NCBI GenBank assembly: GCA_026770025.1
Contig: JAMXDE010000007.1
Location: 2,604,001 to 2,668,000 of the forward strand
From: Craspedostauros australis
Lineage: Eukaryota > Bacillariophyta > Bacillariophyceae > Mastogloiales > Achnanthaceae
Reading direction: 5' to 3'
DNA: 64,000 bases
Both the position numbers and the translations under genes were made by a program. Numbering within the stretch: position 1 is the first letter of the stretch; every line of letters begins with the position of its first letter. Below are positions 1-64,000 of this stretch, one piece after another. The notes beneath the pieces are model-generated. The model had not been told where the DNA came from. It made no database searches and saw only the letters and a program-made list of their open reading frames with translations.

Positions 1-305
1 CTGAATTCATCTGAAGCGGTTCGAAGCAAGCAAGTAGGCAAGCAAGCAAACAGGCAGACAGACAGCGCGAAAAGAACAAATAGTTTTGGTGTCTTTTGCA
101 GACAACACTGCAGAACAGCACAAAACAGCACAACACAAAACAGCACAAGATAGAAAACAACAGAACAGAACATTGTGGAGCCAGATCACGAATAGCTCGC
201 ACTCTTGCGGCGAGTATAGTCTTGCCGGACATACAATACACCACAGTCACAAAACAACGGAACCTCAACTTCACACCGAGACGCGCAACTCAGACAAACG
301 CAAGC
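1..305. other. Upstream region of the ATG1-like kinase
   Basis: Non-coding sequence rich in A and C. It contains several near-repeats of the form ACAGCACAAA around 115-150, just upstream of the kinase. The kinase frame is open upstream to position 96, but that extra stretch shows no domain. No clear core promoter was identified. Confidence 0.4.
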
Positions 306-3300
306 ATGAGCCTCCCACCAAATTCATACGCTGCCATGCAGCAGCAACAGCATCAGCAGCAACAGCACGCGACGAACACCCGCATCAAGATGGTGGACGG
401 ATACGCGCTGCAGCAAAAGCTGGGTTCCGGATCCTTCGCCACAGTGTACAAGGGGATTAAGATGCCCACGCAGCATCAGCATCAACAGCAGGATGGAAGC
501 AGCGCTGACGAAGGACCCACAACCGTCGCCATCAAGGCCATCACGCGAACGTCCGAAAAGCTCACAAAGAAGGTGCTGCAAAACTTGGAAATCGAGATCT
601 CCATCCTCCGCAGCTACCGCCATCCCAACATCGTGTGCATGCACAACGTGCAGAAGACGGAGCGCCATTTCTATCTCATCCTCGAGTACTGCGGCGGCGG
701 CGATGTGCAGCGTCTCATCCGCACCAGAAAGGCCGGTCGCCTCAGCGAAGGCCTAACGCGCAGACTCACCAGAGATTTGGCCTCCGGATTGAAGTTTCTC
801 TGGGGACAGGAATTGATCCACCGCGACATCAAACCGCAGAACCTGCTCCTCACGGGCGCCCTGCCCCTCGATGAGCTCAACGACCCGGAACGCACGCCGC
901 AGGCGGAAGAGCTGCGTCGACAGGCGAACTTCCCCTCCGCTCAATTTTCTCTCAAAATCGCTGACTTTGGATTCGCCAGGCATCTGCAATCCGCCTCGCT
1001 TGCGGAAACCCTCTGCGGATCACCCCTCTACATGGCACCAGAAATTCTGCAACATCACAGGTACGTACCCCATCATTCGCCATCACATCATCAATGAGCG
1101 CCGCTCAATTTCATGGGTTCTCATCTGCATCCCATCACAACACACCATTGCTTGTGACAGAGAATGAACCAACGAACAATTGCACGAACAACTCACATCA
1201 TGCATCACGTCCTTTCTCTTTCTCGTTGCTGTTTTCTTCTCTCCTGAGCTGCGCAGATACGACGCAAAGGCGGACCTGTGGAGCGTCGGCACCGTGCTCT
1301 TCGAAATGATAACTGGAAAGCCACCGTTCAACGGCGAGAATCACATCGACCTTCTGCGAAACATCCAAAGGAACTCGGTGCGATTGCCCAAAGATGTGCG
1401 AGTTACCAAGCCCTGCGTCAATATCCTCCGCGTCCTGCTCAATCGCAACCCCTTGAGCCGCGCAGGCTTCAAGGAGTTCTTCGAGGCGGCCGATGCCTTC
1501 GTTGCGCTCGGTTGCAAGGGAGTGGCCACGACAGATACGGGAACTTGTCGCAAGACCATCGCTCCATCATCCTCGTCGCCCTCCAATCCACCTGCTGCGA
1601 AGGACCTTGGAACCATCCCAGAAGACGACGGCGCGTCAGGTTCGGATAGTCTCATGACGGTGGCCACCACGGCACAACCAATGCCACAGCAACAGCATCA
1701 CCACCACCCACATCTCCAGCACCAACAACAACAGCACCACCAGTTGTACGTCCCGCAATCCACACCTACGCAAGTGCCAAACACATCGCAGGCACCTCTC
1801 GTGCGCCATGTTGTGCCGCAGCAACAACCAGCAGCAACGCCAGCACCGTTCATCAGCCAGCCAGGATACCCGCCCAACATGCACCACATACCGCCGAACC
1901 AGCGCAATCGATTGACTCCCCTGCAGCCTAGCCCACCGGGCAGCGTCCCGTCTGTGTTTTCCAATGTGCGGATACCCACAATCCCAAGCCTTCCACCGCA
2001 AAGCGCTGGTGTGTCTGCCTGGCAAGCTCAGGGCGCGAGACTGCCAATGAATGCCTTGCCACGGGTGGAGTTCTCGCAAATGCCTGCCGGTGCACCCGCG
2101 CCAGCCGCGGATGAAGGCAGCTTTGTGATGGTGGACCGAGACATCGCTCCCAGAAATGACCCCTTCGCAACGCAGCTGGATGGATCGGGCATCGCGATGA
2201 CTGTCCCGCATCAGCAACAGGGCATGCTCATTCCAAACCGCCGCATGATGGATGCCAACGCCGGATCGAACGCTCCTGCACGCTACATGATGAACACACC
2301 GGCGGTCGTGTCAGGCCGTGCCGAATACTCGGTGCCACCGTCCAACCAGGGCAACGTCAGCAGGGGCATCCTCAGCACCAGCCCCGGCACAGGCGGGTTG
2401 CTCATGGGATTGGTGGGCCGCATGCCGCAACGCTTGGGATACACACCATCGTCACCAACCAGCAGCACCAGCCCGCCCAGGTTGGACATACAGCTCGCAA
2501 CTGCGAACAAGCTTCTGGCAACAGCAGAAGATGTGGGCCGCCGTGCCATCAGCGTGGCGCATCTTGGAGACACCCGAGCCTTCCTGGCCATGCGTCTCCT
2601 CGTGTCTGGCGGCGAAAGCTCATCGATGCTCTCCTCCATGCCGATGGAGGGTGTCATCGAGGAACCGGCGGATGCAGGCGCCGCCAATATCAGAGGCAGC
2701 AGCAACGGAAACGTCAGCGATAGCGGCAGCAGAAGCAGAGGCAACATGCGCAACGACGACAACAAGAACGCCACGGGTGACGATGATGACTCCGAGAACG
2801 GAAGCAAAGGATCCAGCTCGACGGAGGTCATGTCATCCACGCGCCGGCGATCATCGATATCGGAGAGAGCCATGGCGGATGCGAAAAAGATCGTCGATGA
2901 AGAGGCAGAGGAGATGCCATTCGCTATCGGTCCTGAAGCCGCCCCGGTCTCGCTGCCTTCGCGACAGAGCCATTCCATGTACAGCACGTCGAAACCAGCC
3001 AACAGCAAGCCACCCCAGGCGAAGGCCACCCCGAGCTCCATCCGGGCGCACTTCGCCGAGGCGTTGTCGTGCTACCTCAAAGCTCTCCGGATGATCAAGA
3101 GCGCCGTGAGCGGTGCACAGAAGGTCGGCAAGGAGTACGAAATCCTTTCCGCGCAGATGGGCAACCAGAACGTGGCACCGCCGGCTCCACAGTCTTCGCC
3201 AGCGTCGTCGTCACCGCCACCCACCGACTTTGCGCAGTTGATGAAGCGGTGTGAAGTCACGACGCAGTGGTTGTCTGGGCAATTCAAGGGGGTGCTGGAG

Positions 3301-3729
3301 CGCGCAGATGCATCGCAAACCGAAATCAACAAGATGCAAATGGCGGCAAGCAACAGGTCGGTGCCAGCCACGACCCCCATGGGAATCGAGGAACTCATCT
3401 ACAATCACTCTCTCGCGTGCGGCCGAGAAGGTGCCGTCAAACAGTTGCTAGGACAGCACGAGGCGGCGCGATCCTGCTACAGATCCGCCGGACTTCTGAT
3501 CGAAACGTTGATGATGGAGCAGAGCATCACCAAGTCCGACCGCAAAATCCTGGAGGAATACGTGGATGGATTCGCCGTGCGGATCAACGAGGTCGATCAG
3601 CTCATGATGCAGCAGAGCCGCATGGCAACCAGCGTCACATCATCGCGCCGCGGGTCCGGAATCGTTGGCCTCATTGCCCCTCCGCCTGCAGCACCGAGCT
3701 TCTTGGTCAGCCCAACGCTGCAGCGATGA
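306..3729 (+). CDS. ATG1: ATG1/ULK-family serine/threonine kinase (autophagy initiation), two exons
   Basis: CDS is join(306..1060,1257..3729), 1075 residues. The exon 1 end AG|GTACGT and the 3' site GCGCAG at 1256 restore the kinase frame (Q-H-H-R-Y-D-A-K), giving a 196-bp GT..AG intron inside the activation/substrate lobe. Kinase motifs in order: glycine loop GSGSFATVYKG near residue 41, lysine 77 in VAIKAI, HRDIKPQN with catalytic D174, DFG at 220-222, then APE. A Gln/His/Pro-rich linker of several hundred residues follows. The C-terminus holds two helical stretches (EALSCYLKALRMI and a second after EELIYNHSLACGREGA) that resemble the paired MIT-like modules of ATG1/ULK proteins, which bind ATG13. 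In known systems ATG1 starts autophagosome formation. The start at 306 is chosen because low-complexity coding begins there; the open frame extends upstream to 96. Confidence 0.9.
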
Positions 3730-4188
3730 TTTGCACGGCGACCGCAAACGATAGAAATACAAGGAGAAGATCAGCTCCGCATCCAAGGACAGGGAGCACG
3801 CATGCAACGAACAGCAACTTCCCTTGGGCTGGCCTGGTCTTCATGCATATGTAAGTATCCAACGAATGGAGACCAAAACGAATAACGAATAAAAATGATT
3901 AAAGTGTACTGTCCCCCATCTTTTGTAGTCGCGTGGCTTGCGAGGGAGGAGTACGAGTCATTCGTCGACATGTACGTATACGGGTGCCATGTGCTATTGC
4001 AAAAGAATATTTGGGTTGCGGTGGCGTCGCAGTTGACTTCATGCTATGCAAGGTGTGTGTGGAAGGCATCCGTTCTAGTCTCATCCTTCTCGAAATGCGT
4101 ACGATCGCAACAAACGCATATAGTAGTGGCAGCGCACTATGAATCAATCAATCAATCTATTGTAGGTACGTATTATTCCACTCTATTC
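3730..4188. other. Intergenic, convergent 3' ends
   Basis: Lies between the stops of two convergent genes (kinase on plus, thioredoxin-fold gene on minus), so it should hold both 3' untranslated regions. AATAAA-like sequence occurs near 3886-3892 (GAATAAAAATG). No conserved coding seen. Confidence 0.4.
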
Positions 4189-4938
4189 TTATGTATTCTG
4201 TGTGGCCTGTGCGGCTTGCTTGGTGGTGTCTATCCATTGCAGGAGCTCCTCCTTGGAATAATTTCCGAATGCAACATCCAAAATCTTGCCATCCGGTTTG
4301 TGAATCACCCATGTCGGTGTCCCTTCCGCCCTCGCCGCGTAGAAGACATGGCCGATCTTGTGCGGAAGCATGCGCTTGTCAAACTTGGTCATCGCTTCTT
4401 GGATGAACACGGGCGACATCCTGCCGCGCTGCATCTGGTCCAACGCCTGCTTGCGCATGGCTTGGACGGCCAGCTTGAGCAGATCCGGCGACGCATCCTC
4501 CTTGCTGACGACATGATCGTGCGCGACCGGCATCAAGGGCACATGCGGCGCATCGGGTCCCATGCGACGGCGCACGACGCCCACGGTCTCACCCGCCAAC
4601 AGGCTGCGCAATGCGTCCGGCGTGTTGAACTCAAAGTCTTCGAACGCGGTGGATACGCAGTAGATGTCCCAATCGCGGGTCGTCGCAGTATCGTCGTCGT
4701 TGGCTGTGGTTGGGATTCGGAACAATTCGTTGGCGAGGGGGATGGAATGCGTGTGGCATCCCGGGCAGTTCGGTTGGATGAGCAGCGCCACCTTGAGTCT
4801 GATGTCATTGTCATTGTTGTCGCTTGTGGCTTGGTTGAGATCCTGCGGAGATCCTTGGAACCATTCCAGCGACTCCAGCGGAGGCATCTGATCTGGCTGT
4901 GCCTCTGTGGTTGCAGTGGCTGTTGCTGTGGTCGGCAT
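4189..4938 (-). CDS. Thioredoxin-fold oxidoreductase-like protein with CPGC motif
   Basis: Single-exon protein of 249 residues. The active-site-like motif C58-P-G-C61 sits after a predicted beta strand (RLKVALLIQPN). A Thr-Pro at G-T-P-T-W-V-I about 30 residues from the C-terminus matches the cis-proline that faces the redox cysteines in thioredoxin folds. The helical insert between them (KLAVQAMRKQALDQMQR and neighbours) suggests a DsbA-like or related thioredoxin subclass rather than classical thioredoxin (CGPC). No signal peptide is evident; the first 40 residues are Thr/Ala/Asp/Asn-rich, so a cytosolic or nuclear site is possible. Substrate and partner cannot be told. The long plus-strand open frame over this gene is an antisense shadow. 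Confidence 0.75.
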   Translation of the reverse strand: MPTTATATATTEAQPDQMPPLESLEWFQGSPQDLNQATSDNNDNDIRLKVALLIQPNCPGCHTHSIPLANELFRIPTTANDDDTATTRDWDIYCVSTAFEDFEFNTPDALRSLLAGETVGVVRRRMGPDAPHVPLMPVAHDHVVSKEDASPDLLKLAVQAMRKQALDQMQRGRMSPVFIQEAMTKFDKRMLPHKIGHVFYAARAEGTPTWVIHKPDGKILDVAFGNYSKEELLQWIDTTKQAAQATQNT

Positions 4939-5691
4939 GGTCTTCTGTTTGGAGTGAGCAGAGTACGTATGGTGGAGTATGGCAGAGTATGTCAGAGCAG
5001 TCCTGTGCTATATGTGTGATTATCGGAACCGGCAGATCGTGGGATGTCGAGAGTGTTGATTTCGTGGATTCCGTGGATTGTGAGGAGGGAGCTTGTGTTT
5101 GTGTTTACGTTCTATTGAGTGAATATTTGTGAGCAGAAGGAAAGGGAGGGGGCAGTTCGTGATGTCCATCTGCCCTCCTTGCCCTCGTTGTCTTCCTTGC
5201 CTTCCATCGCTTTGGGTTGCTTGTGTCATGGCGATGAGAAATCTCTTTGGCGGATTCAGCTCAAGCAGGATGAACATCATCGAACGTGGGCATGAAGCGG
5301 GAAACTCTCCAATTTGTTCTCGAAGATTCTTCCGAGTGATGGATCTTCACTGGAGGATGGTGCGAAAAGATTGTGTGGTGTGATACCTCTCTTTCTTGGC
5401 AACGCGTGAGTATCTTTGGTCAGCAATTGACACCAACACGGATTGATTCACCAGCTATCCGGCCAACAGTGCTTTCACATTCATTGACAAGCCTCGTGAA
5501 GATGATGGTTGGTGCAATCAGTGCGACACATGATAGAGTATCATATAATAGATTTTTCTGAAGTATTATTCTCTATTAATTGTTCCGGCCATGGCCGTAT
5601 TGATGTGGAGCATCGTGCGTTCCAATGCACAACTCTGTCAGGTTTTATTGATAGGCATCTTCGTCGTGCACCCTGCACCGTGCACCCTCAC
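4939..5691. other. Intergenic
   Basis: Between two minus-strand genes. It should hold the promoter of the thioredoxin-fold gene and the 3' end of the DUF6824 gene. Short open frames here show no recognisable domain. Nothing else supported. Confidence 0.3.
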
Positions 5692-7146
5692 TCACTCCCG
5701 CACGTAGGCTTGTGCAGTGTCACGGCCTTCAGATGTTGCCACCGATTGCGATTGCTCGTGCTGGCTTCTGCTGTTGGTCATTCCAGCCGAAGCTAAAGTC
5801 GCACCTGCCGTCGACTTGGTTGGCGTGGCCAGTGTCATTGGAGACGTAGAAGCGAATTGGGTTTGTTCGATGGAGCGCACGTGCGCATTACTTGTGGATC
5901 GTTGCGGTTGGACAAGTTGCGTCAGCTGTGCTTGGAGATACTGTTGATGCTGTTGTTGTTGCAAAGACTTCATCAAGTTGGCCTGGCAAAGCAAAGAATC
6001 CCATAACCCCGACGGCGGCGCTTGCGCGTTGCTAGATGATCGGTTGGTGTGGAGATTGACTCCCGATGTTGCCAATGGCATGGATGCGATTGCTGATGCA
6101 GACCAAGCGGAGGATTGCTGCAATGCTGCCCCAATTGAAAGGTGTGACGATGACGCATGATGCAAAGGCAGACTTGTGTTGTTGTTTGCGACGTGATTTG
6201 GCCAAACGAGTGGATTTGCCATCGCTCTGAGCTGTTGATTCGCGGCCATTTGGGCGGATGATGTCTTGGTTGTTGTAGACTTTGGTTGGCGCTCTTCTGC
6301 AATAGATGGCAAGTCTGCTCCCTCATTTGCACTGACTGCGGGGGAATGCCCCACCATCGACACTCGAGCCTCCTTTCGTCGGGCTATCCGTTCCATGACA
6401 TTGTGAGGGTGGCTGCCTTCATCCGCAACCACTTGGTGGTAGATCTTGACACGTTCACGCCGGATTGCTCGTCGCAGATCGTCGGACACCTTCTTTCGAA
6501 CCTTGTCGTAGGGTAGAACGATCCATGTATCTTCCTGCTGATCCGTAGCAGGATCTCTCTGCTCACATGACCCATCTCCATGCTGTGCACTGTTTGCCAA
6601 CTGCCCATCGCATTTCCTGTTGCTCTCGCGTTTGATCTCCTGCTTCTCCCCTTTGGTCTGTTTCTTTGTGTTGGTGTTGTTCTTGTTTCCCGCGACCTTC
6701 TGAACGAAGCGACCCTTGCCAACGGAGATCTCCATGATGATCTGCTGTATCATCTTCGGCCTGGCCTTGCCAGTCGTCACGGTGTTGTACTCCTCGCGGT
6801 ACTGGCTCACAAGCTTGCGATACACAACGGTGCCTGGCCATTTCTCATGATCCCCTCTGCCTCGACCGCACACAACATCCGCAGCCGTGATCGAATGCAT
6901 GACTTGGCCGAAGATATCAGCAGGCTTCCAAGCATTGTTCCCTTGCTGGAGCTTGGTTGCCGATGCAGCTGCCACGCCTGTGGCATCACCGTCATCTTTC
7001 GTCACAAGACTCGATGCCGAACGTGGCAGAGGGAACGGCCGTTCCTGCGGTAAGGCATTGGCGTGAGGCTTGCAGTCGACGGCGTCGTCTCTTGCTTCGA
7101 TCAAAGTATGCGGCATGATTGCCTTGTCCCCGTCGCAGCGTCGCAA
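5692..7146 (-). CDS. DUF6824-domain protein with Gln-rich C-terminal half
   Basis: 484 residues, single exon. The DUF6824 domain runs from about residue 89 (ADVVCGRGRGDHEKWPG) through KGRFVQK near 150 to WIVLPYDKVRKKVSDDLRRA at 208-228. The core signature D-V-x-C-G-R-G, a following PG, an Arg/Lys helix and G-(K/R)-G-R-F match the family, which is abundant in diatoms and of unknown biochemical role, often proposed to bind DNA. A lysine/asparagine-rich insert of about 55 residues splits the domain between the GRF and W-V parts. Residues 250-484 are Gln/Ser/Ala-rich and look disordered, as in transcription regulators. M11 is an alternative start. A nuclear regulatory role is inference. Confidence 0.85.
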   Translation of the reverse strand: MRRCDGDKAIMPHTLIEARDDAVDCKPHANALPQERPFPLPRSASSLVTKDDGDATGVAAASATKLQQGNNAWKPADIFGQVMHSITAADVVCGRGRGDHEKWPGTVVYRKLVSQYREEYNTVTTGKARPKMIQQIIMEISVGKGRFVQKVAGNKNNTNTKKQTKGEKQEIKRESNRKCDGQLANSAQHGDGSCEQRDPATDQQEDTWIVLPYDKVRKKVSDDLRRAIRRERVKIYHQVVADEGSHPHNVMERIARRKEARVSMVGHSPAVSANEGADLPSIAEERQPKSTTTKTSSAQMAANQQLRAMANPLVWPNHVANNNTSLPLHHASSSHLSIGAALQQSSAWSASAIASMPLATSGVNLHTNRSSSNAQAPPSGLWDSLLCQANLMKSLQQQQHQQYLQAQLTQLVQPQRSTSNAHVRSIEQTQFASTSPMTLATPTKSTAGATLASAGMTNSRSQHEQSQSVATSEGRDTAQAYVRE

Positions 7147-8218
7147 CGTCGGTCGTTGAGTGTATGGTGAATGTGCGCCGAGTATCCGTCGGTAGAGAGT
7201 AACGAGCTACGTGTCTCACGCAACCGTTGTTCTCATCGTCGCTTTGCTTCGGTCGGATCTTGAGGGAGCGAGGAGCTGATGAACTAACTTGTCGTCGAAT
7301 AGTGCGAGCCGGTTTGCTCTCAAGTGCTGTTGGTGGTGAAGGAGTCCTCCATCTCCATCAGAGCGGTAAAGAGGCAAAGAAGATCTCTGGTGAGCAGTGG
7401 AGCGAGGTTGAATTCGCCAAAGGTTGTTTGGTTCTGTGAGATGCGCAGCGATGGCGATTTCGTCATCATCGACAATTCGTCTTTGGCGATAGTCGTGAAT
7501 AAAGGCTGGATGGAATGTCTGGTACATGTCGCAACAGAAGCAAAATGATATTACGTATATACAGCTCTGATTAAATTGTATATTATATGAAAGTCAATGA
7601 TGCGACATGTCATGGACACAAAGAGGTGTCAAGCCTCACAAATTCGATTGTTGTGGTCTTCCACCACGATGAAGCGAGTTGCCCCAAACCGCATCTGGCC
7701 GCCACCGAAGACGACCTTCATCTCAATCTCTCGGTGGACGATGAAGGGAGGTGTCTGTATGAAATCATGAAATGATTGCTCCAGGTCAAACCCTCGTCCC
7801 ACATGCTCTACGAAGATCTCACAGTCAATCTACTCTCCCACACTTGAAGCTAGAGACGGACCACTTGAGAACAATATTCGTTCGACAAACAACTAACGGG
7901 CGTATACGTCCGTTTCATCCAAGATGCAAACGCGTGCATCTCGACCACTTCGAGCCAGTGATGGAACACAAGAACTTGTTGTTCTGTCTGTGTTTCTTGT
8001 GACGTTCTCGCCGATGTTGACATTCAACATTTTGGCGATGTGTTCACAATTACTTAACGAGTACCTTTGTATTTAGGCTGCAAATGCCGACCGGTGCCAA
8101 CACGACACGATAGGTATAGTCTCTGTGCAGATCGTGGATCACGAAGAGAAAATAGCAATCGTGCTTGGATGCAACAACTGATGACCCATCGAAAAGCACA
8201 CAAAACGGATGTTGATTA
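7147..8218. other. Intergenic, upstream of the DUF6824 gene and left of transposon copy A
   Basis: About 1.07 kb with no convincing coding sequence. It includes the presumed minus-strand promoter of the DUF6824 gene and ends at the TA dinucleotide (8217-8218) bordering transposon copy A. Short open frames (for example 7324-7548) have no recognisable content. Confidence 0.3.
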
Positions 8219-9319
8219 GAGGGATATCGCATTTCACATTCACACCCCTCCATTCATGTCACATGTGGCACTCACGTTCGGATTTCACATTGGTACTCGT
8301 GACTCGTTCGTGACCTAAACAGAAAGACGACCAATATGACTGAATCGGCTTCTCTTCTGTAGAATATAGTTCGACTTTAGACTGATATGATCTGAATGCT
8401 TCGTTGCAGGTTATCGCATCACTTGTTGAGACCAAAGGATGGTAGGATCGTTAATGGGTGTGCTCTGAGTTGTACGCAACACACATCCCTCTTTATCCTC
8501 TTAGGAGTTTCGTGTTGTGAGAGGTTCGTTGCCATCTCTTCTGTCTCAACTTTGCCACCAACAGAGGTCCGGCAACAGATGCGCAAGCACTTTGTCCCTG
8601 CTAATTCACGGCTTGTTCAAGGATCTGTTGCCAATGTCGATGGCAGAGACCTCTTGATCACCGTATTATGGAGATAGATCAGCAGTTTGTTGTCCAATAG
8701 AAGCTCTTCACGCAGTCTACACAGAACTATTGCGATTGCATGTTGGGGTGATTGGAGACCACCAACGACTTCTGATATGGCATTCAGGATCTCCAAAGGA
8801 TGCAAAATGTCCGTTGGTCGAAGTCCCTGGTCGTATCTGACTACACTAATCCTCAGAGCATCAGGAACACGCCGCGGATGTTGCATCGGGTGAAATAGGA
8901 TATGAGCAAAGATTCCTCAGCTGGATCATGAAGGGGGCCTTTGATACTTGCGCCCAGATATCATATGTGAAGATTACAAGCATATTCGACATCACAATCA
9001 CTCTCTATCGCTCCATGCACCCCTCATTCGGAATGCTAGTTTCATCATCATTAGCATCTCATAAAAACTATCATCAGCACGACAAGGACGACTCAACATT
9101 GCTGCAAATGAAGAGAAATGATTGGTCGTTGGTTTCGTTCCAACACGTGGAAGGTTGGATTGCCGGGACTGCAATGTGAAACTCAATTGTGTTTTTGGCT
9201 CCTAAAACGCAATCGAGTTTCACTTTCCGAGGGGGAAGTTCGCATGTTGCCCCTCTAAAAATGTCATTATCAGGTTATTTTGTACCGTGGGACTCGCAAT
9301 GTGAAATGCGATATCCCCC
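8219..9319 (+). mobile_element. TA-flanked inverted-repeat DNA transposon, copy A (non-autonomous)
   Basis: 1101-bp element. The left end starts GAGGGATATCGCATTTCACA and the right end is the inverse of GGGGGATATCGCATTTCACA, giving inverted ends of about 22 bp with one mismatch. TA flanks both sides (8217-8218, 9320-9321), as expected for a TA target duplication of the Tc1/mariner type or another TA-specific superfamily. A near-identical copy in opposite orientation lies at 16633-17734. A subterminal hairpin is formed by GTGAAACTCAATTG (9176-9189) and its near-inverse at 9210-9223. No transposase motif was seen. The longest frames inside (about 90 residues on either strand) have no known domain. 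Size, absence of a transposase and clean ends suggest a non-autonomous copy mobilised in trans. Confidence 0.85.
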
Positions 9320-9792
9320 TATTCACACTCCAAATCGAGCACATCTTGTGCGATCTGAGCACCACAAACAAACCACTCAAATAGCGCAAGAGAACGCGGT
9401 GTCTGTGCAGCCAAGGAGAGGCGGGAGATCTTGCCACCGACACTGCCGCCATCGCCGGGATCGAGGATGTCTTGGGTGGGAAGAACAGCCCTCGTTGCGC
9501 AACCTGTGCAGCATGTCTCCATAATCTTGCACAACACCCAACAACACGCTCCACATCACGTCAACAGCCATCACCCAAAGCTGCTGCTTCAACTATTGCA
9601 TTGCATACCACACAACAACTCGCTCAACATCAACATCCTCACAAAGCACAAAAGCATACTGATACTGCTCTACGACTACATATAACATCATAAAATATTG
9701 GCCAACGTTTGTGAAGCCACTGACACAACTAAAACAGCACCAGCCTGACCATCAGCATCCTCAGCCAAAATCGCGCAACGAAGATCAGCACG
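9320..9792. other. Intergenic
   Basis: Begins with the TA bordering transposon copy A and runs to the start of the next plus-strand gene. The last 100 bases are AC-rich, like other 5' leaders in this window. Nothing else supported. Confidence 0.3.
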
Positions 9793-10446
9793 ATGGTGAA
9801 CATAATCCGAAAGACACTGCGGAAGTACAGCCCCACAAGGAACCAGCCGCGCAACAACCACAAGGCCGACGTCGGCTACGATGATGAGCATGCGGACGAA
9901 TCCTCCCTCGGCGACTGCGACTTCATCCCATCCGAGATCATCATCGATACAAGCCAGGACGACGCGAGCCTCGACGAATCCACCATGTCCATCAACGAGA
10001 AGCCAAACAGAGGCAGATCGCGACGAGAAGCCACGAACGAAGAAAATGGCATGTGCATGCGGCGGATCAATCCGCTACTGAGACGCAAGGTCCGATCGCT
10101 GTCGCCCAAACGCAACAGACAACAGCAGCAGCAGAACATGCAGCAGATGCACGCTTCTCACATCATCGAGTTCTCGCCGCATCTGACGGCGCCGTACGAA
10201 TCGAAGGATCTGGGCGACAGCGAAAGGACCCATCCTACTTGCACCTCGTCCCACTCCTCCGCATGGAAGCAGGTGCTGCAACCCGCATCCGCCGTCGTGG
10301 AGCGGCTGTGGCGTAAGAAGGAGATCCACGAGGACGAGCACTACTGCCGCAAGAGCGAGCTTGATCTGTACGCCTCCATCGGTCAGAAATTGGCCAACAA
10401 CGGGTTTCAGCCAGACTTCGACGTGTCCTTGGAGTTTCAACGTTGA
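9793..10446 (+). CDS. Hypothetical protein, basic and polar, Gln-rich tract
   Basis: 217 residues, not recognised. The N-terminus (MVNIIRKTLRKYSPTRN) is basic and could be amphipathic. An acidic Ser/Asp stretch follows (residues 30-60), then an Arg-rich part with a short Gln run (RNRQQQQQNMQQM) near 110, and a more ordered-looking C-terminus with WKQVLQPASAVVERLWRKKE and a final aromatic segment. There are no membrane segments and no signal peptide. Codon use and GC content resemble the neighbouring real genes, and the opposite-strand frame over it lacks protein-like character. It could be lineage-specific. The start may lie elsewhere if a 5' exon exists. Confidence 0.6.
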   Translation: MVNIIRKTLRKYSPTRNQPRNNHKADVGYDDEHADESSLGDCDFIPSEIIIDTSQDDASLDESTMSINEKPNRGRSRREATNEENGMCMRRINPLLRRKVRSLSPKRNRQQQQQNMQQMHASHIIEFSPHLTAPYESKDLGDSERTHPTCTSSHSSAWKQVLQPASAVVERLWRKKEIHEDEHYCRKSELDLYASIGQKLANNGFQPDFDVSLEFQR

Positions 10447-12274
10447 GTTTGCTAATATTTGGAGTCTCATGGCACATTGGATTCATGCCAACCAGTGGCT
10501 GTGATGAGAATGATGATGGTGGATGATGATGATAGTAGCACAGATCAAAGCGGAATGGCCCGAGGGTGGGCACACCATCAAGTGAGGGGCGTAAGAAGCT
10601 CGCGCAGGGATTACATTTGGAAGAGTACGAACTTTGGTACAGCACACGCAGCTCTCTCTGTGTGGAGAGTACCATACATATATACATTTGGTAGACTCCC
10701 ACGTATCAATCGCAGCAACGCGTTCCTTGTGTTCGTACTGGTACTGTTACTCATAGAATACTTGCACTGGTATTTGCACTGGTATGTGCACTGGTCCTCA
10801 CATGATGAGGAAACAAACTGTTTGTTGGGAGGACATCTGGGCACATCAAGTGGCACTCTTCCACCGAGCATCTATTATACTCGTATGTTGTTGAGTGAGA
10901 TAGCTCTCGCTCGTCAACACCGCCTCTCACTTTCGCCGCTTCGCGATTGGTGCACTGTTAGCAACATCAGCTGCGGTAGCAGCAGCAGCACCAGCAACAA
11001 TCTTCGTCCCCTACAGCTCGCTCCGGAATGTATCTTGCGATAAATCCTCCGCACGAGCATCTTCCACCACATGCTTCGGTCTGCTCCTCGTGCTCATCCC
11101 CAACTGCATCACCGCATGATCCGTGTGCCACATATCCATCACCATGTCGATGGCGGGCACGCAGCAGCAGGTCCACCACGCTCTCATGATCCCGGCTCAC
11201 TGCGAAATGCGTCCAGATCTTCCTCGTACTCCTTCCATCTAATGACCACTGTTGCCAGAGTCATGGAGCTGCGATGTCCAGTGGCAGCTTGCCACCATCA
11301 ACCGCGAGTGAAGGGCTCATGTCCCTATTCCCGTTCCCGTCCCTTCTGAGACGGCATCTGCAGATTCCAGCATGATTCCGATGGGTGATCCCAACGTGAT
11401 GGATATGATTACAGTAGCTCGTATGGAGTCTCTTCAATAGGTTTGGGTATGGAGTCGCTGTTGCTGCTCTGCCGTCTCTTTGTTGTTGTTGTCGTCATCA
11501 ATGTTGTCGTCGAGATCCCATCATTTGTTTCGTTTCTTATTGAGATCCCAGTCGTGGCGTTCCACGAAAGCTACGAATCTTAATCATTAATCCGTATATT
11601 ACGAATCGGTTTCTGTTTTGCACGACTGAACGAAGCACATACGACAAGAATGCACATTGTTTCTCCGTCTGTCAATTGACCGTATTGGGTGATTTCGATG
11701 CGAAAAACAGAGAATTGGACGAGCCGCAATTTCTGGGCTGTTTTGTGTCACATCGTGTGTTCCATCTAGTCGATCCAGTCGATCACCGTGTTGTCTTAAC
11801 CGTGACTCACTCTGCGATCAATCACACCAAACACACACGCCAACAATTCGATTCGACGAAACACAAACGGAAGGAACACCAGCAACAACGACTGTGAAAG
11901 ATGTCGCCGATGGCGCAATTTTGAGATTTTTCACCACGCTGCGTGGACACAAATTACAATGCGCAGGGGTTTCACGTTTCGAAGTCTTCGGTCACACGGC
12001 AACCCATGTTAATCAGGGTGCTGTGGATGATCCAGCGGGAGAAGAGAGGACAGCGTTCAACCGAACTAATCTGGTAATCCCAACTTGCACGCCATCTCTG
12101 CCGCCGCTGCTGCAACTGCAACTGGCATTGTTGACGGCGTTGCTCATTAGTCTGTGCCAACGCTACTCTCTCTCTCTCTCGCTCTCCAGGCAAGCATAAG
12201 AGTGCGTGCACGCAGACGTCCATACATACAGACACCCTCTACTCGGTTACATACATACATGCATGTTGCGAGTG
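10447..12274. other. Long intergenic region
   Basis: About 1.8 kb. It contains a short tandem repeat around 10760-10797 (TTGCACTGGTAT-like units), which gives a spurious Leu/His/Trp-rich open frame. Near 12168-12185 there is a CT-rich run just before the next gene. On the minus strand around 11050-11240 two short frames look mildly protein-like but are interrupted. I do not call a gene. Confidence 0.3.
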
Positions 12275-14383
12275 ATGGCGTCCAACCGAGGAGCCGACGA
12301 CTTCAACTTCCATGACTTCATTCCCACATCCGAAGAATGCGGGCTGCGGCTGCATGCTGCGTATCCTCGGCCCTTGCTGACGGAGAACGTGCTGGGGAAG
12401 ATCTCGAGGCCGCCCACGAAGTACTTCACGGAGCGTTTCGGCTGGCGCTACGACATGAACGTCCCCGACTCGTTGGGTTGCGCGCACAAGTCATGGTCGC
12501 TGTCGCAGGCAAGGAAGAGGCCTCGCGAAGACGTCGACGATCACAGCACTGCTTGGTCGACGACATCTTCGCGAGGCCTCTTCCTCGCCTGCGGCAGCGA
12601 CGATGGCACGGCACGTCCCAACGATATGGAAGTGGAAAGGCCGAAGCAGCAGCAGCAGCAGCAGCAGCAGATCGAACTTCAAGGTGTTGAGCCACAGGCG
12701 GCAGCTCCAGTCCAACATGATGATGTCTTTGCCAGTCAACCGTCTGTTCCAAGCGTGAAGGTCCAAACAGGCGTGACGGGAACTTCGGGGCAGGCGACCT
12801 CCCCGGTGCTAGAATACGCGGAGATCAACGGGGATATAGGTGACATTCAGGCATGGAACATCACACCTTCTGTTACAATGGTGAGCGGCAGTGATGATCG
12901 GTCTGCGCGCACCAGAAAAATGTCTGGATCGAAAGCTTCTGCAGTGTCCGCAAGCCCAGGCCCTGCTTCAACCGCATCGATCGGGAAGGGATCGAATCGA
13001 TCAGAGACGAGCATGTCATCGACCAAATCGAGAGCTTCTTCGATCAAATCCAACGACTCCAAAGGCAGCAGCCAAGCGCTAACCGCCAAGCAGACCTTGT
13101 TCCGGATGTACGCGGCACCACCGCACAAGCGGCAGCTGGTCGGCAAGGACTTCACCACGTGGCACAACAACGCATTGCCACATCTAGCCAGATACACATC
13201 CAGATTTACGTGCCCCATCACAAAGGAGAGATTCGCGTCGGGAAGGCACGGCAACGAGGGGACCTACAACGTTGTCAAGGACCCCACGACGTCTGTCGAT
13301 GTTGTGTGGTTTGCCAAAAAAGTTCTGGCGGAACACGCAGCTGCCGCACGTGCCGTCGATTGCTTCAGACTTCGCCGATCGGAATGGGATCCCAGTGCGC
13401 GATTTTGTAATGAGGAACCGTACTTACTTGGTCAGGGACCAAGGCTGCTGCCCGACTTTCCAGACGATCAGCTTGTTGGGGTTGGGCTGGGGCAATCCAA
13501 GTCCAAGTCAAAACAAACGAAACAGCAGCAGCCGCCAAGCAACCCCGCCAGCGTCGTGGGGGGAGACCAGCAACAGCAGCAGTCAAGCGGCACCGCCAGC
13601 ATCGTGCAGGGAGAGCGGCACCAGCGACAACAACCAACACCGATGCGCCAGCAAACCTACCAGCCAACCCAACATTCCGCTTGGACACCAAATTCATCGT
13701 TCTCAGCGCAATCAGCATTGCCACACAATCACAAGCACAAGCACGGACACAACTATAACCACAATCAGCGGTATTCCCACACACTGCCGCCGCCTCCTCC
13801 AAGCCACACGCATCCTGGTGCCAATCACGACTATGTACAGGCGCAGTTTTCACACAACCATCCAAATAATGGCGGCGGCGATTCATCCAGCTTCTCGAAC
13901 GGATCGCAACATACCCCGCACGATCACTATCAGCGGCAGATACCAATGGAGATGAGACCTGGAGCACCAGCAGGCAGTGGCAGATACGGTAACGCGGGTC
14001 CAGGCCACGGGCATGATCCGCCCCACCCACCCCACAACGGAGGATGGCAGCAACACGGGGGTGATAGGTACGGCCGGCCATCAGACCCACGGTCGCAGCA
14101 TGGGAATCCGGGCCAATTCCAGCCAGGGCAACAGCATGCTGCCACGGGGACGGCGGGGCCACCACAGAACATGCAGTACTCCCAACCTCCGTTCCATCCT
14201 GCGCAACAGCGTCAGCAGATGCAACGTCCGCCCTATGGCGTGCCCTCACACTCACCGCACCGCAACGCAGGATACTCAAATCGATCTAACCCGCCTGGTC
14301 ATGGCAACTCGCGAGGTTATCGAATAAACGGGGATAGACGTCGCAGCAACAACAACGGCGGCACCTGGAATTGGCGCAAATGA
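12275..14383 (+). CDS. Hypothetical low-complexity protein with a conserved-looking core
   Basis: 702 residues if translation starts at MASNRGADDFN (12275); in-frame ATGs at 12206 and 12263 are alternatives. Residues 1-70 look ordered (FHDFIPTSEECGLRLHAAYP...GWRYDMNVPDSLG). A second ordered block near residues 275-395 (LFRMYAAPPHKRQLVGKDFTT...) contains a strand-strand pattern FTCPITKERFASG followed by VWFAKKVLAEHAAAARAVDCF. That helix resembles the end of a double-stranded-RNA-binding fold, but the match is weak and this is inference. Between the blocks lie a poly-Gln tract encoded by CAG repeats (12649-12669) and Ser-rich sequence. The C-terminal 300 residues are Gln/His/Pro/Gly-rich and end in RGY/RRRS-like motifs typical of RNA-associated disordered tails. 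An RNA-related role is only a suggestion. Confidence 0.65.
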   Translation: MASNRGADDFNFHDFIPTSEECGLRLHAAYPRPLLTENVLGKISRPPTKYFTERFGWRYDMNVPDSLGCAHKSWSLSQARKRPREDVDDHSTAWSTTSSRGLFLACGSDDGTARPNDMEVERPKQQQQQQQQIELQGVEPQAAAPVQHDDVFASQPSVPSVKVQTGVTGTSGQATSPVLEYAEINGDIGDIQAWNITPSVTMVSGSDDRSARTRKMSGSKASAVSASPGPASTASIGKGSNRSETSMSSTKSRASSIKSNDSKGSSQALTAKQTLFRMYAAPPHKRQLVGKDFTTWHNNALPHLARYTSRFTCPITKERFASGRHGNEGTYNVVKDPTTSVDVVWFAKKVLAEHAAAARAVDCFRLRRSEWDPSARFCNEEPYLLGQGPRLLPDFPDDQLVGVGLGQSKSKSKQTKQQQPPSNPASVVGGDQQQQQSSGTASIVQGERHQRQQPTPMRQQTYQPTQHSAWTPNSSFSAQSALPHNHKHKHGHNYNHNQRYSHTLPPPPPSHTHPGANHDYVQAQFSHNHPNNGGGDSSSFSNGSQHTPHDHYQRQIPMEMRPGAPAGSGRYGNAGPGHGHDPPHPPHNGGWQQHGGDRYGRPSDPRSQHGNPGQFQPGQQHAATGTAGPPQNMQYSQPPFHPAQQRQQMQRPPYGVPSHSPHRNAGYSNRSNPPGHGNSRGYRINGDRRRSNNNGGTWNWRK
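12500..12597. repeat. Long inverted repeat (hairpin) inside a coding region
   Basis: Left arm 12500-12540 and right arm 12557-12597 are 41 bp each, with 37 of 41 positions complementary, separated by a 16-base loop. The central 20-base block AAGGAAGAGGCCTCGCGAAG has a near-perfect partner. It lies in frame within the hypothetical gene at 12275-14383, about 75-108 codons from its start, and encodes parts of the stretch around RKRPREDVDD and SSRGLFLACG. An mRNA carrying it would form a very stable stem. Confidence 0.9.
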
Positions 14384-15628
14384 AAAGAGGAAGATCGAAT
14401 GTGATCCGTCATTTTATTGTACAAGAGGTGGAGGAAGAAGATGGGTTCGTTGTGTGATGTGCAAGTCTTCGCAACGTTGCTGTCTGCCCGCATCATCCTT
14501 CAGCTTTCGATCACAAGGTTAAAGTGTGGTCGCAGCAAGTAGCAGCACTGTAGAACAAAACATAGTAAAGCAAAGTAGAGTATAGGAAGAAACGTAGGCG
14601 GAATGCATCGCGTTCAAGACTCCGCGTGCATGAATGTTGGAGCAGTGCACCGTTCCAACACTCTGGAGGAGGATCAATGAAGAGATGATGAAAGCGCATC
14701 ATGCTCCACAAATACGCAAACAAGTTGGATTCCAGAAAGTACCGACAAAGAAAGAGCATGAGGACCACCCAAGCAGACGCGCTGAGCCCGATCCCAAGAC
14801 TCGAGTTGGAGGCTGATGTCGTCCTGGTTGCTATTTTTTGAACTGGTGGAGAGACAACGAATGATCTTTTCGCTCGTGCAGATGCCGTTTTGACCACACG
14901 GAACAGATTCCGCGTGGAGTTGACGAACACAACATCTGCTGTGTGTGACACTTTCCTCTCTGTCTGTGAAGGAAGCCTCCGGGTAGACAACAGGCATCAT
15001 GTTTGCGTGACATCCTTCCCATCATGGCTTTGTACGAGTATCGTGATGATACCTCCATTCTTCGTCTGGTGATGTTTGCGAAGTGTTGGGGGCGAGAGAT
15101 CCCGTCAACGCAAAACATCAACCGACTTGACACCTGACCATCGGATGATTCTATCATCGTCCAGATGTCCCCATCTGTATCTGGCAAGAAGTGTCCATGG
15201 ATACCTGATACGGTGACGACAATCCACGTCGGACACCAACGACAAGGGTAACAGTTGCGGATGGCGGACGTCTGACCCTCGATTGGCGTTCGTTGATGTT
15301 GTCGATTCTCATTGAAGCACGACCTCTGAGCGTAGAGGGAAGCGCGAGAAAGACAGAGAGCACACCGCCGAAAAGCAACATCAACCCCATCAGGAACTGC
15401 CACACCCCCTCTTGTTGGGACACCCAAGAACCACACACAACGCACGGTTACGGCATCAATACATACCAGTCGAGGACTCCAACATAAAATCCATCTCCTG
15501 CCCCCATCATCACATCCATTCTCAAAACAGCAGCAACAGCAGCAGCAACGACAGCAAGAGACTCTCTCACTCATATAATACTTCCACCAGTTCACGACGA
15601 CAAATCAGCAAACGAGCAAACAGCCACC
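14384..15628. other. Intergenic
   Basis: About 1.25 kb. It holds the 3' end of the Gln/His-rich gene and the 5' leader of the small WYT-motif gene. A CAG-rich tract at 15525-15550 (AACAGCAGCAACAGCAGCAGC-like) and TATAATAC near 15575 precede the small gene. Minus-strand frames of 100-250 codons run through poly-Cys translations of repeats and are not credible. Confidence 0.3.
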
Positions 15629-15853
15629 ATGAACGCACCACAGGACTCTGAGAGCTCAGAATCGACGCACACTGAGGAGAAGAAGATGGTGTCCTTCTCG
15701 CGGAAAGTGACCATGGTGTGCATGCCCCACATGAACGATTTGAGCAAGGCCGATCGATTGTCCATCTGGTACACGAGGGATGAATTGAGGGCGATGAAGC
15801 AAACGAGACCGACGCCTTCGTACTTTTCCAATGTCAAGGACATCGCTTGCTGA
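15629..15853 (+). CDS. Small WYT-motif protein (diatom-type family), paralogue 1
   Basis: 74 residues. A Ser/Glu/Thr-rich N-terminus leads into M-V-S-F-S-R-K-V-T-M-V-C, then H-M-N-D-L and SIWYTRDELRAMK. The same order of motifs (V-x-F-S-R-K-V-x-M-V-C, H-x-N-D, S-x-WYT-x-DEL-x-x-M) occurs in the gene at 18708-19064, so the two are paralogues. Short proteins with a beta-like V-x-F...V-x-V segment followed by an acidic spacer and W-Y-(T/S)-x-x-E are frequent in diatom proteomes and lack known function. No signal peptide. Shared motifs argue that both small genes are real. The C-terminus is short; a downstream exon cannot be excluded. Confidence 0.7.
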   Translation: MNAPQDSESSESTHTEEKKMVSFSRKVTMVCMPHMNDLSKADRLSIWYTRDELRAMKQTRPTPSYFSNVKDIAC

Positions 15854-16033
15854 CACATGAGTACGGTACCGTACACAAGATCGCGACATGCGAGTTCAGT
15901 GCAGTCTCAGCGTCAGTCACAGCCCTCCGTCGGAGTATGAGCCACACCAGCAGGTCGGATGTTGGCGAGGCGTCACATTGCAAATGGATTGAACTGGGGA
16001 AGGGAAAGTCAACCATCTCACCACGCAACACGC

Positions 16034-16069
<36 letters not shown>

Positions 16070-16632
16070 AGAGAAGCGATGCAAAGGTGGCTCTCGCACA
16101 GGCTTGTGATAGTCAGTCATAGTGGCAATGGCAATGCCACGAGTGGATGCATGGATACGGTTGCTGCTTCGCGCTGGGGGCGAGCAAGGAGGGGTGCAAC
16201 CGAACCATGAATCGTCAAGGCACCAGCACAACATTGCGGAAGAGGCAAGACCCCATACTCTTCGGACAGGGTAGAGGAGTCAACTTCCATCAACGCAACA
16301 AGAACCAGGATGCCATTTGATCCGCATCACCAAACAATACTCATAGACACAACGCAGCAGCAGCAGCAGCATCCACTGACGAAGCTCGAGCAATACATAC
16401 ATACCGTCCACGCGCGTAACATAGAGATCATCATACACGTACACGCACATGTACATGAACTCGTACCCGTAACAGTCCTATTCGATGCGATCCAATCCAA
16501 GGGATAAGCACACGCCAACACAAAGGGTATTCCCACCCACTCTCTCCCGTGCCATGTGTTCAGCGAGGCGAACAAGAAGGCGGAGTTGGCGGATGAGTCC
16601 TCCTTCGGAAATGCGTCCTTGGGGCCAAACTA
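15854..16632. other. Intergenic with CT microsatellite, left of transposon copy B
   Basis: Contains the CT repeat at 16035-16067 and AC-rich sequence up to the TA (16631-16632) that borders transposon copy B. No gene supported. Confidence 0.35.
16035..16067. repeat. (CT)n microsatellite
   Basis: Uninterrupted CT dinucleotide run of about 33 bases. Confidence 0.95.
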
Positions 16633-17734
16633 GGGGGATATCGCATTTCACATTGCGAGTCCCACGGTACAAAATAACCTGATAATGACATTTTTAGAGG
16701 GGCAACATGCGAACTTCCCCCTCGGAAAGTGAAACTCGATTGCGTTTTAGGAGCCAAAAACACAATTGAGTTTCACATTGCAGTCCCGGCAATTCATCCT
16801 TCCACGTGTTGGAACGAAACGAATGGCCAATCATTTCTCTTCATTTGCAGAAATGTTGAGTCGTCCTTGTCGTGACAATGATATTTTTTTGAGATGCTAG
16901 TGACAATGAAACTAGCATTACGAATGAGAGGTGCATGGAGCGATAGAGAGCGATTACGATGTCGAATATGCCTGTAAGCTTCACATATGATATCTGCGCG
17001 CAAGTATCAAAGCCCCCCTTCATGATCCAGCTGAGGAATCTTTGCTCATATCCTATTTTTCACCCGATGCAACATCCGCGGCGTGTTCCTGATGCTCTGA
17101 GGATTAGTGTAGTCAGATACGACCAGGGACTTCGACCAACGGACATTTTGCATCCTTTGGAGATCCTGAATGCCATATCAGAAGTCGTTGGTGGTCTCCA
17201 ATCACCCCAACATGCAATCGCAATAGTTCTGTGTAGACTGCGTGAAGAGCTTCTATTGGACAACAAACTGCTGATCTATCTCCATAATACGGTGATCAAG
17301 AGGTCTCTGCCATCGACATTGGCAACAGAGCCTTGAACAAGCCGTGAATTAGCAGGGACAAAGTGCTTGCGCATCTGTTGCCGGACCTCTGTTGGTGGCA
17401 AAGTTGAGACAGAAGAGATGGCAACGAACCTCTCACAACACGAAACTCCTAAGAGGAGAAAGAGGAATGTGTGTTGCGTAAAACTCAGAGCACACCCATT
17501 AACGATCCTACCATCCTTTTGTCTCAACAAGTGATGCGATAACCTGCAACGAAGCATTCAGATAATATCAGTCTAAACTCGAACTCTATTCTACAGAAGA
17601 GAACCCGATCCAGTCATGTTGGTCGTCTTTCTACATTAGTCACGAACGAGTCATGAGTACCAATGTGAAATCCGAACGTGAGTGCCACATGTGACATGAA
17701 TGGAGGGGTGTGAATGTGAAATGCGATATCCCTC
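16633..17734 (-). mobile_element. TA-flanked inverted-repeat DNA transposon, copy B (non-autonomous)
   Basis: 1102-bp reverse-oriented copy of the element at 8219-9319, sharing both ends, the subterminal hairpin and the whole interior with scattered substitutions and small indels. TA flanks both sides (16631-16632, 17735-17736). Read on the plus strand, a 125-codon frame (16959-17336) is open; its last 89 codons (starting MQHPRRVPDALR) are also open in copy A with one residue difference at the end (LATDP against LATEP). It resembles no transposase I know. Insertion lies between the two WYT-motif paralogues. The few differences between the copies suggest fairly recent activity. Confidence 0.85.
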
Positions 17735-18707
17735 TACTAACAACCAGAAACGACGACAAAAATGTGCGTCAACAGGTGATGTCCTTCTCTGTGACTTCGA
17801 CGAGGATGCGATCCCTCACATCACACAGGCCGAACACACACACGATCCAATTTCGGGCAAAAACAAAAAACCCAATCGGCACTTAATGTGGTCGAATCAG
17901 TCGATTTGAGCTCAATGCAACTGTTCGTCCGATTCTCCGGTATTCGGAGTGATACTCCGGTGACACTGGGCAGCAGTTTCGTGCCACGTCAACGCACACG
18001 ATAAGAGGTGTCGTTAAGTACCAACGCACCGAATGCCGTTTCATCCTGAGAACTCGGCCACACACTTTTGCGTACAGCGTTCTCTTTCTTTCGAAGACGG
18101 AAGTTGGACGCGGAACATCGCCGGATGTGCCGTGGGGACTGCGGCAACGCGATAACCACCCCGTATGACAACGTGGCAGCGCCTTTCATCGAAGACAGAA
18201 CACAGCAAATGCGCAGACCAACCACGGCGCAAGATGACACCATTGTTCGACGACGAGACGTGTGTGTGATGCACGCTGCCCCGCTCTGACTCACAACCCA
18301 ATCTGCACCAAACAAATCCAATCCACACCACTATTCCACTCTAATTCAATCCAAACCAATCCAAACCAATCCAAACGGCAGGTTCGTACGAGAGAGGAGC
18401 AACCAACACAAGAGAGAGGCATCGCACATGGAAGGAACCGTCGCGGTACTGGCAGCACTAACTTTCCATTTACCCAATTCTACTCGACTGTACTCTACCA
18501 TACAATCCCTCGCCAGCACTCGAGTTCCAACAAGCACGAGTAGCAAACGCACACAGCAAAGCAGCGACTTCGGTCATCGAGATCAAGCACACTCCACACA
18601 ATCCCAGCCAGACCCACAAAATCAACCATCAAGCTCCATAAAACACCATCAAAGCACCATCAAAGCACCATCAAAGCACCACCAAAGCAATCTCGTTAAC
18701 AACCAAC
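17735..18707. other. Intergenic, right of transposon copy B
   Basis: Starts with the TA bordering copy B. Simple-sequence features include repeated CCAAACCAATCC-like units at 18340-18375 and AAAGCACCATC units repeated three to four times at 18640-18680, just upstream of the second WYT-motif gene. No gene supported. Confidence 0.35.
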
Positions 18708-19064
18708 ATGCTTCAATCCCTGCTATCACCGATCGTCGCACAAGCGCACAGCCTGTGGAGATCCGGCGACACCGATGGCTACAGTACAGACCACCATGGT
18801 CATGATGGGCATGATGGGCATGGCGGGCATGAAGCAGGATCTGCATCTACCACTGAAGCCCAGAGTCCGGAGGACGAGCACACGCACCATGTGACGTTCT
18901 CGCGCAAGGTCGGCATGGTGTGCACGGATCATCTCAATGATTGCACGCAACGCGAGATCGAGAGCATGTGGTACACGAAGGACGAACTGCAGACCATGCG
19001 GGCGGAGGCGGAGACCTTCGTCAACACTCACAAGCTGGCGGCGAAGTCGCTGCATGCAGCGTGA
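18708..19064 (+). CDS. Small WYT-motif protein (diatom-type family), paralogue 2
   Basis: 118 residues. The N-terminal half is His/Gly/Asp-rich (repeats of GHDGHDGHGGH), followed by THHVTFSRKVGMVCTDHLND and ESMWYTKDELQTMRAEAE, aligning with the protein at 15629-15853 over about 45 residues. The C-terminus extends further as a helix (EAETFVNTHKLAAKS), so it is more complete than paralogue 1. The Gly/His tract could bind metal, but that is speculation. The two genes are 2.9 kb apart in the same orientation with a transposon between them, consistent with an old tandem duplication. Confidence 0.75.
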   Translation: MLQSLLSPIVAQAHSLWRSGDTDGYSTDHHGHDGHDGHGGHEAGSASTTEAQSPEDEHTHHVTFSRKVGMVCTDHLNDCTQREIESMWYTKDELQTMRAEAETFVNTHKLAAKSLHAA

Positions 19065-19790
19065 AGGGGGATGGCTACATTTGATGCCATGCCATGATGT
19101 CGCACATGCTTGTCGTTTCGGGCGGTTCATGAAGAGCCTGTCACGACGGCAACGACATGTGAGCAACGGATGTCCACGTCTGACGCTTGGGACGGCCATC
19201 ATCGCGCAGGCGAAAGCAGCCGATAACATTGCATCCGGTCGAAGATACCCTTCCCACCCAATAGCACTTTTGCGCGAGGTGACAGCATTCATCCACCTAC
19301 CAGGCTCAGTTTTGGAAGACCGGGGGTGGACGGCAGATGCCAGCACGCCACGGGGACGACTATTCTCTTCCCAGACCATCAGTCGTTCGATCCGACCATG
19401 CCACCTACAGCTACACAATAATTCTGTCCATAGAGTAGATATTATACTTTTGATTCAACTGCAACACAGATATTCAAGTGTGATATGTTTGGCAAGATCG
19501 TATCCTCCTCAACTGCTCTATCCATGTGTCTGCTCCGTCAATCGAGGCACAAACACGAGCAAGAGCACGAATCTGCTGGAGGACAAGAGTCCACAAGACG
19601 CAAGCGATCAACTCTACATGCACAACTAGTATACGCTACATTTGCGGAAGTGCATGTTTGAAATGTGGACAACCAAGACCCTCTGATCATGGCACAGCGG
19701 ACAAGGCAGCAGTGCACGACCCATCGACCCATCGCATGCTCCATCTACCAAATGAACACACACACAACATTCATTCGCGCTTGCTCTGTC
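19065..19790. other. Intergenic
   Basis: Between the plus-strand WYT gene and the 3' end of the minus-strand phosphodiesterase remnant. Frames here have no recognisable content. Confidence 0.3.
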
Positions 19791-20560
19791 TCACTTCTCG
19801 CTTTCCTCCTTTTCGAAGGCACGGATCATGTCGTCCACAACGGCCTCCCCTCGGCGTTCCCACTCCTTGCGATTGGCCAGCGCGTAGTTGAGGTACTCAT
19901 CGCTGGACTTGCCGAACACGCCGCAATCCTTCAGCTTCCTCGCCAACAACATGATGTAAAAGTCGAAGAATCCCATCTCGCCCTTGTACCACCCACCGAC
20001 GGGATTGTTCTCGGACCGTCCGTTCTTGAAGGCGCGGTAGTAGCATTCTCGGTAGAAAAGCGCGTTCCACTTGCGGCAGACGTGCCAATGCTGCATGGTA
20101 TGCGACACGTCGCTGGCCTGGATCAGATGCTCGATGATGATGGTGGCCTTGCGGTTGGTCGCCTCCCTCGCCGACTCTTCGTGCTTCTTGTCGAAGGCCT
20201 TGTTCCAACGTCCGTTCCGCAGCTCCTTGTCCACAATGTTCGTCGCCATCACGCTGTCCACCACGAGCTCGCGGAAGCGCTTGAGTTCGATGGCAGATGC
20301 ATTCCCTGAGATCCTGGTACTCATCCATCATGAACAGATCCCAGAACAGCACCAGCGACTTCTGTTCTGCCACGGATCGGTCCCATAGATGATTGCGACG
20401 CGGACCTTCTCCTTGACTAGCTGCGCATTCGGCACGCCGTTATGATCCACGTCGCGAATCAAGGCGGAGAAAGCGCACGCGAACTGTTGGAGATTGTGGC
20501 CTCCCTTCTCCGGCAAGTCCTTTGCAGCATCGCCTGCAATGGGAGGAGCCACCGGCACAG
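19791..20560 (-). pseudogene. 3',5'-cyclic nucleotide phosphodiesterase (PDEase I) remnant, frameshifted
   Basis: The minus strand encodes a class I PDE catalytic domain in three frames. The first (about 20560-20385) has LQQFACAFSALIRDVDHNG and PNAQLVKEK, the HD-type metal site. The second (about 20385-20310) has SVAEQKSLVLFWDLFMMDEY. The third (20309 down to the stop at 19791) has ELKRFRELVVDSVMATNIVD, RKATIIIEHLIQASDVSHTM (second metal-site Asp), QHWHVCRKWNALF, GEMGFFDFY and SSDEYLNYALANR, which is the family order. No GT..AG intron explains the two joins, which look like single-base shifts near 20385 and 20310. The N-terminal HNFEHASHV block is not recognisable upstream. Either a decaying gene or sequencing/assembly errors. 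The last 177 codons are uninterrupted and well conserved, so loss would be recent. Diatom PDEs are often fused to nucleotide cyclases; no cyclase is seen here. Confidence 0.8.
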
Positions 20561-21165
20561 AAGATCACATGCGAGACTCCTCGTGGGTTGCACCCTTGGT
20601 ACACAGGTTCGAATGACGTGTAGCACCATTGCCTGCATCCTCGTCCAACACCATCAGTAGATCGGTGATGGCACATCTCTCCATAGTAGCTCGTGCACGT
20701 ACTTGTGCGAGTGTTGTTGCGCAAGCAACATTCCGACAGCCTTGCTCTTCTTGCTTTCGGCGCATCCTCTTGTCGCAACCAACATGAAAGGATGTTTGCC
20801 CTTCTCCGCGAAGATACCTTGACAGCAAGATACTGTGCACTCGACCGAGTCGACAACACAGTCCAAGGTACTGAGTCAGACCTAAATTATGGATGTCATT
20901 CGAAGCGAAATTCCGCACGACCAAAGACACTCAAAAGTGCGCGGCGGGACCGAAGTCTCCTTCGCTGTTTGCTGGTACTTTTGTTGCGGATGTCCGCGAC
21001 GATGATGGAGGAGACGGAGAACGAAATCGAAGCAACGCGTTGATGCACGAAGCCACAAAAGCGAGAGACAGCATCCGCACGGGGATAGCCACAGCAATAC
21101 AAATACGAGCGCCGAAGCGATCGAACCCAAAGCAACAACAAGAAGAATAGAGGAAAGCAAGCAAG
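20561..21165. other. Intergenic, upstream of SERINC
   Basis: Minus-strand frames near 20654-20866 have some protein-like character (for example HPFMLVATRG) and could be further decayed parts of the phosphodiesterase gene or of another gene; I cannot assign them. The right side is the SERINC 5' leader. Confidence 0.3.
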
Positions 21166-22906
21166 ATGGTAAGTGGATGCAGTTGAAGCTGTAGTTGCTG
21201 TTGCTGCTGTGGTTGTCGATGGCATCATCGCCGTAGTCGTCGTCATCAGTATCGCGCTGTTGCAGGTATTGGTTTGGCACGACTTCGGGTGGCCGTCCTT
21301 TTCGTTCTTTTGCTCGTTCTTTTGCTTGTGCTTGTGCTTCTTCTCTGCTCATCATCATCATCATCATGCTGCTGCTTCTTCCACTGCTACTACTACTACT
21401 ACTACTACGACACCCATTCCTGCCGCGCTCCACCCAACCAACATGCTCGTGCATATACAATATGTACGATTACTCCAACCTGATGTGACATTCACGCCAA
21501 CCTAGGGTCAAGTCATATCTATGGGCCTCACTTACTGCTGCTTCACAGCAGCTGGGAGCCTGTGCCAGTCCTGCTTCGGCACAACAGCACCAGGCACAAC
21601 CGGACGCAAGCGATCCGTGCTGCTTCTCAGCGTGGCCATCATCCTGGCGCTCTGGTTCCAGTATCATGTGGGACCATCGATCGTGCGCCGCAGCGGCTGG
21701 GCCTGGAAGCTCTACTCGTTGATCCCAGGCACCGGCAAGATGGTGTACAGCGCGTGGTATGATCCCTGCGATCAGTACGATCCCGAGACGGAGATCAAGC
21801 TGATTGAGCAGTGCGCGGGAAATGCGGGTGTCTACCGTCCGATGTTCCTCTCCACGCTCTTCTTTTCGCTCTTCGCCATCGCCTCCGGGGTGGTGCCATC
21901 CCTCAACCGCGAGGCCTGGCCAGCGAAGTACTGCATCTTCTTCTTCTCCATGCTCGTCTGCATGTTCATCCCGTCCGATCCCCTGTTCTCCCAAATCTAC
22001 CTCTGGTTCGCCAGGTTTGGCGCGGCGGGTTTCGTGGTGCTGCAGCAGGTCATCCTGATCGACATCGCGTACAACTGGAACGACGATTGGGTGGAGCGCG
22101 CCAACGAGGCCGACCGCATCTCCTTCGGGGAGGGCAGCGGATGGTTGCAGGCCGTCATCGCGACCTGCGTCGCGTGCTATTCCGCCGCCATCATCATGAT
22201 CGGCTTCTTGTACAAGTGGTTCGACGATTGTCCCGAGAACACGTGGGTCATCACCCTCACCTTGCTCGGGATCATCGCCATGACAGCCCTCCAGCTGTCG
22301 GGGACGGAAGGCAGCCTCCTCACCAGCTCCGTCATCAGCCTGTACGCCACCTACCTGTGCTTCAGCATCGTCTCCAAGAACCCCAACGGGACCTGCAACC
22401 CGCGCCTCGGCCACAACGACGTCTGGGGCATCATCATCGGCCTGTTCCTCACGGTGCTCAGTTTGATCTGGACTGGATGGAGCTGGACGGCGGAAGAGCG
22501 TCTCAGCGTTGAGTCCGTCCAATCCGCCAAGGCCGTCGCACCCGGAACCATCGGAAATCAGACCGACGGCAACCTGAACCTCGACGTGCCCTTCATCGAT
22601 CCCGACGATCAGCCAACCACCGGTCTGGTGACGCAGACGAACGGCAGCGATGACATGTCCAACGGCATCGGCCCGCACATATGGAAGCTCAACGTCGTCA
22701 TGGCTTTGATCAGCTGCTACGTCGCCATGATCCTTACGGGTTGGGGCACGCTGGAGGGTGCGCTGGATGAGAACATGAACGCCGCCAATCCCACCGTCGG
22801 AAGAGTCAACATGGCCATCCTCGGCGTCTCGCAATGGTTGGCCATCGGTCTTTACACTTGGACGTTGGTCGCTCCCAGGCTCTTTCCCGATCGCGACTTT
22901 TCTTGA
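21166..22906 (+). CDS. SERINC/TMS1-family membrane protein, start codon in its own exon
   Basis: Model join(21166..21168,21506..22906), 467 residues. At 21166 ATG is followed directly by GTAAGT. The matching 3' site CCAACCTAG ends at 21505, so splicing yields MGQVISMGLTYCCFTAAGSL, very like the MGAVIS... start of yeast TMS1 and other SERINCs. Without splicing the frame would start at the internal ATG (21521). The protein has about ten hydrophobic segments, the Cys-rich N-terminus, the GVYRP-type motif before a membrane span, and the C-terminal block with LISCYVAMILTGWG. SERINCs are multipass proteins of the secretory/endosomal membranes linked to lipid handling; the exact activity is debated. 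The 337-bp intron contains CAT and TAC trinucleotide runs (21350-21415). The long minus-strand frame over the gene is a shadow. Confidence 0.92.
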
Positions 22907-23488
22907 ATTCACTTTTTCGCTCATTGGTGGAATGTCAGCGGAATAGCAATGGCATGGCGATTGAATGGAATAGAATGAGGATTGATCGATTCATCGATCT
23001 GCCTGTCTGTCCAGTCAACCAATCTCCGGCGCAAAGTACAAATAGCACACAATGTTACATAGCATCATGCAACGATACTATTGTATGTAGCACATTGCCT
23101 GTCACGATACGCTTGTCCTGATATCATGCGTATTATTATATGTAACGGAGTCGTCCCGACGATCATGTAAATGGGATGTGGCGCATGGTAGCATCGGGAG
23201 ATACGAAAACATGGCGAGGCGGTGGTCAGAGGAGTCGAATACGAGCGTACTTCCAAGATACGCAAGACTGTGTTTTCCCACGCAATTGATCTGTTCTGTT
23301 GACTCCATCAACCAATCCTGGAATGATTGCGTGCTTTCACATCTTCACAGTCCAAGGTCAACGATCTTCTGCAGCATATAATACATTAAACACGTACAAG
23401 CACTCGCATTGGGACTGTAGTCGCTGGATCAACTGCAACAGCAACCACTCTCACATGCTCACGCATAACACAGACGAGTGCATTCGCA
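22907..23488. other. Intergenic
   Basis: Between SERINC and the helicase, same orientation; 3' and 5' untranslated sequence expected. Nothing else recognised. Confidence 0.3.
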
Positions 23489-26400
23489 ATGGCCAAGAAG
23501 AAGAAGTCGAAGTCGAAGCGCAATGATGCCCGAGGGTATGGTCAGAGAGCCAAGCCTGCAGGACCACCTGCCACTGCGTCGTCGTCCGCTTCAAAGGCCG
23601 CCACGGCATCAAAGAAGAGCAACGGCATGGCCACGACCAACAAGAAGAACCCATCGTTTCGCAATGCCGCCATGCCGCCGATGGCATCCATCGACCTCAA
23701 GCGCAAGACGCACGACGAGATCGTGAAGCTGCTGGCCGCCTTGGACCGCAACGTGCCTGCTGCTGCTGCCATCATCAGCGCCGATCGCTTCGAATCCAAG
23801 CTGCAAAAGACCATGGTGCGCCTGCAGGAGGTGGGATTCCGGCAATCGCAGATCGAGGATGTGGCGGTCGCGTTGGGATACCGCATGGACATCGTGGCGG
23901 CCTTGGATTGGTTCTGTCTCCATTCGCCGACGCAGGATCTGCCGCCGATCCTGACGGAAGGTGGCGTGCGGCAGGGTTCCGCGCAAGAAGCGGGGTCGTC
24001 CAGCATCGATGTCGTCGTGCCCGTGTATGTGCCGGGCACCGATAATGATGATGATGATGGCAATGCAACACGGTCGTCCGAAGCAACGAAAGATCCCGTG
24101 CTGCAGCCCCACATGGTGTACAATTCCGAAAAGAAGAATCAGCGGCACCAGGATGAGTCCGGTTCTGGTCTCAATGAACCAACTCCATCTGGCACGGAAG
24201 AGACAGCTGCCGGCAGCCACAATGCCTCGAGCAAGGCATGGATCCTCGCGCAGTATGCGTACGTCGAGGATGATGACGAAGATGAGGAGCAGAAGGATGC
24301 CATGGATGGCGCAGATGCACAAGTAGATGTGGGCATGGAGAACAAGCAACCAGTACAAGATGCATCTCATGATACCAACGACTCTACGCAAGATGGTGAA
24401 ACTCCCCAGCAACAGCAGACACAAGAATCATCACCCCAAGATGCAACCGATGCCAAGCCGAGCGATGGCACAAGCAACGCCGTCGAGAATGGCAAGTCCA
24501 TCGAAGAGCAGCGGTTGGAACTCTTACAATCCCAGCTCCGCGAGGCTTCGGAGGATCTCAATAATGAAGCCAACGGCTACATGCGCAGCAAGCTGCAAAC
24601 GAAGCAATTGAAAATGAAGGTCAAGAAGTTGAACCAGCAGATATCGGGAATTGAACGCAAAGTCGCAAAGACGAAGGCGAGGCAGGCAGCGGCGAATGAT
24701 GCGACGGAAGGTGGTACAGATCAAGCCGATCCGCAAGATCAGAAAGCGACAACAGCAGGGCTATCAGACGGAGGTGATGCCAGTGGTAACAACGCTCACG
24801 ACGATGACGACGACGACGATGATGGCGGTGGCGGACTCTTTGGTATGTTCGAAGAAGCCGAAGCGGAGGCAGCGCCCACATCAGTTCAAGAAACTACGAC
24901 ATCGAACATTGATGCTGATGTGATGGTTGAGAATGGGCGATTTTCAAAAGTGACAGACTATTCGATACCCAAATCGTGGACGGGTACGACACCGCAAAAG
25001 ATCTTGGAGGAGTGGCTGCAAAAACGGAAGCTGCCGCGACCCAAGTTCCACAGGATTGCGCGTACCGAAGGGCAACGTCTCACTGTTCAAAAGAGCAAGC
25101 GCAAGACGGATACGCTGTCATTTCAAATGGATTCCTTTCATTTCTCCGGCGACGCCCGTGCCTTCCTTGCCACGGAGGCGTTGTATGCGCTGGATCCGGC
25201 GCTTCCACTCTACCGTGTGCTGCCGCCCGTGTTCCGGGACCTGTGGCTCTCATGGGTATCCAGCAAGCAAGAAGCGAAGGACGCCGAACAGAACGAGCGC
25301 AAAGAATCCGAGCAGTCCAAATTCGATAGCGTCCTTGCGCTGATTCGGCGCCACCACGGCGTGGCGGCGACAGTCAAAGGTCAGAAGCAGCAGCAGTCTT
25401 CCGCAGATTCTCCAATGCAAACGGAACGTGATGAAGAAAGGGGTAGCGCCGATAAAGACGACGCGAAACACAAAAACGCCGACAGCGATGATGACCTCGG
25501 CGATTGGGATGACGATGGGCATGTCGGAGATTATCACCGCAATAAACAAGCTGTTGGTGGCGAGTCCAAGGAGACCGATGAACGCCTGGAATGGGACACC
25601 GGTGGTTCGCCATCCAACGCGACGGCAACATCGCCCATCACGCCGCTTGGCAACAAATTGCGGCAGGCATTCGTTCAACGGCAATCGGCGAAGGCGTACA
25701 AGGAGATCAAGGCCGTGCGGGACGAGCTGCCAATGTTTGGCTATCGTGATGAAATACTTCGGGCAGTCAGAGCTAATCCGGTCACGATTCTGTGCGCGGA
25801 AACCGGAGCTGGAAAAACGACGCAATGTCCTCAGTTCATCTTGGAAGATACTCTGCTGCAAGGTCGTGGAGACAAGGTGAACATCATTTGCACCCAGCCT
25901 CGTCGCGTCGCTGCTCTCTCCGTCGCCGAACGTGTTGCCGTCGAGATGAATGACCGGCTCGGAAATTCGGTGGGATATCAGATCCGAATGGAGTCCAAAA
26001 AGAGCCAGAACACCAGGCTCCTGTTTTGCACCACCGGTGTGGTGCTGCGACGATTGCAAGATGATCAGTCCCTGAAGAGTGTGACGCATGTCATTGTTGA
26101 CGAAGTGCACGAAAGGCAGCAGCAAACTGACGTGCTCTTGATTGGATTGCGGCGGATGCTTCGGACGACACGCCCGGATCTGAAGGTCATCCTGATGTCC
26201 GCAACGCTCAACGCCGCGCTGTTTTCATCTTTTTTCAACAACGCGCCGTTGGTCAGCGTCCCTGGTCGCACATTTCCGGTTGCGAGCTACTACTTGGAGG
26301 ATCTCATGGAACAGACAGGTCACATGATCGACGAGGGTTCTCGATATGCTTTGCGTGGATTGCACGGCAAGGCGGAACAGGCGACTCTCCATGTCACCGT

Positions 26401-28478
26401 GCGTGGAGGGGAGAAAAGGAAGGAAGTTGTGGACATCGTATCGGACACACCGGAGGTGTCGGAAGACTATCCTGGCTACGCCATGTCCACAAGGCGATCG
26501 ATGGACCGCGTCGACGAAGAAATCATCAATTATGACCTCCTTGAGGATGTGCTGGAAGTGCTGCTGCTTCGATTGGATGACAACACCTTCCTGCTTCCTC
26601 CCGAAGGCGCGGACATATCAGTGGGATCCATTCTGGTATTCCTACCAGGCTTTGGTGAAATCCGGGCTCTTACGGATCGGTTACAAGGCAACCGCAAATT
26701 GGGAAACGCTGATCGATTTCAAATCATCCCACTCCATTCGACGTTGTCATCGGCGGATCAAAAGAGGGCATTCCAACGCAGCCGTCCTGGCCAACGCAAG
26801 GTCATTCTGGCCACAAATATTGCGGAGACAAGTGTCACGATTCCAGGTGAGCCGACAGAGAGCGAAGCTGGGGTTTGTGGTTTATCATGGCTGCTGTTGT
26901 AACCATGGCTGCTGTTGTAACTGTTGCTGCCACTGCTGTTGGTACTCGCCCATGCTTCAAACGAACGTACTCGTACAATTGAAAATCACTCACGTGTTCA
27001 TTCTTGTGTTCGTTCACCTCAATTTCCCCTCCTCCTCGCATCTTCCAATATCGCGTACGCGCCCTCCTTCAAACGCAGACGTCGTCTGTGTGATTGACGC
27101 AGGACGTGTCCGCGAAGTTCGTCAGAACAAACGCACCTCGACGTCAACCCTGGTCACGGATTGGTGCTCCAGGGCCAGTGCAAAGCAGAGAGCGGGACGC
27201 GCGGGTCGTGTCCAACCTGGACTATGTTTGAAGATGTATTCCTCACGGACTGCCAAGCATGTGATGAAGGCTGAGAGCGAACCAGAGCTGCGACGCGTGC
27301 CGCTGGAAGAGGTCTGTCTTTCCATTCTGGCGAGCAAGTTTGCCGCCAATTGTGTATCATTCCTGCAGCAGGCGCCGCAACCGCCCGAGGTGCAGTCAAT
27401 TCAGAAGGCACTCAACACCCTAATTGAAGTGGGAGCAGTCGTAGAGGACGAAGAATCGTCGAACCAGCGCCTCACGTTGCTTGGCGAACATCTGGCGAAG
27501 TTACCCGTGGATGCGAGGCTGGGGAAGATGCTGCTGTTCGGCTCCCTCTTCTACTGCCTCGATCCAATCCTCACCATCGCGGCGTCGCTGTCATCCAAGT
27601 CTCCGTTCACCACATTCATTGACGACGCCGATGTTGCCAAGATGAGACACAAGGCTATGCAGAGCCCGCATTCAGATTTCCTGACTCTGTGCAACGTGTA
27701 CGACGGCTTCCGCGATGCATGCAACGTATCGGAAAACGCAGGCCGGACATACTGTCGCAGCAACTACCTGAGCTACTCGGCGCTGCGCGAAATTCGCGAC
27801 TCTCGCAAGCAGTACCTCGATTTGCTGTGCACGAATGGCTTTGCGGATAGGCGCTTGTTCATGCCTGCCGATGAGGTGGGAGCCGGCGGTGCGAGCGGCA
27901 ACCGCGGACGGAGGCAGTTCGATGAGACGCAACTGTGCCAAAGTCGGTTCAATGCGTACGGGCACCAGCGCGAAGTCATCCACCTCGTCGTCGCGGCCGG
28001 CCTATTCCCCAACGTCGCGAGCTTGGTGAAGGCACCCGGGTCGGCCATGAAGGATTTCACGATGTGGCACAGACGCAACGAGCGGCTGTACTTCCATTCT
28101 TCTTCCGTCAACGGCAAGCTCCAAACCGCACGCGACCTTTGGGTGATCTTCCACGAGAAATTTGGCACCGCCAACCGCGTTTCCATCTCCACCACGTGCT
28201 TCATCCATCCGTTCTGTCTTATCTTATTCGGCAACCATGTGGCCATCGATCATTTGCATCGTAAAGTGGTGGTGGATGGTTGGATGGAGATCAAGATGGC
28301 GGCTCAGACGGGGGCATTGTTGCGCTCTCTACGTGATGAGATTGATGCCATCCTTCTGCAGGGAAGGATGGGAACAATGCAGAGGAGCGATCCAAAGCAC
28401 CGTGGCAAGTCTGAATCGGATGATCAGGTCGACAGGTTGGTGCGCGGCATCGTGCAAATCGTTTCCAGCAGCGACTAA
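23489..28478 (+). CDS. DExH-box RNA helicase, DHX29/DHX57 subfamily, two exons
   Basis: Model join(23489..26846,27079..28478), 1585 residues. The 232-bp intron (CCAG|GTGAGC ... AACGCAG) splits a glycine-or-aspartate codon so that TIP joins DVVCVIDAGRVREVR, as expected at motif V. Order: basic start, UBA-like helix bundle near 111-150 (VGFRQSQIEDVAVALGY...ALDWFCL), acidic low-complexity and coiled-coil linker, KILEEWLQKRKLPRPKF (dsRBD-like segment near 500), Walker A ETGAGKT near 771, DEVH at 871-874, SAT at 904-906, QRAGRAGR motif VI, winged-helix/ratchet region and a C-terminal OB fold (TCFIHPF..., then VVVDGWMEIK). DHX29 and DHX57 relatives act on structured mRNA or ribosomes; here that is inferred from domain order. 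The retained intron has a tandem repeat near 26885-26925. Confidence 0.92.
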
Positions 28479-28738
28479 GGAATATGACGCAAGCAGAGCA
28501 GTATTCGCACAGATAGAGAGTTTCTGGTGTGAATCAAGAGAGTTGACGTAACTATCGTGCTCACAGCAGTTTGGATACTATTTTTGCGGTATGATCTGTG
28601 CAAGTTGTATGGAATGGAATGGAATGTCTGGAATGGAGTGGAAGTTGTGAATATGCATAATGCCGTGTCACGCCACATCATCACGCTGATTGTCGCTTCC
28701 ATCCACTCTCCCTGCTTCGGAAATCAACCACAATCGCA

Positions 28739-29707
28739 TCACCCAAGCTTGCAGCCACTGCGACCCAGGTATTCCACGACATCCATGAGGTCCATGAGAA
28801 CCGGAGCTCCTCTTCGCTTCCACTCATCGGCAAGATCCTCCTCCCCGTACCGGTCCAGCAGCAGCGAGTGGATGCCCATGCTGCGCGCACCCTCAAAATC
28901 CTTGCGAAAATCGTTGCCAATGTGCAGCACCTCGGATGGAAGGCACGGTTCCGCACCCGCCGCAAACAACGACTCACCCTGCGACATGGCCGCGCGAAAG
29001 ATCTGCGGCGATGGCTTTTCGAAGCCGACGTCCTTGCTGAAGACCTGAAACTGCAGCTCGTCGTGCGTGAAGCCGAGCATGGGAAGGATGGAGTCGCCGT
29101 ACCGTTCATCGGCGTTGGACAGGACCCCGCACACGATACCGTTGCGCTGTGCCCAACGCAGGAAGGGCCGCGCGTCGTCGAAGGCGCTGTAGGCGGCGTT
29201 GGAACCGAAGGTGCTGTATATCCGCTGGAAGACCTGCACCTCCTGGATGGGCGTCATGCGGATGCCGCAGTACGTGAAGCTCTTGATGACGCATTCCTTC
29301 CACCACTCCTTGGCGGACAGAGTGGGGCCTCCGAAGCAGGGATAGAGGTTGGAGGTCTCGTTGTAGGCCCGTTTGAATGCGTCTTGGATCGTCTTCTCGT
29401 CGATGTCCACGTTGATGCCGCACTTGGAGGCAGCGCCGAGGTAATGCTTCTGCAGGCTGCCGCGGAACGACACGATGGTGCCCGTCACGTCCATGGTGAT
29501 GACTCGTATGCGCTTGGGCCGCACCTTGGTCCATCGCGCCATGCCAGCCGTGGATTGCTGCCACACGGGGCTGCGCTGCTGGCATCGCTGCGTGAAGAAC
29601 TGCGAATGCAGCGATCGTCTCGCATGGGATGCCTGCAGTCCCCTGCTCTTGCTGCCAACGCATGCATCCATCGCGGATCGCCGCAGCAGCGCGCGCAGAG
29701 ATGCCAT
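28739..29707 (-). CDS. HAD-superfamily hydrolase, HDHD3-like, with probable organelle presequence
   Basis: 322 residues from the ATG at 29707; the frame is open to 29824, but the first 39 extra codons look like leader sequence. Residues 1-40 (MASLRALLRRSAMDACVGSK and following Arg/Ser) are rich in Arg/Ser/Leu without acids, fitting a mitochondrial targeting peptide. HAD motifs: D73-V-T-G-T77 (motif I), VLSNAD (motif II), GFEKPSPQIF (motif III lysine) and HIGNDFRKDFEGA (motif IV). The second aspartate of the usual DxDx(T/V) is Thr75. Human HDHD3 likewise lacks it (DVKDT), so phosphatase activity is doubtful or altered. The cap-insert region (YPCFGGPTLSAKEWWKECV) matches the HDHD3/YfnB-type group. 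Substrate unknown. The 399-codon plus-strand frame over it is a shadow. Confidence 0.88.
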   Translation of the reverse strand: MASLRALLRRSAMDACVGSKSRGLQASHARRSLHSQFFTQRCQQRSPVWQQSTAGMARWTKVRPKRIRVITMDVTGTIVSFRGSLQKHYLGAASKCGINVDIDEKTIQDAFKRAYNETSNLYPCFGGPTLSAKEWWKECVIKSFTYCGIRMTPIQEVQVFQRIYSTFGSNAAYSAFDDARPFLRWAQRNGIVCGVLSNADERYGDSILPMLGFTHDELQFQVFSKDVGFEKPSPQIFRAAMSQGESLFAAGAEPCLPSEVLHIGNDFRKDFEGARSMGIHSLLLDRYGEEDLADEWKRRGAPVLMDLMDVVEYLGRSGCKLG

Positions 29708-30335
29708 CGTGGTGCGCTGTGCGAGTATGGTACCACTAACGCTGTTGTTGTTGTTGTTGATGATGTTTCTTGTGTCAGTCTGGACGGAAGATCCGAGAAG
29801 GGGATTGTGTTGGTTGTGCAACACGTCACCACCAGTTCCTGTTCCTGTGGATCTTGTGCGCCAACACGATGGGCGAACATGTGGGAGAGCGCATGTGTCA
29901 GCACCGCACTGATGAGAACCTCACCAACCCGAATCCCGAGTTTGCGTGTGGAGGCGTTGCTGTGTGTGGTCGAATTGTGTCATCGTATCTTTGGCTTTGG
30001 ATTCGGAGTCTTGGTTGAACAATTCAGTCACGTATTTCGATTCAATCACGAACCCTACTTCATCTAATCTAGACATGGTTGGCAATGCACGCAGCCATTT
30101 CTTGTGTGCGCGACACTTGGCATCGCCATCCATTTGATTCAACAGGTACTCATGATGAAGAACAGCAGGTGGTGTGAAAGGGTCAACTATTGCATATTCG
30201 TAGTTAGGAAGTATGTGTGGAGGACTGGTCGAGGCGGTGCTACGCTCGTCTATTCCATCTTGTTGCTGCTTCTCTTTCTGTCTTGTGGTTGGGTGCGTGT
30301 GCGTGTGTGATGCTCTGCTGGACGAGTACCGATGC
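29708..30335. other. Intergenic
   Basis: Upstream of the HAD gene (minus) and downstream of the secreted-protein gene copy 1 (minus). From 30235 on it belongs to the duplicated segment. Nothing else supported. Confidence 0.3.
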
Positions 30336-32195
30336 TCAGTTGAATGTGACCTTGCAGTCGCTCACGTTGGCCAGGCGAGGAGATCCACTGTTCTGCATCA
30401 TGAGACACCAAGCGTCCTCCAACATGGACAACACGTCATCATCCATCGGAGGTGGGCTCTTGTTCAGCAACTCAGACTCAGCCTTCTCGGCCTTCTTGTC
30501 GGTCTTCTTGTCAGTCTTCTTGTTGGTCTTCTTGCCGTCAGCCTGAGCGGAAGCATCCGCGCCAAGGTACCAATCATCGTCATCGTTGTAGGCGCTGAAG
30601 CAGTACTCGCACACATAGTCCATGGTGGCCGTGAGATAGAGCTCGCGACCGTATGGGAAAGAGAGAGAACCAGAGGCAGACGCTTTGGGAGCATCAGCAG
30701 TGAAGCCTGCGCCGTCATCACCATCTTCGACGGTCTCGGACTGGATGGAGACGCCATCAACGGCCATCTTGTCTCCCAAAGGCTTCACCTGGTTGTAGGC
30801 CGACACGAAGGTGGCCTGGATGACGCGGTTGTCTCTTGGAGTGAGGGTTCCCTCGATGTTGGAGATGGAGGAGGTGATGCTGGACTCGTACATCTTGCCG
30901 AAGGTCAGGTCTTCGAGGCTCATCTTCTTGTCAGCGTGCTTCTTGGTGGCATGCTTCTTGGTGGCGGTGAGCTTGTCAGCGATGGCGTGGAGGGTGTTGG
31001 TGTCGTCTTGGACGATGCGGAGGTTTGCGGCACTGGCCATGGTGACATGCTCAGCGGCGGCGAGGAGGGTGATGGTGGTGATGGCGGTGGAGAACTTCAT
31101 GGTTGATAGAGCGTTGATAGAGTGTTGGTTGATTGCGTTTCGTACTTGTGCAAGTTTGGTTTTATGAATGGATGAGCTGATGAATGTCGAAGTTGTTGAT
31201 CATGCACTTCGTTACTGCTTCTTGCTCATTGCTCGTTGCTATCATCGTTGCTTTCCTCGTTGGAACTGCTGCAGAGGAATGTGTTGCGAGAGTGCAGAGC
31301 GTTTCTGCGTGATTGCGGCTGATGATCAGGTAATTCTCGCGTGTTCATCGTTGTTTGACCTGCGAGCTACATACTGTGTTGTGATCCTGTGACATTGCAC
31401 TTCGATTGATGGCAAGGTAGTCTTGGTCTTGGTTTGATTTGGTTTGGTTTTGAGAAGGTGCTCAACGTCTGATCCACAAGTCACACATCCGGCAGCTGCC
31501 AATATTGGCGTCATCATCATCGTCGTCTTGGTCTTCTTCACCTTCACCTTCAATGCAAACGTGAATGTGATCGTGAATGATTGTTGGCTGCCTTGGTAGT
31601 CGTGTTGGATGTGGGTCGAGAATGGCACATTCCCATGCATCTGCGTGGCACCTTCTCACACATGCAAGACTTCGTTGAGCCAAAAAATCAACCAATCGAC
31701 CAATGAAACAACCAGCTCTTTCTGTTGGGTGTGTGTTGGGGTTTGAGAAGGTTGCATCTGATAGGCTGATGCAGTCGTCGCATCCTTGTTTCGGTACACA
31801 TCGGTGCGCTCTGGTGAAAGCAACAGATGCAACGGATGTCGCATCGGGTCTCGTCCATGTGCTTGTCTCGCATTCGCCTTCCATCCTTCTCAAAGCATCG
31901 TGCTTCTTATCGCTTATCCTCGTCGTAGTCGTGGTCCATCTCGTTCGTCTCGTGCTCTCGCCTTTTGCCTTCGGTGAAGATGAATCGATCAAATGCCAAC
32001 AAGAATGAACGAAGTACGAAGATGGCGTGGCGTTGCGGGATGGTTTGGTCAGGTCGGACGTTGATCCGATCTGATTTGATCTTCGTGTGGTTGGGAAGGT
32101 GTGTTGTGGTTGGTTGGAATGGTACCTTCTCAAAGCGCGCGCAACGCGTTCGCGTTCTCGTTCTGGTTGTTCGTGGTTCTCGTTCTTGCTGTTTG
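30235..32195. repeat. Segmental duplication, copy 1 (direct repeat with 42279-44233)
   Basis: About 1.96 kb that aligns in the same orientation with 42279-44233. Left boundary at CGGTGCTACGCTCG in both; right boundary near the CTCGTT...TTGCTG motif, after which the sequences differ. The coding part is almost identical (2 differences in 765 bases), while the 1 kb beyond it carries many substitutions and indels. Confidence 0.92.
30336..31100 (-). CDS. Secreted lysine-rich protein of unknown function, copy 1
   Basis: 254 residues. The N-terminus (MKFSTAITTITLLAAAEHVT) is a clear signal peptide, with cleavage likely after about residue 24 (MASA|ANL). A KKH repeat (ATKKHATKKHADKK) lies near 46-59. 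The middle is a Ser/Thr-rich ordered-looking domain with DYVCEYC (C164, C167). A second lysine repeat (KTNKKTDKKTDKKAEKAE) covers 191-208, and the C-terminus has C232 and C249, so two disulfides are possible. I do not recognise the family. Lysine-repeat secreted proteins in diatoms include silaffin-type wall proteins, but this one lacks their Ser-Lys motifs, so a wall role is only a guess. The second copy (42380-43144) differs by one residue, Ala134 to Val. The antisense plus-strand frame is a shadow. Confidence 0.85.
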   Translation of the reverse strand: MKFSTAITTITLLAAAEHVTMASAANLRIVQDDTNTLHAIADKLTATKKHATKKHADKKMSLEDLTFGKMYESSITSSISNIEGTLTPRDNRVIQATFVSAYNQVKPLGDKMAVDGVSIQSETVEDGDDGAGFTADAPKASASGSLSFPYGRELYLTATMDYVCEYCFSAYNDDDDWYLGADASAQADGKKTNKKTDKKTDKKAEKAESELLNKSPPPMDDDVLSMLEDAWCLMMQNSGSPRLANVSDCKVTFN

Positions 32196-32857
32196 CATGT
32201 TGAGCCTTTTCCAGTACCTTTTGTATTCCCACATCGCCGATCAGCGGTCTGACGTTCAGACGAAATGCTTGATTTCTTATCAAGTCTATCTATGGAAGGT
32301 AGAACACTCCGCCCTCCTTGCGTTCTGTTGTTACCTCGTTTTGGATTTGGAGAGTAAGATTGTTGTCTTCGCGTGACGTATTCATCTCGTGCCATAGATT
32401 CCATTCGCCTATCACCATGATTGGGACGAAAGCACAGAGAGCAGATTCCAGTGGTGGCACAACGTTGAAGTAGTCTGAGATTAGGATTCTGTAACTGTGG
32501 GTTGTATAACTCGTTTTATATATGTGTTTGCATTTGTTTTTGTATGGTATTCGACGTGGCTTCCTGCAAAGGTTGCGATTGTCGACATCGCATTGCATTT
32601 GAGCCTCTCGTCCAACTGTAACTCTCTGCAGAGGTGCTCCTGCGTCGCTTTTGGCACACCTGTTGTCGTGTACGCCCGCGTGATTTTTGCGGCACGAATT
32701 CTCATGCGAATTGGAGGAGCGATGAATGCAACATCATTGCGGGGAAGGTTATTCAACCGCTGCGTATGTGTATCGACCAAACTGATTCGATTGTAAAGAA
32801 TTCAGTTGCGTACCTCAGATACATTCTGTGTGTGTATGTGTCGATGTGCTCAGGTGT
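31101..32857. other. Upstream region of secreted-protein copy 1 and intergenic
   Basis: The first 100 bases upstream of the start are identical in both copies, so they probably hold the core promoter. The rest up to 32195 is the diverged half of the duplication. A 273-codon minus-strand frame (31462-32283) is not conserved as an open frame in the other copy, so it is unlikely to be coding. From 32196 to 32857 nothing was recognised. Confidence 0.4.
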
Positions 32858-34647
32858 TCATGTGTTCTTGACACGGAATCCATGACGCACCTTCCGCCTC
32901 GCCTCATCATCTTTGACTACCTCCCACCCTGTCCCGTCCTCGAGCTGCTTGAGAAATCGCGACCCGCTGTCCAGTGTCAGCATCTTGACCCGCTCAGACA
33001 GCTTTGCCTTGAGCGCCTTTGTTGATGCAGCATGCTCTTCACGGAAGGAATCAATCAGCTGCAAGAACCGAATGTTGCCTGGGTGATTCTGGAACGGACG
33101 CCCACGTCCAATCAGTACGTCCATCTCGGTAGGTACAATGTCGCTGGATATCCCCTTTGATGCTTCTCGCTCGCGTCGAAGGGAGATCAGCTCCTCCAGC
33201 CTTTCCGCTCGGAGGCTCCCCGTGGAATCCAATGGGAATATGGACTCGTCGATGCCGAAGGTTGATAGGTAGTATTGCGTCTCCATGTAGGAACCAATAA
33301 ATGTCCGCACTCTCACCCTGGCTTTGGGAGCCCCGGAAACCTGGAAAAGCGACGCAGCACCAATCAACGATGTGTGATCCGTGCACATGTGACAGCCGGC
33401 GACGCGCAACGGGACGACCTTGCAGATTGCAATCGATCGCGTCAGCGTACTCCAAAAGTTCACTGGAGCAGTTGTCACATTGACGTGATGTCCAACTCCA
33501 ACAAAGCCCCTGGCATGCTCTTCCAGAGTCATTTCGTACACTCCATTCATCAATGTGTAAAAGAACGCCTCCTCCTGATCGAAAAAGTGGTGTGCGTTGC
33601 CCATATTGAAGGTTGGTGTGGAGTCGCAGCATTGTCGTCGTGCACGTGCGAACGAGCGTACATGTGAGATGGTGTGAGCAAGCAGAAAAAGGACGTCGCG
33701 AAAGATGTACGGAGACAAGACTATCATTATGGGCAACGCAGCTTGCAGCCCGCATGCAACCACTTTTTCATGCACCTGTTGTACAAGGTACGAGTAGAGC
33801 ATGAGCAGCATGGATGACGAGTGAAAGGGAGAAAACCAAGCATTGCACGAGTTTGCACCCCCAGGATTTCGAACGAACGGCATTGTAAACTCACCGCATG
33901 CTCCACCTTGTACATAGGATCGTTCACGCTGCCGGTCACAAAGACCACTGGTCGGCCTGATCGATCTCGCACGTCTTTGGGGTAGAATTGCAGGGGTCCT
34001 GCCTTGTAAAATTTCAGCGCAGATGGCGAAAGATCCTCCAACGTGATGACTTTGCCGAGCTTGTTGCGACCGAAGATATCCAGCTTTTTCTGAAACATGT
34101 TCACGATCTTCTTCGCTGAAAAATCGACATCGAACTGCGTGGCGTAGAGATACATCAACCGGAGTTTGGGATCCCTGACGTGCTTCGGAAAGAGAAAGAG
34201 CGCTAGATTGTACGCATTCTTTTCACGTATCTTTGTCAGCTTTGCATCCAATGCCAAGAGCGCGTTGGCGACGAAGTCGGGATCATTCGGTAGATCGAAA
34301 TCTGTCGCGACACCGTGGATATCGTCGAACACTCTCTCACGCTCTTGCATGGACAGACTTTCTAGGTCCTTTGCAAGAAGCATCTCCCCTTCTGTCAGAA
34401 TCTGCCCCTTCCGGATGTATGCGGATTCCCTCCCAACACTGGCGCTGCCGCTGCTGACGCTGACGCTTCCGTCGCTGCCGCTATTGCGTGATTGGAAGGC
34501 GTAACCGTTTTTGATGTCGGCGCCAAAGCTGTTGAAGACGCTGCTCTTTTGGATGACGGGTGTATTGGAGCTGAGTATTGGGAGGCACGGTCGGCAGCCC
34601 ATAGAGCAGTTGCTGCTGCTATCTTCGGTAAGCTCGTCGATGTTCAT
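32858..34647 (-). CDS. CRAL-TRIO-like plus DUF6824 two-domain protein, two exons
   Basis: Model complement(join(32858..33574,33895..34647)), 489 residues starting at MNIDELTEDS; the frame is open upstream to 34926, giving an alternative longer start. The 5' site GCG|GTGAGT at 33894 and 3' site GATCAG at 33575 both fall in phase 0 and join PMYKVEHA to EEAFFYTLMNGVYEM; intron 320 bp. The N-terminal half (LLAKDLESLSMQERERVFDD, FPKHVRDPKLRLMYLYATQF, AKKIVNMFQKKLDIFG, then SGRPVVFVTG) has the layout of CRAL-TRIO-N plus CRAL-TRIO lipid-binding domains. The second half continues to SYMETQYYLSTFGI, and the C-terminus carries DUF6824 (TEMDVLIGRGRPFQNHPGNI to GWEVVKDDEARRKVRHGFR). This combination is known in diatom proteomes; function unknown. 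Coupling lipid sensing to nuclear action is a hypothesis only. Confidence 0.82.
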
Positions 34648-36392
34648 GTTGGTGCTGCTGTCTTTGTTGTCCAAGATGGAGATCCGCGAGCAGTATGCGT
34701 CTTCTATTTCGGAGTCTCTGAAGAGATGATCGTTGGTATGGCTTCTGTGCGACAGAATGCAAAAGATACCACCTTCGAGCAAGTGTGATGACAATTGTAC
34801 TGGTAGTGGCAATTGTGACGGCAAGGTTAGGTTGAATGGTGGTGTTGTGGGAAGATGTTGCGCAACCCGCCACTCCCATCGTTTCTGTTGCTGCTTTATT
34901 GCTGTTCTTGTCGCTGTCGGCGGCACTCCAGAGCTGTGGTTTCGTGCCTAGTACCCATGCTGTGCAGTCGAGTACGGCGCCAATGACAGTCCTTCTTTCC
35001 CTCTCCGAAACGAATAGCGGTTGTGACCTGTCGACGGAGGAAGGGAGAAGCACAGAAGGTCGTACGCGAGCACAACCTCCGAGGAGTCGAATGCGATTCG
35101 AGACACACACAAGATAAAATTCCAATCGTGAGCGAAGGCATATCATAGGTCTTCATGTGTTGGAATGTCTGCGTTGTGTTCACGGTGGGCACAGACCAAC
35201 ACTCACATTTAACTGTTGGAGAAGTCATCGATTGATTGAAGGGACTTCGCCAGGCACATTTAACTTACAATAGTTCGGCGCTATAAACACCCATTTCGGA
35301 ATGGTGTCACAACATCGCAGAATTCCGGTGCTGTGGCTATGTTGCCTTTGCGATGGCACAGCGTGGGCTCCTCCTAGACTGATGGACCTGTGGCTCAATT
35401 CTCCTCCCATCCAGGATGAGGAGGCGTCGTCAAGTTGTTCCTCGTGATGACACACTCTCTACTCTCTATAATAGTATTCCATTCTATTACATGCTAGCCA
35501 AGCCGCTCCTCTTCTCTGCACCACCATCGTTGACAGCAAATGGCTTGTGTGCGTGTGTGTGTGTGTGGGGGACAACAGCTCACAGTGGCCGCAAATGGGA
35601 ACATCATAGCATTTCTCAGGCAGACGAATATATGTAATACAAACGCCACAACACAGGCTGAGCACACACATTACATCTGCTTCACAACAAGAATGGTGAG
35701 CATCTTGAATGAGCCAGACCCACCAAGATCCAACACGACAGTCATGCTGCGCCCGTGAAACAAAGCTACGCCCTGTGCAAGACTTGCTGTTGGAACCTGC
35801 GACTTGCGAGCAATTGTGACCGTCCGCACTCCGTGACAGAATGCCTTGAATTGGCTGCGACGAACAACGCGTGTCCTGATTGTTTAGATGGACACGAACC
35901 AAATAGGCTATTTGTTCTTGAAACGAAGACCACGTGCAACCCAACAACTCTCTTTGTCGTGGGAGAATACTTACTATGAAAAGTCAATGGTTTTCGGCGA
36001 CTCTCTGGTGCCAACCGGCTTTCACATGTATCGCTCTCTAGGTATGTAATTGCAGTTGGCGGTTCCATTCGTTGGCGATATGCTCGCCAATTAGTAGTTG
36101 TGGACAGCGTCAGAAGATTAGTGGCATTGGTGGTGATACAGCATCCACCTTGCTACGTTACCTATGTTATGTTGTGCTGCGCAGTGCAGTGGCTGTCACA
36201 GGAAGAATGGCATGCTCGTAGCTCGTGCACTACAGCCACTATCGTTCGTTCTTCCTGCTCATGTTCTGCACGAAACTTCACGGTCGTATTGCAGGTTGCA
36301 CTCATCTCTTACATATTGCTTGTATCTCCATTATATTATATAGTGTTACAGTATACATCATCCTGTGCATGTATCTTGTGCCTCCTCGCATG
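34648..36392. other. Intergenic
   Basis: About 1.7 kb upstream of the CRAL-TRIO/DUF6824 gene and downstream of the large Ser-rich gene. It contains a GT repeat at about 35548-35568 and AC/GT-rich sequence. The possible N-terminal extension of the upstream gene (34648-34926) is Gln/Pro/Leu-rich and unconvincing. No other gene. Confidence 0.3.
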
Positions 36393-39300
36393 TCATGTCT
36401 GCGTCGTCTGGCCGTTTTGTTGTTTGTTCGTTTGTTCATCAGGAAGCATGACGGGTCGGATCGGCTTGCCTCTTGCAGTCCTCTGACATTTGGAGGGATG
36501 TGCCGTCTTCGACATGTCGTGCATGATGTTGCCATCGCGATTCTCTTGTTCGGCGGCCATCTTCCCATCATCGCCATCACCAGCCTTACCGTCACCATGG
36601 CGCTTGGAGCGTGAGCGCTTCGCGATGCTTGCAAGCGGCCGTTTGCGGACCTGGAAGCGGGGGAAGATGCTGGATTGACTGGGTGTTCCACTGTTGTTGT
36701 TGTTGTTGCTGCTGCTGCTGCTCTTGGCATTGGTGTTCAGGCGAGATTTATGACCAGAGGTTGGGATGTTGGTGGCGAGCCAGTCACTCCCGTGGACCTT
36801 TCGTTTGGTCCTCCTTCTCTTTGTGCTTCTCGTGCGCTGGAACATCTTGGATGTCGTGGGAGACTGTACGCTTGCCGTCGTTGCTGCTGTCGTTGCTGCT
36901 GCAGCGGTTGCTGATTGATTCAGATCCTTCTGCATCTCTTGAGACTCGATGGCAGTGTGCGGCAACTTGTCCGGCGAATCCTGAATCTCGATCACTTCAA
37001 TCTCAGCTGCTTCAGCGCCTCTCTCTTTCGCAGAATCATCGGAGTCGTCATCAGCGCCACTGTCATCACTGTCAGATGAATCGCTGCTGACGGATATCGT
37101 GTCTTGGCTTGTGACGGGCGTTGGTTTGGTCGACGCTGTCGTTTTGGACGCACAAGTAACCGATGCAACCCGATTCTTCTGCGACTGTTCAGGGTTGACT
37201 TTGCTGCCATCGTTGCTCTTGTTGCCAGTGGCTATGCTTGGACCTTCATCCGTCTTGCGACGGTAGGATGCTGATGTTGCCAATCCCTTCGTGTCAAGCA
37301 AGTCGTCTTCATCTTCTTCATCGGAACTGGGCATGTCCGTGTTGATACGCGAATTGGTTCCTCTGTTGGTCATTTGCAATCGTGACGGATCCTCAATACC
37401 AGTTGCATCAGCTCCCTTGGTGTCCTTGTGCTTGTCTGTGATCTTCGTGTTGCTAGTACTGCTGTTGTTGACACCGACAACCTTCTCGCCCTTCGCTGCC
37501 TGTTGCACCTCCTCTTCGCCCATACACGAAGCCATCAAGTCTTCATCGAGCCGTCTGCCCACCGTCGTCTTCGGTTTGAGCGAGGCTGCTTTGATTTGTT
37601 TGGATACGGCGGGTCTGGAAGGTGGGAAGAGACGCTGCTTGCAAGTTAGCAGTCCGTCATGTGCATGTGCGGCTTGTCCTGGAGATAGAGACAATGGCGA
37701 TTGATGGCTGCGCCTGCTGGTCGATGGCGATCTCGGATTCCTGCTTTTTGGTGTGATGGGGCTGGATGTTGGGCTTCGCTTGCGTGAAACGGGGACGAAT
37801 TGCAGCGGGGTGTAACTCAAGCGTCTTGCCTTGCGCCTGCCGCTGCGTGGTGATGTGGATCTTGGGGTTTGCGGAATCTTGTGCGGTTTGGTGTTGGTTG
37901 GTGGAGTGGAGACAGAACGCACCTTGCTTGATGTGGCGGCAGCCGCAGCTGCAGCTACCGTGTTGTGAATTCCACCGACGCCGGGAACGAGAGAATCTGC
38001 ACTGTCCTCGATGCTGTCGGTCGTGCCCTTGTCTTCAGCGGCGGATGCTGCTGCTGCTCCTTTCACTTCTGTCAGTTGCTTTGCTTGTTGCTCTGCGTCA
38101 TAGTCTCTGCCTTCTGCCATCGCCAACAAGCGCTGGGCAGTTTCAGTATCCGCGGGTCCTGATGGGAACAACGGGCGCATTTCTTGGATGGTGTTTCGTG
38201 GAAACACTTGGCGAGGGACGAAGGGAGGTTCTGGTTTGCTTGTTGGTGCGGGTGCAGATGTGGTTGCAGATGCGGTTGCAGATGCAGTTGCATTGATGGT
38301 GGATGGTAATTCTGGCAATGGAATCGATGGCACGCCGGACTTCTGTGGCTTCCCTTCGTCTCGCGACCGCGCCTTTTGCTTGTGGGTGACTCTGCGATTC
38401 TTCATGTCTTCAGCATCAGCATCGGTATCACTGTCCAAGTCCAGCAAGAGCGATTCATGGTACTTCTCTTTGCGGGTCTTCGTGCTCTTCGCAGTTTGTG
38501 GTAATGCGCTGCTGGTGTTGGCACCAAAGGCGCTCGCCTGCTTCTCCTTCTTTCGATTTGGCGACATTGGCAATGGAAGCGACTCGTCCTCACTGCTGCT
38601 GCTGCTGCTGCTGCTGTCATCCAATGGGTGCGAATGTTCGGAGTGTGCATCGGTCTTTGTTGTCGTGGTTGCTTCTGCAGCCTGCAGAATGCTTCGTTGG
38701 TCGCCATCACTACCATCATCACTACCATCACTACCATCATCGCCATCGATCATTATCACATCACCATCGTCACCATCATCACCACCGTCATCGTTGGCTT
38801 CTTTTCCTTTTCCTTTTCCGTTTGGGTTTTCGTGTTCATTCGTGGTTTCATCTCTCTGTTCGATTGTGTCACGTACCGCCGCCTTGTTGGCGTCAGCAAC
38901 ATCGCTCTTTGGTGCACGACCAGCGTCGCCATCAACACCATGATCACACTTCTTTTCATTCACACCACCATCTCCTCCTGCTGTCACCGCCACATTCTCA
39001 TGGCCGCAAGGATGATCGAATTCACCGGCGTTCAATTTGCTCCACGCTTCCCCCATCACCTTGTCTTTGATGGCCCGCAACTGCTTCACTTTTTGGTCGA
39101 TGCCAGCGGAAGTGTGGGCCGTGCTATCCAACAACAGACTTCCCGATCTCAGCGAGTACCATCCCAGCGGTTTGTACATGCCGCCCAGATGGTGCAGCCA
39201 GTCGCGTAGTTTGGCATCGTACTCGTAGATGCGGCGGATGGATGTGTCTCGTGGGATTGTATCGCCGTTGTTGAGAGCCAAGGGATACCGGCACAACGAC

Positions 39301-41513
39301 GGACTTTCCTGCACGCTGTCAGTGTCCGTACCCGAAGGCGCACCAGCTGGACTCCTCTGATCATCCAGGATCTGCTTCTTGGGTGGAAACCGACTTGGTG
39401 ATCGTGGGGCATCGTTCTGCTGTCTCCCCACATTCGATTTGCGAGCATTAGTAGGTTTGCTGTCGTCACGATCCTTCACGCTCATTACCATGGCGATGCG
39501 ATGGCCTTGCGCACTGCCAAGGACGAACAGTGGATGCGTGTACTCGACGATGTCTCCTGGTCGCAATGGTTCCCTGCCATACTGTTTATGTCTGAGTCGG
39601 TTGGATCCGGTTGGACCCACTTGCACAATCTGAGATGGTGACCAGCCAGTTCCATCTTCGCTGCTGCTGTCCGTGCTGCTACTGGTCGTGTTGCTGGTAT
39701 TGTTGGTGCTGCTGGCTTGGCTGTCGCTTTCGCTTTCGTTTGGATAGCGATTGTCGTTGTGACTGCGGTTGGTGCTGCGGTTGCGGGTTGTTGGCGCTTG
39801 TCTGTCTTCCTTCTCGCTGTTGCTGTGTTTGCTGTGACGATTATTTGGGGTCGATAAGTTGCTGGCGGGGCTGGCTGCCTTCTTGATGCTTTGTGTCTTC
39901 TTCTGCTTCGTTTCGCCGTCGCTGTGCTCGCTCTTTCGCTTGTGTTGGTGTTTACTCTTGTGCGCGCCTTTGCGCTTACGTCTGGCATGCTTCTTGCCTC
40001 GGCGATGGCCACAACCACCACCATGACCACGGCCACGACCACCATGAATATCATCTTCATCGTCATCATCCATGTCTGACCATTTCATGCGGTATGGAAT
40101 CTCCAAGTCTTCATCGGCAATGTCGCACGCATCGGCATGCTCTTTGGCATTCGCCTTGTGTTTCTGTCGTTGTTGTTGCTGTTGCAGTTGGGCATGCAGT
40201 TGGCGTCTCTGCTGCCTTGCAAGTCTCCGTCCCATAACAGTATCCTCACTTTCCGATGATGGAGGAGAAGAGGACTTGGCGAACTTGCCATGATCACGTC
40301 CATGCCTCCTCGACAGTGAGAATCTCTTCTTCTTCTTCTCCGAAAGGTGGCTGTGCAACTTCGTTGAGGTTGAGGATGGTGCTGGGGATTCTTCTTCTTC
40401 TTCGTTGTCGTTGTCTGATCCATCGAATGAATTGCTGTGAAGTTGGGACAAGGAGAAGGGATAGTCCTCAGAGTCTGACGATGAACTGCTATGGCCACTT
40501 GGCATTTCAGTCTTCGATTCTGAATCAGAGCGCTCCGGATTGCGTGCTGATAACTGTTCTGATAGCTGCGCAGAAGAATCCGACGAAGGCGAAGATGGTG
40601 GGACGCACACGTTGGCAGATGATTCTGTACTGGATTCGTCGCTGCTGGAGCATAGCGAAACTCTTAGCACGATCGTCTTCTGCTTAGCCTTCTTCTTCTT
40701 CTTCTTCTTCTTCGGCTGCGGGTGCTGTTGTTGCTTCTGGTGCTGTTTGTTTGATGCGTAGGCGCTTCTCTGGATCTGCTTCATCTTGTTCCTTTCGTCT
40801 GCGTTGGCACTCTTTTTGCTGGTGCGGATGCTCGTGCGGATTGGAGATTTCTTCAGTGTCACTTTGGATTGGCGGTGTGTTCGGACGGTCTGGCGTGTGT
40901 CTCCTTCCGCGCAGCTCACACTGGTGTCGCTATCGCCATCGCCATCACTGTTGCTATCGCCGTCACTGTTGATGCTGATGTCGATGATCCGGTCCAGCTT
41001 CCTCCTCTTTTCGCTCTTTCGTTTTCCGTGATCAAGCTTGTGCGAGACGGTCTTCATGTCATTATCCCGCTTGTGACGACTGTTGACCCTTGCCACATCG
41101 ACAGCGTGGTGGGTGCGCTTGCCATCACCTCCACCCGCGTTTGCCAAAATGGACGAACGAGAGCACAACTTGCTGCGAGAAGAAGAATCTCTCATTCCAC
41201 TTCTTGATTTGCTCCGTCGCTTTCCATCAGCAGGGCTGCGTGAATTGAACAGAAATGTTTGCTTCACGGACTTGCGGGCTGAACGCGGCGCCTTCTTCTT
41301 CTCCGGTGGTGAGGACAGAAGCCTCTTCAGCTTGTTGTTGCTGCGGCTGCGGCTCCTGCTGCTCGTCTTACTCATTGCCTTGCTCATTTCCTTGCTTCTA
41401 GTTTTGTCTTCGATGTCGTCACTTCGACTTGCACGATGCTGAGCAGAGTCCTTGCGGGTGCTGGTGCTGGAAGAGCGGTGCCTGCTGTCGGTCTTTCGGC
41501 TGCTTCGCGACAT
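36393..41513 (-). CDS. Very large Ser/Lys/Arg-rich, mostly disordered protein with one conserved-looking module
   Basis: 1706 residues in one uninterrupted frame. The first 600 residues are SR/SK-rich with poly-Lys (KKKKKKKAKQK near 275), His/Gly/Arg stretches and acidic clusters, suggesting a nuclear, phosphorylated, possibly RNA- or chromatin-associated protein. An ordered module near 640-830 has RPGDIVEYTHPLFVLGSAQG, HRIAMVMSVKD, then LALNNGDTIPRDTSIRRI and LRDWLHHLGGMYKPLGWYSL. The first half could be a BAH- or SH3-like barrel around a modified-peptide site, but I cannot place it. The remainder alternates acidic, Ser-rich and Pro/Ser/Arg stretches and ends in basic sequence (PLASIAKRSRSKRHGDGK). 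No membrane segments, no signal peptide. The absence of stops over 5.1 kb makes it a real gene. Confidence 0.85.
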   Translation of the reverse strand: MSRSSRKTDSRHRSSSTSTRKDSAQHRASRSDDIEDKTRSKEMSKAMSKTSSRSRSRSNNKLKRLLSSPPEKKKAPRSARKSVKQTFLFNSRSPADGKRRSKSRSGMRDSSSRSKLCSRSSILANAGGGDGKRTHHAVDVARVNSRHKRDNDMKTVSHKLDHGKRKSEKRRKLDRIIDISINSDGDSNSDGDGDSDTSVSCAEGDTRQTVRTHRQSKVTLKKSPIRTSIRTSKKSANADERNKMKQIQRSAYASNKQHQKQQQHPQPKKKKKKKKAKQKTIVLRVSLCSSSDESSTESSANVCVPPSSPSSDSSAQLSEQLSARNPERSDSESKTEMPSGHSSSSSDSEDYPFSLSQLHSNSFDGSDNDNEEEEESPAPSSTSTKLHSHLSEKKKKRFSLSRRHGRDHGKFAKSSSPPSSESEDTVMGRRLARQQRRQLHAQLQQQQQRQKHKANAKEHADACDIADEDLEIPYRMKWSDMDDDDEDDIHGGRGRGHGGGCGHRRGKKHARRKRKGAHKSKHQHKRKSEHSDGETKQKKTQSIKKAASPASNLSTPNNRHSKHSNSEKEDRQAPTTRNRSTNRSHNDNRYPNESESDSQASSTNNTSNTTSSSTDSSSEDGTGWSPSQIVQVGPTGSNRLRHKQYGREPLRPGDIVEYTHPLFVLGSAQGHRIAMVMSVKDRDDSKPTNARKSNVGRQQNDAPRSPSRFPPKKQILDDQRSPAGAPSGTDTDSVQESPSLCRYPLALNNGDTIPRDTSIRRIYEYDAKLRDWLHHLGGMYKPLGWYSLRSGSLLLDSTAHTSAGIDQKVKQLRAIKDKVMGEAWSKLNAGEFDHPCGHENVAVTAGGDGGVNEKKCDHGVDGDAGRAPKSDVADANKAAVRDTIEQRDETTNEHENPNGKGKGKEANDDGGDDGDDGDVIMIDGDDGSDGSDDGSDGDQRSILQAAEATTTTKTDAHSEHSHPLDDSSSSSSSSEDESLPLPMSPNRKKEKQASAFGANTSSALPQTAKSTKTRKEKYHESLLLDLDSDTDADAEDMKNRRVTHKQKARSRDEGKPQKSGVPSIPLPELPSTINATASATASATTSAPAPTSKPEPPFVPRQVFPRNTIQEMRPLFPSGPADTETAQRLLAMAEGRDYDAEQQAKQLTEVKGAAAASAAEDKGTTDSIEDSADSLVPGVGGIHNTVAAAAAAATSSKVRSVSTPPTNTKPHKIPQTPRSTSPRSGRRKARRLSYTPLQFVPVSRKRSPTSSPITPKSRNPRSPSTSRRSHQSPLSLSPGQAAHAHDGLLTCKQRLFPPSRPAVSKQIKAASLKPKTTVGRRLDEDLMASCMGEEEVQQAAKGEKVVGVNNSSTSNTKITDKHKDTKGADATGIEDPSRLQMTNRGTNSRINTDMPSSDEEDEDDLLDTKGLATSASYRRKTDEGPSIATGNKSNDGSKVNPEQSQKNRVASVTCASKTTASTKPTPVTSQDTISVSSDSSDSDDSGADDDSDDSAKERGAEAAEIEVIEIQDSPDKLPHTAIESQEMQKDLNQSATAAAATTAATTASVQSPTTSKMFQRTRSTKRRRTKRKVHGSDWLATNIPTSGHKSRLNTNAKSSSSSNNNNNSGTPSQSSIFPRFQVRKRPLASIAKRSRSKRHGDGKAGDGDDGKMAAEQENRDGNIMHDMSKTAHPSKCQRTARGKPIRPVMLPDEQTNKQQNGQTTQT

Positions 41514-42278
41514 GGTGATGCTGTGGAAAAGTGATAGGATGGAGACTCTCTATTGGTACTTGTGTGAGTATCTCTATTTGCTGTTATAGTGCTTGTGTTC
41601 ACAATGAAGGAGGGTTGTCTGCAGATGGGTGTTGTTGAAGTCTTTGCTTGATGATTATGGGAATGTGATTGATGCTATCAATGACAAATGGATGGATGGA
41701 TGGATGAATGGATGGATGAATGATGAAGGAGGGGATTGCGTCAAAGCCTGTTGTCATCCTCCTTGGAACATCACACAAAAAGTGACTCCTTTCATGGTCA
41801 CTCACGTGAGACAATGCCAAGAGTTGATGCCATCTTGATCATCGTCCACAACCGAAGTCCACCATCTCGTGTTTCGCTTCAAGGCTCTCTTCATGTCTTT
41901 TGTTTGTGTGCGTCGTTGTCGATGGCAAAACTTGCGCCCGATTTTGAAACTTGGTTTTGGTGAAAAGTTCGCGCCAACACGCCACGACTGATCCGTGAAT
42001 AGAGATGCAATTCTGGCCAATCAAAGGTGAGGAAATGGATCTTGGATGAGCGTTGGAAATTAAGTTTGAGTCAAACTAATCGATATCTCACGGGACTGGC
42101 ATATCTGGACGTGACTCGCTTGGCTTCGAATCGTGTCTACATCGTACTTTCAATCTAGAGAGAGAGAGAGATGGAAACTATGATGAGCTTGATTCAGCCA
42201 CGTGGTGCGTCTTGAGTTGTTGAGAAGAGAGAGAGAAGACTAATCTAGAGAGGGTTACTTGTACCATATGTATTGATA
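41514..42278. other. Intergenic
   Basis: Upstream of the large Ser-rich gene. Contains GGATGGAT/GGATGAAT tandem units at about 41692-41725 and short GA runs near 42157-42171 and 42226-42236. No gene seen. Confidence 0.35.
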
Positions 42279-44233
42279 CGGTGCTACGCTCGTCTATTCC
42301 ATCTTGTTGCTGCTTCTCTTTCTGTCTTGTGGTTGGGTGGGTGCGTGGGTGCGATGCTCTGCTGCACGAGTACCGATGCTCAGTTGAATGTGACCTTGCA
42401 GTCGCTCACGTTGGCCAGGCGAGGAGATCCACTGTTCTGCATCATGAGACACCAAGCGTCCTCCAACATGGACAACACGTCATCATCCATCGGAGGTGGG
42501 CTCTTGTTCAGCAACTCAGACTCAGCCTTCTCGGCCTTCTTGTCGGTCTTCTTGTCAGTCTTCTTGTTGGTCTTCTTGCCGTCAGCCTGAGCGGAAGCAT
42601 CCGCGCCAAGGTACCAATCATCGTCATCGTTGTAGGCGCTGAAGCAGTACTCGCACACATAGTCCATGGTGGCCGTGAGATAGAGCTCGCGACCGTATGG
42701 GAAAGAGAGAGAACCAGAGGCAGACGCTTTGGGAGCGTCAACAGTGAAGCCTGCGCCGTCATCACCATCTTCGACGGTCTCGGACTGGATGGAGACGCCA
42801 TCAACGGCCATCTTGTCTCCCAAAGGCTTCACCTGGTTGTAGGCCGACACGAAGGTGGCCTGGATGACGCGGTTGTCTCTTGGAGTGAGGGTTCCCTCGA
42901 TGTTGGAGATGGAGGAGGTGATGCTGGACTCGTACATCTTGCCGAAGGTCAGGTCTTCGAGGCTCATCTTCTTGTCAGCGTGCTTCTTGGTGGCATGCTT
43001 CTTGGTGGCGGTGAGCTTGTCAGCGATGGCGTGGAGGGTGTTGGTGTCGTCTTGGACGATGCGGAGGTTTGCGGCACTGGCCATGGTGACATGCTCAGCG
43101 GCGGCGAGGAGGGTGATGGTGGTGATGGCGGTGGAGAACTTCATGGTTGATAGAGCGTTGATAGAGTGTTGGTTGATTGCGTTTCGTACTTGTGCAAGTT
43201 TGGTTTTATGAATGGATGAGCTGATGAATGTCGAAGTTGTTGATCATGCACTTCGTTACTGCTTCTTGCTCATTGCTCTTTGCTTTCATCGTTACTTTCA
43301 TCATCGTTGCAACTGCTGCAGAGGAATGTGTTGCGAGAGTGCAGGGCGTTTCTGTGTGATTGCGGCTGAGGCTCAGGTCATTCTCGCGTGTTCATCGTTG
43401 TTTGACCTGCGAGCTACATACTGTGCTGTATTCCTGCGACATCACACTTCGATTGATGGCAAGGTAGTCTTGGTCTTGGTCTTGATTTTGAGAAGGTGCT
43501 CAACGTCTGATCCACAAGTCACGCATCCGACGAACGCCAATATTGGCGTCATCATCGTCGTCGTTGTCTTGGTCTTCTTCACCTTCACCTTCAATGCAAA
43601 CGTGACCGTCACTGTCAACGTGAATGATCGTTGGCTGCCTTGGTAGTCGTGTTGGATGTGGGTTGAGCGTGGTATATTCTCATCCATCTGAGTGGCACCT
43701 TCTCACACATGCAAGACTTCGCTGAGCCAAAAAATCAACCAATTAACCAATGAAACAGCCAGCTCTTTCTGTTGGGTGTGTGTTGATGTTTGAGAAGGTT
43801 GCATCTGATAGGCTGATGCAGTCGTCGCATCCTTGTTTCTGTATACATCGGTGCGCTCTGGTGAAAGCAACAGATGCAACGGATGTCGCATCGGCTCCCG
43901 TCCATGTGCTTGTCTTCCATTCGCCTTCCATCCTTCTCAAAGCATCGTGCTTCTTATCGCGTATCTTCGTCATAGTCGTGGTCCATCTCATGCTCTCGTC
44001 TTTTGCCGTCGGTGAAGATGAATCGATCAAATGCCAACAAGAATGAACGAAGTACTGTGAAGATGGCGTGGCGTTGCGGGATGGTTTGGTCAGGTCGGAC
44101 GTTGACCCGATCTGATTTGATCTTCGTGTGGTCGGGAAGGTGTGCTGTGGTTGGTTGGAATGGTACCTTCTCAAAGCGTGCGCGATGCGTTCGCATTCTC
44201 GTTCTGGTGGTTCGTGGTTCTCGTTTGCTGTTT
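42279..44233. repeat. Segmental duplication, copy 2 (direct repeat with 30235-32195)
   Basis: About 1.95 kb, same orientation as copy 1, offset 12,044 at the left boundary. See copy 1 for boundaries. Several indels distinguish the half beyond the gene. Confidence 0.92.
42380..43144 (-). CDS. Secreted lysine-rich protein of unknown function, copy 2
   Basis: 254 residues, identical to the protein at 30336-31100 except Val134 for Ala; signal peptide, KKH repeats, CEYC, lysine repeat and C-terminal cysteines are all kept. Only two base differences occur in the 765-base frame, one silent. The identical 100 bases upstream of the start suggest both copies are expressed the same way. Near-identity of the coding part against a more diverged flank points to gene conversion or selection on the coding region rather than a uniform recent duplication. 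Confidence 0.85.
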   Translation of the reverse strand: MKFSTAITTITLLAAAEHVTMASAANLRIVQDDTNTLHAIADKLTATKKHATKKHADKKMSLEDLTFGKMYESSITSSISNIEGTLTPRDNRVIQATFVSAYNQVKPLGDKMAVDGVSIQSETVEDGDDGAGFTVDAPKASASGSLSFPYGRELYLTATMDYVCEYCFSAYNDDDDWYLGADASAQADGKKTNKKTDKKTDKKAEKAESELLNKSPPPMDDDVLSMLEDAWCLMMQNSGSPRLANVSDCKVTFN

Positions 44234-45347
44234 TGCTTTCGTGGAAGTTCTTTTTCTGCTTGCATATCACCGTACGATGTACAGACTTATATTAGAATTC
44301 TTAATTTATGGGGCCAACCGTAGACCCGGACGAAGGACAGTTTGATTTCAGCCATGAATTGATTCAAGCTTCCAATCCAACCGAAATGACATTTCTTGTC
44401 GTTTCTCGTCAGTCTTGGACGTCGCTGTCCATAATTGTCTTAGCGCGAGGAGTCGCGTATGTCTCCAACCGTGATAAAATTGAACGCATGGCTGTCGTCG
44501 TGCTTTTTCGGCACTGACGACTTGGCGACGTCAAGTTGGAGCTAAACAATGCCGAATAGTGCGTGGACAAGAATGCGCGCATGTCCCACACGCACAAACA
44601 CCACAGTTGAGTAGCTCATGTCATCCCTGCATGCATTTTTCGGCGCTCGGAGAAGAGCCAACAACAACAGAAGACACATCACGAAACTGCATCGCTCATT
44701 CACGTGTAGTCGGACGGTTCGTGGGCGGATCTTTCACTCGTGGTCACAACCACACGGACGTTGGAGGTGAATTTCGGTCCGTCGGATGCGCTGCGTCTCA
44801 TCATTGTTTGCGTCGCAAAAGCGTCGCCGGTCGTTGAGGAGCCATCACACAGCAAAGGAGCGAGAGGAGAAGATGATCTCACAAGTGAAGTTCCCAACCC
44901 ACAAACGTCCACACAAGAGCTTCAGTTCCATGCTGGTAGAGCCATCACCCTCAGCCAAGGTCCCCAACGCAATATAGAAGCATAGTTGGAAGAGCATTGA
45001 GATTGACCCGCGTCGCCAAAGGAGAGATCCGTTGAGACGCCCAAGCAGTGCCCACGAGAGGAAGAACAGTTCCGAAAGAGGTGACAGCGGCCATCATTCC
45101 GTTCGAAGCACAGAATTGAGACAGCAAGGGAAGGTGTTGGAAAGGCATTTCGGCACGCACACACAGACGAGGGAGATCAGAGGAGACCGCCCGCAGTATC
45201 AACAGCAACAGCATCAGGATCAGCATCAGGATCAGCATCAGGATCATCACGTGGTGACTTCCCAGCCCACCCACGAAGCATCCCTTTGATCATCAACTCG
45301 CTTCCCAGCCCATTGCACCGCACTGGACGACCAACACAGACGGAACA
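43145..45347. other. Upstream region of secreted-protein copy 2 and intergenic
   Basis: Up to 44233 this is the duplicated segment. From 44234 to 45347 only short frames occur. A 12-base tandem repeat lies at 45211-45246. The last 60 bases are the 5' leader of the acyltransferase gene. No further gene supported. Confidence 0.35.
45211..45246. repeat. 12-bp tandem repeat, three perfect units
   Basis: Unit GCATCAGGATCA repeated three times without mismatch, just upstream of the acyltransferase start. Confidence 0.95.
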
Positions 45348-47586
45348 ATGGCCACCAACACCCATCATCTGCCGTACACCTGGGAGGAGGACCTGCGGGA
45401 GCCGGCGTTCTCATTCTCGGTGTCACTGTCGCCCACAATTGCCTCAATCATCCCGTCGTCATTGCTGGGACTCCTTTCATCGTCGCCGCCGGCGGAAGAT
45501 GCCAGCAATTATGTGGCAGGCGCCACGTTCGACGTGTACGCCCCACTTCCAGAATATTGGATCCTGCTCGTCGGCGTAAGTGTGGCGGTTCTGTACTTCA
45601 TGGTGGAGTGATCGTGACGAACCTGCAGGATTGGCGTCGTGGCTCACCTTCTTCCATGTGCGAAAGCGCAGCGAGAGTCGTGCAGCAATGCGGACGCTGA
45701 TCGGTGCATTTAAGTATGCTTGTGTTTCTCCATTCATTTATTTCTCGGTGCGCCATTGAATTGGGCAAAAGCGAGAATGTTGTGCAGTTGTTGCGATAAG
45801 GCACCAGCGCTCTCCTTCCTGTCATTCTTCCTCTCCTTCCCTTCGATTACACTCTGTTTGAATTGATTTCCACCGATCTGGTCTGATCTAACCTTCTTTG
45901 CTTGTCCTCTTTCTATTCATACGTGCGCCCACGCGATGCGAACATTGCGACTGTAATTCACTGTGGGGAAATGAACCAACAGTTCGTCATATTGCAGGCA
46001 ATCTTCGCAGCAGCTGTGGCCCTCGTGTTGCACACGTTTGTCGTCAAACCGAAGGCGTACAACACAACAGGCTCCTTGCTGTTGGGATATGCCATCCTCA
46101 TTCCGATGTGGATCATCGAGCCGCCTCTCATCGCCCAATATCTCAACGTGCGGCAGTTGCTCACCCGTTTTGCAATGAGTGGCATCATGCCCACACTCGT
46201 GGTCTTTCGCATAATGAGCAGTAAGTGATAACGTGCTCTGCTGGCCTGCCTGCCGTGCTGTCAGTATGTTCGTCGCCCAGCCATCATGTCGCCAAACACT
46301 GCGAACATTGCAGAAACAACCAGCAATTGCGAGTGGGCGTGCAAAAAGGCCACCGCCACCCATGCACATGATTTCTCACCACCAAATGATCCTTCCTTCT
46401 TTTTGTCGTCCATTGACTGCAATCGATCACGCACCTCCCAATGCATCATCAAATCATCCACTCTCTGATCCACGTACGAATGCTCTCCATGATGGCCACT
46501 CACCGTCCTGTAATGCACACTCATGGTCTCGTGCTCAATCTAATACTCACATGCTTTCGTGTAATATTATACATATATTCACCAGCCATCCATGGTTACG
46601 TCACGCCCCTCGATAGTCAATCGTTGCGAAAATACCTCGTCTTCTTCGCGATGCCATCAATCCTCGAGACTGACAAGCAAGGTGACTACATCGAGGTATC
46701 GGGACGCGACATCATCAAGCACATCACCAACTTCCTGAAGTACACAACAGTTTGTGGCCTCTACCAGTCGTGGCTGTTGTCCTTTCCACATCAGTGCGTC
46801 ATGGGTTGCTCGAGCGCAGTAGGTTCAACTTCGCCATACTTGGTTGGTCGCGGCACACAGATCGCCGAGATCCGTGAGACGATCATGGCGCGAAGCTCGT
46901 TGACGACACAGGAATGGTACACCAACGCGGTGATGGACACATTCTCGTACACGACATGGATCAACAGCTTCTTCGTCGCCATCAGCTTCATGCTGTACCT
47001 GGCCACTTACTGCGAGGGCCTCATCCTGCTCTCTACCGTCATCACGAGATGCAAGATGAAGGTGGTAATGAAGAACCCGCTCTTCGCCTCCGGCAGCCCC
47101 TCGGAGTTTTGGGGGAGGCAATGGAACCTTCTTGTGCACTCGTCGCTGAAGAATGGAGTGTACAAGCCAGTACGAAGCGCGACCTCATCAGCGTTGCTAG
47201 CAACGGTGTCGGCCTTCGCTGCGTCGGGACTTTTGCACGAGTGGATCGTCGCGAGTGTGTACGACCCATTGTTGATGGTGGACCTTCTGTCGTCGCCATC
47301 ATCAACAGTCAAGGATACCCTGAACTCATTCCCGGTGGTGTATGGAGGTTCCATGATCTTCTTTGCGTGGCAGGCAGGGTTGGTGATGTTGGAGCACAGT
47401 GTCGGAAGTTGGAAAGTATTTGGTCTCATGTCGCAGAGGCTCCCGAAGATCGTGAAGAGCTTGTTGGTCGTGTTGCTGGGGGTACCGACCGCTCACATGT
47501 TCTTGGATCCGTACATGAACTCGACGTTCTTCCACTCAAGCATGGTCGGATTCTTCACCATCGTGAAGAGGCCGCTGGGGCCTTAG
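45348..47586 (+). CDS. MBOAT-family acyltransferase, wax-synthase/sterol-acyltransferase-like, three exons
   Basis: Model join(45348..45575,45998..46220,46586..47586), 483 residues. Sites: GTCGGC|GTAAGT, ATATTGCAG|GCAATC, ATGAGCA|GTAAGT and TTCACCAG|CCATCC. Phases (0, then 1) fit exactly and join WILLVG to AIFAAAVALVL and MS to T-I-H-G-Y. Introns are 422 and 365 bp. There are seven to nine hydrophobic segments. MBOAT signatures: the NPLF...S-E-F-W-G-R-Q-W-N-L block near 318-330 and SGLLHEW with H368, the conserved membrane histidine. The pattern matches the MBOAT_2 group (plant wax synthases and acyl-CoA:sterol acyltransferase) rather than DGAT1. Likely an ER enzyme moving a fatty acyl group from acyl-CoA to an alcohol or sterol; the acceptor is inference. 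ATG at 45971 would be the start if exon 1 were not used. Confidence 0.82.
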
Positions 47587-47724
47587 CGTCCCGTGTCAAA
47601 TCGCTCCGTTGCCTTCCCTGTGCGCACAAGTATTTCGCCGTCGGCGAAGTCGCAAACCGGAAGAATGCCCATCGGCCTTTTGCTACTCTTGTCCTGTTTT
47701 GCGCATTGTTGTGCACTGCGTAGC

Positions 47725-47730
47725 CATAAG
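47725..47730. repeat. Putative target-site duplication, left (CATAAG)
   Basis: CATAAG lies directly outside the left inverted repeat; the same six bases lie directly outside the right one at 60942-60947. Confidence 0.75.
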
Positions 47731-47770
47731 ACCCCGGTGAGCGAAAAGGTTACGCCCAAGTTGGCGTCGC
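47731..47770 (+). repeat. Terminal inverted repeat, left end of the large transposon
   Basis: 40 bp starting ACCCCGGTGAGCGAAAAGG. The inverse occurs at 60902-60941 with one mismatch (position 37, G against A). Weaker similarity continues about 20 bp inward. Confidence 0.88.
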
Positions 47771-50700
47771 ATCTGCGATCCTGATATAAACTTTAAGAGG
47801 CCTTACCATATACTTACTTTAGATATATGTAGAAGAACTACATTCTTAAAACGTATATTGGATGGGTTAGGAGGTCATGAAGGTACCTATTCTGTCGTGT
47901 TGTATCGTGCATTAGATTCAGTTTTTGGGATGCGACATGGATGCGACTCATCACTGACTCCAAATTTGATGTTGGCGAGCGGCGAAAATGTTCTTTTTTC
48001 CTCTCTCAGACGGACTCACAGCAAGGCACTCGAAGCCGCCCTCAGACGTGTCTACAGTCGTGCAAATGGACCCACATTTCGGCTGTTTTTGGCCCCAATT
48101 GATTGCACGCAGTTTCTCGCGGTGGACTTGGAACAATAGGTGAAGAGCAAAACTGCATCAGAATGTGATGGTACGTGCGTGCACTGCGCCGTACCATACG
48201 ACATTAGGATGGGATGAAGGTGCAGAGCTATCAGCATATTCCACCAGGTATAGTGAGATGCTACTTTTGGTTTTGCTGATGCTGCTAGTACTTCGTGAGC
48301 GCGGCAACTGTGATCAATGGCAGGTTCGGTGTAAAATGATCTCGCGCGTTCCACGTGTGGTCTCTCATTTCATACAAGGGGCACGAGACTCTGTGACAAG
48401 ATAGGTGCAGGAGGATAAGGTTCCCATCCTGCGAAATAAAGTCAGCTGGCGACTACGGCACATTCCTGATGTACGCTGCTGTGCTCTTCTCGAGTTGGTG
48501 AGTTTCCGTTCGTTGCGCCTCTCCTGGAGGATTTGATGTTCGTTGTTGTTGTGGAAGTTTGTGAGCTCATTTTGCTCTTTCCTGGATCATGTTTCATTCC
48601 TTTTCCTGGTTTTGTTCCATGTCGCACCCAAAGAATCGCTCTGTTCTACCTCTGATTTCGGTGGACAGCCAGACGTGAGATGTGGTGTTTTGGTAGAAAC
48701 CTGTGTGGAACAACACCGTTGCGCTCACGGATTCCGGAGTGTTTTGTGTGTGCCAACACACATTCCTCAGAGAATCGTTTCTGGCGCGCCACAAAACTGC
48801 GGAGCGGCTCTGCGAGAACAGAATGATGTACCGCACTGAACACAAGAAGGGGAGTACAGCAGGAGATCATGTAATACATCTGTTTTTTATCGTACATGCC
48901 CACATTTGTATTATTCGCCCATCGGAGGCTGATGAGGTTCGATCTTGTGATGGATCGGTTGACTTCCGCAGAATCAACATTCCACCGTCAATTCCAACCG
49001 TCAACGATGGTGTTGCATTCACAAGGCGCGCTTGGTGGTCAGCGGCGCAGGCAGACTTGGAGTGCGAGGATTGTCAGCATTGTTACCCTCATAAGATAGG
49101 TATGACGATCAGTTCCATGGTGCGTTATCGTCTCCAGAGTTGTTGTGGATCAAAGACAAGGAACAACAACGTGCTGACCGTTTGGACGCTATATTGTGGA
49201 TTGAGTTTAGGGTAAGTGTATTGGTTTGACAGCACCGTTGCATAGAACAACAATTCCTCTTGGTGCTGTGGAAACACAGCTCCAATTTTACTCCAGGCGA
49301 AGACATCGATACCATCGTGTGTCTTTTTTTTGCGCCCATGGATTTGGTATCATCACTCGCTCTCGCTGATCGTCATCATTCTCCGTTGTCTGCTGGGGCC
49401 GTTCGTGGCAGTCTGGGTGGTCACAGAGCAAGCAACAGCCGGCGCCAACCATGAATGGCACTGGCGGTTGATGATTGGTGAACGCTGTTCCACAGGCGGA
49501 TGCGATTTGTTGTCTCCCCCAGCGGTTGTTGGATGAGCGATAGACGAGAAGCTGGTGGTGATCATCTGTACGGAAAGCGTCGGGGCAGATGGATGGGATG
49601 TTCTGAGCAATGAAACAATAGTGCCATACTAACGGATGAGGTAGTGTGGATGAGGCTGAGAGCTTGTTCCGATTTCCTCGCAAGCACAAACATTTTCGAA
49701 TTGATGGCGTGTACTCGTCCTCTCGCCGCGATTGACTTGTGTCCGCGTGCGAGCAAAATGTGAGCCACTGCTCTGCGCCGAGAACTGGTGTCCATTTGCA
49801 AGAGAACTGCGCATCCTGATTCACAAGCCGAGCGACAAATCGCGCACACTCCAGAATACATTCGTGACTTTCCGATACGACATGACACGACATGCCATGC
49901 TACTGATACCAGTACCATACGTATTGGGTAGATCGACGAATGGATGGATGGAGCGAGCTGTGATCATCCCAAGGATACCGTATCGACACACTTGGCGACG
50001 AACCATAGTCGCCGTATTGGTGCCATCGCAGGACATGGTGCAGATGGGTGGAGCAAACGCCGGTACGTGCAGCCACAAATTGCTACACGCAACTGTGAAA
50101 GGGAATGGCGCAAGTCACTGATTAGCCCATGGGCAGAAGGCAGCACTTTTGCCTTGGAGTCAGTCCATTTGTACCAGACAATGTTACCAGCATCATGGAG
50201 ATTGCGTTGTACTTGGAGCAGAGCATTTGGGATCGATCATTCAAGAATCTTATTCCATTCGGCATGCCGCTTGGTGTCGGCGGCGATGGTTTCCTCGTAG
50301 CATTCTGTGGCAATTCTGCAGGTGCCCCTTTGTGCCTACTCTAGCAATCCACTGATTAGATTCTTATCATTGAAAGACAGGTGTGCTCATACACTAGACA
50401 GTGTACGACAGCACCATCATACCCACTCTGGCTTGAACAGGAGTGTGAGAGCCACAACCTGGAGTTGTGCCGTGCCAACTCCTTGTTTGTCTTGGGTCCT
50501 TTGTGTCCAATTTCTGGTTCCCCGATTTTCTCCCAAATCAATCTACTGAATTTTTCAATAGTGGTATACGATGTTGTTGCGTGGGTAGCACAATTGCAAA
50601 CATTACTGCATTCATCCTTTGCACGATCCTCTCCGTTGGATGAACTCCATACCTTGATTTCAACGCTTCCGACATACCCACCCACCAATACAATGCATGC

Positions 50701-52706
50701 GATTCACCCTGTGCTATTTTTAGTTCGGCGCGTTGTGTTGTCGGATTCTCGTTTTCTCTCGTCTTATTTCTCACGATAAAGTTGCAACATCTTCCCCTTT
50801 CCGCTGCGTTCACGGACTCCATCGGTTTCGACAGCCACATGCCTGGACTGGCGTCGTCTTCTTCGCTTTGTCGTCTACTTTGTAGTCGTCCAATTTCATT
50901 TCGCAATTCCGCCTGGTGCTATTCCTATGCCAACAAAAGCATACCTATGTCGGGGATCCCGTGTTATTCCTCGCAATAGAATTTTTGCGCCCTCACCTGA
51001 ACGTTTCCATCACGCATTCTATCAGTTTCGACGTCTGGAGGGACGAACCACTCTCGTCCCCTCCGCCTCATTGTTTACTTTGTAGTCGTCCAATTTTTAT
51101 TTCGCAATTCCGTCTGGTGCTATTTCTATCCCACCAAATCCATACCTATGCAAATTCCTCTCCATCGACATGCACCTTCTGGAGGGCATCGTCAGTGTCA
51201 TGCACGATTGGCGCGATTGAGGTGAGTCTATGCCATTACAGTTGCATCAACCATTCGTATTGCGCAATAATGCATGGTGTCCGGCTGATGGGAAAGGGGA
51301 GGTTGGGCCTGAGCGATCTACACGCTCCGAATTGATGTTGCTCGCAATCCTCTTGCGAGGGCTCCGGGCTCCGGCAGACTGTGTGTTGACTTTCAATTGC
51401 TCGCGGATCCGTGTGGTGTTGGCCTTTTCGAATTCCACCAATGGAAGGAGATGCACATGGAATTGATACAGATGGTTACGCAGGTTTGCGGATGGCCCGG
51501 ATGCTGGAGATGGTGCGGGGCATGATTTCCTACCGCTTGGCATCACGAGGCCAACGACTCAAGCAACAGAATTGACGATCAGCGACGGCAGTGGACAAAT
51601 TGCAGCGGCTCCCGAAATATGTGGAACCACGGACGCGTTCCTGCACCATTGTAATCGCTGCGATTTTGCGGTTCCATCATGGTTCGAAGATCGACTTGGC
51701 GTCGTCTACTTGTCTCATACTCGACAATAGACTGCATCCCTTGGTCGATGCCCGATCCAGTTTTGTTGTCTTGATCGAAAATGTGGGTGTGAAATTGGCG
51801 CACCTCGGTCGAATCTGATTGGATGGGAATCGTCAATGGTTAAGTGCAAATGTCGTTTGTTGCTCGCAAGGACAAACTACATTTAACAAACGAACAACGA
51901 AGAACCAAAGTATGTCCGAAAATCAAGAAAACAACACGACGAGATCACCAATGATGGATTCGTCTACCAACGATCCAGCGTCCCACACCAACCGACAACA
52001 ACAGGCAGGACAGAACGTCTGCCGCAGTGAACTCACATCACACATCACACACCCAACGACTATGCTCTTTCCCATTCACTGCGGATGCTTCAATCGTCGC
52101 ATCTGAGACGATCGGCGCCGACAGCCAACACAACTCCAAATGGCAACCAACGAAGAACAGATCGATTGTATTCAACCGTGTTGCATTCGGCCACCAGGGA
52201 CGTAATCATGATACACACGCGATCGTCTCTCACGATGCCAATGCAAATGATGAGAAATTGAGGCTACAACCGATGAGAATAAAAAGAAAAAATCAATTGA
52301 GAATGAATGGACAGACGGATTGATCTCGCACTCGTTGCTCTCTCTCTCTCTCTTGCACTTGCTCTCTCGTTGTGTTGGTGCTGCGTCACACTCACTCATT
52401 CGCCAAAATAAAAATCGCAAACAGTTGCACATACATTCTCCAATCACAACCACGTATGCACCAATGAGCGACCGTTGAGCTGTTGCCGCCGATCTCCGCA
52501 CAAACACAGCGCTCATGCTGTTGTGAACAAATAGGCATGTGCTGCTTTGGCTTGTTGAGTGTTGTTGTTGCTGTCTGCTGCATTCTCCTATCTGCAATGT
52601 CAGCACAACACTCAGTGCTCCCCAACATCGAGATCATTCAGAATCATCCGTGCCTTCCCCCACCGGCATCATCCATCAGCCACCAAGCCACCACCGCTAT
52701 CGCATC
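47771..52706. other. Left arm of the large transposon, no confident gene
   Basis: About 4.9 kb. A plus-strand frame of 170 codons (48703-49215) contains CVCQHTFLRESFLARHK followed by a Cys, a C2H2-like spacing. On the minus strand, frames at 50538-50906 (LRNEIGRLQSRRQSEEDDA), 51247-51546 and 51579-51836 have protein-like composition and may be exons of a decayed gene; I cannot join them. A direct repeat lies at 50877-51150 and a CT run at about 52340-52354 just before the transposase leader. Nothing else recognised. Confidence 0.35.
50877..51150. repeat. Imperfect direct repeat, two units about 200 bp apart
   Basis: The segment starting ACTTTGTAGTCGTCCAATTT at 50877-50949 recurs at 51077-51150 with about 85-90 percent identity by eye, including the shared end CATACCTATG. 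Weaker similarity upstream of each suggests a tandem unit of about 200 bp. Confidence 0.75.
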
Positions 52707-55700
52707 ATGACTCATCCACGTGAGGATTCAAGCAGCGATCCCAATCCATCCCAATCAAAGGTGCAACGTCGAACAGCAAATGCTGGCACATCCATCCATC
52801 ACCAACCACCTCATGGGCACTACGCATCGTACCAATACTCTGCACCTGTCGGACCGAACCACCATGGCAGCATTCGCAGCCCTCCTCTCCTCATGGTTGC
52901 AAATCATCATGTCCCTCCCAACATACAACCTCCTTCCTTTTGCATCCCCAGCTACATTGGTGCAGGCGTGGGTGGTCTACCATACTCGACTTTCCACCCA
53001 AACAATAGCATGGCAACTCCCACTTCCAACTACATGGGGCCCAACCGTTTTGGCATTATGCCTTGCAAGCAATGTCTGACCCTGTTCTGCAGTCACTGCA
53101 GTAGGCCACCATTTTGCCCAAACTGTGCATCATCCATCGGCGGAGGTGCACGTCATGCAGGTGTGAATGCCTTTGTGCCACAGGCCAATTCGTTCTCTGT
53201 TGGGACTCGTGGTCATGCTGCTGTGCCCACACGCCCCAAGCGCAAATCATCAGCAAACAGACGCAGGACGCCACATCAACAGGCAGGAGATGATGTGCTC
53301 GCGGGACGAGATGTCGCTGTGTCCACGGACGAACGCGAGTCAGATTGTGCGAATACGAACAGTGCCGATGACACTGATGTCGAGTACATTCCAGAAGCAG
53401 AGGATGCTGTAAATAGAAAAGGACTACTCACATCTATCTTCAAATCAGCAGGCATTGACATTCGAGCAATTTCGAAATTCCCTGTGAGTGGATTCAGAAG
53501 CATCCCACCAAGGGGAGCCAAGCATCGCTGGAGTGTCATCAAACGAATCTGGAAAGAGCTGTGTAATGGAACATCCGAGCATGCAATCTTCCCTGGCACG
53601 AAACCCCCACCTCAACTTTGGGAAGCCATGACCTTCGTGCGACATCGCAAACAGCTCCCTCCTGTGTTGCTGGAGCAGACTCTCTGTCATTTAGCCTTCT
53701 GGGGGAATAGGGACCTGTCACTGACTGCTCGTGCGGTTTTGGCAATGACCTGTGACTCCAGGCGCTGCACCCGAATCCTGGCTGTGCACTACAGCAGCCT
53801 GTCGAAAGGAGACAAGGCGAAAGTCATGCCGCAACGCCGAACCATGTCTCGTGCAGCACACAGGAGACTGTTGCACGCTGGTGGTGCGATCCTTGCTGGA
53901 GGCCAGTTCCCACACACAGACTACAAGTACCGTGTCAAGGAATCTAGCCTCCAGGGAGTGATCTCATTTCTCACCTCCATGTTCCAGTACCGACCAGGCA
54001 TCACAAGGAGTGTGAAGTTGGCTGGTGTTCTGTTCCCAGACCTGCCCATCTTCATTCGTGGATCATCATCTATTGCAGAACTCTTTGCGAAGTACAAGAA
54101 TGCAACAGATGACCCAGTCGGTATGCCTGCCTTCAGGAGTATCCTGACATTGCTCACACGACGTGGCAAGTGTCAAACAGGCCTGTCCTCCTTCTACACA
54201 GACACTCTGACTGTATTCATGCACTTCCAACACATGATCAGGAGAGTCATGGAACTGCTTCAGACTCAGAACAAGGAACATCAAGACAAAGAGCTCGTGT
54301 CTGAGCTTCTCAATGAGGCACAGGCCATCATCACGGACAGCGATTCTGTTCTTTCATTTGCAAAATGGGAATACGCAAACAAGCACATCCAGGTGAAGCC
54401 AACCACAGATACTCTACATTCCGCAGAATTTGCACTGACAAATGGCTCCCTCCCATTTGTGAACCAAGCATGCAAGCAATGTGCAGATGTCATGACATTC
54501 TTCCCGATTCGCGTTTGCAACTTCATGCGAACTGCCACCAACAACATCACTGGCAACACGTTCGAATTGGATCGCATGGCTGCAGCAATTAACCTGTGTG
54601 ATGACGCACTGCGCCAGTACATGGCCCACCAAGTGAGACGAAAGGTACAAGCACAGAAGATCAAGGAGGAAAAGGAGCGCCTCAAGGACCACCCAGATCG
54701 CATCATTGCTGTGCTTGATCACAAGCAACGCATCCTCCCAACGGAGAATCAGGAAGCTCAGAAAGCGTTCTTTGGCAAGAATGGAATGTCTCTCCTTGGT
54801 GTCATGACAATCCAATACAAGAATGGCAAGTTCGAGTATCGATTCATTGACATGGTGATGAAGGGGCGGAACAAGCAGGGTCATGTCCAAGTTGCTGGTG
54901 CGATCAAGATTCTTCATTCCACCGTGCTTCCGAAGCTCCACAAGGGGGTCAAAGAGGTTGTATTCCAGAGTGACAATGCCAGTTGCTTTGCAAGTCCGGC
55001 ACTGATGAGGTACATGCATGGACTGAACCAGGGAGAGGTTGAAGTTGAATACATGATGCCGGAGAAGAAGAAGAAGAAGCGGAAGACAACAGCCAAGAAC
55101 AAGGGCAAGCACAAGGACAAGGCTAAATCTCCGCCTGCCCCCCAAATCAACACCGAACAGTCATCTTATCATGACGTGAAGGCTGCATCATCCACGAAGG
55201 CCAAAGCACAGCAAGACACCGGAACCCGCCCTCCCAAACCACGACTCCAAATCATCCAATGGCTGTACACTGAGGCACAAGCTGGCAAGAGTGCTTTGGA
55301 CGGACACTTCGGTTTTGTCTCACGTCAACTCAGGTTGTATGTGGACAGTGCCAGGGACGCAAAGATTGCCACCGAAGGCGATATTTTCACAGTGCTGAAA
55401 GCTGCCAACATCAAGGGGACAACAACACTTCTGTTGGATCTGAGCAGATTGGGACATGCCATCATCTGTGGTGTGGACGGAAAGGAAAAAGCATTCGCGA
55501 CCAACCGAGTTTCCGTTCGCGCCACCCATCAAATTGATCTGATCGATGACAAAATCCAGGTCACAGCATCCTCAGGCTTGACACATCCAGAGACTATCAC
55601 TCAGGGCAAGATCGACAAGTTTGACATTCTCCATCTCGATGTCACTTGCAATGATGAGGACATCACCGAGGTCTCACCGGCATTTGTGATGGATCCACAG

Positions 55701-56357
55701 AATATCCGCGGCTCACAACCGACTGAACGACGACACACATCAACAACAAACAAGAGCACCAACAAGACCGACATGTTCAAGCGCATTCTCACTTCGCGTG
55801 TTCTGGAACCAGCAGCGGCAGCAGCAGAAACGGCAAATTGTGAACGAAATGCCACAGTGGACTTCCCTCAATCCATCAGGCAGGGATGGGCGATCTGTCA
55901 CCCAGACAAAGCCAACTCACGAAAGAAGGACCCATCAGCATCTCCAGCAACCAAGGTACCGTCCATGTCGAAACAAGTGGCGCAGATTGTGTGCGATGCT
56001 GCGATTGCTTGCAGGAACCCAGACACGAGGAGGAGTGCTCATGTGCTTCATGAAGAGCTGATGGCCGGGCCTTTCTTGCTTGATTGGGAGCAGAGGATCA
56101 AGGTGGACATCACATACCTCAAATGCTTCCTGGCAGCTCCTGACGGTCGAGCGGAGAGATACCTGGAGAACAATGGCTTCTTGGATGACGAGGAATGTGA
56201 AGAGCACCTGAACGAGATGCATGAACTGCGGATCATGGCATCCAAGGAGAACACTCAAAGCGAAGAAGCGCACGAAGAGCAGGTTCTGGATGATCGCCCA
56301 TACGATGGGCAGGATGCTGATGTGATTGCTGGCAATCTGCTACCTTCCGATGATTGA
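52707..56357 (+). CDS. Putative DDE-type transposase of the large transposon
   Basis: 1216 residues, no intron, from MTHPREDSSSD; the frame is open 56 codons further upstream but reads as poly-Cys/Leu. Residues 1-110 are Pro/Ser/His-rich. C120-x2-C123-x4-C128-x2-C131-x5-C137-x2-C140 forms a zinc-ribbon-like cluster. A basic/acidic linker and a helical domain of about 400 residues follow. Catalytic-like core: AVLDHKQRILPTENQEAQKA with D671, strands GVMTIQYKNGKFEYRF, VVFQSDNASCFAS with D756, a Lys-rich insert (KKKKKKRKTTAKNKGK region), then WLYTEAQAGKSALDGHFGF with E856 and D865 and a helix ending QLRLYV. Proteins with FGK(K/R)GM..., QSDNA and EAQ-GK--CD motifs occur in many invertebrate and protist genomes as repeated, probably transposon-borne genes; I recall the pattern but not a superfamily name. 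Lies centrally between the inverted repeats. Confidence 0.75.
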   Translation: MTHPREDSSSDPNPSQSKVQRRTANAGTSIHHQPPHGHYASYQYSAPVGPNHHGSIRSPPLLMVANHHVPPNIQPPSFCIPSYIGAGVGGLPYSTFHPNNSMATPTSNYMGPNRFGIMPCKQCLTLFCSHCSRPPFCPNCASSIGGGARHAGVNAFVPQANSFSVGTRGHAAVPTRPKRKSSANRRRTPHQQAGDDVLAGRDVAVSTDERESDCANTNSADDTDVEYIPEAEDAVNRKGLLTSIFKSAGIDIRAISKFPVSGFRSIPPRGAKHRWSVIKRIWKELCNGTSEHAIFPGTKPPPQLWEAMTFVRHRKQLPPVLLEQTLCHLAFWGNRDLSLTARAVLAMTCDSRRCTRILAVHYSSLSKGDKAKVMPQRRTMSRAAHRRLLHAGGAILAGGQFPHTDYKYRVKESSLQGVISFLTSMFQYRPGITRSVKLAGVLFPDLPIFIRGSSSIAELFAKYKNATDDPVGMPAFRSILTLLTRRGKCQTGLSSFYTDTLTVFMHFQHMIRRVMELLQTQNKEHQDKELVSELLNEAQAIITDSDSVLSFAKWEYANKHIQVKPTTDTLHSAEFALTNGSLPFVNQACKQCADVMTFFPIRVCNFMRTATNNITGNTFELDRMAAAINLCDDALRQYMAHQVRRKVQAQKIKEEKERLKDHPDRIIAVLDHKQRILPTENQEAQKAFFGKNGMSLLGVMTIQYKNGKFEYRFIDMVMKGRNKQGHVQVAGAIKILHSTVLPKLHKGVKEVVFQSDNASCFASPALMRYMHGLNQGEVEVEYMMPEKKKKKRKTTAKNKGKHKDKAKSPPAPQINTEQSSYHDVKAASSTKAKAQQDTGTRPPKPRLQIIQWLYTEAQAGKSALDGHFGFVSRQLRLYVDSARDAKIATEGDIFTVLKAANIKGTTTLLLDLSRLGHAIICGVDGKEKAFATNRVSVRATHQIDLIDDKIQVTASSGLTHPETITQGKIDKFDILHLDVTCNDEDITEVSPAFVMDPQNIRGSQPTERRHTSTTNKSTNKTDMFKRILTSRVLEPAAAAAETANCERNATVDFPQSIRQGWAICHPDKANSRKKDPSASPATKVPSMSKQVAQIVCDAAIACRNPDTRRSAHVLHEELMAGPFLLDWEQRIKVDITYLKCFLAAPDGRAERYLENNGFLDDEECEEHLNEMHELRIMASKENTQSEEAHEEQVLDDRPYDGQDADVIAGNLLPSDD

Positions 56358-56669
56358 TCCTGACGACAACCGCAAGTAAGCCAACACTACTCACATGCAT
56401 TCATTGATATAGTATTAGTCTATGTAACATTGATATCATTAACTCTCATTGTGACGATATCAACTGCAGTAGCCGCATGTCCACAGGGATTCTGAGAGGA
56501 AGTTGTTGTTGGTATGTATAGAGTGGTTCTAATATTATTGGTTGCTACGATCTTGACATGCACTATGGAACCTCCATCGCCGTGCATCTACTCAATTTGC
56601 ACATGTGCTTGCTATGTATGGTATGATACACGATTAGACCACGGCGTGCATCAATCCAAATCCAGTCCA
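56358..56669. other. Spacer between transposase and oligopeptidase remnant
   Basis: 312 bp, AT-richer than the coding regions, between convergent 3' ends. No feature recognised. Confidence 0.3.
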
Positions 56670-59490
56670 TTACTCGTCAGCTGACTTTTTGGCATTCTTC
56701 GACAACGTCATGAACATGAAATCGTACGCCAGCGCAGTCATGAAGGCGTCCTGCTTCGGCGTTGCATGCAGATCGTTCCCGCCCTCCACATTCTCATCGT
56801 ATTATGACAGCCATCGTTTTCCCTGAACCAGGCTCCACAGCTTCTTCACCATCTTGAGCGCATGCGCTGGGTTATCCGATCATCGTTCGTGTGAAAGCGA
56901 ATAGGATTGGTAGAAAATTTGGATCCTATTTGATGTTGTGGTACGGCGAGATCTACTTCACGAGCACCTCCAATCGGACGCGTCCGGATCCAAATTCGTC
57001 GCACATATAGGTGCATCGTCCGAATGCAGATCTTTGACTGCTTGACGACACGGATCGAGACTGCCCAACGCACCGCGCTGAACAGTCCAGGAGCATCACA
57101 AAATCATTCGCACCAACAATCCTCTGCCGGATCCCCGTGGATGGCCAATGTCTTGGCTTTTCATACTTCGACGAAATCAAATCCTCAGCAACTGCGATGA
57201 AGTCTTCGTGTGGTTTGGCACGCTTTTCACGCACCGCGGCCTCCAGCAAGACGATATTGCAGCAATTCAGACGGATGGTTCGAGTGGAGTCCATTATTCG
57301 GGATGAGAGTGTGTGCGTATAGTACCACAGAATGGGTGCAGTGAGTATCATACCATGCCATACCAATGAGACAATGATTCGATTGTGAGTATGATGTGAA
57401 TTGAAGCAGGAATGCGAATGGAATAGAATCAAGGAATCAATGACATGTTCCCACAAGCTCTGAAAGTCGTACTCCTTCAATGCGCCTGTTTTGTGCACGC
57501 TTTCCATTCCTGATTTTTGGATCTGCTCTTCGCCGCGCACATGCCAGGTGCAAATGCGCAAGTGTACAACACGACCATACACAGCAGCAGCAACATCAAC
57601 AACACTTGTCACTCACCTGATGCCAGCCTGGACCGAATTCTCCGCCACCGCACATGTTGGTTTCCGCGCAGACGCCGCCACATTCCAACCATGCCAGACC
57701 TGTTGCAGGTTGTAATGCGGACCGACACGACCTCAAAGGCACCATAGGCGTAGAGCAAGGTGGGTCTGCTTGTTAGTGGGGACGCCTCTTCGACATGATG
57801 ATGTGCAGAGCATCAGTGCCGTCCTTGCTTTCTGCGATGCGTTGCATGACGTCCACACCTTTCGAATCGAATTGACTCGGTAGCGATTTGAGCTTGCTGC
57901 CAAGGTGGACCTCTGGATCAACCCGCTTCATCATCTTCTCGTCTTCGCCATCAAACACGGATGCATCGCCAAGCCACAGCATGGTTGGTTCTGTGTAGCT
58001 GGTGGTCGTGATCCAGAATCGATCGCTCTCATAGGGATGCGCAGATCGAACGCTGGCGGAGGCGATTCGGGGTTGCTTATCGCCTCCCACCAAACGCAGC
58101 TTGTTAGCCTCTTCCTCCAATTGATAGAACTCCAGCTTCAATCTGACGTTACCAATGAGCAAGAGGATGAGGTGGTTCTTTGTGATGGTGTAGTTTTTTC
58201 GGAGGAGGTAGTCGGAGGGTTTGAAGAGGGTATAATATATCCGATCGGCTGGTCCATACTGACGAATTTGTGCGCATTGACGTAGATGATGGATCCAGCC
58301 TTGAATTCCTTGGCACCCTCAGGTGACCAGTTGGATTGCAAAGGGATCATGAGAACGGTGCCACCGAAATCGATATCCGAATCTTCTGGTGCAAGCCAGG
58401 GTTTGAAATCCGGCGGATCTCCTGTCTCGATTCTGGTATGTTGTCTGGGCGGCAGCATGTGCTTGTACTTGACCTTCCATATCCAGAATTCGGTGGTCTG
58501 GTGGGTGATGGCTCTCGTGCGGATTTCGTAAATGCCCCTGCCGCGCACCCTCTGATCGTCAACGTCGGCGGAGACCGCGATGTCGGATTTTTCACCTTCG
58601 AAGACCACGAGAGCCGATGCCAGATCCGTGCCTCTGACCCACTCGCGGATCGTCCCGGAGCATCCCGCCTTTGTGAGAGACGAAGGACCAAAATCCGCTG
58701 CGGCCAGGAGGATGTTCCTTGTTTTGTAGCAGGCTCTGGTCTTATCCTCTGGTATTGAGAATGGCCTGTCGGTGACGAATGCGGATTTGGCGAGATCGAA
58801 TTCCCTAACGACGACGGAGTCCGTGCTGCCCCGCGACAATCTGAGAAGTGCACGGGTGATGAGCTTGCCGTCTTGCGACATTGGATCTCTCGCTCTGGGC
58901 AGCACCCAACTTCCCTTCCATGTCCATGGCATCTTCTCCTTTCTGGCAGGGTTGTCCAGATCCAGCGCCTTGATCCATTTGGGGTTGCTGGTCTGTTACG
59001 ATGCCAACGTCGTTTTGCACCAGATGCCTTTTTCGATTCTGCAGTGTTTGGAGTGTGAACAATGTCGATGTGGATGCAGGATTGTTGGTTGGAAGGATGA
59101 CGCGAACAGTGAAGGAAGACAACAGAATATGAGAATAATATGTGAGAATAGAATGCAATGTTGTTCTGTGTGTGAGGAGCGCGATGCATACCATGGAATA
59201 CTTGCAGAGCTTCTTCAGCTCATTCGTGCAGTGTATTGCACATTGTACGTACCTTGGAATCCTTCCACAGATTGAAGAGCATGTCATTGCCTGCTACATC
59301 TGTCCCCATCTTGCTGACGAAGGGTATGTCGTCATCCGCCTCAAGGACGTCGACGACGCACTTTTAGGATCTGGTCTTGGACTTGGTGCGATCGCCGAGC
59401 GTGTTGAGGCACATCTCGTTGGCCTTGGAGACAAAGTTTGGGGGACTTGCTGTCCACATCCTCCAACGAGGCGTAGGAATCGTCCGCCAT
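56670..59490 (-). pseudogene. Prolyl oligopeptidase (S9A family) pseudogene, three recognisable exons
   Basis: On the minus strand S9A prolyl-oligopeptidase sequence is spread over frames and exons in the right order. Exon 1 (59490-59253): MADDSYASLEDVDSKSP, then IPFVSKMGTDVAGN and LFNLWKDSK, ending at GTACGT. Exon 2 (59038-57617): KGIWCKTTLAS, NPKWIKALDLDNPARKEK, the long clean stretch LLRLSRGSTDSVVVREFDL to AGSIIYVNAHKFV, LKSLPSQFDSKGVDV, PTLLYAYGAFE, and GGGEFGPGWHQ, ending at GTGAGT. Exon 3 (57240-56670): AAVREKRAKPHEDFIAVAEDL, a degraded nucleophile region (G-S-G-R-G where family members have G-S-N-G-G), NDDR (catalytic Asp region) and NVEGGNDLHATPKQDAFMTALAYDFM, where the usual catalytic His is absent. 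At least four frame changes, internal stops (one TAC-to-TAA type near 58997, one in exon 1 near 59362) and a shortened exon 3 show it is dead. The family is common in bacteria and in some protists. Confidence 0.85.
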
Positions 59491-60254
59491 GTTGCTTCTC
59501 TTTGCGTTGTGATGCGCTATGATGCGTTGTGATGCGTTGGAATTGTCACGGTCGCACAAGCAGGAATGAGTGACCGTAACGGTACAACCCACCAACTGAA
59601 CACGAGCGGCGATCGGTCAATTGATCGAAGCGATGAGAGATGCCAGTTGGGCGTGGGATGAAGCACTTCAGAAGATGAACGTGCTTGTGCATGATGCTCT
59701 TGATTGAAAAAAAGATGATGGCGAGCGAGTATGGTACTCGTGCGGTTGCCAAGCGATGCCGATGGAAATGGAAATGGCAATGGTAATGATGCGAAGCGAC
59801 GCGACGCGACGCGATGTTTCCCACCAGTCAACACAGGGCCCCTTTCGTCTCTTGTGTTGACTTGTTTCTTGTCTTTGTTTGTCCAAGTCTGTCTCTTTGG
59901 ATGGCTCGTGCGTTGAGATTCTCAACGAAGCCTTCGAGCCAACGTGCCAGGTTTTACTCAGCAGATATGACGTCTGTCCGGATACCAGGGTCACAATCGA
60001 CAATATTGATTACTTTTCATTGGCGCCAAAGAGTTCAAAGGGCGTTCTGGAGGATACCTCCGACGAAACAAACTGTAAAAATTGTGAAATCGAATCAAAA
60101 ACGCTGGAACGGCGGCCGTTGAACTGGATCGAAACAGTGCGGGAAGCAAAAAAGTGGGAGAAAAGCAAGAGTTCCGGACAAGGGCAACACCAGAGCGACG
60201 GAGGAGGTAACTGTGTGCAGATGACGTTGTTCAGACAGAGTCACGAGGTTGCTC
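59491..60254. other. Right part of the large transposon, one small open frame
   Basis: Upstream of the oligopeptidase remnant. A 127-codon plus-strand frame (59879-60262) has protein-like composition (for example EILNEAFEPTCQVLLSRYD, CKNCEIESKTLERR) but no recognisable domain, so a gene is possible but not called. A GCGACGCGACGCGACGC repeat lies near 59796-59812. Confidence 0.35.
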
Positions 60255-60306
60255 AGGGTTAGAGTTAGGGCTGGGGTTCTGGCTTGGGTTAGGGTTAGGG
60301 TTGGAG
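60255..60306 (+). repeat. Interstitial telomere-like (TTAGGG) tract
   Basis: Degenerate GGGTTAG units with two perfect consecutive TTAGGG repeats at about 60288-60300. TTAGGG is the telomere repeat reported for diatoms. It sits inside the large transposon, 0.6 kb from its right end. Confidence 0.8.
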
Positions 60307-60901
60307 ATGTGTGGGTTGGGGTTGCCACTGCCTACAGGACTGTGGCGAGGGTGCTGTCCATTTCCATCTTGGCACCAGCAATTCACATCGTCCAATTCAG
60401 CGCTGCGCAACTTGCATCGTATGCGTCTCATGCATTGCAGCCTGTGCATCCCCCTTGCTACCACTCTGACATAACAGACAGGAGGAAGAGGAACAAGGAC
60501 CGTGCCTACCATCCTGGTTGACGGCCCATGGCACATCGCCCTGCATCACATTACATCACAATACATCACATCACTCTCCACACAACAAGAGTTTTGTGTT
60601 CACACCAACGATTCTGTGCGAGCACAAGGTAGAGTCACTCTCCATAAATTTGAGAATCGCGAACAAGGCCCAAACGACGGAAGAAAAAAGAACGTTATGG
60701 GACGAATGACCACTGCGACTCAATTGAAGCGCCAACGAGCACCGTCGCGTCTGTGCGTTATTCACCTAATAGGTAGATTTACCATGAGTTTTAGCCCTCC
60801 ATAACTCTTAAAATATAACGCCTTCAAGAGGTATAAGGTGTTCAATAGAAACCTAACATTGATTGTAAGAGATATATGCAATTTGATACCCGATCCGTGC
60901 T
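60307..60901. other. Right end of the large transposon, no gene
   Basis: Contains ATTACATCACAATACATCACATCAC-type repeats near 60548-60575. Only short frames without recognisable content, up to the right inverted repeat. Confidence 0.3.
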
Positions 60902-60941
60902 GCGATGCCAACTTGGGCGTAACCTTTTCGCTCACCGGGGT
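60902..60941 (-). repeat. Terminal inverted repeat, right end of the large transposon
   Basis: Inverse of 47731-47770 with one mismatch, ending CACCGGGGT at 60941. Confidence 0.88.
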
Positions 60942-60947
60942 CATAAG
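60942..60947. repeat. Putative target-site duplication, right (CATAAG)
   Basis: Immediately outside the right inverted repeat; matches 47725-47730 exactly. Confidence 0.75.
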
Positions 60948-62022
60948 TAGGACTTCCTGGTAGCATAAAATCGCTCGACAATCATCGTGAGGAAATGGGT
61001 AGATTGTGTACGCAAGCCATGAACGGCACAAGCAACGTTCTCATGCGATTGTCGGTGCTTCGCACACTCACATCGAGCCATGGCAATACACTCACGCCTT
61101 CAGTTGTGTTCATCGTGTTCATTTGTCACAAGTTTCTGGTTTGTGATTCGCATAACCGCGCAACACGTGAGATTACTTGTTCGCAGATCTGTTGGGTCTA
61201 TTTTGTCCTTTCGAAGACTAAACATTGAACGTGGTACCTATGTTCCCTTCGCTGCCAGACGAACGCGGTCATTGTCACGAAGGAACATATCAACAATGAT
61301 TCATGTCAAACAGCTCGGTCGTTCCCGTTGTCGTTACTATTATTCAAGCCCTGTCGGGTGTTCTCCATCACTCACTTCAAGTATGTCAATACTTCTGCAT
61401 TCGCTGATGATAGACAAAGGGAGTGAAAGATGTTTTTCTTGCGCAGGAACTTGTTCCCTGGAGTACATCCACACTTTTTCGGCTCTTCCTTCCCTCCGTG
61501 TATTCTTCATCTCATCCACGATGGCCAAACAACGAGTGATTGCGCGTTGTCAAACGCCACGCTGGCCACCCTTGGCCCAAGTACACCCGACATGGATGGC
61601 TGTGCCTCAACTTGCAAGGGACCTGCAGAAAGTCCGGAGACAGCGGATAATCCTGGAGACGTGTGGGCTGGTGGCTGGCATGCAAACAACACTCGGACTC
61701 ACACTCCTCATCGTTCTCGTTCTCGTCCTCGTGGAGTGCCAATGCCATCGCTGAAACATCCGCAGCTGCTCCCACAAAACACGAAGCAGTGTAAAACCGA
61801 TACCCTCGAAGATTACCAAACCCCTTCGAGTCACACTGTGCAATACTCGCACAAGTAGAGGTACATCGCAGCCCACCACGACACAACACAGCACAACGCA
61901 GCACAGCACAACAAAGAAGCACCTCTCCGCCTTCGAGCAATCGGTTGTTGCATACTAGAATACCAATACCCGTACTACTACCCACAAGGCACCCATCCAT
62001 AATCACTGACAGACCAACGGTC
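60948..62022. other. Intergenic, upstream of the STAND-type ATPase gene
   Basis: About 1.1 kb. Contains an ACAGCACAACGCAGCACAGCAC-like repeat at about 61888-61910, which gives a spurious Cys-rich minus-strand frame (61512-62315). A first exon of the downstream gene could lie here but none was found. Confidence 0.3.
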
Positions 62023-64000
62023 ATGACCAACATGAGGGAGATCCGACGATCGATATCGTCCGCGCATAGCGTACACAGCGCACACAGCATGAAGAGCCCC
62101 ACCGGAAAACCCATCCGAAGATCCATGAGCGCCATCGCCGCCGGGATGCGAGGGAATGCAGATGCTCTGCGGACGAGGGTCTCGAAAGGACGAAGATCAT
62201 CGGTCTCAGACGATGCGACGATCGCGACAACATTCTCCACTGACGAAGGTTCGCCCGGGTGGAGCAGCAACAATTCTTTCGCCGGGGATTTCAGAGAGAA
62301 GAGGCGTTCTGGCAAGGGCCGGTTATCGATGTCCAGCCATCATGGTCTGGGTTCCGGAGGTCACGAAGCGATGCAGTTGCAATCGTCCAAGCATACGCAA
62401 GCCAGACTCGACGAGTTGGAGATCACAAAACTGCGATTCGAGGCCAATCGGCTGTATGGCCGCGATGAGGAGATACAGGATGTGCTCAGCGGGAACTTCC
62501 CAAAACCCGTGGTTCAACCGAGTGCAAGCATCGAAGACGTTGGTACCGGCCATGATGTGAACAATGCCAACGACACTACCAACAGCACTGCCGCCGTCAC
62601 AGCGGCCACTACTGGCAACCAGAATGACAACCAAATCAGCAACACGAAGAACATGGTCTACATCTCAGGAGCGCCAGGCATCGGCAAGTCTGTCTTTGCG
62701 AGGCAGGTCATCCATGAACTCCTCAAGGAGACTCGCAGGCGGCGCCGCAACTCGAAGGTAAACACTGCGTTCGTGTGCTCATCACACGGCAAATTCGATT
62801 CCCAGCATTCGCATGCAGATCCATACTCGGCGATATCACAGGTCTTGCAGAATCTGTGGGGGCAGATAGCGGGGAGCAAGGATTCGGATAGTCCGACCTC
62901 CGTTGGCTCCACCGAGACCAAGACGGGTGGCCATGGGATGGGCCATCGCAGAAGCCGGGGATCTGGAGACTCGGATGCCAAGTCTGTCTCAACCCTGGGA
63001 TCGAAGACTCACTATCAACAAAGCAAGAGGGCCATCTTCTCCAACATACACAAGGACATTCACAAAGAGATGGGAATCAACGAGCGATCCATCCTATCGA
63101 CCATCATCCCAGCCCTGCAGCCGCAAACGAAATCGCTGGTTCGATCATCATCCGTCTCATCCCTCCGCCAGCAATTCCGACAGAATCAACAGCAATCACA
63201 AAGGCAAATGAAAGATGTCAACTTCTCGGAGGATCAATTCAAGCTCATCGTGCGGCAACTCCTTCGCATCGTCACCAGGCATGTCGCCCTCCTCGTCTGC
63301 GTCATCGACGACTTGCAGTGGGCGGACACAGCGTCGCTGGATCTGCTGGCCTCGATCTTCCAGGACAACGACCTTCATCGCTTCGTCGTCCTCGGGACGT
63401 ACCGAAGCAACGAGCCGTCGGCGCTGCTGCAAGCATCCATGCAGAACATGGACAAGTTATCTCGCCTCAATCACAATGTCGTGGTGAAGCACGTTAGCCT
63501 GCAGAACCTAACAGTGGACCAGGTTTACACGATGCTCGATGACGTGCTCATGTCAGCCTCATCATCACACACGCCTCCAAGACTAGCATCAACATTGCCA
63601 TTGCAATCATCCAACCATACTTTATCTCTTGACGACTCCGAAAGCGTTTCCGTCGCCCCGCTTGCTCCGCTGAGCCCGCTGGAACAACTCGCCCACTGCG
63701 TGCATGCCAAGACCAGCGGCAATCCGTTCTTCATCAAGCAGTTCTTGATGCATCTGGTGGAGAGGGATCTGCTGACGTTTCACCTCGGGCTGTTCACCTG
63801 GAAGTGGGACGTTCCGACCATCCAGCAGGAAACTTCGGCAACCGACAACGTCATCGACATCCTGCAGCGCAAGATGAGGGACATGCCGATGCACACTCAG
63901 CAGCTCTTGCCCGCCATGGCATCGCTTGGGAGCCACTTCTCGACTCACATCTTCCGGCAAATCGCAATATGGAAGGATCAGCTGGGCCTGTCGGAAGAGT
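62023..64000 (+). CDS. STAND/AAA_16-type ATPase, partial (runs off the window edge)
   Basis: Open from the ATG at 62023 (MTNMREIRRSISSAHS) to the window end with no stop, 659 codons seen; the frame is also open somewhat upstream. Residues 1-125 are Ser/Arg-rich. LRFEANRLYGRDEEIQDVL at 136-154 is the typical entry to an AAA_16/ORC1-like NTPase, as in predicted-ATPase regulators. Walker A is GAPGIGKS at 216-223. Walker B is LLVCVIDDLQWAD with D429-D430. Then VVLGTYRSNE (sensor) and KTSGNPFFIKQFLMHLVE, a helical motif usual in STAND ATPases such as PknK/MalT/adenylyl-cyclase regulators. A Ser/Gln-rich insert lies between Walker A and B. Similar diatom proteins continue into TPR-like repeats and kinase, cyclase or histidine-kinase domains; which follows here is outside the window. 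Likely a signalling ATPase. Confidence 0.85.
   Translation, partial: MTNMREIRRSISSAHSVHSAHSMKSPTGKPIRRSMSAIAAGMRGNADALRTRVSKGRRSSVSDDATIATTFSTDEGSPGWSSNNSFAGDFREKRRSGKGRLSMSSHHGLGSGGHEAMQLQSSKHTQARLDELEITKLRFEANRLYGRDEEIQDVLSGNFPKPVVQPSASIEDVGTGHDVNNANDTTNSTAAVTAATTGNQNDNQISNTKNMVYISGAPGIGKSVFARQVIHELLKETRRRRRNSKVNTAFVCSSHGKFDSQHSHADPYSAISQVLQNLWGQIAGSKDSDSPTSVGSTETKTGGHGMGHRRSRGSGDSDAKSVSTLGSKTHYQQSKRAIFSNIHKDIHKEMGINERSILSTIIPALQPQTKSLVRSSSVSSLRQQFRQNQQQSQRQMKDVNFSEDQFKLIVRQLLRIVTRHVALLVCVIDDLQWADTASLDLLASIFQDNDLHRFVVLGTYRSNEPSALLQASMQNMDKLSRLNHNVVVKHVSLQNLTVDQVYTMLDDVLMSASSSHTPPRLASTLPLQSSNHTLSLDDSESVSVAPLAPLSPLEQLAHCVHAKTSGNPFFIKQFLMHLVERDLLTFHLGLFTWKWDVPTIQQETSATDNVIDILQRKMRDMPMHTQQLLPAMASLGSHFSTHIFRQIAIWKDQLGLSEE

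Follow-up and report, generated by a model that had tools for sequence, protein, structure and literature searches.

A 13.2-kb transposon with GACCC-type inverted ends, a predicted DDD transposase and a decayed, probably captured host gene

Within the window (the whole 64,000-nucleotide stretch analysed here, which lies in contig C5 of a genome of 74.8 Mb in 90 contigs), we identified an element of 13,213 bp with true ends at 47730 and 60942, which we interpret, with a probability of about 0.92, as an autonomous class II (cut-and-paste) transposon that encodes a 1216-aa DDD transposase and carries a captured host gene, now decayed. As in cut-and-paste transposons of the DDE/D type, copies with terminal inverted repeats (TIRs) are dispersed in the genome, the target-site duplications (TSDs) are of fixed length, and the transposase has a predicted RNase-H fold with three acidic residues. 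We infer that the transposase would recognise the GACCC-type inverted ends and cut the element out, and that the excised element would be inserted where a TTAT-like target has been cut with a 4-bp stagger, which would produce the ATAA/TTAT duplications. A family ancestor would have captured a host gene of prolyl-oligopeptidase type, together with its intron and upstream DNA, and this cargo would have decayed afterwards. The features, with the evidence for each, are:

47726..47729, no strand: left TSD, ATAA (printed ends and TSD table)
47730..47770, plus strand: left TIR, opening with GACCCCGGTGAG (printed end, repeat pair, TIR pattern search)
47771..52706, no strand: left region of about 4.9 kb, no convincing gene (codon-substitution scan, copy comparison)
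50854..51150, no strand: two diverged copies (81-88%) of a stretch of about 100 bp, 200 bp apart, in the left region (direct repeats)
52707..56357, plus strand: transposase gene of 1216 codons counted from its first ATG, with predicted triad D727, D812 and D921 in P0001 numbering (ORF, copies, substitution pattern, alignment, predicted fold)
56559..59928, minus strand: decayed, putatively captured copy of a host gene of prolyl oligopeptidase (S9) type, 3.4 kb (alignment to the host locus on C12, broken frames)
60902..60942, minus strand: right TIR, its plus strand finishing CACCGGGGTC (printed end, repeat pair, TIR pattern search)
60943..60946, no strand: right TSD, ATAA (printed ends and TSD table)

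Comparison of the printed ends bore out the two facing 40-bp repeats of the original prediction, with 47731-47770 and 60902-60941 being inverted copies of ACCCCGGTGAGCG... that are identical at 39 of 40 positions. The outer limit of the TIR extends to 41 bp and starts with GACCC (47730-47770 and 60902-60942); the left end at 47730 reads GACCCCGGTGAGCGAAAAGG..., and its inverse stops at 60942. The six-base duplication that had been proposed, CATAAG, was refuted. One of its outer bases is the terminal G (left) or C (right) of the TIR and the other comes from the host; once the terminal G or C is assigned to the TIR, ATAA is left as the duplication. Both ends were read in 32 pairs, nine from the element's own subfamily (including the window element), eight of the sister type and 15 by short flanks, and an exact 4-bp duplication was found in 29 of these. 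A six-base look was seen in four of the 32 pairs, the window element included, with about two expected by chance among 29. The 29 duplications were ATAA/TTAT (19), TTAA (5), TTAC (3) and ATAT (2); oriented as TTAN, all carried T and A at positions 2 and 3, and 27 carried T at position 1.

Three pairs had no matching duplication. At C13, ATAA faces TTAA and the copy contains two large insertions; at C2c, an apparent end of another copy lies directly outside the left end; and C59b is probably not a true pair, since the 812 bp beyond its far end are identical, in inverted orientation, to the 812 bp that flank the neighbouring copy. At this place (C59:53300-114530; loci L054-L056, L083 and L084) a copy is followed by a second end 4 bp further, and the flanks are exact inverses over 812/812 bp; this is a large inverted duplication, either through aberrant transposition or as an assembly palindrome.

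We investigated the distribution of the ends across the genome, as the original prediction had proposed. A TIR pattern search allowing up to 3 mismatches returned 65 ends, 10 of the element's own type and 55 of a sister type (GACCCGCCTGAG...), and the reversed control pattern returned none genome-wide, so the inverted repeats lie far beyond chance. The 65 ends resolve into 27 convergent pairs (C59b counted), 18 of them spanning 12.9-14.3 kb and nine spanning 20-46 kb, and 11 ends without a partner; two of the nine longer pairs, C13 and C6, were fetched whole and contain insertions. None of the 27 pairs was shorter than 12.9 kb, although derivatives with more diverged ends would escape the pattern search. 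Similarity searches additionally identified five pairs with other end variants (C1, C8c, C2a, C2e and C61), and the host genome holds about thirty relatives of similar build. The eight other copies of the own subfamily are 87-99% identical to the window element in blocks of at least 500 bp, and the C8 copy is 99.2-99.4% identical.

Each of the loci read has its own flanks. No empty allele of the window insertion, which had also been proposed as a check, was found in the assembly, where the joined flanks matched just the element's own two flanks. Dispersed or segmental duplication rather than transposition, to which the inverted duplication around a copy on C59 lends something, is a scarcely credible origin for repeats that sit in their own flanks at the loci read and carry a 4-bp duplication in 29 of 32 pairs. 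The original proposal of a DNA transposon bounded by inverted repeats and encoding a transposase is supported by the many copies, their own flanks and TSDs and the predicted DDD fold; its six-base TSD does not stand.

The transposase frame is open from 52527, and the intact gene of 1216 codons noted earlier is confirmed when counted from the first in-frame ATG at 52707. Its product (P0001) was found at 37 or more places in the genome; 21 copies begin no later than residue 48 and reach the final residue, 16 of them stop-free and five with one TGA. Substitutions among the copies favour third positions, and the omega-like ratio of the gene, a simple count and not a likelihood estimate, is 0.30; off-gene frames begin at 0.41 among the 30 lowest listed, and some antisense frames within the gene lie below 0.30. 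The transposase frame is intact and selected.

Neither Pfam nor NCBIfam returned a match to P0001, sequence comparison with the PDB returned nothing meaningful, and Foldseek gave no PDB match at E <= 0.001. One relative was identified in the first protein search and 24 after searching from relatives, one of these being an NCBI record of the diatom Thalassiosira exigua and the others lying in jgi, ena or lgn records. Across the 25 aligned sequences, D812, A814, K917, L920, D921 and F924 are invariant, and D727 is aligned in 17 with a gap in the other eight. The interval from D812 to D921 measures 40 residues in 21 sequences, 46-48 in three and 108 in P0001, where it includes a lysine-rich insertion. 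Fold and conservation point to D727, D812 and D921 as the putative catalytic triad, and a DDD transposase of RNase-H fold is supported by VIA's second look and by the predicted order of strands and helices. Compared by structure only, the Mos1 mariner transposase and retroviral integrases share about 16% of residues in the core that could be aligned; the Mos1 chains listed reach no more than 335-342 aa against 1216 aa here, and mariner elements duplicate a TA dinucleotide, in contrast to the 4 bp found here.

Pfam matches among the 25 relatives (E <= 0.001) were limited to SAP, HMG-box and DUF7258 models, with SAP in nine and an HMG box in one, and a Pfam transposase model matched none of the 25, nor any of four proteins from other families of the same genome. 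SAP or HMG-box domains were seen among P0005, P0006, P0009 and P0010. The pattern suggests that DNA-binding parts have been swapped among transposase relatives.

A search with P0007 identified 34 places in the genome, five inside P0001-type genes and 29 outside them, with open frames of at least 1000 aa at 24 of the latter. Six of the 29 loci were fetched (L085 to L090). Three of them, L085, L086 and L087, are elements of 6.0-6.1 kb with inverted repeats of 149-164 bp; the L085 and L086 proteins are 99.9% identical, and that of L087 is 80-81% identical to these. L086 and L087 have GA[CG]CC termini and 4-bp TSDs (ATAT and TTAG, respectively), and L085, which is abutted by another repeat copy, shows none. 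P0001 shares 32% identity with the L086 protein over 577 residues and 42% with the L090 protein (C2) over 534. The loci L088, L089 and L090 are open transposase relatives of 1020-1124 aa, and within the 8.5-9 kb retrieved for each, no candidate TIR exceeded what shuffled sequence gave. The L088 and L089 proteins (C52 and C14) are 97% identical, with a G in L089 in place of the third aspartate of L088; the DNA that the two loci share breaks off close to the gene's end, with no inverted repeat there, and repeated blocks of about 570-790 bp lie upstream of both. The P0001 lineage comprises at least four families in this genome, and its simpler form seems to be a 6-kb element that has a single long gene.

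These families also bear on whether the 1216-aa protein is a passenger and the element is mobilised in trans by the transposase of another element. The genome does contain many related transposase genes, but the frame is selected and stop-free in 16 of 21 long copies, and in a 6.1-kb element with similar ends a transposase relative was the sole long gene detected; we consider mobilisation in trans very unlikely.

The minus-strand frames between 56.6 and 59.3 kb are similar to a locus of the host on C12, the second exon of which matches Peptidase_S9 (E 2.8e-25) and the first exon of which gives weak S9 propeller and catalytic model matches, under curated cut-offs. Over window positions 56559-59928, element and locus can be aligned in four pieces, which are 81-89% identical; the longest has 3081 columns at 83.8%, and the alignment takes in the intron and part of the upstream DNA. 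Outside the four pieces, the 5.5 kb read contain just two further matches, each about 30 bp long. Since the host locus has long open frames and no TIR, the gene would have passed from host to element. The gene piece is present in copies of both subfamilies, so the capture is probably older than the subfamily split. A second, more distant host gene of prolyl-oligopeptidase type lies at C3:1276599 (47% identity, 672-aa frame).

The cargo frames are broken in the window copy, and stops occur in the copies (four in the longest piece). Positions 58816-58935, however, have the strongest coding signal outside the transposase, with 16 synonymous against seven non-synonymous changes, which speaks against plain decay; selection may have acted on the cargo during some of its history, and the gene may for a time have worked within the element. 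Like the Pack-MULE-type elements named in the available text of PMC12477816, the element has a captured host gene aboard, here with an intron, and unlike them it retains an intact transposase gene and has the same captured gene in both subfamilies.

In the left region (47.8-52.7 kb), the codon-substitution scan found no convincing second gene. Positions 49200-51800, with no detected gene, match the genome at 45 places with an identity of at least 93%, sister-subfamily copies with other ends among them; the places were counted by sequence match. Changes per site among own-subfamily copies were 0.107 in the left region, 0.107 in the transposase gene, 0.159 in the cargo and 0.191 in the 3' flank of the gene; the low variation of the left region may be due to gene conversion or to a role in regulation or as RNA. 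The unusual size remarked on in the original prediction is explained in part by the captured gene (3.4 kb) and the 4.9-kb left region, the related family measuring 6.0-6.1 kb. Elsewhere in the window, near-identical plus-strand frames of 297 and 289 aa (30213-31106 and 42281-43150), 12 kb apart, represent a local duplication.

The original prediction named no superfamily, and this still holds after Pfam, NCBIfam and PDB searches, Sola entering the comparison by its TSD length alone. PiggyBac, for which Pfam includes a transposase domain, was rejected, with TTAA in five of 29 TSDs, no Pfam match for P0001 and no piggyBac model among the 25 relatives. Polinton/Maverick elements, likewise rejected, have 6-bp TSDs and genes for DNA polymerase B, a retroviral-type integrase and capsid proteins; here the TSD is 4 bp, and the 19 element frames scanned (some short frames lying outside the scan) had no Pfam match. 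Searches for a Polinton-like or viral element were likewise weak or empty: in addition to those 19 frames, PHROGs gave just weak matches (E 0.084 and 0.028), a BFVD fold search gave no match at E <= 0.001, and four scans of viral contigs, with one to six short patterns each and two of them mostly outside the core, found no confirmed relative. The string DD40D reportedly appears in three insect-transposon papers. We did not find the element family in print, Repbase and most subscription journals lying beyond the scope of the search. Eukaryotic DNA transposons are grouped into 20 or so superfamilies (PMC9587614, available text).

A divergent Kolobok would fit the 4-bp, TTAA-related TSD, and the 5'-GA termini seen in the ends read satisfy the 5'-RR rule (PMC9587614, available text); the TSD-table script looked for GACCC, so that the table is no independent test of them. 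The TSD is, however, not confined to TTAA (five of 29), and the C/DxxH signature given in the available text of that source, between the second D and the last acidic residue, occurs in none of the 25 sequences with D921 taken as the third residue. We rejected this assignment as unlikely.

Membership of the known Sola superfamily, for example as a giant Sola-1, would leave the mechanism unchanged and make the element just a new family; compatible with the cut-and-paste reading, it is a real possibility to which we give slightly less than even odds. Sola elements have 4-bp TSDs, as found here. The host is probably a stramenopile, with a transposase relative in the diatom T. exigua and two window genes carrying DUF6824, a diatom/stramenopile domain. 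Nothing in this comparison by TSD length and description speaks directly against it. Giant elements of the Sola-1, KDZ and EnSpm groups have been reported from a stramenopile, among them Sola1-1_Ec32 of the brown alga Ectocarpus, of 21.5 kb, with an extra gene for a ParB-like/DNA methyltransferase protein (PMC12477816, available text). Compared by description, both are giant DNA transposons with an extra gene, here of decayed S9 peptidase type and in a probable stramenopile host. We therefore regard the element as a cut-and-paste DDD transposon of an unclassified lineage, possibly a new superfamily. In a bolder reading, which we hold to be less likely than not, the transposase would found an undescribed eukaryotic DDD superfamily with GA[CG]CC ends, 4-bp TTAN-like targets and a D-[GN]-A-x-C/T-[FY] ... 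GK/NK[ST]xLD core in which the second and third aspartates lie about 40 residues apart, some members being fused to SAP or HMG DNA-binding domains; it would occur in environmental collections and a diatom, with at least four families here, one grown to 13 kb through host-gene capture without short derivatives among 27 TIR pairs.

The lineage has apparently been active recently, and may be active at present. With several families and no Pfam model, it would escape domain-based annotation, and its proteins of 1000-1400 aa would end up annotated as hypothetical. An element that keeps its own transposase and has taken up a host gene together with the intron, and that shows no short derivatives among the 27 TIR pairs, would offer a way to test, in a microbial eukaryote, how large transposons capture genes and how their size is controlled.
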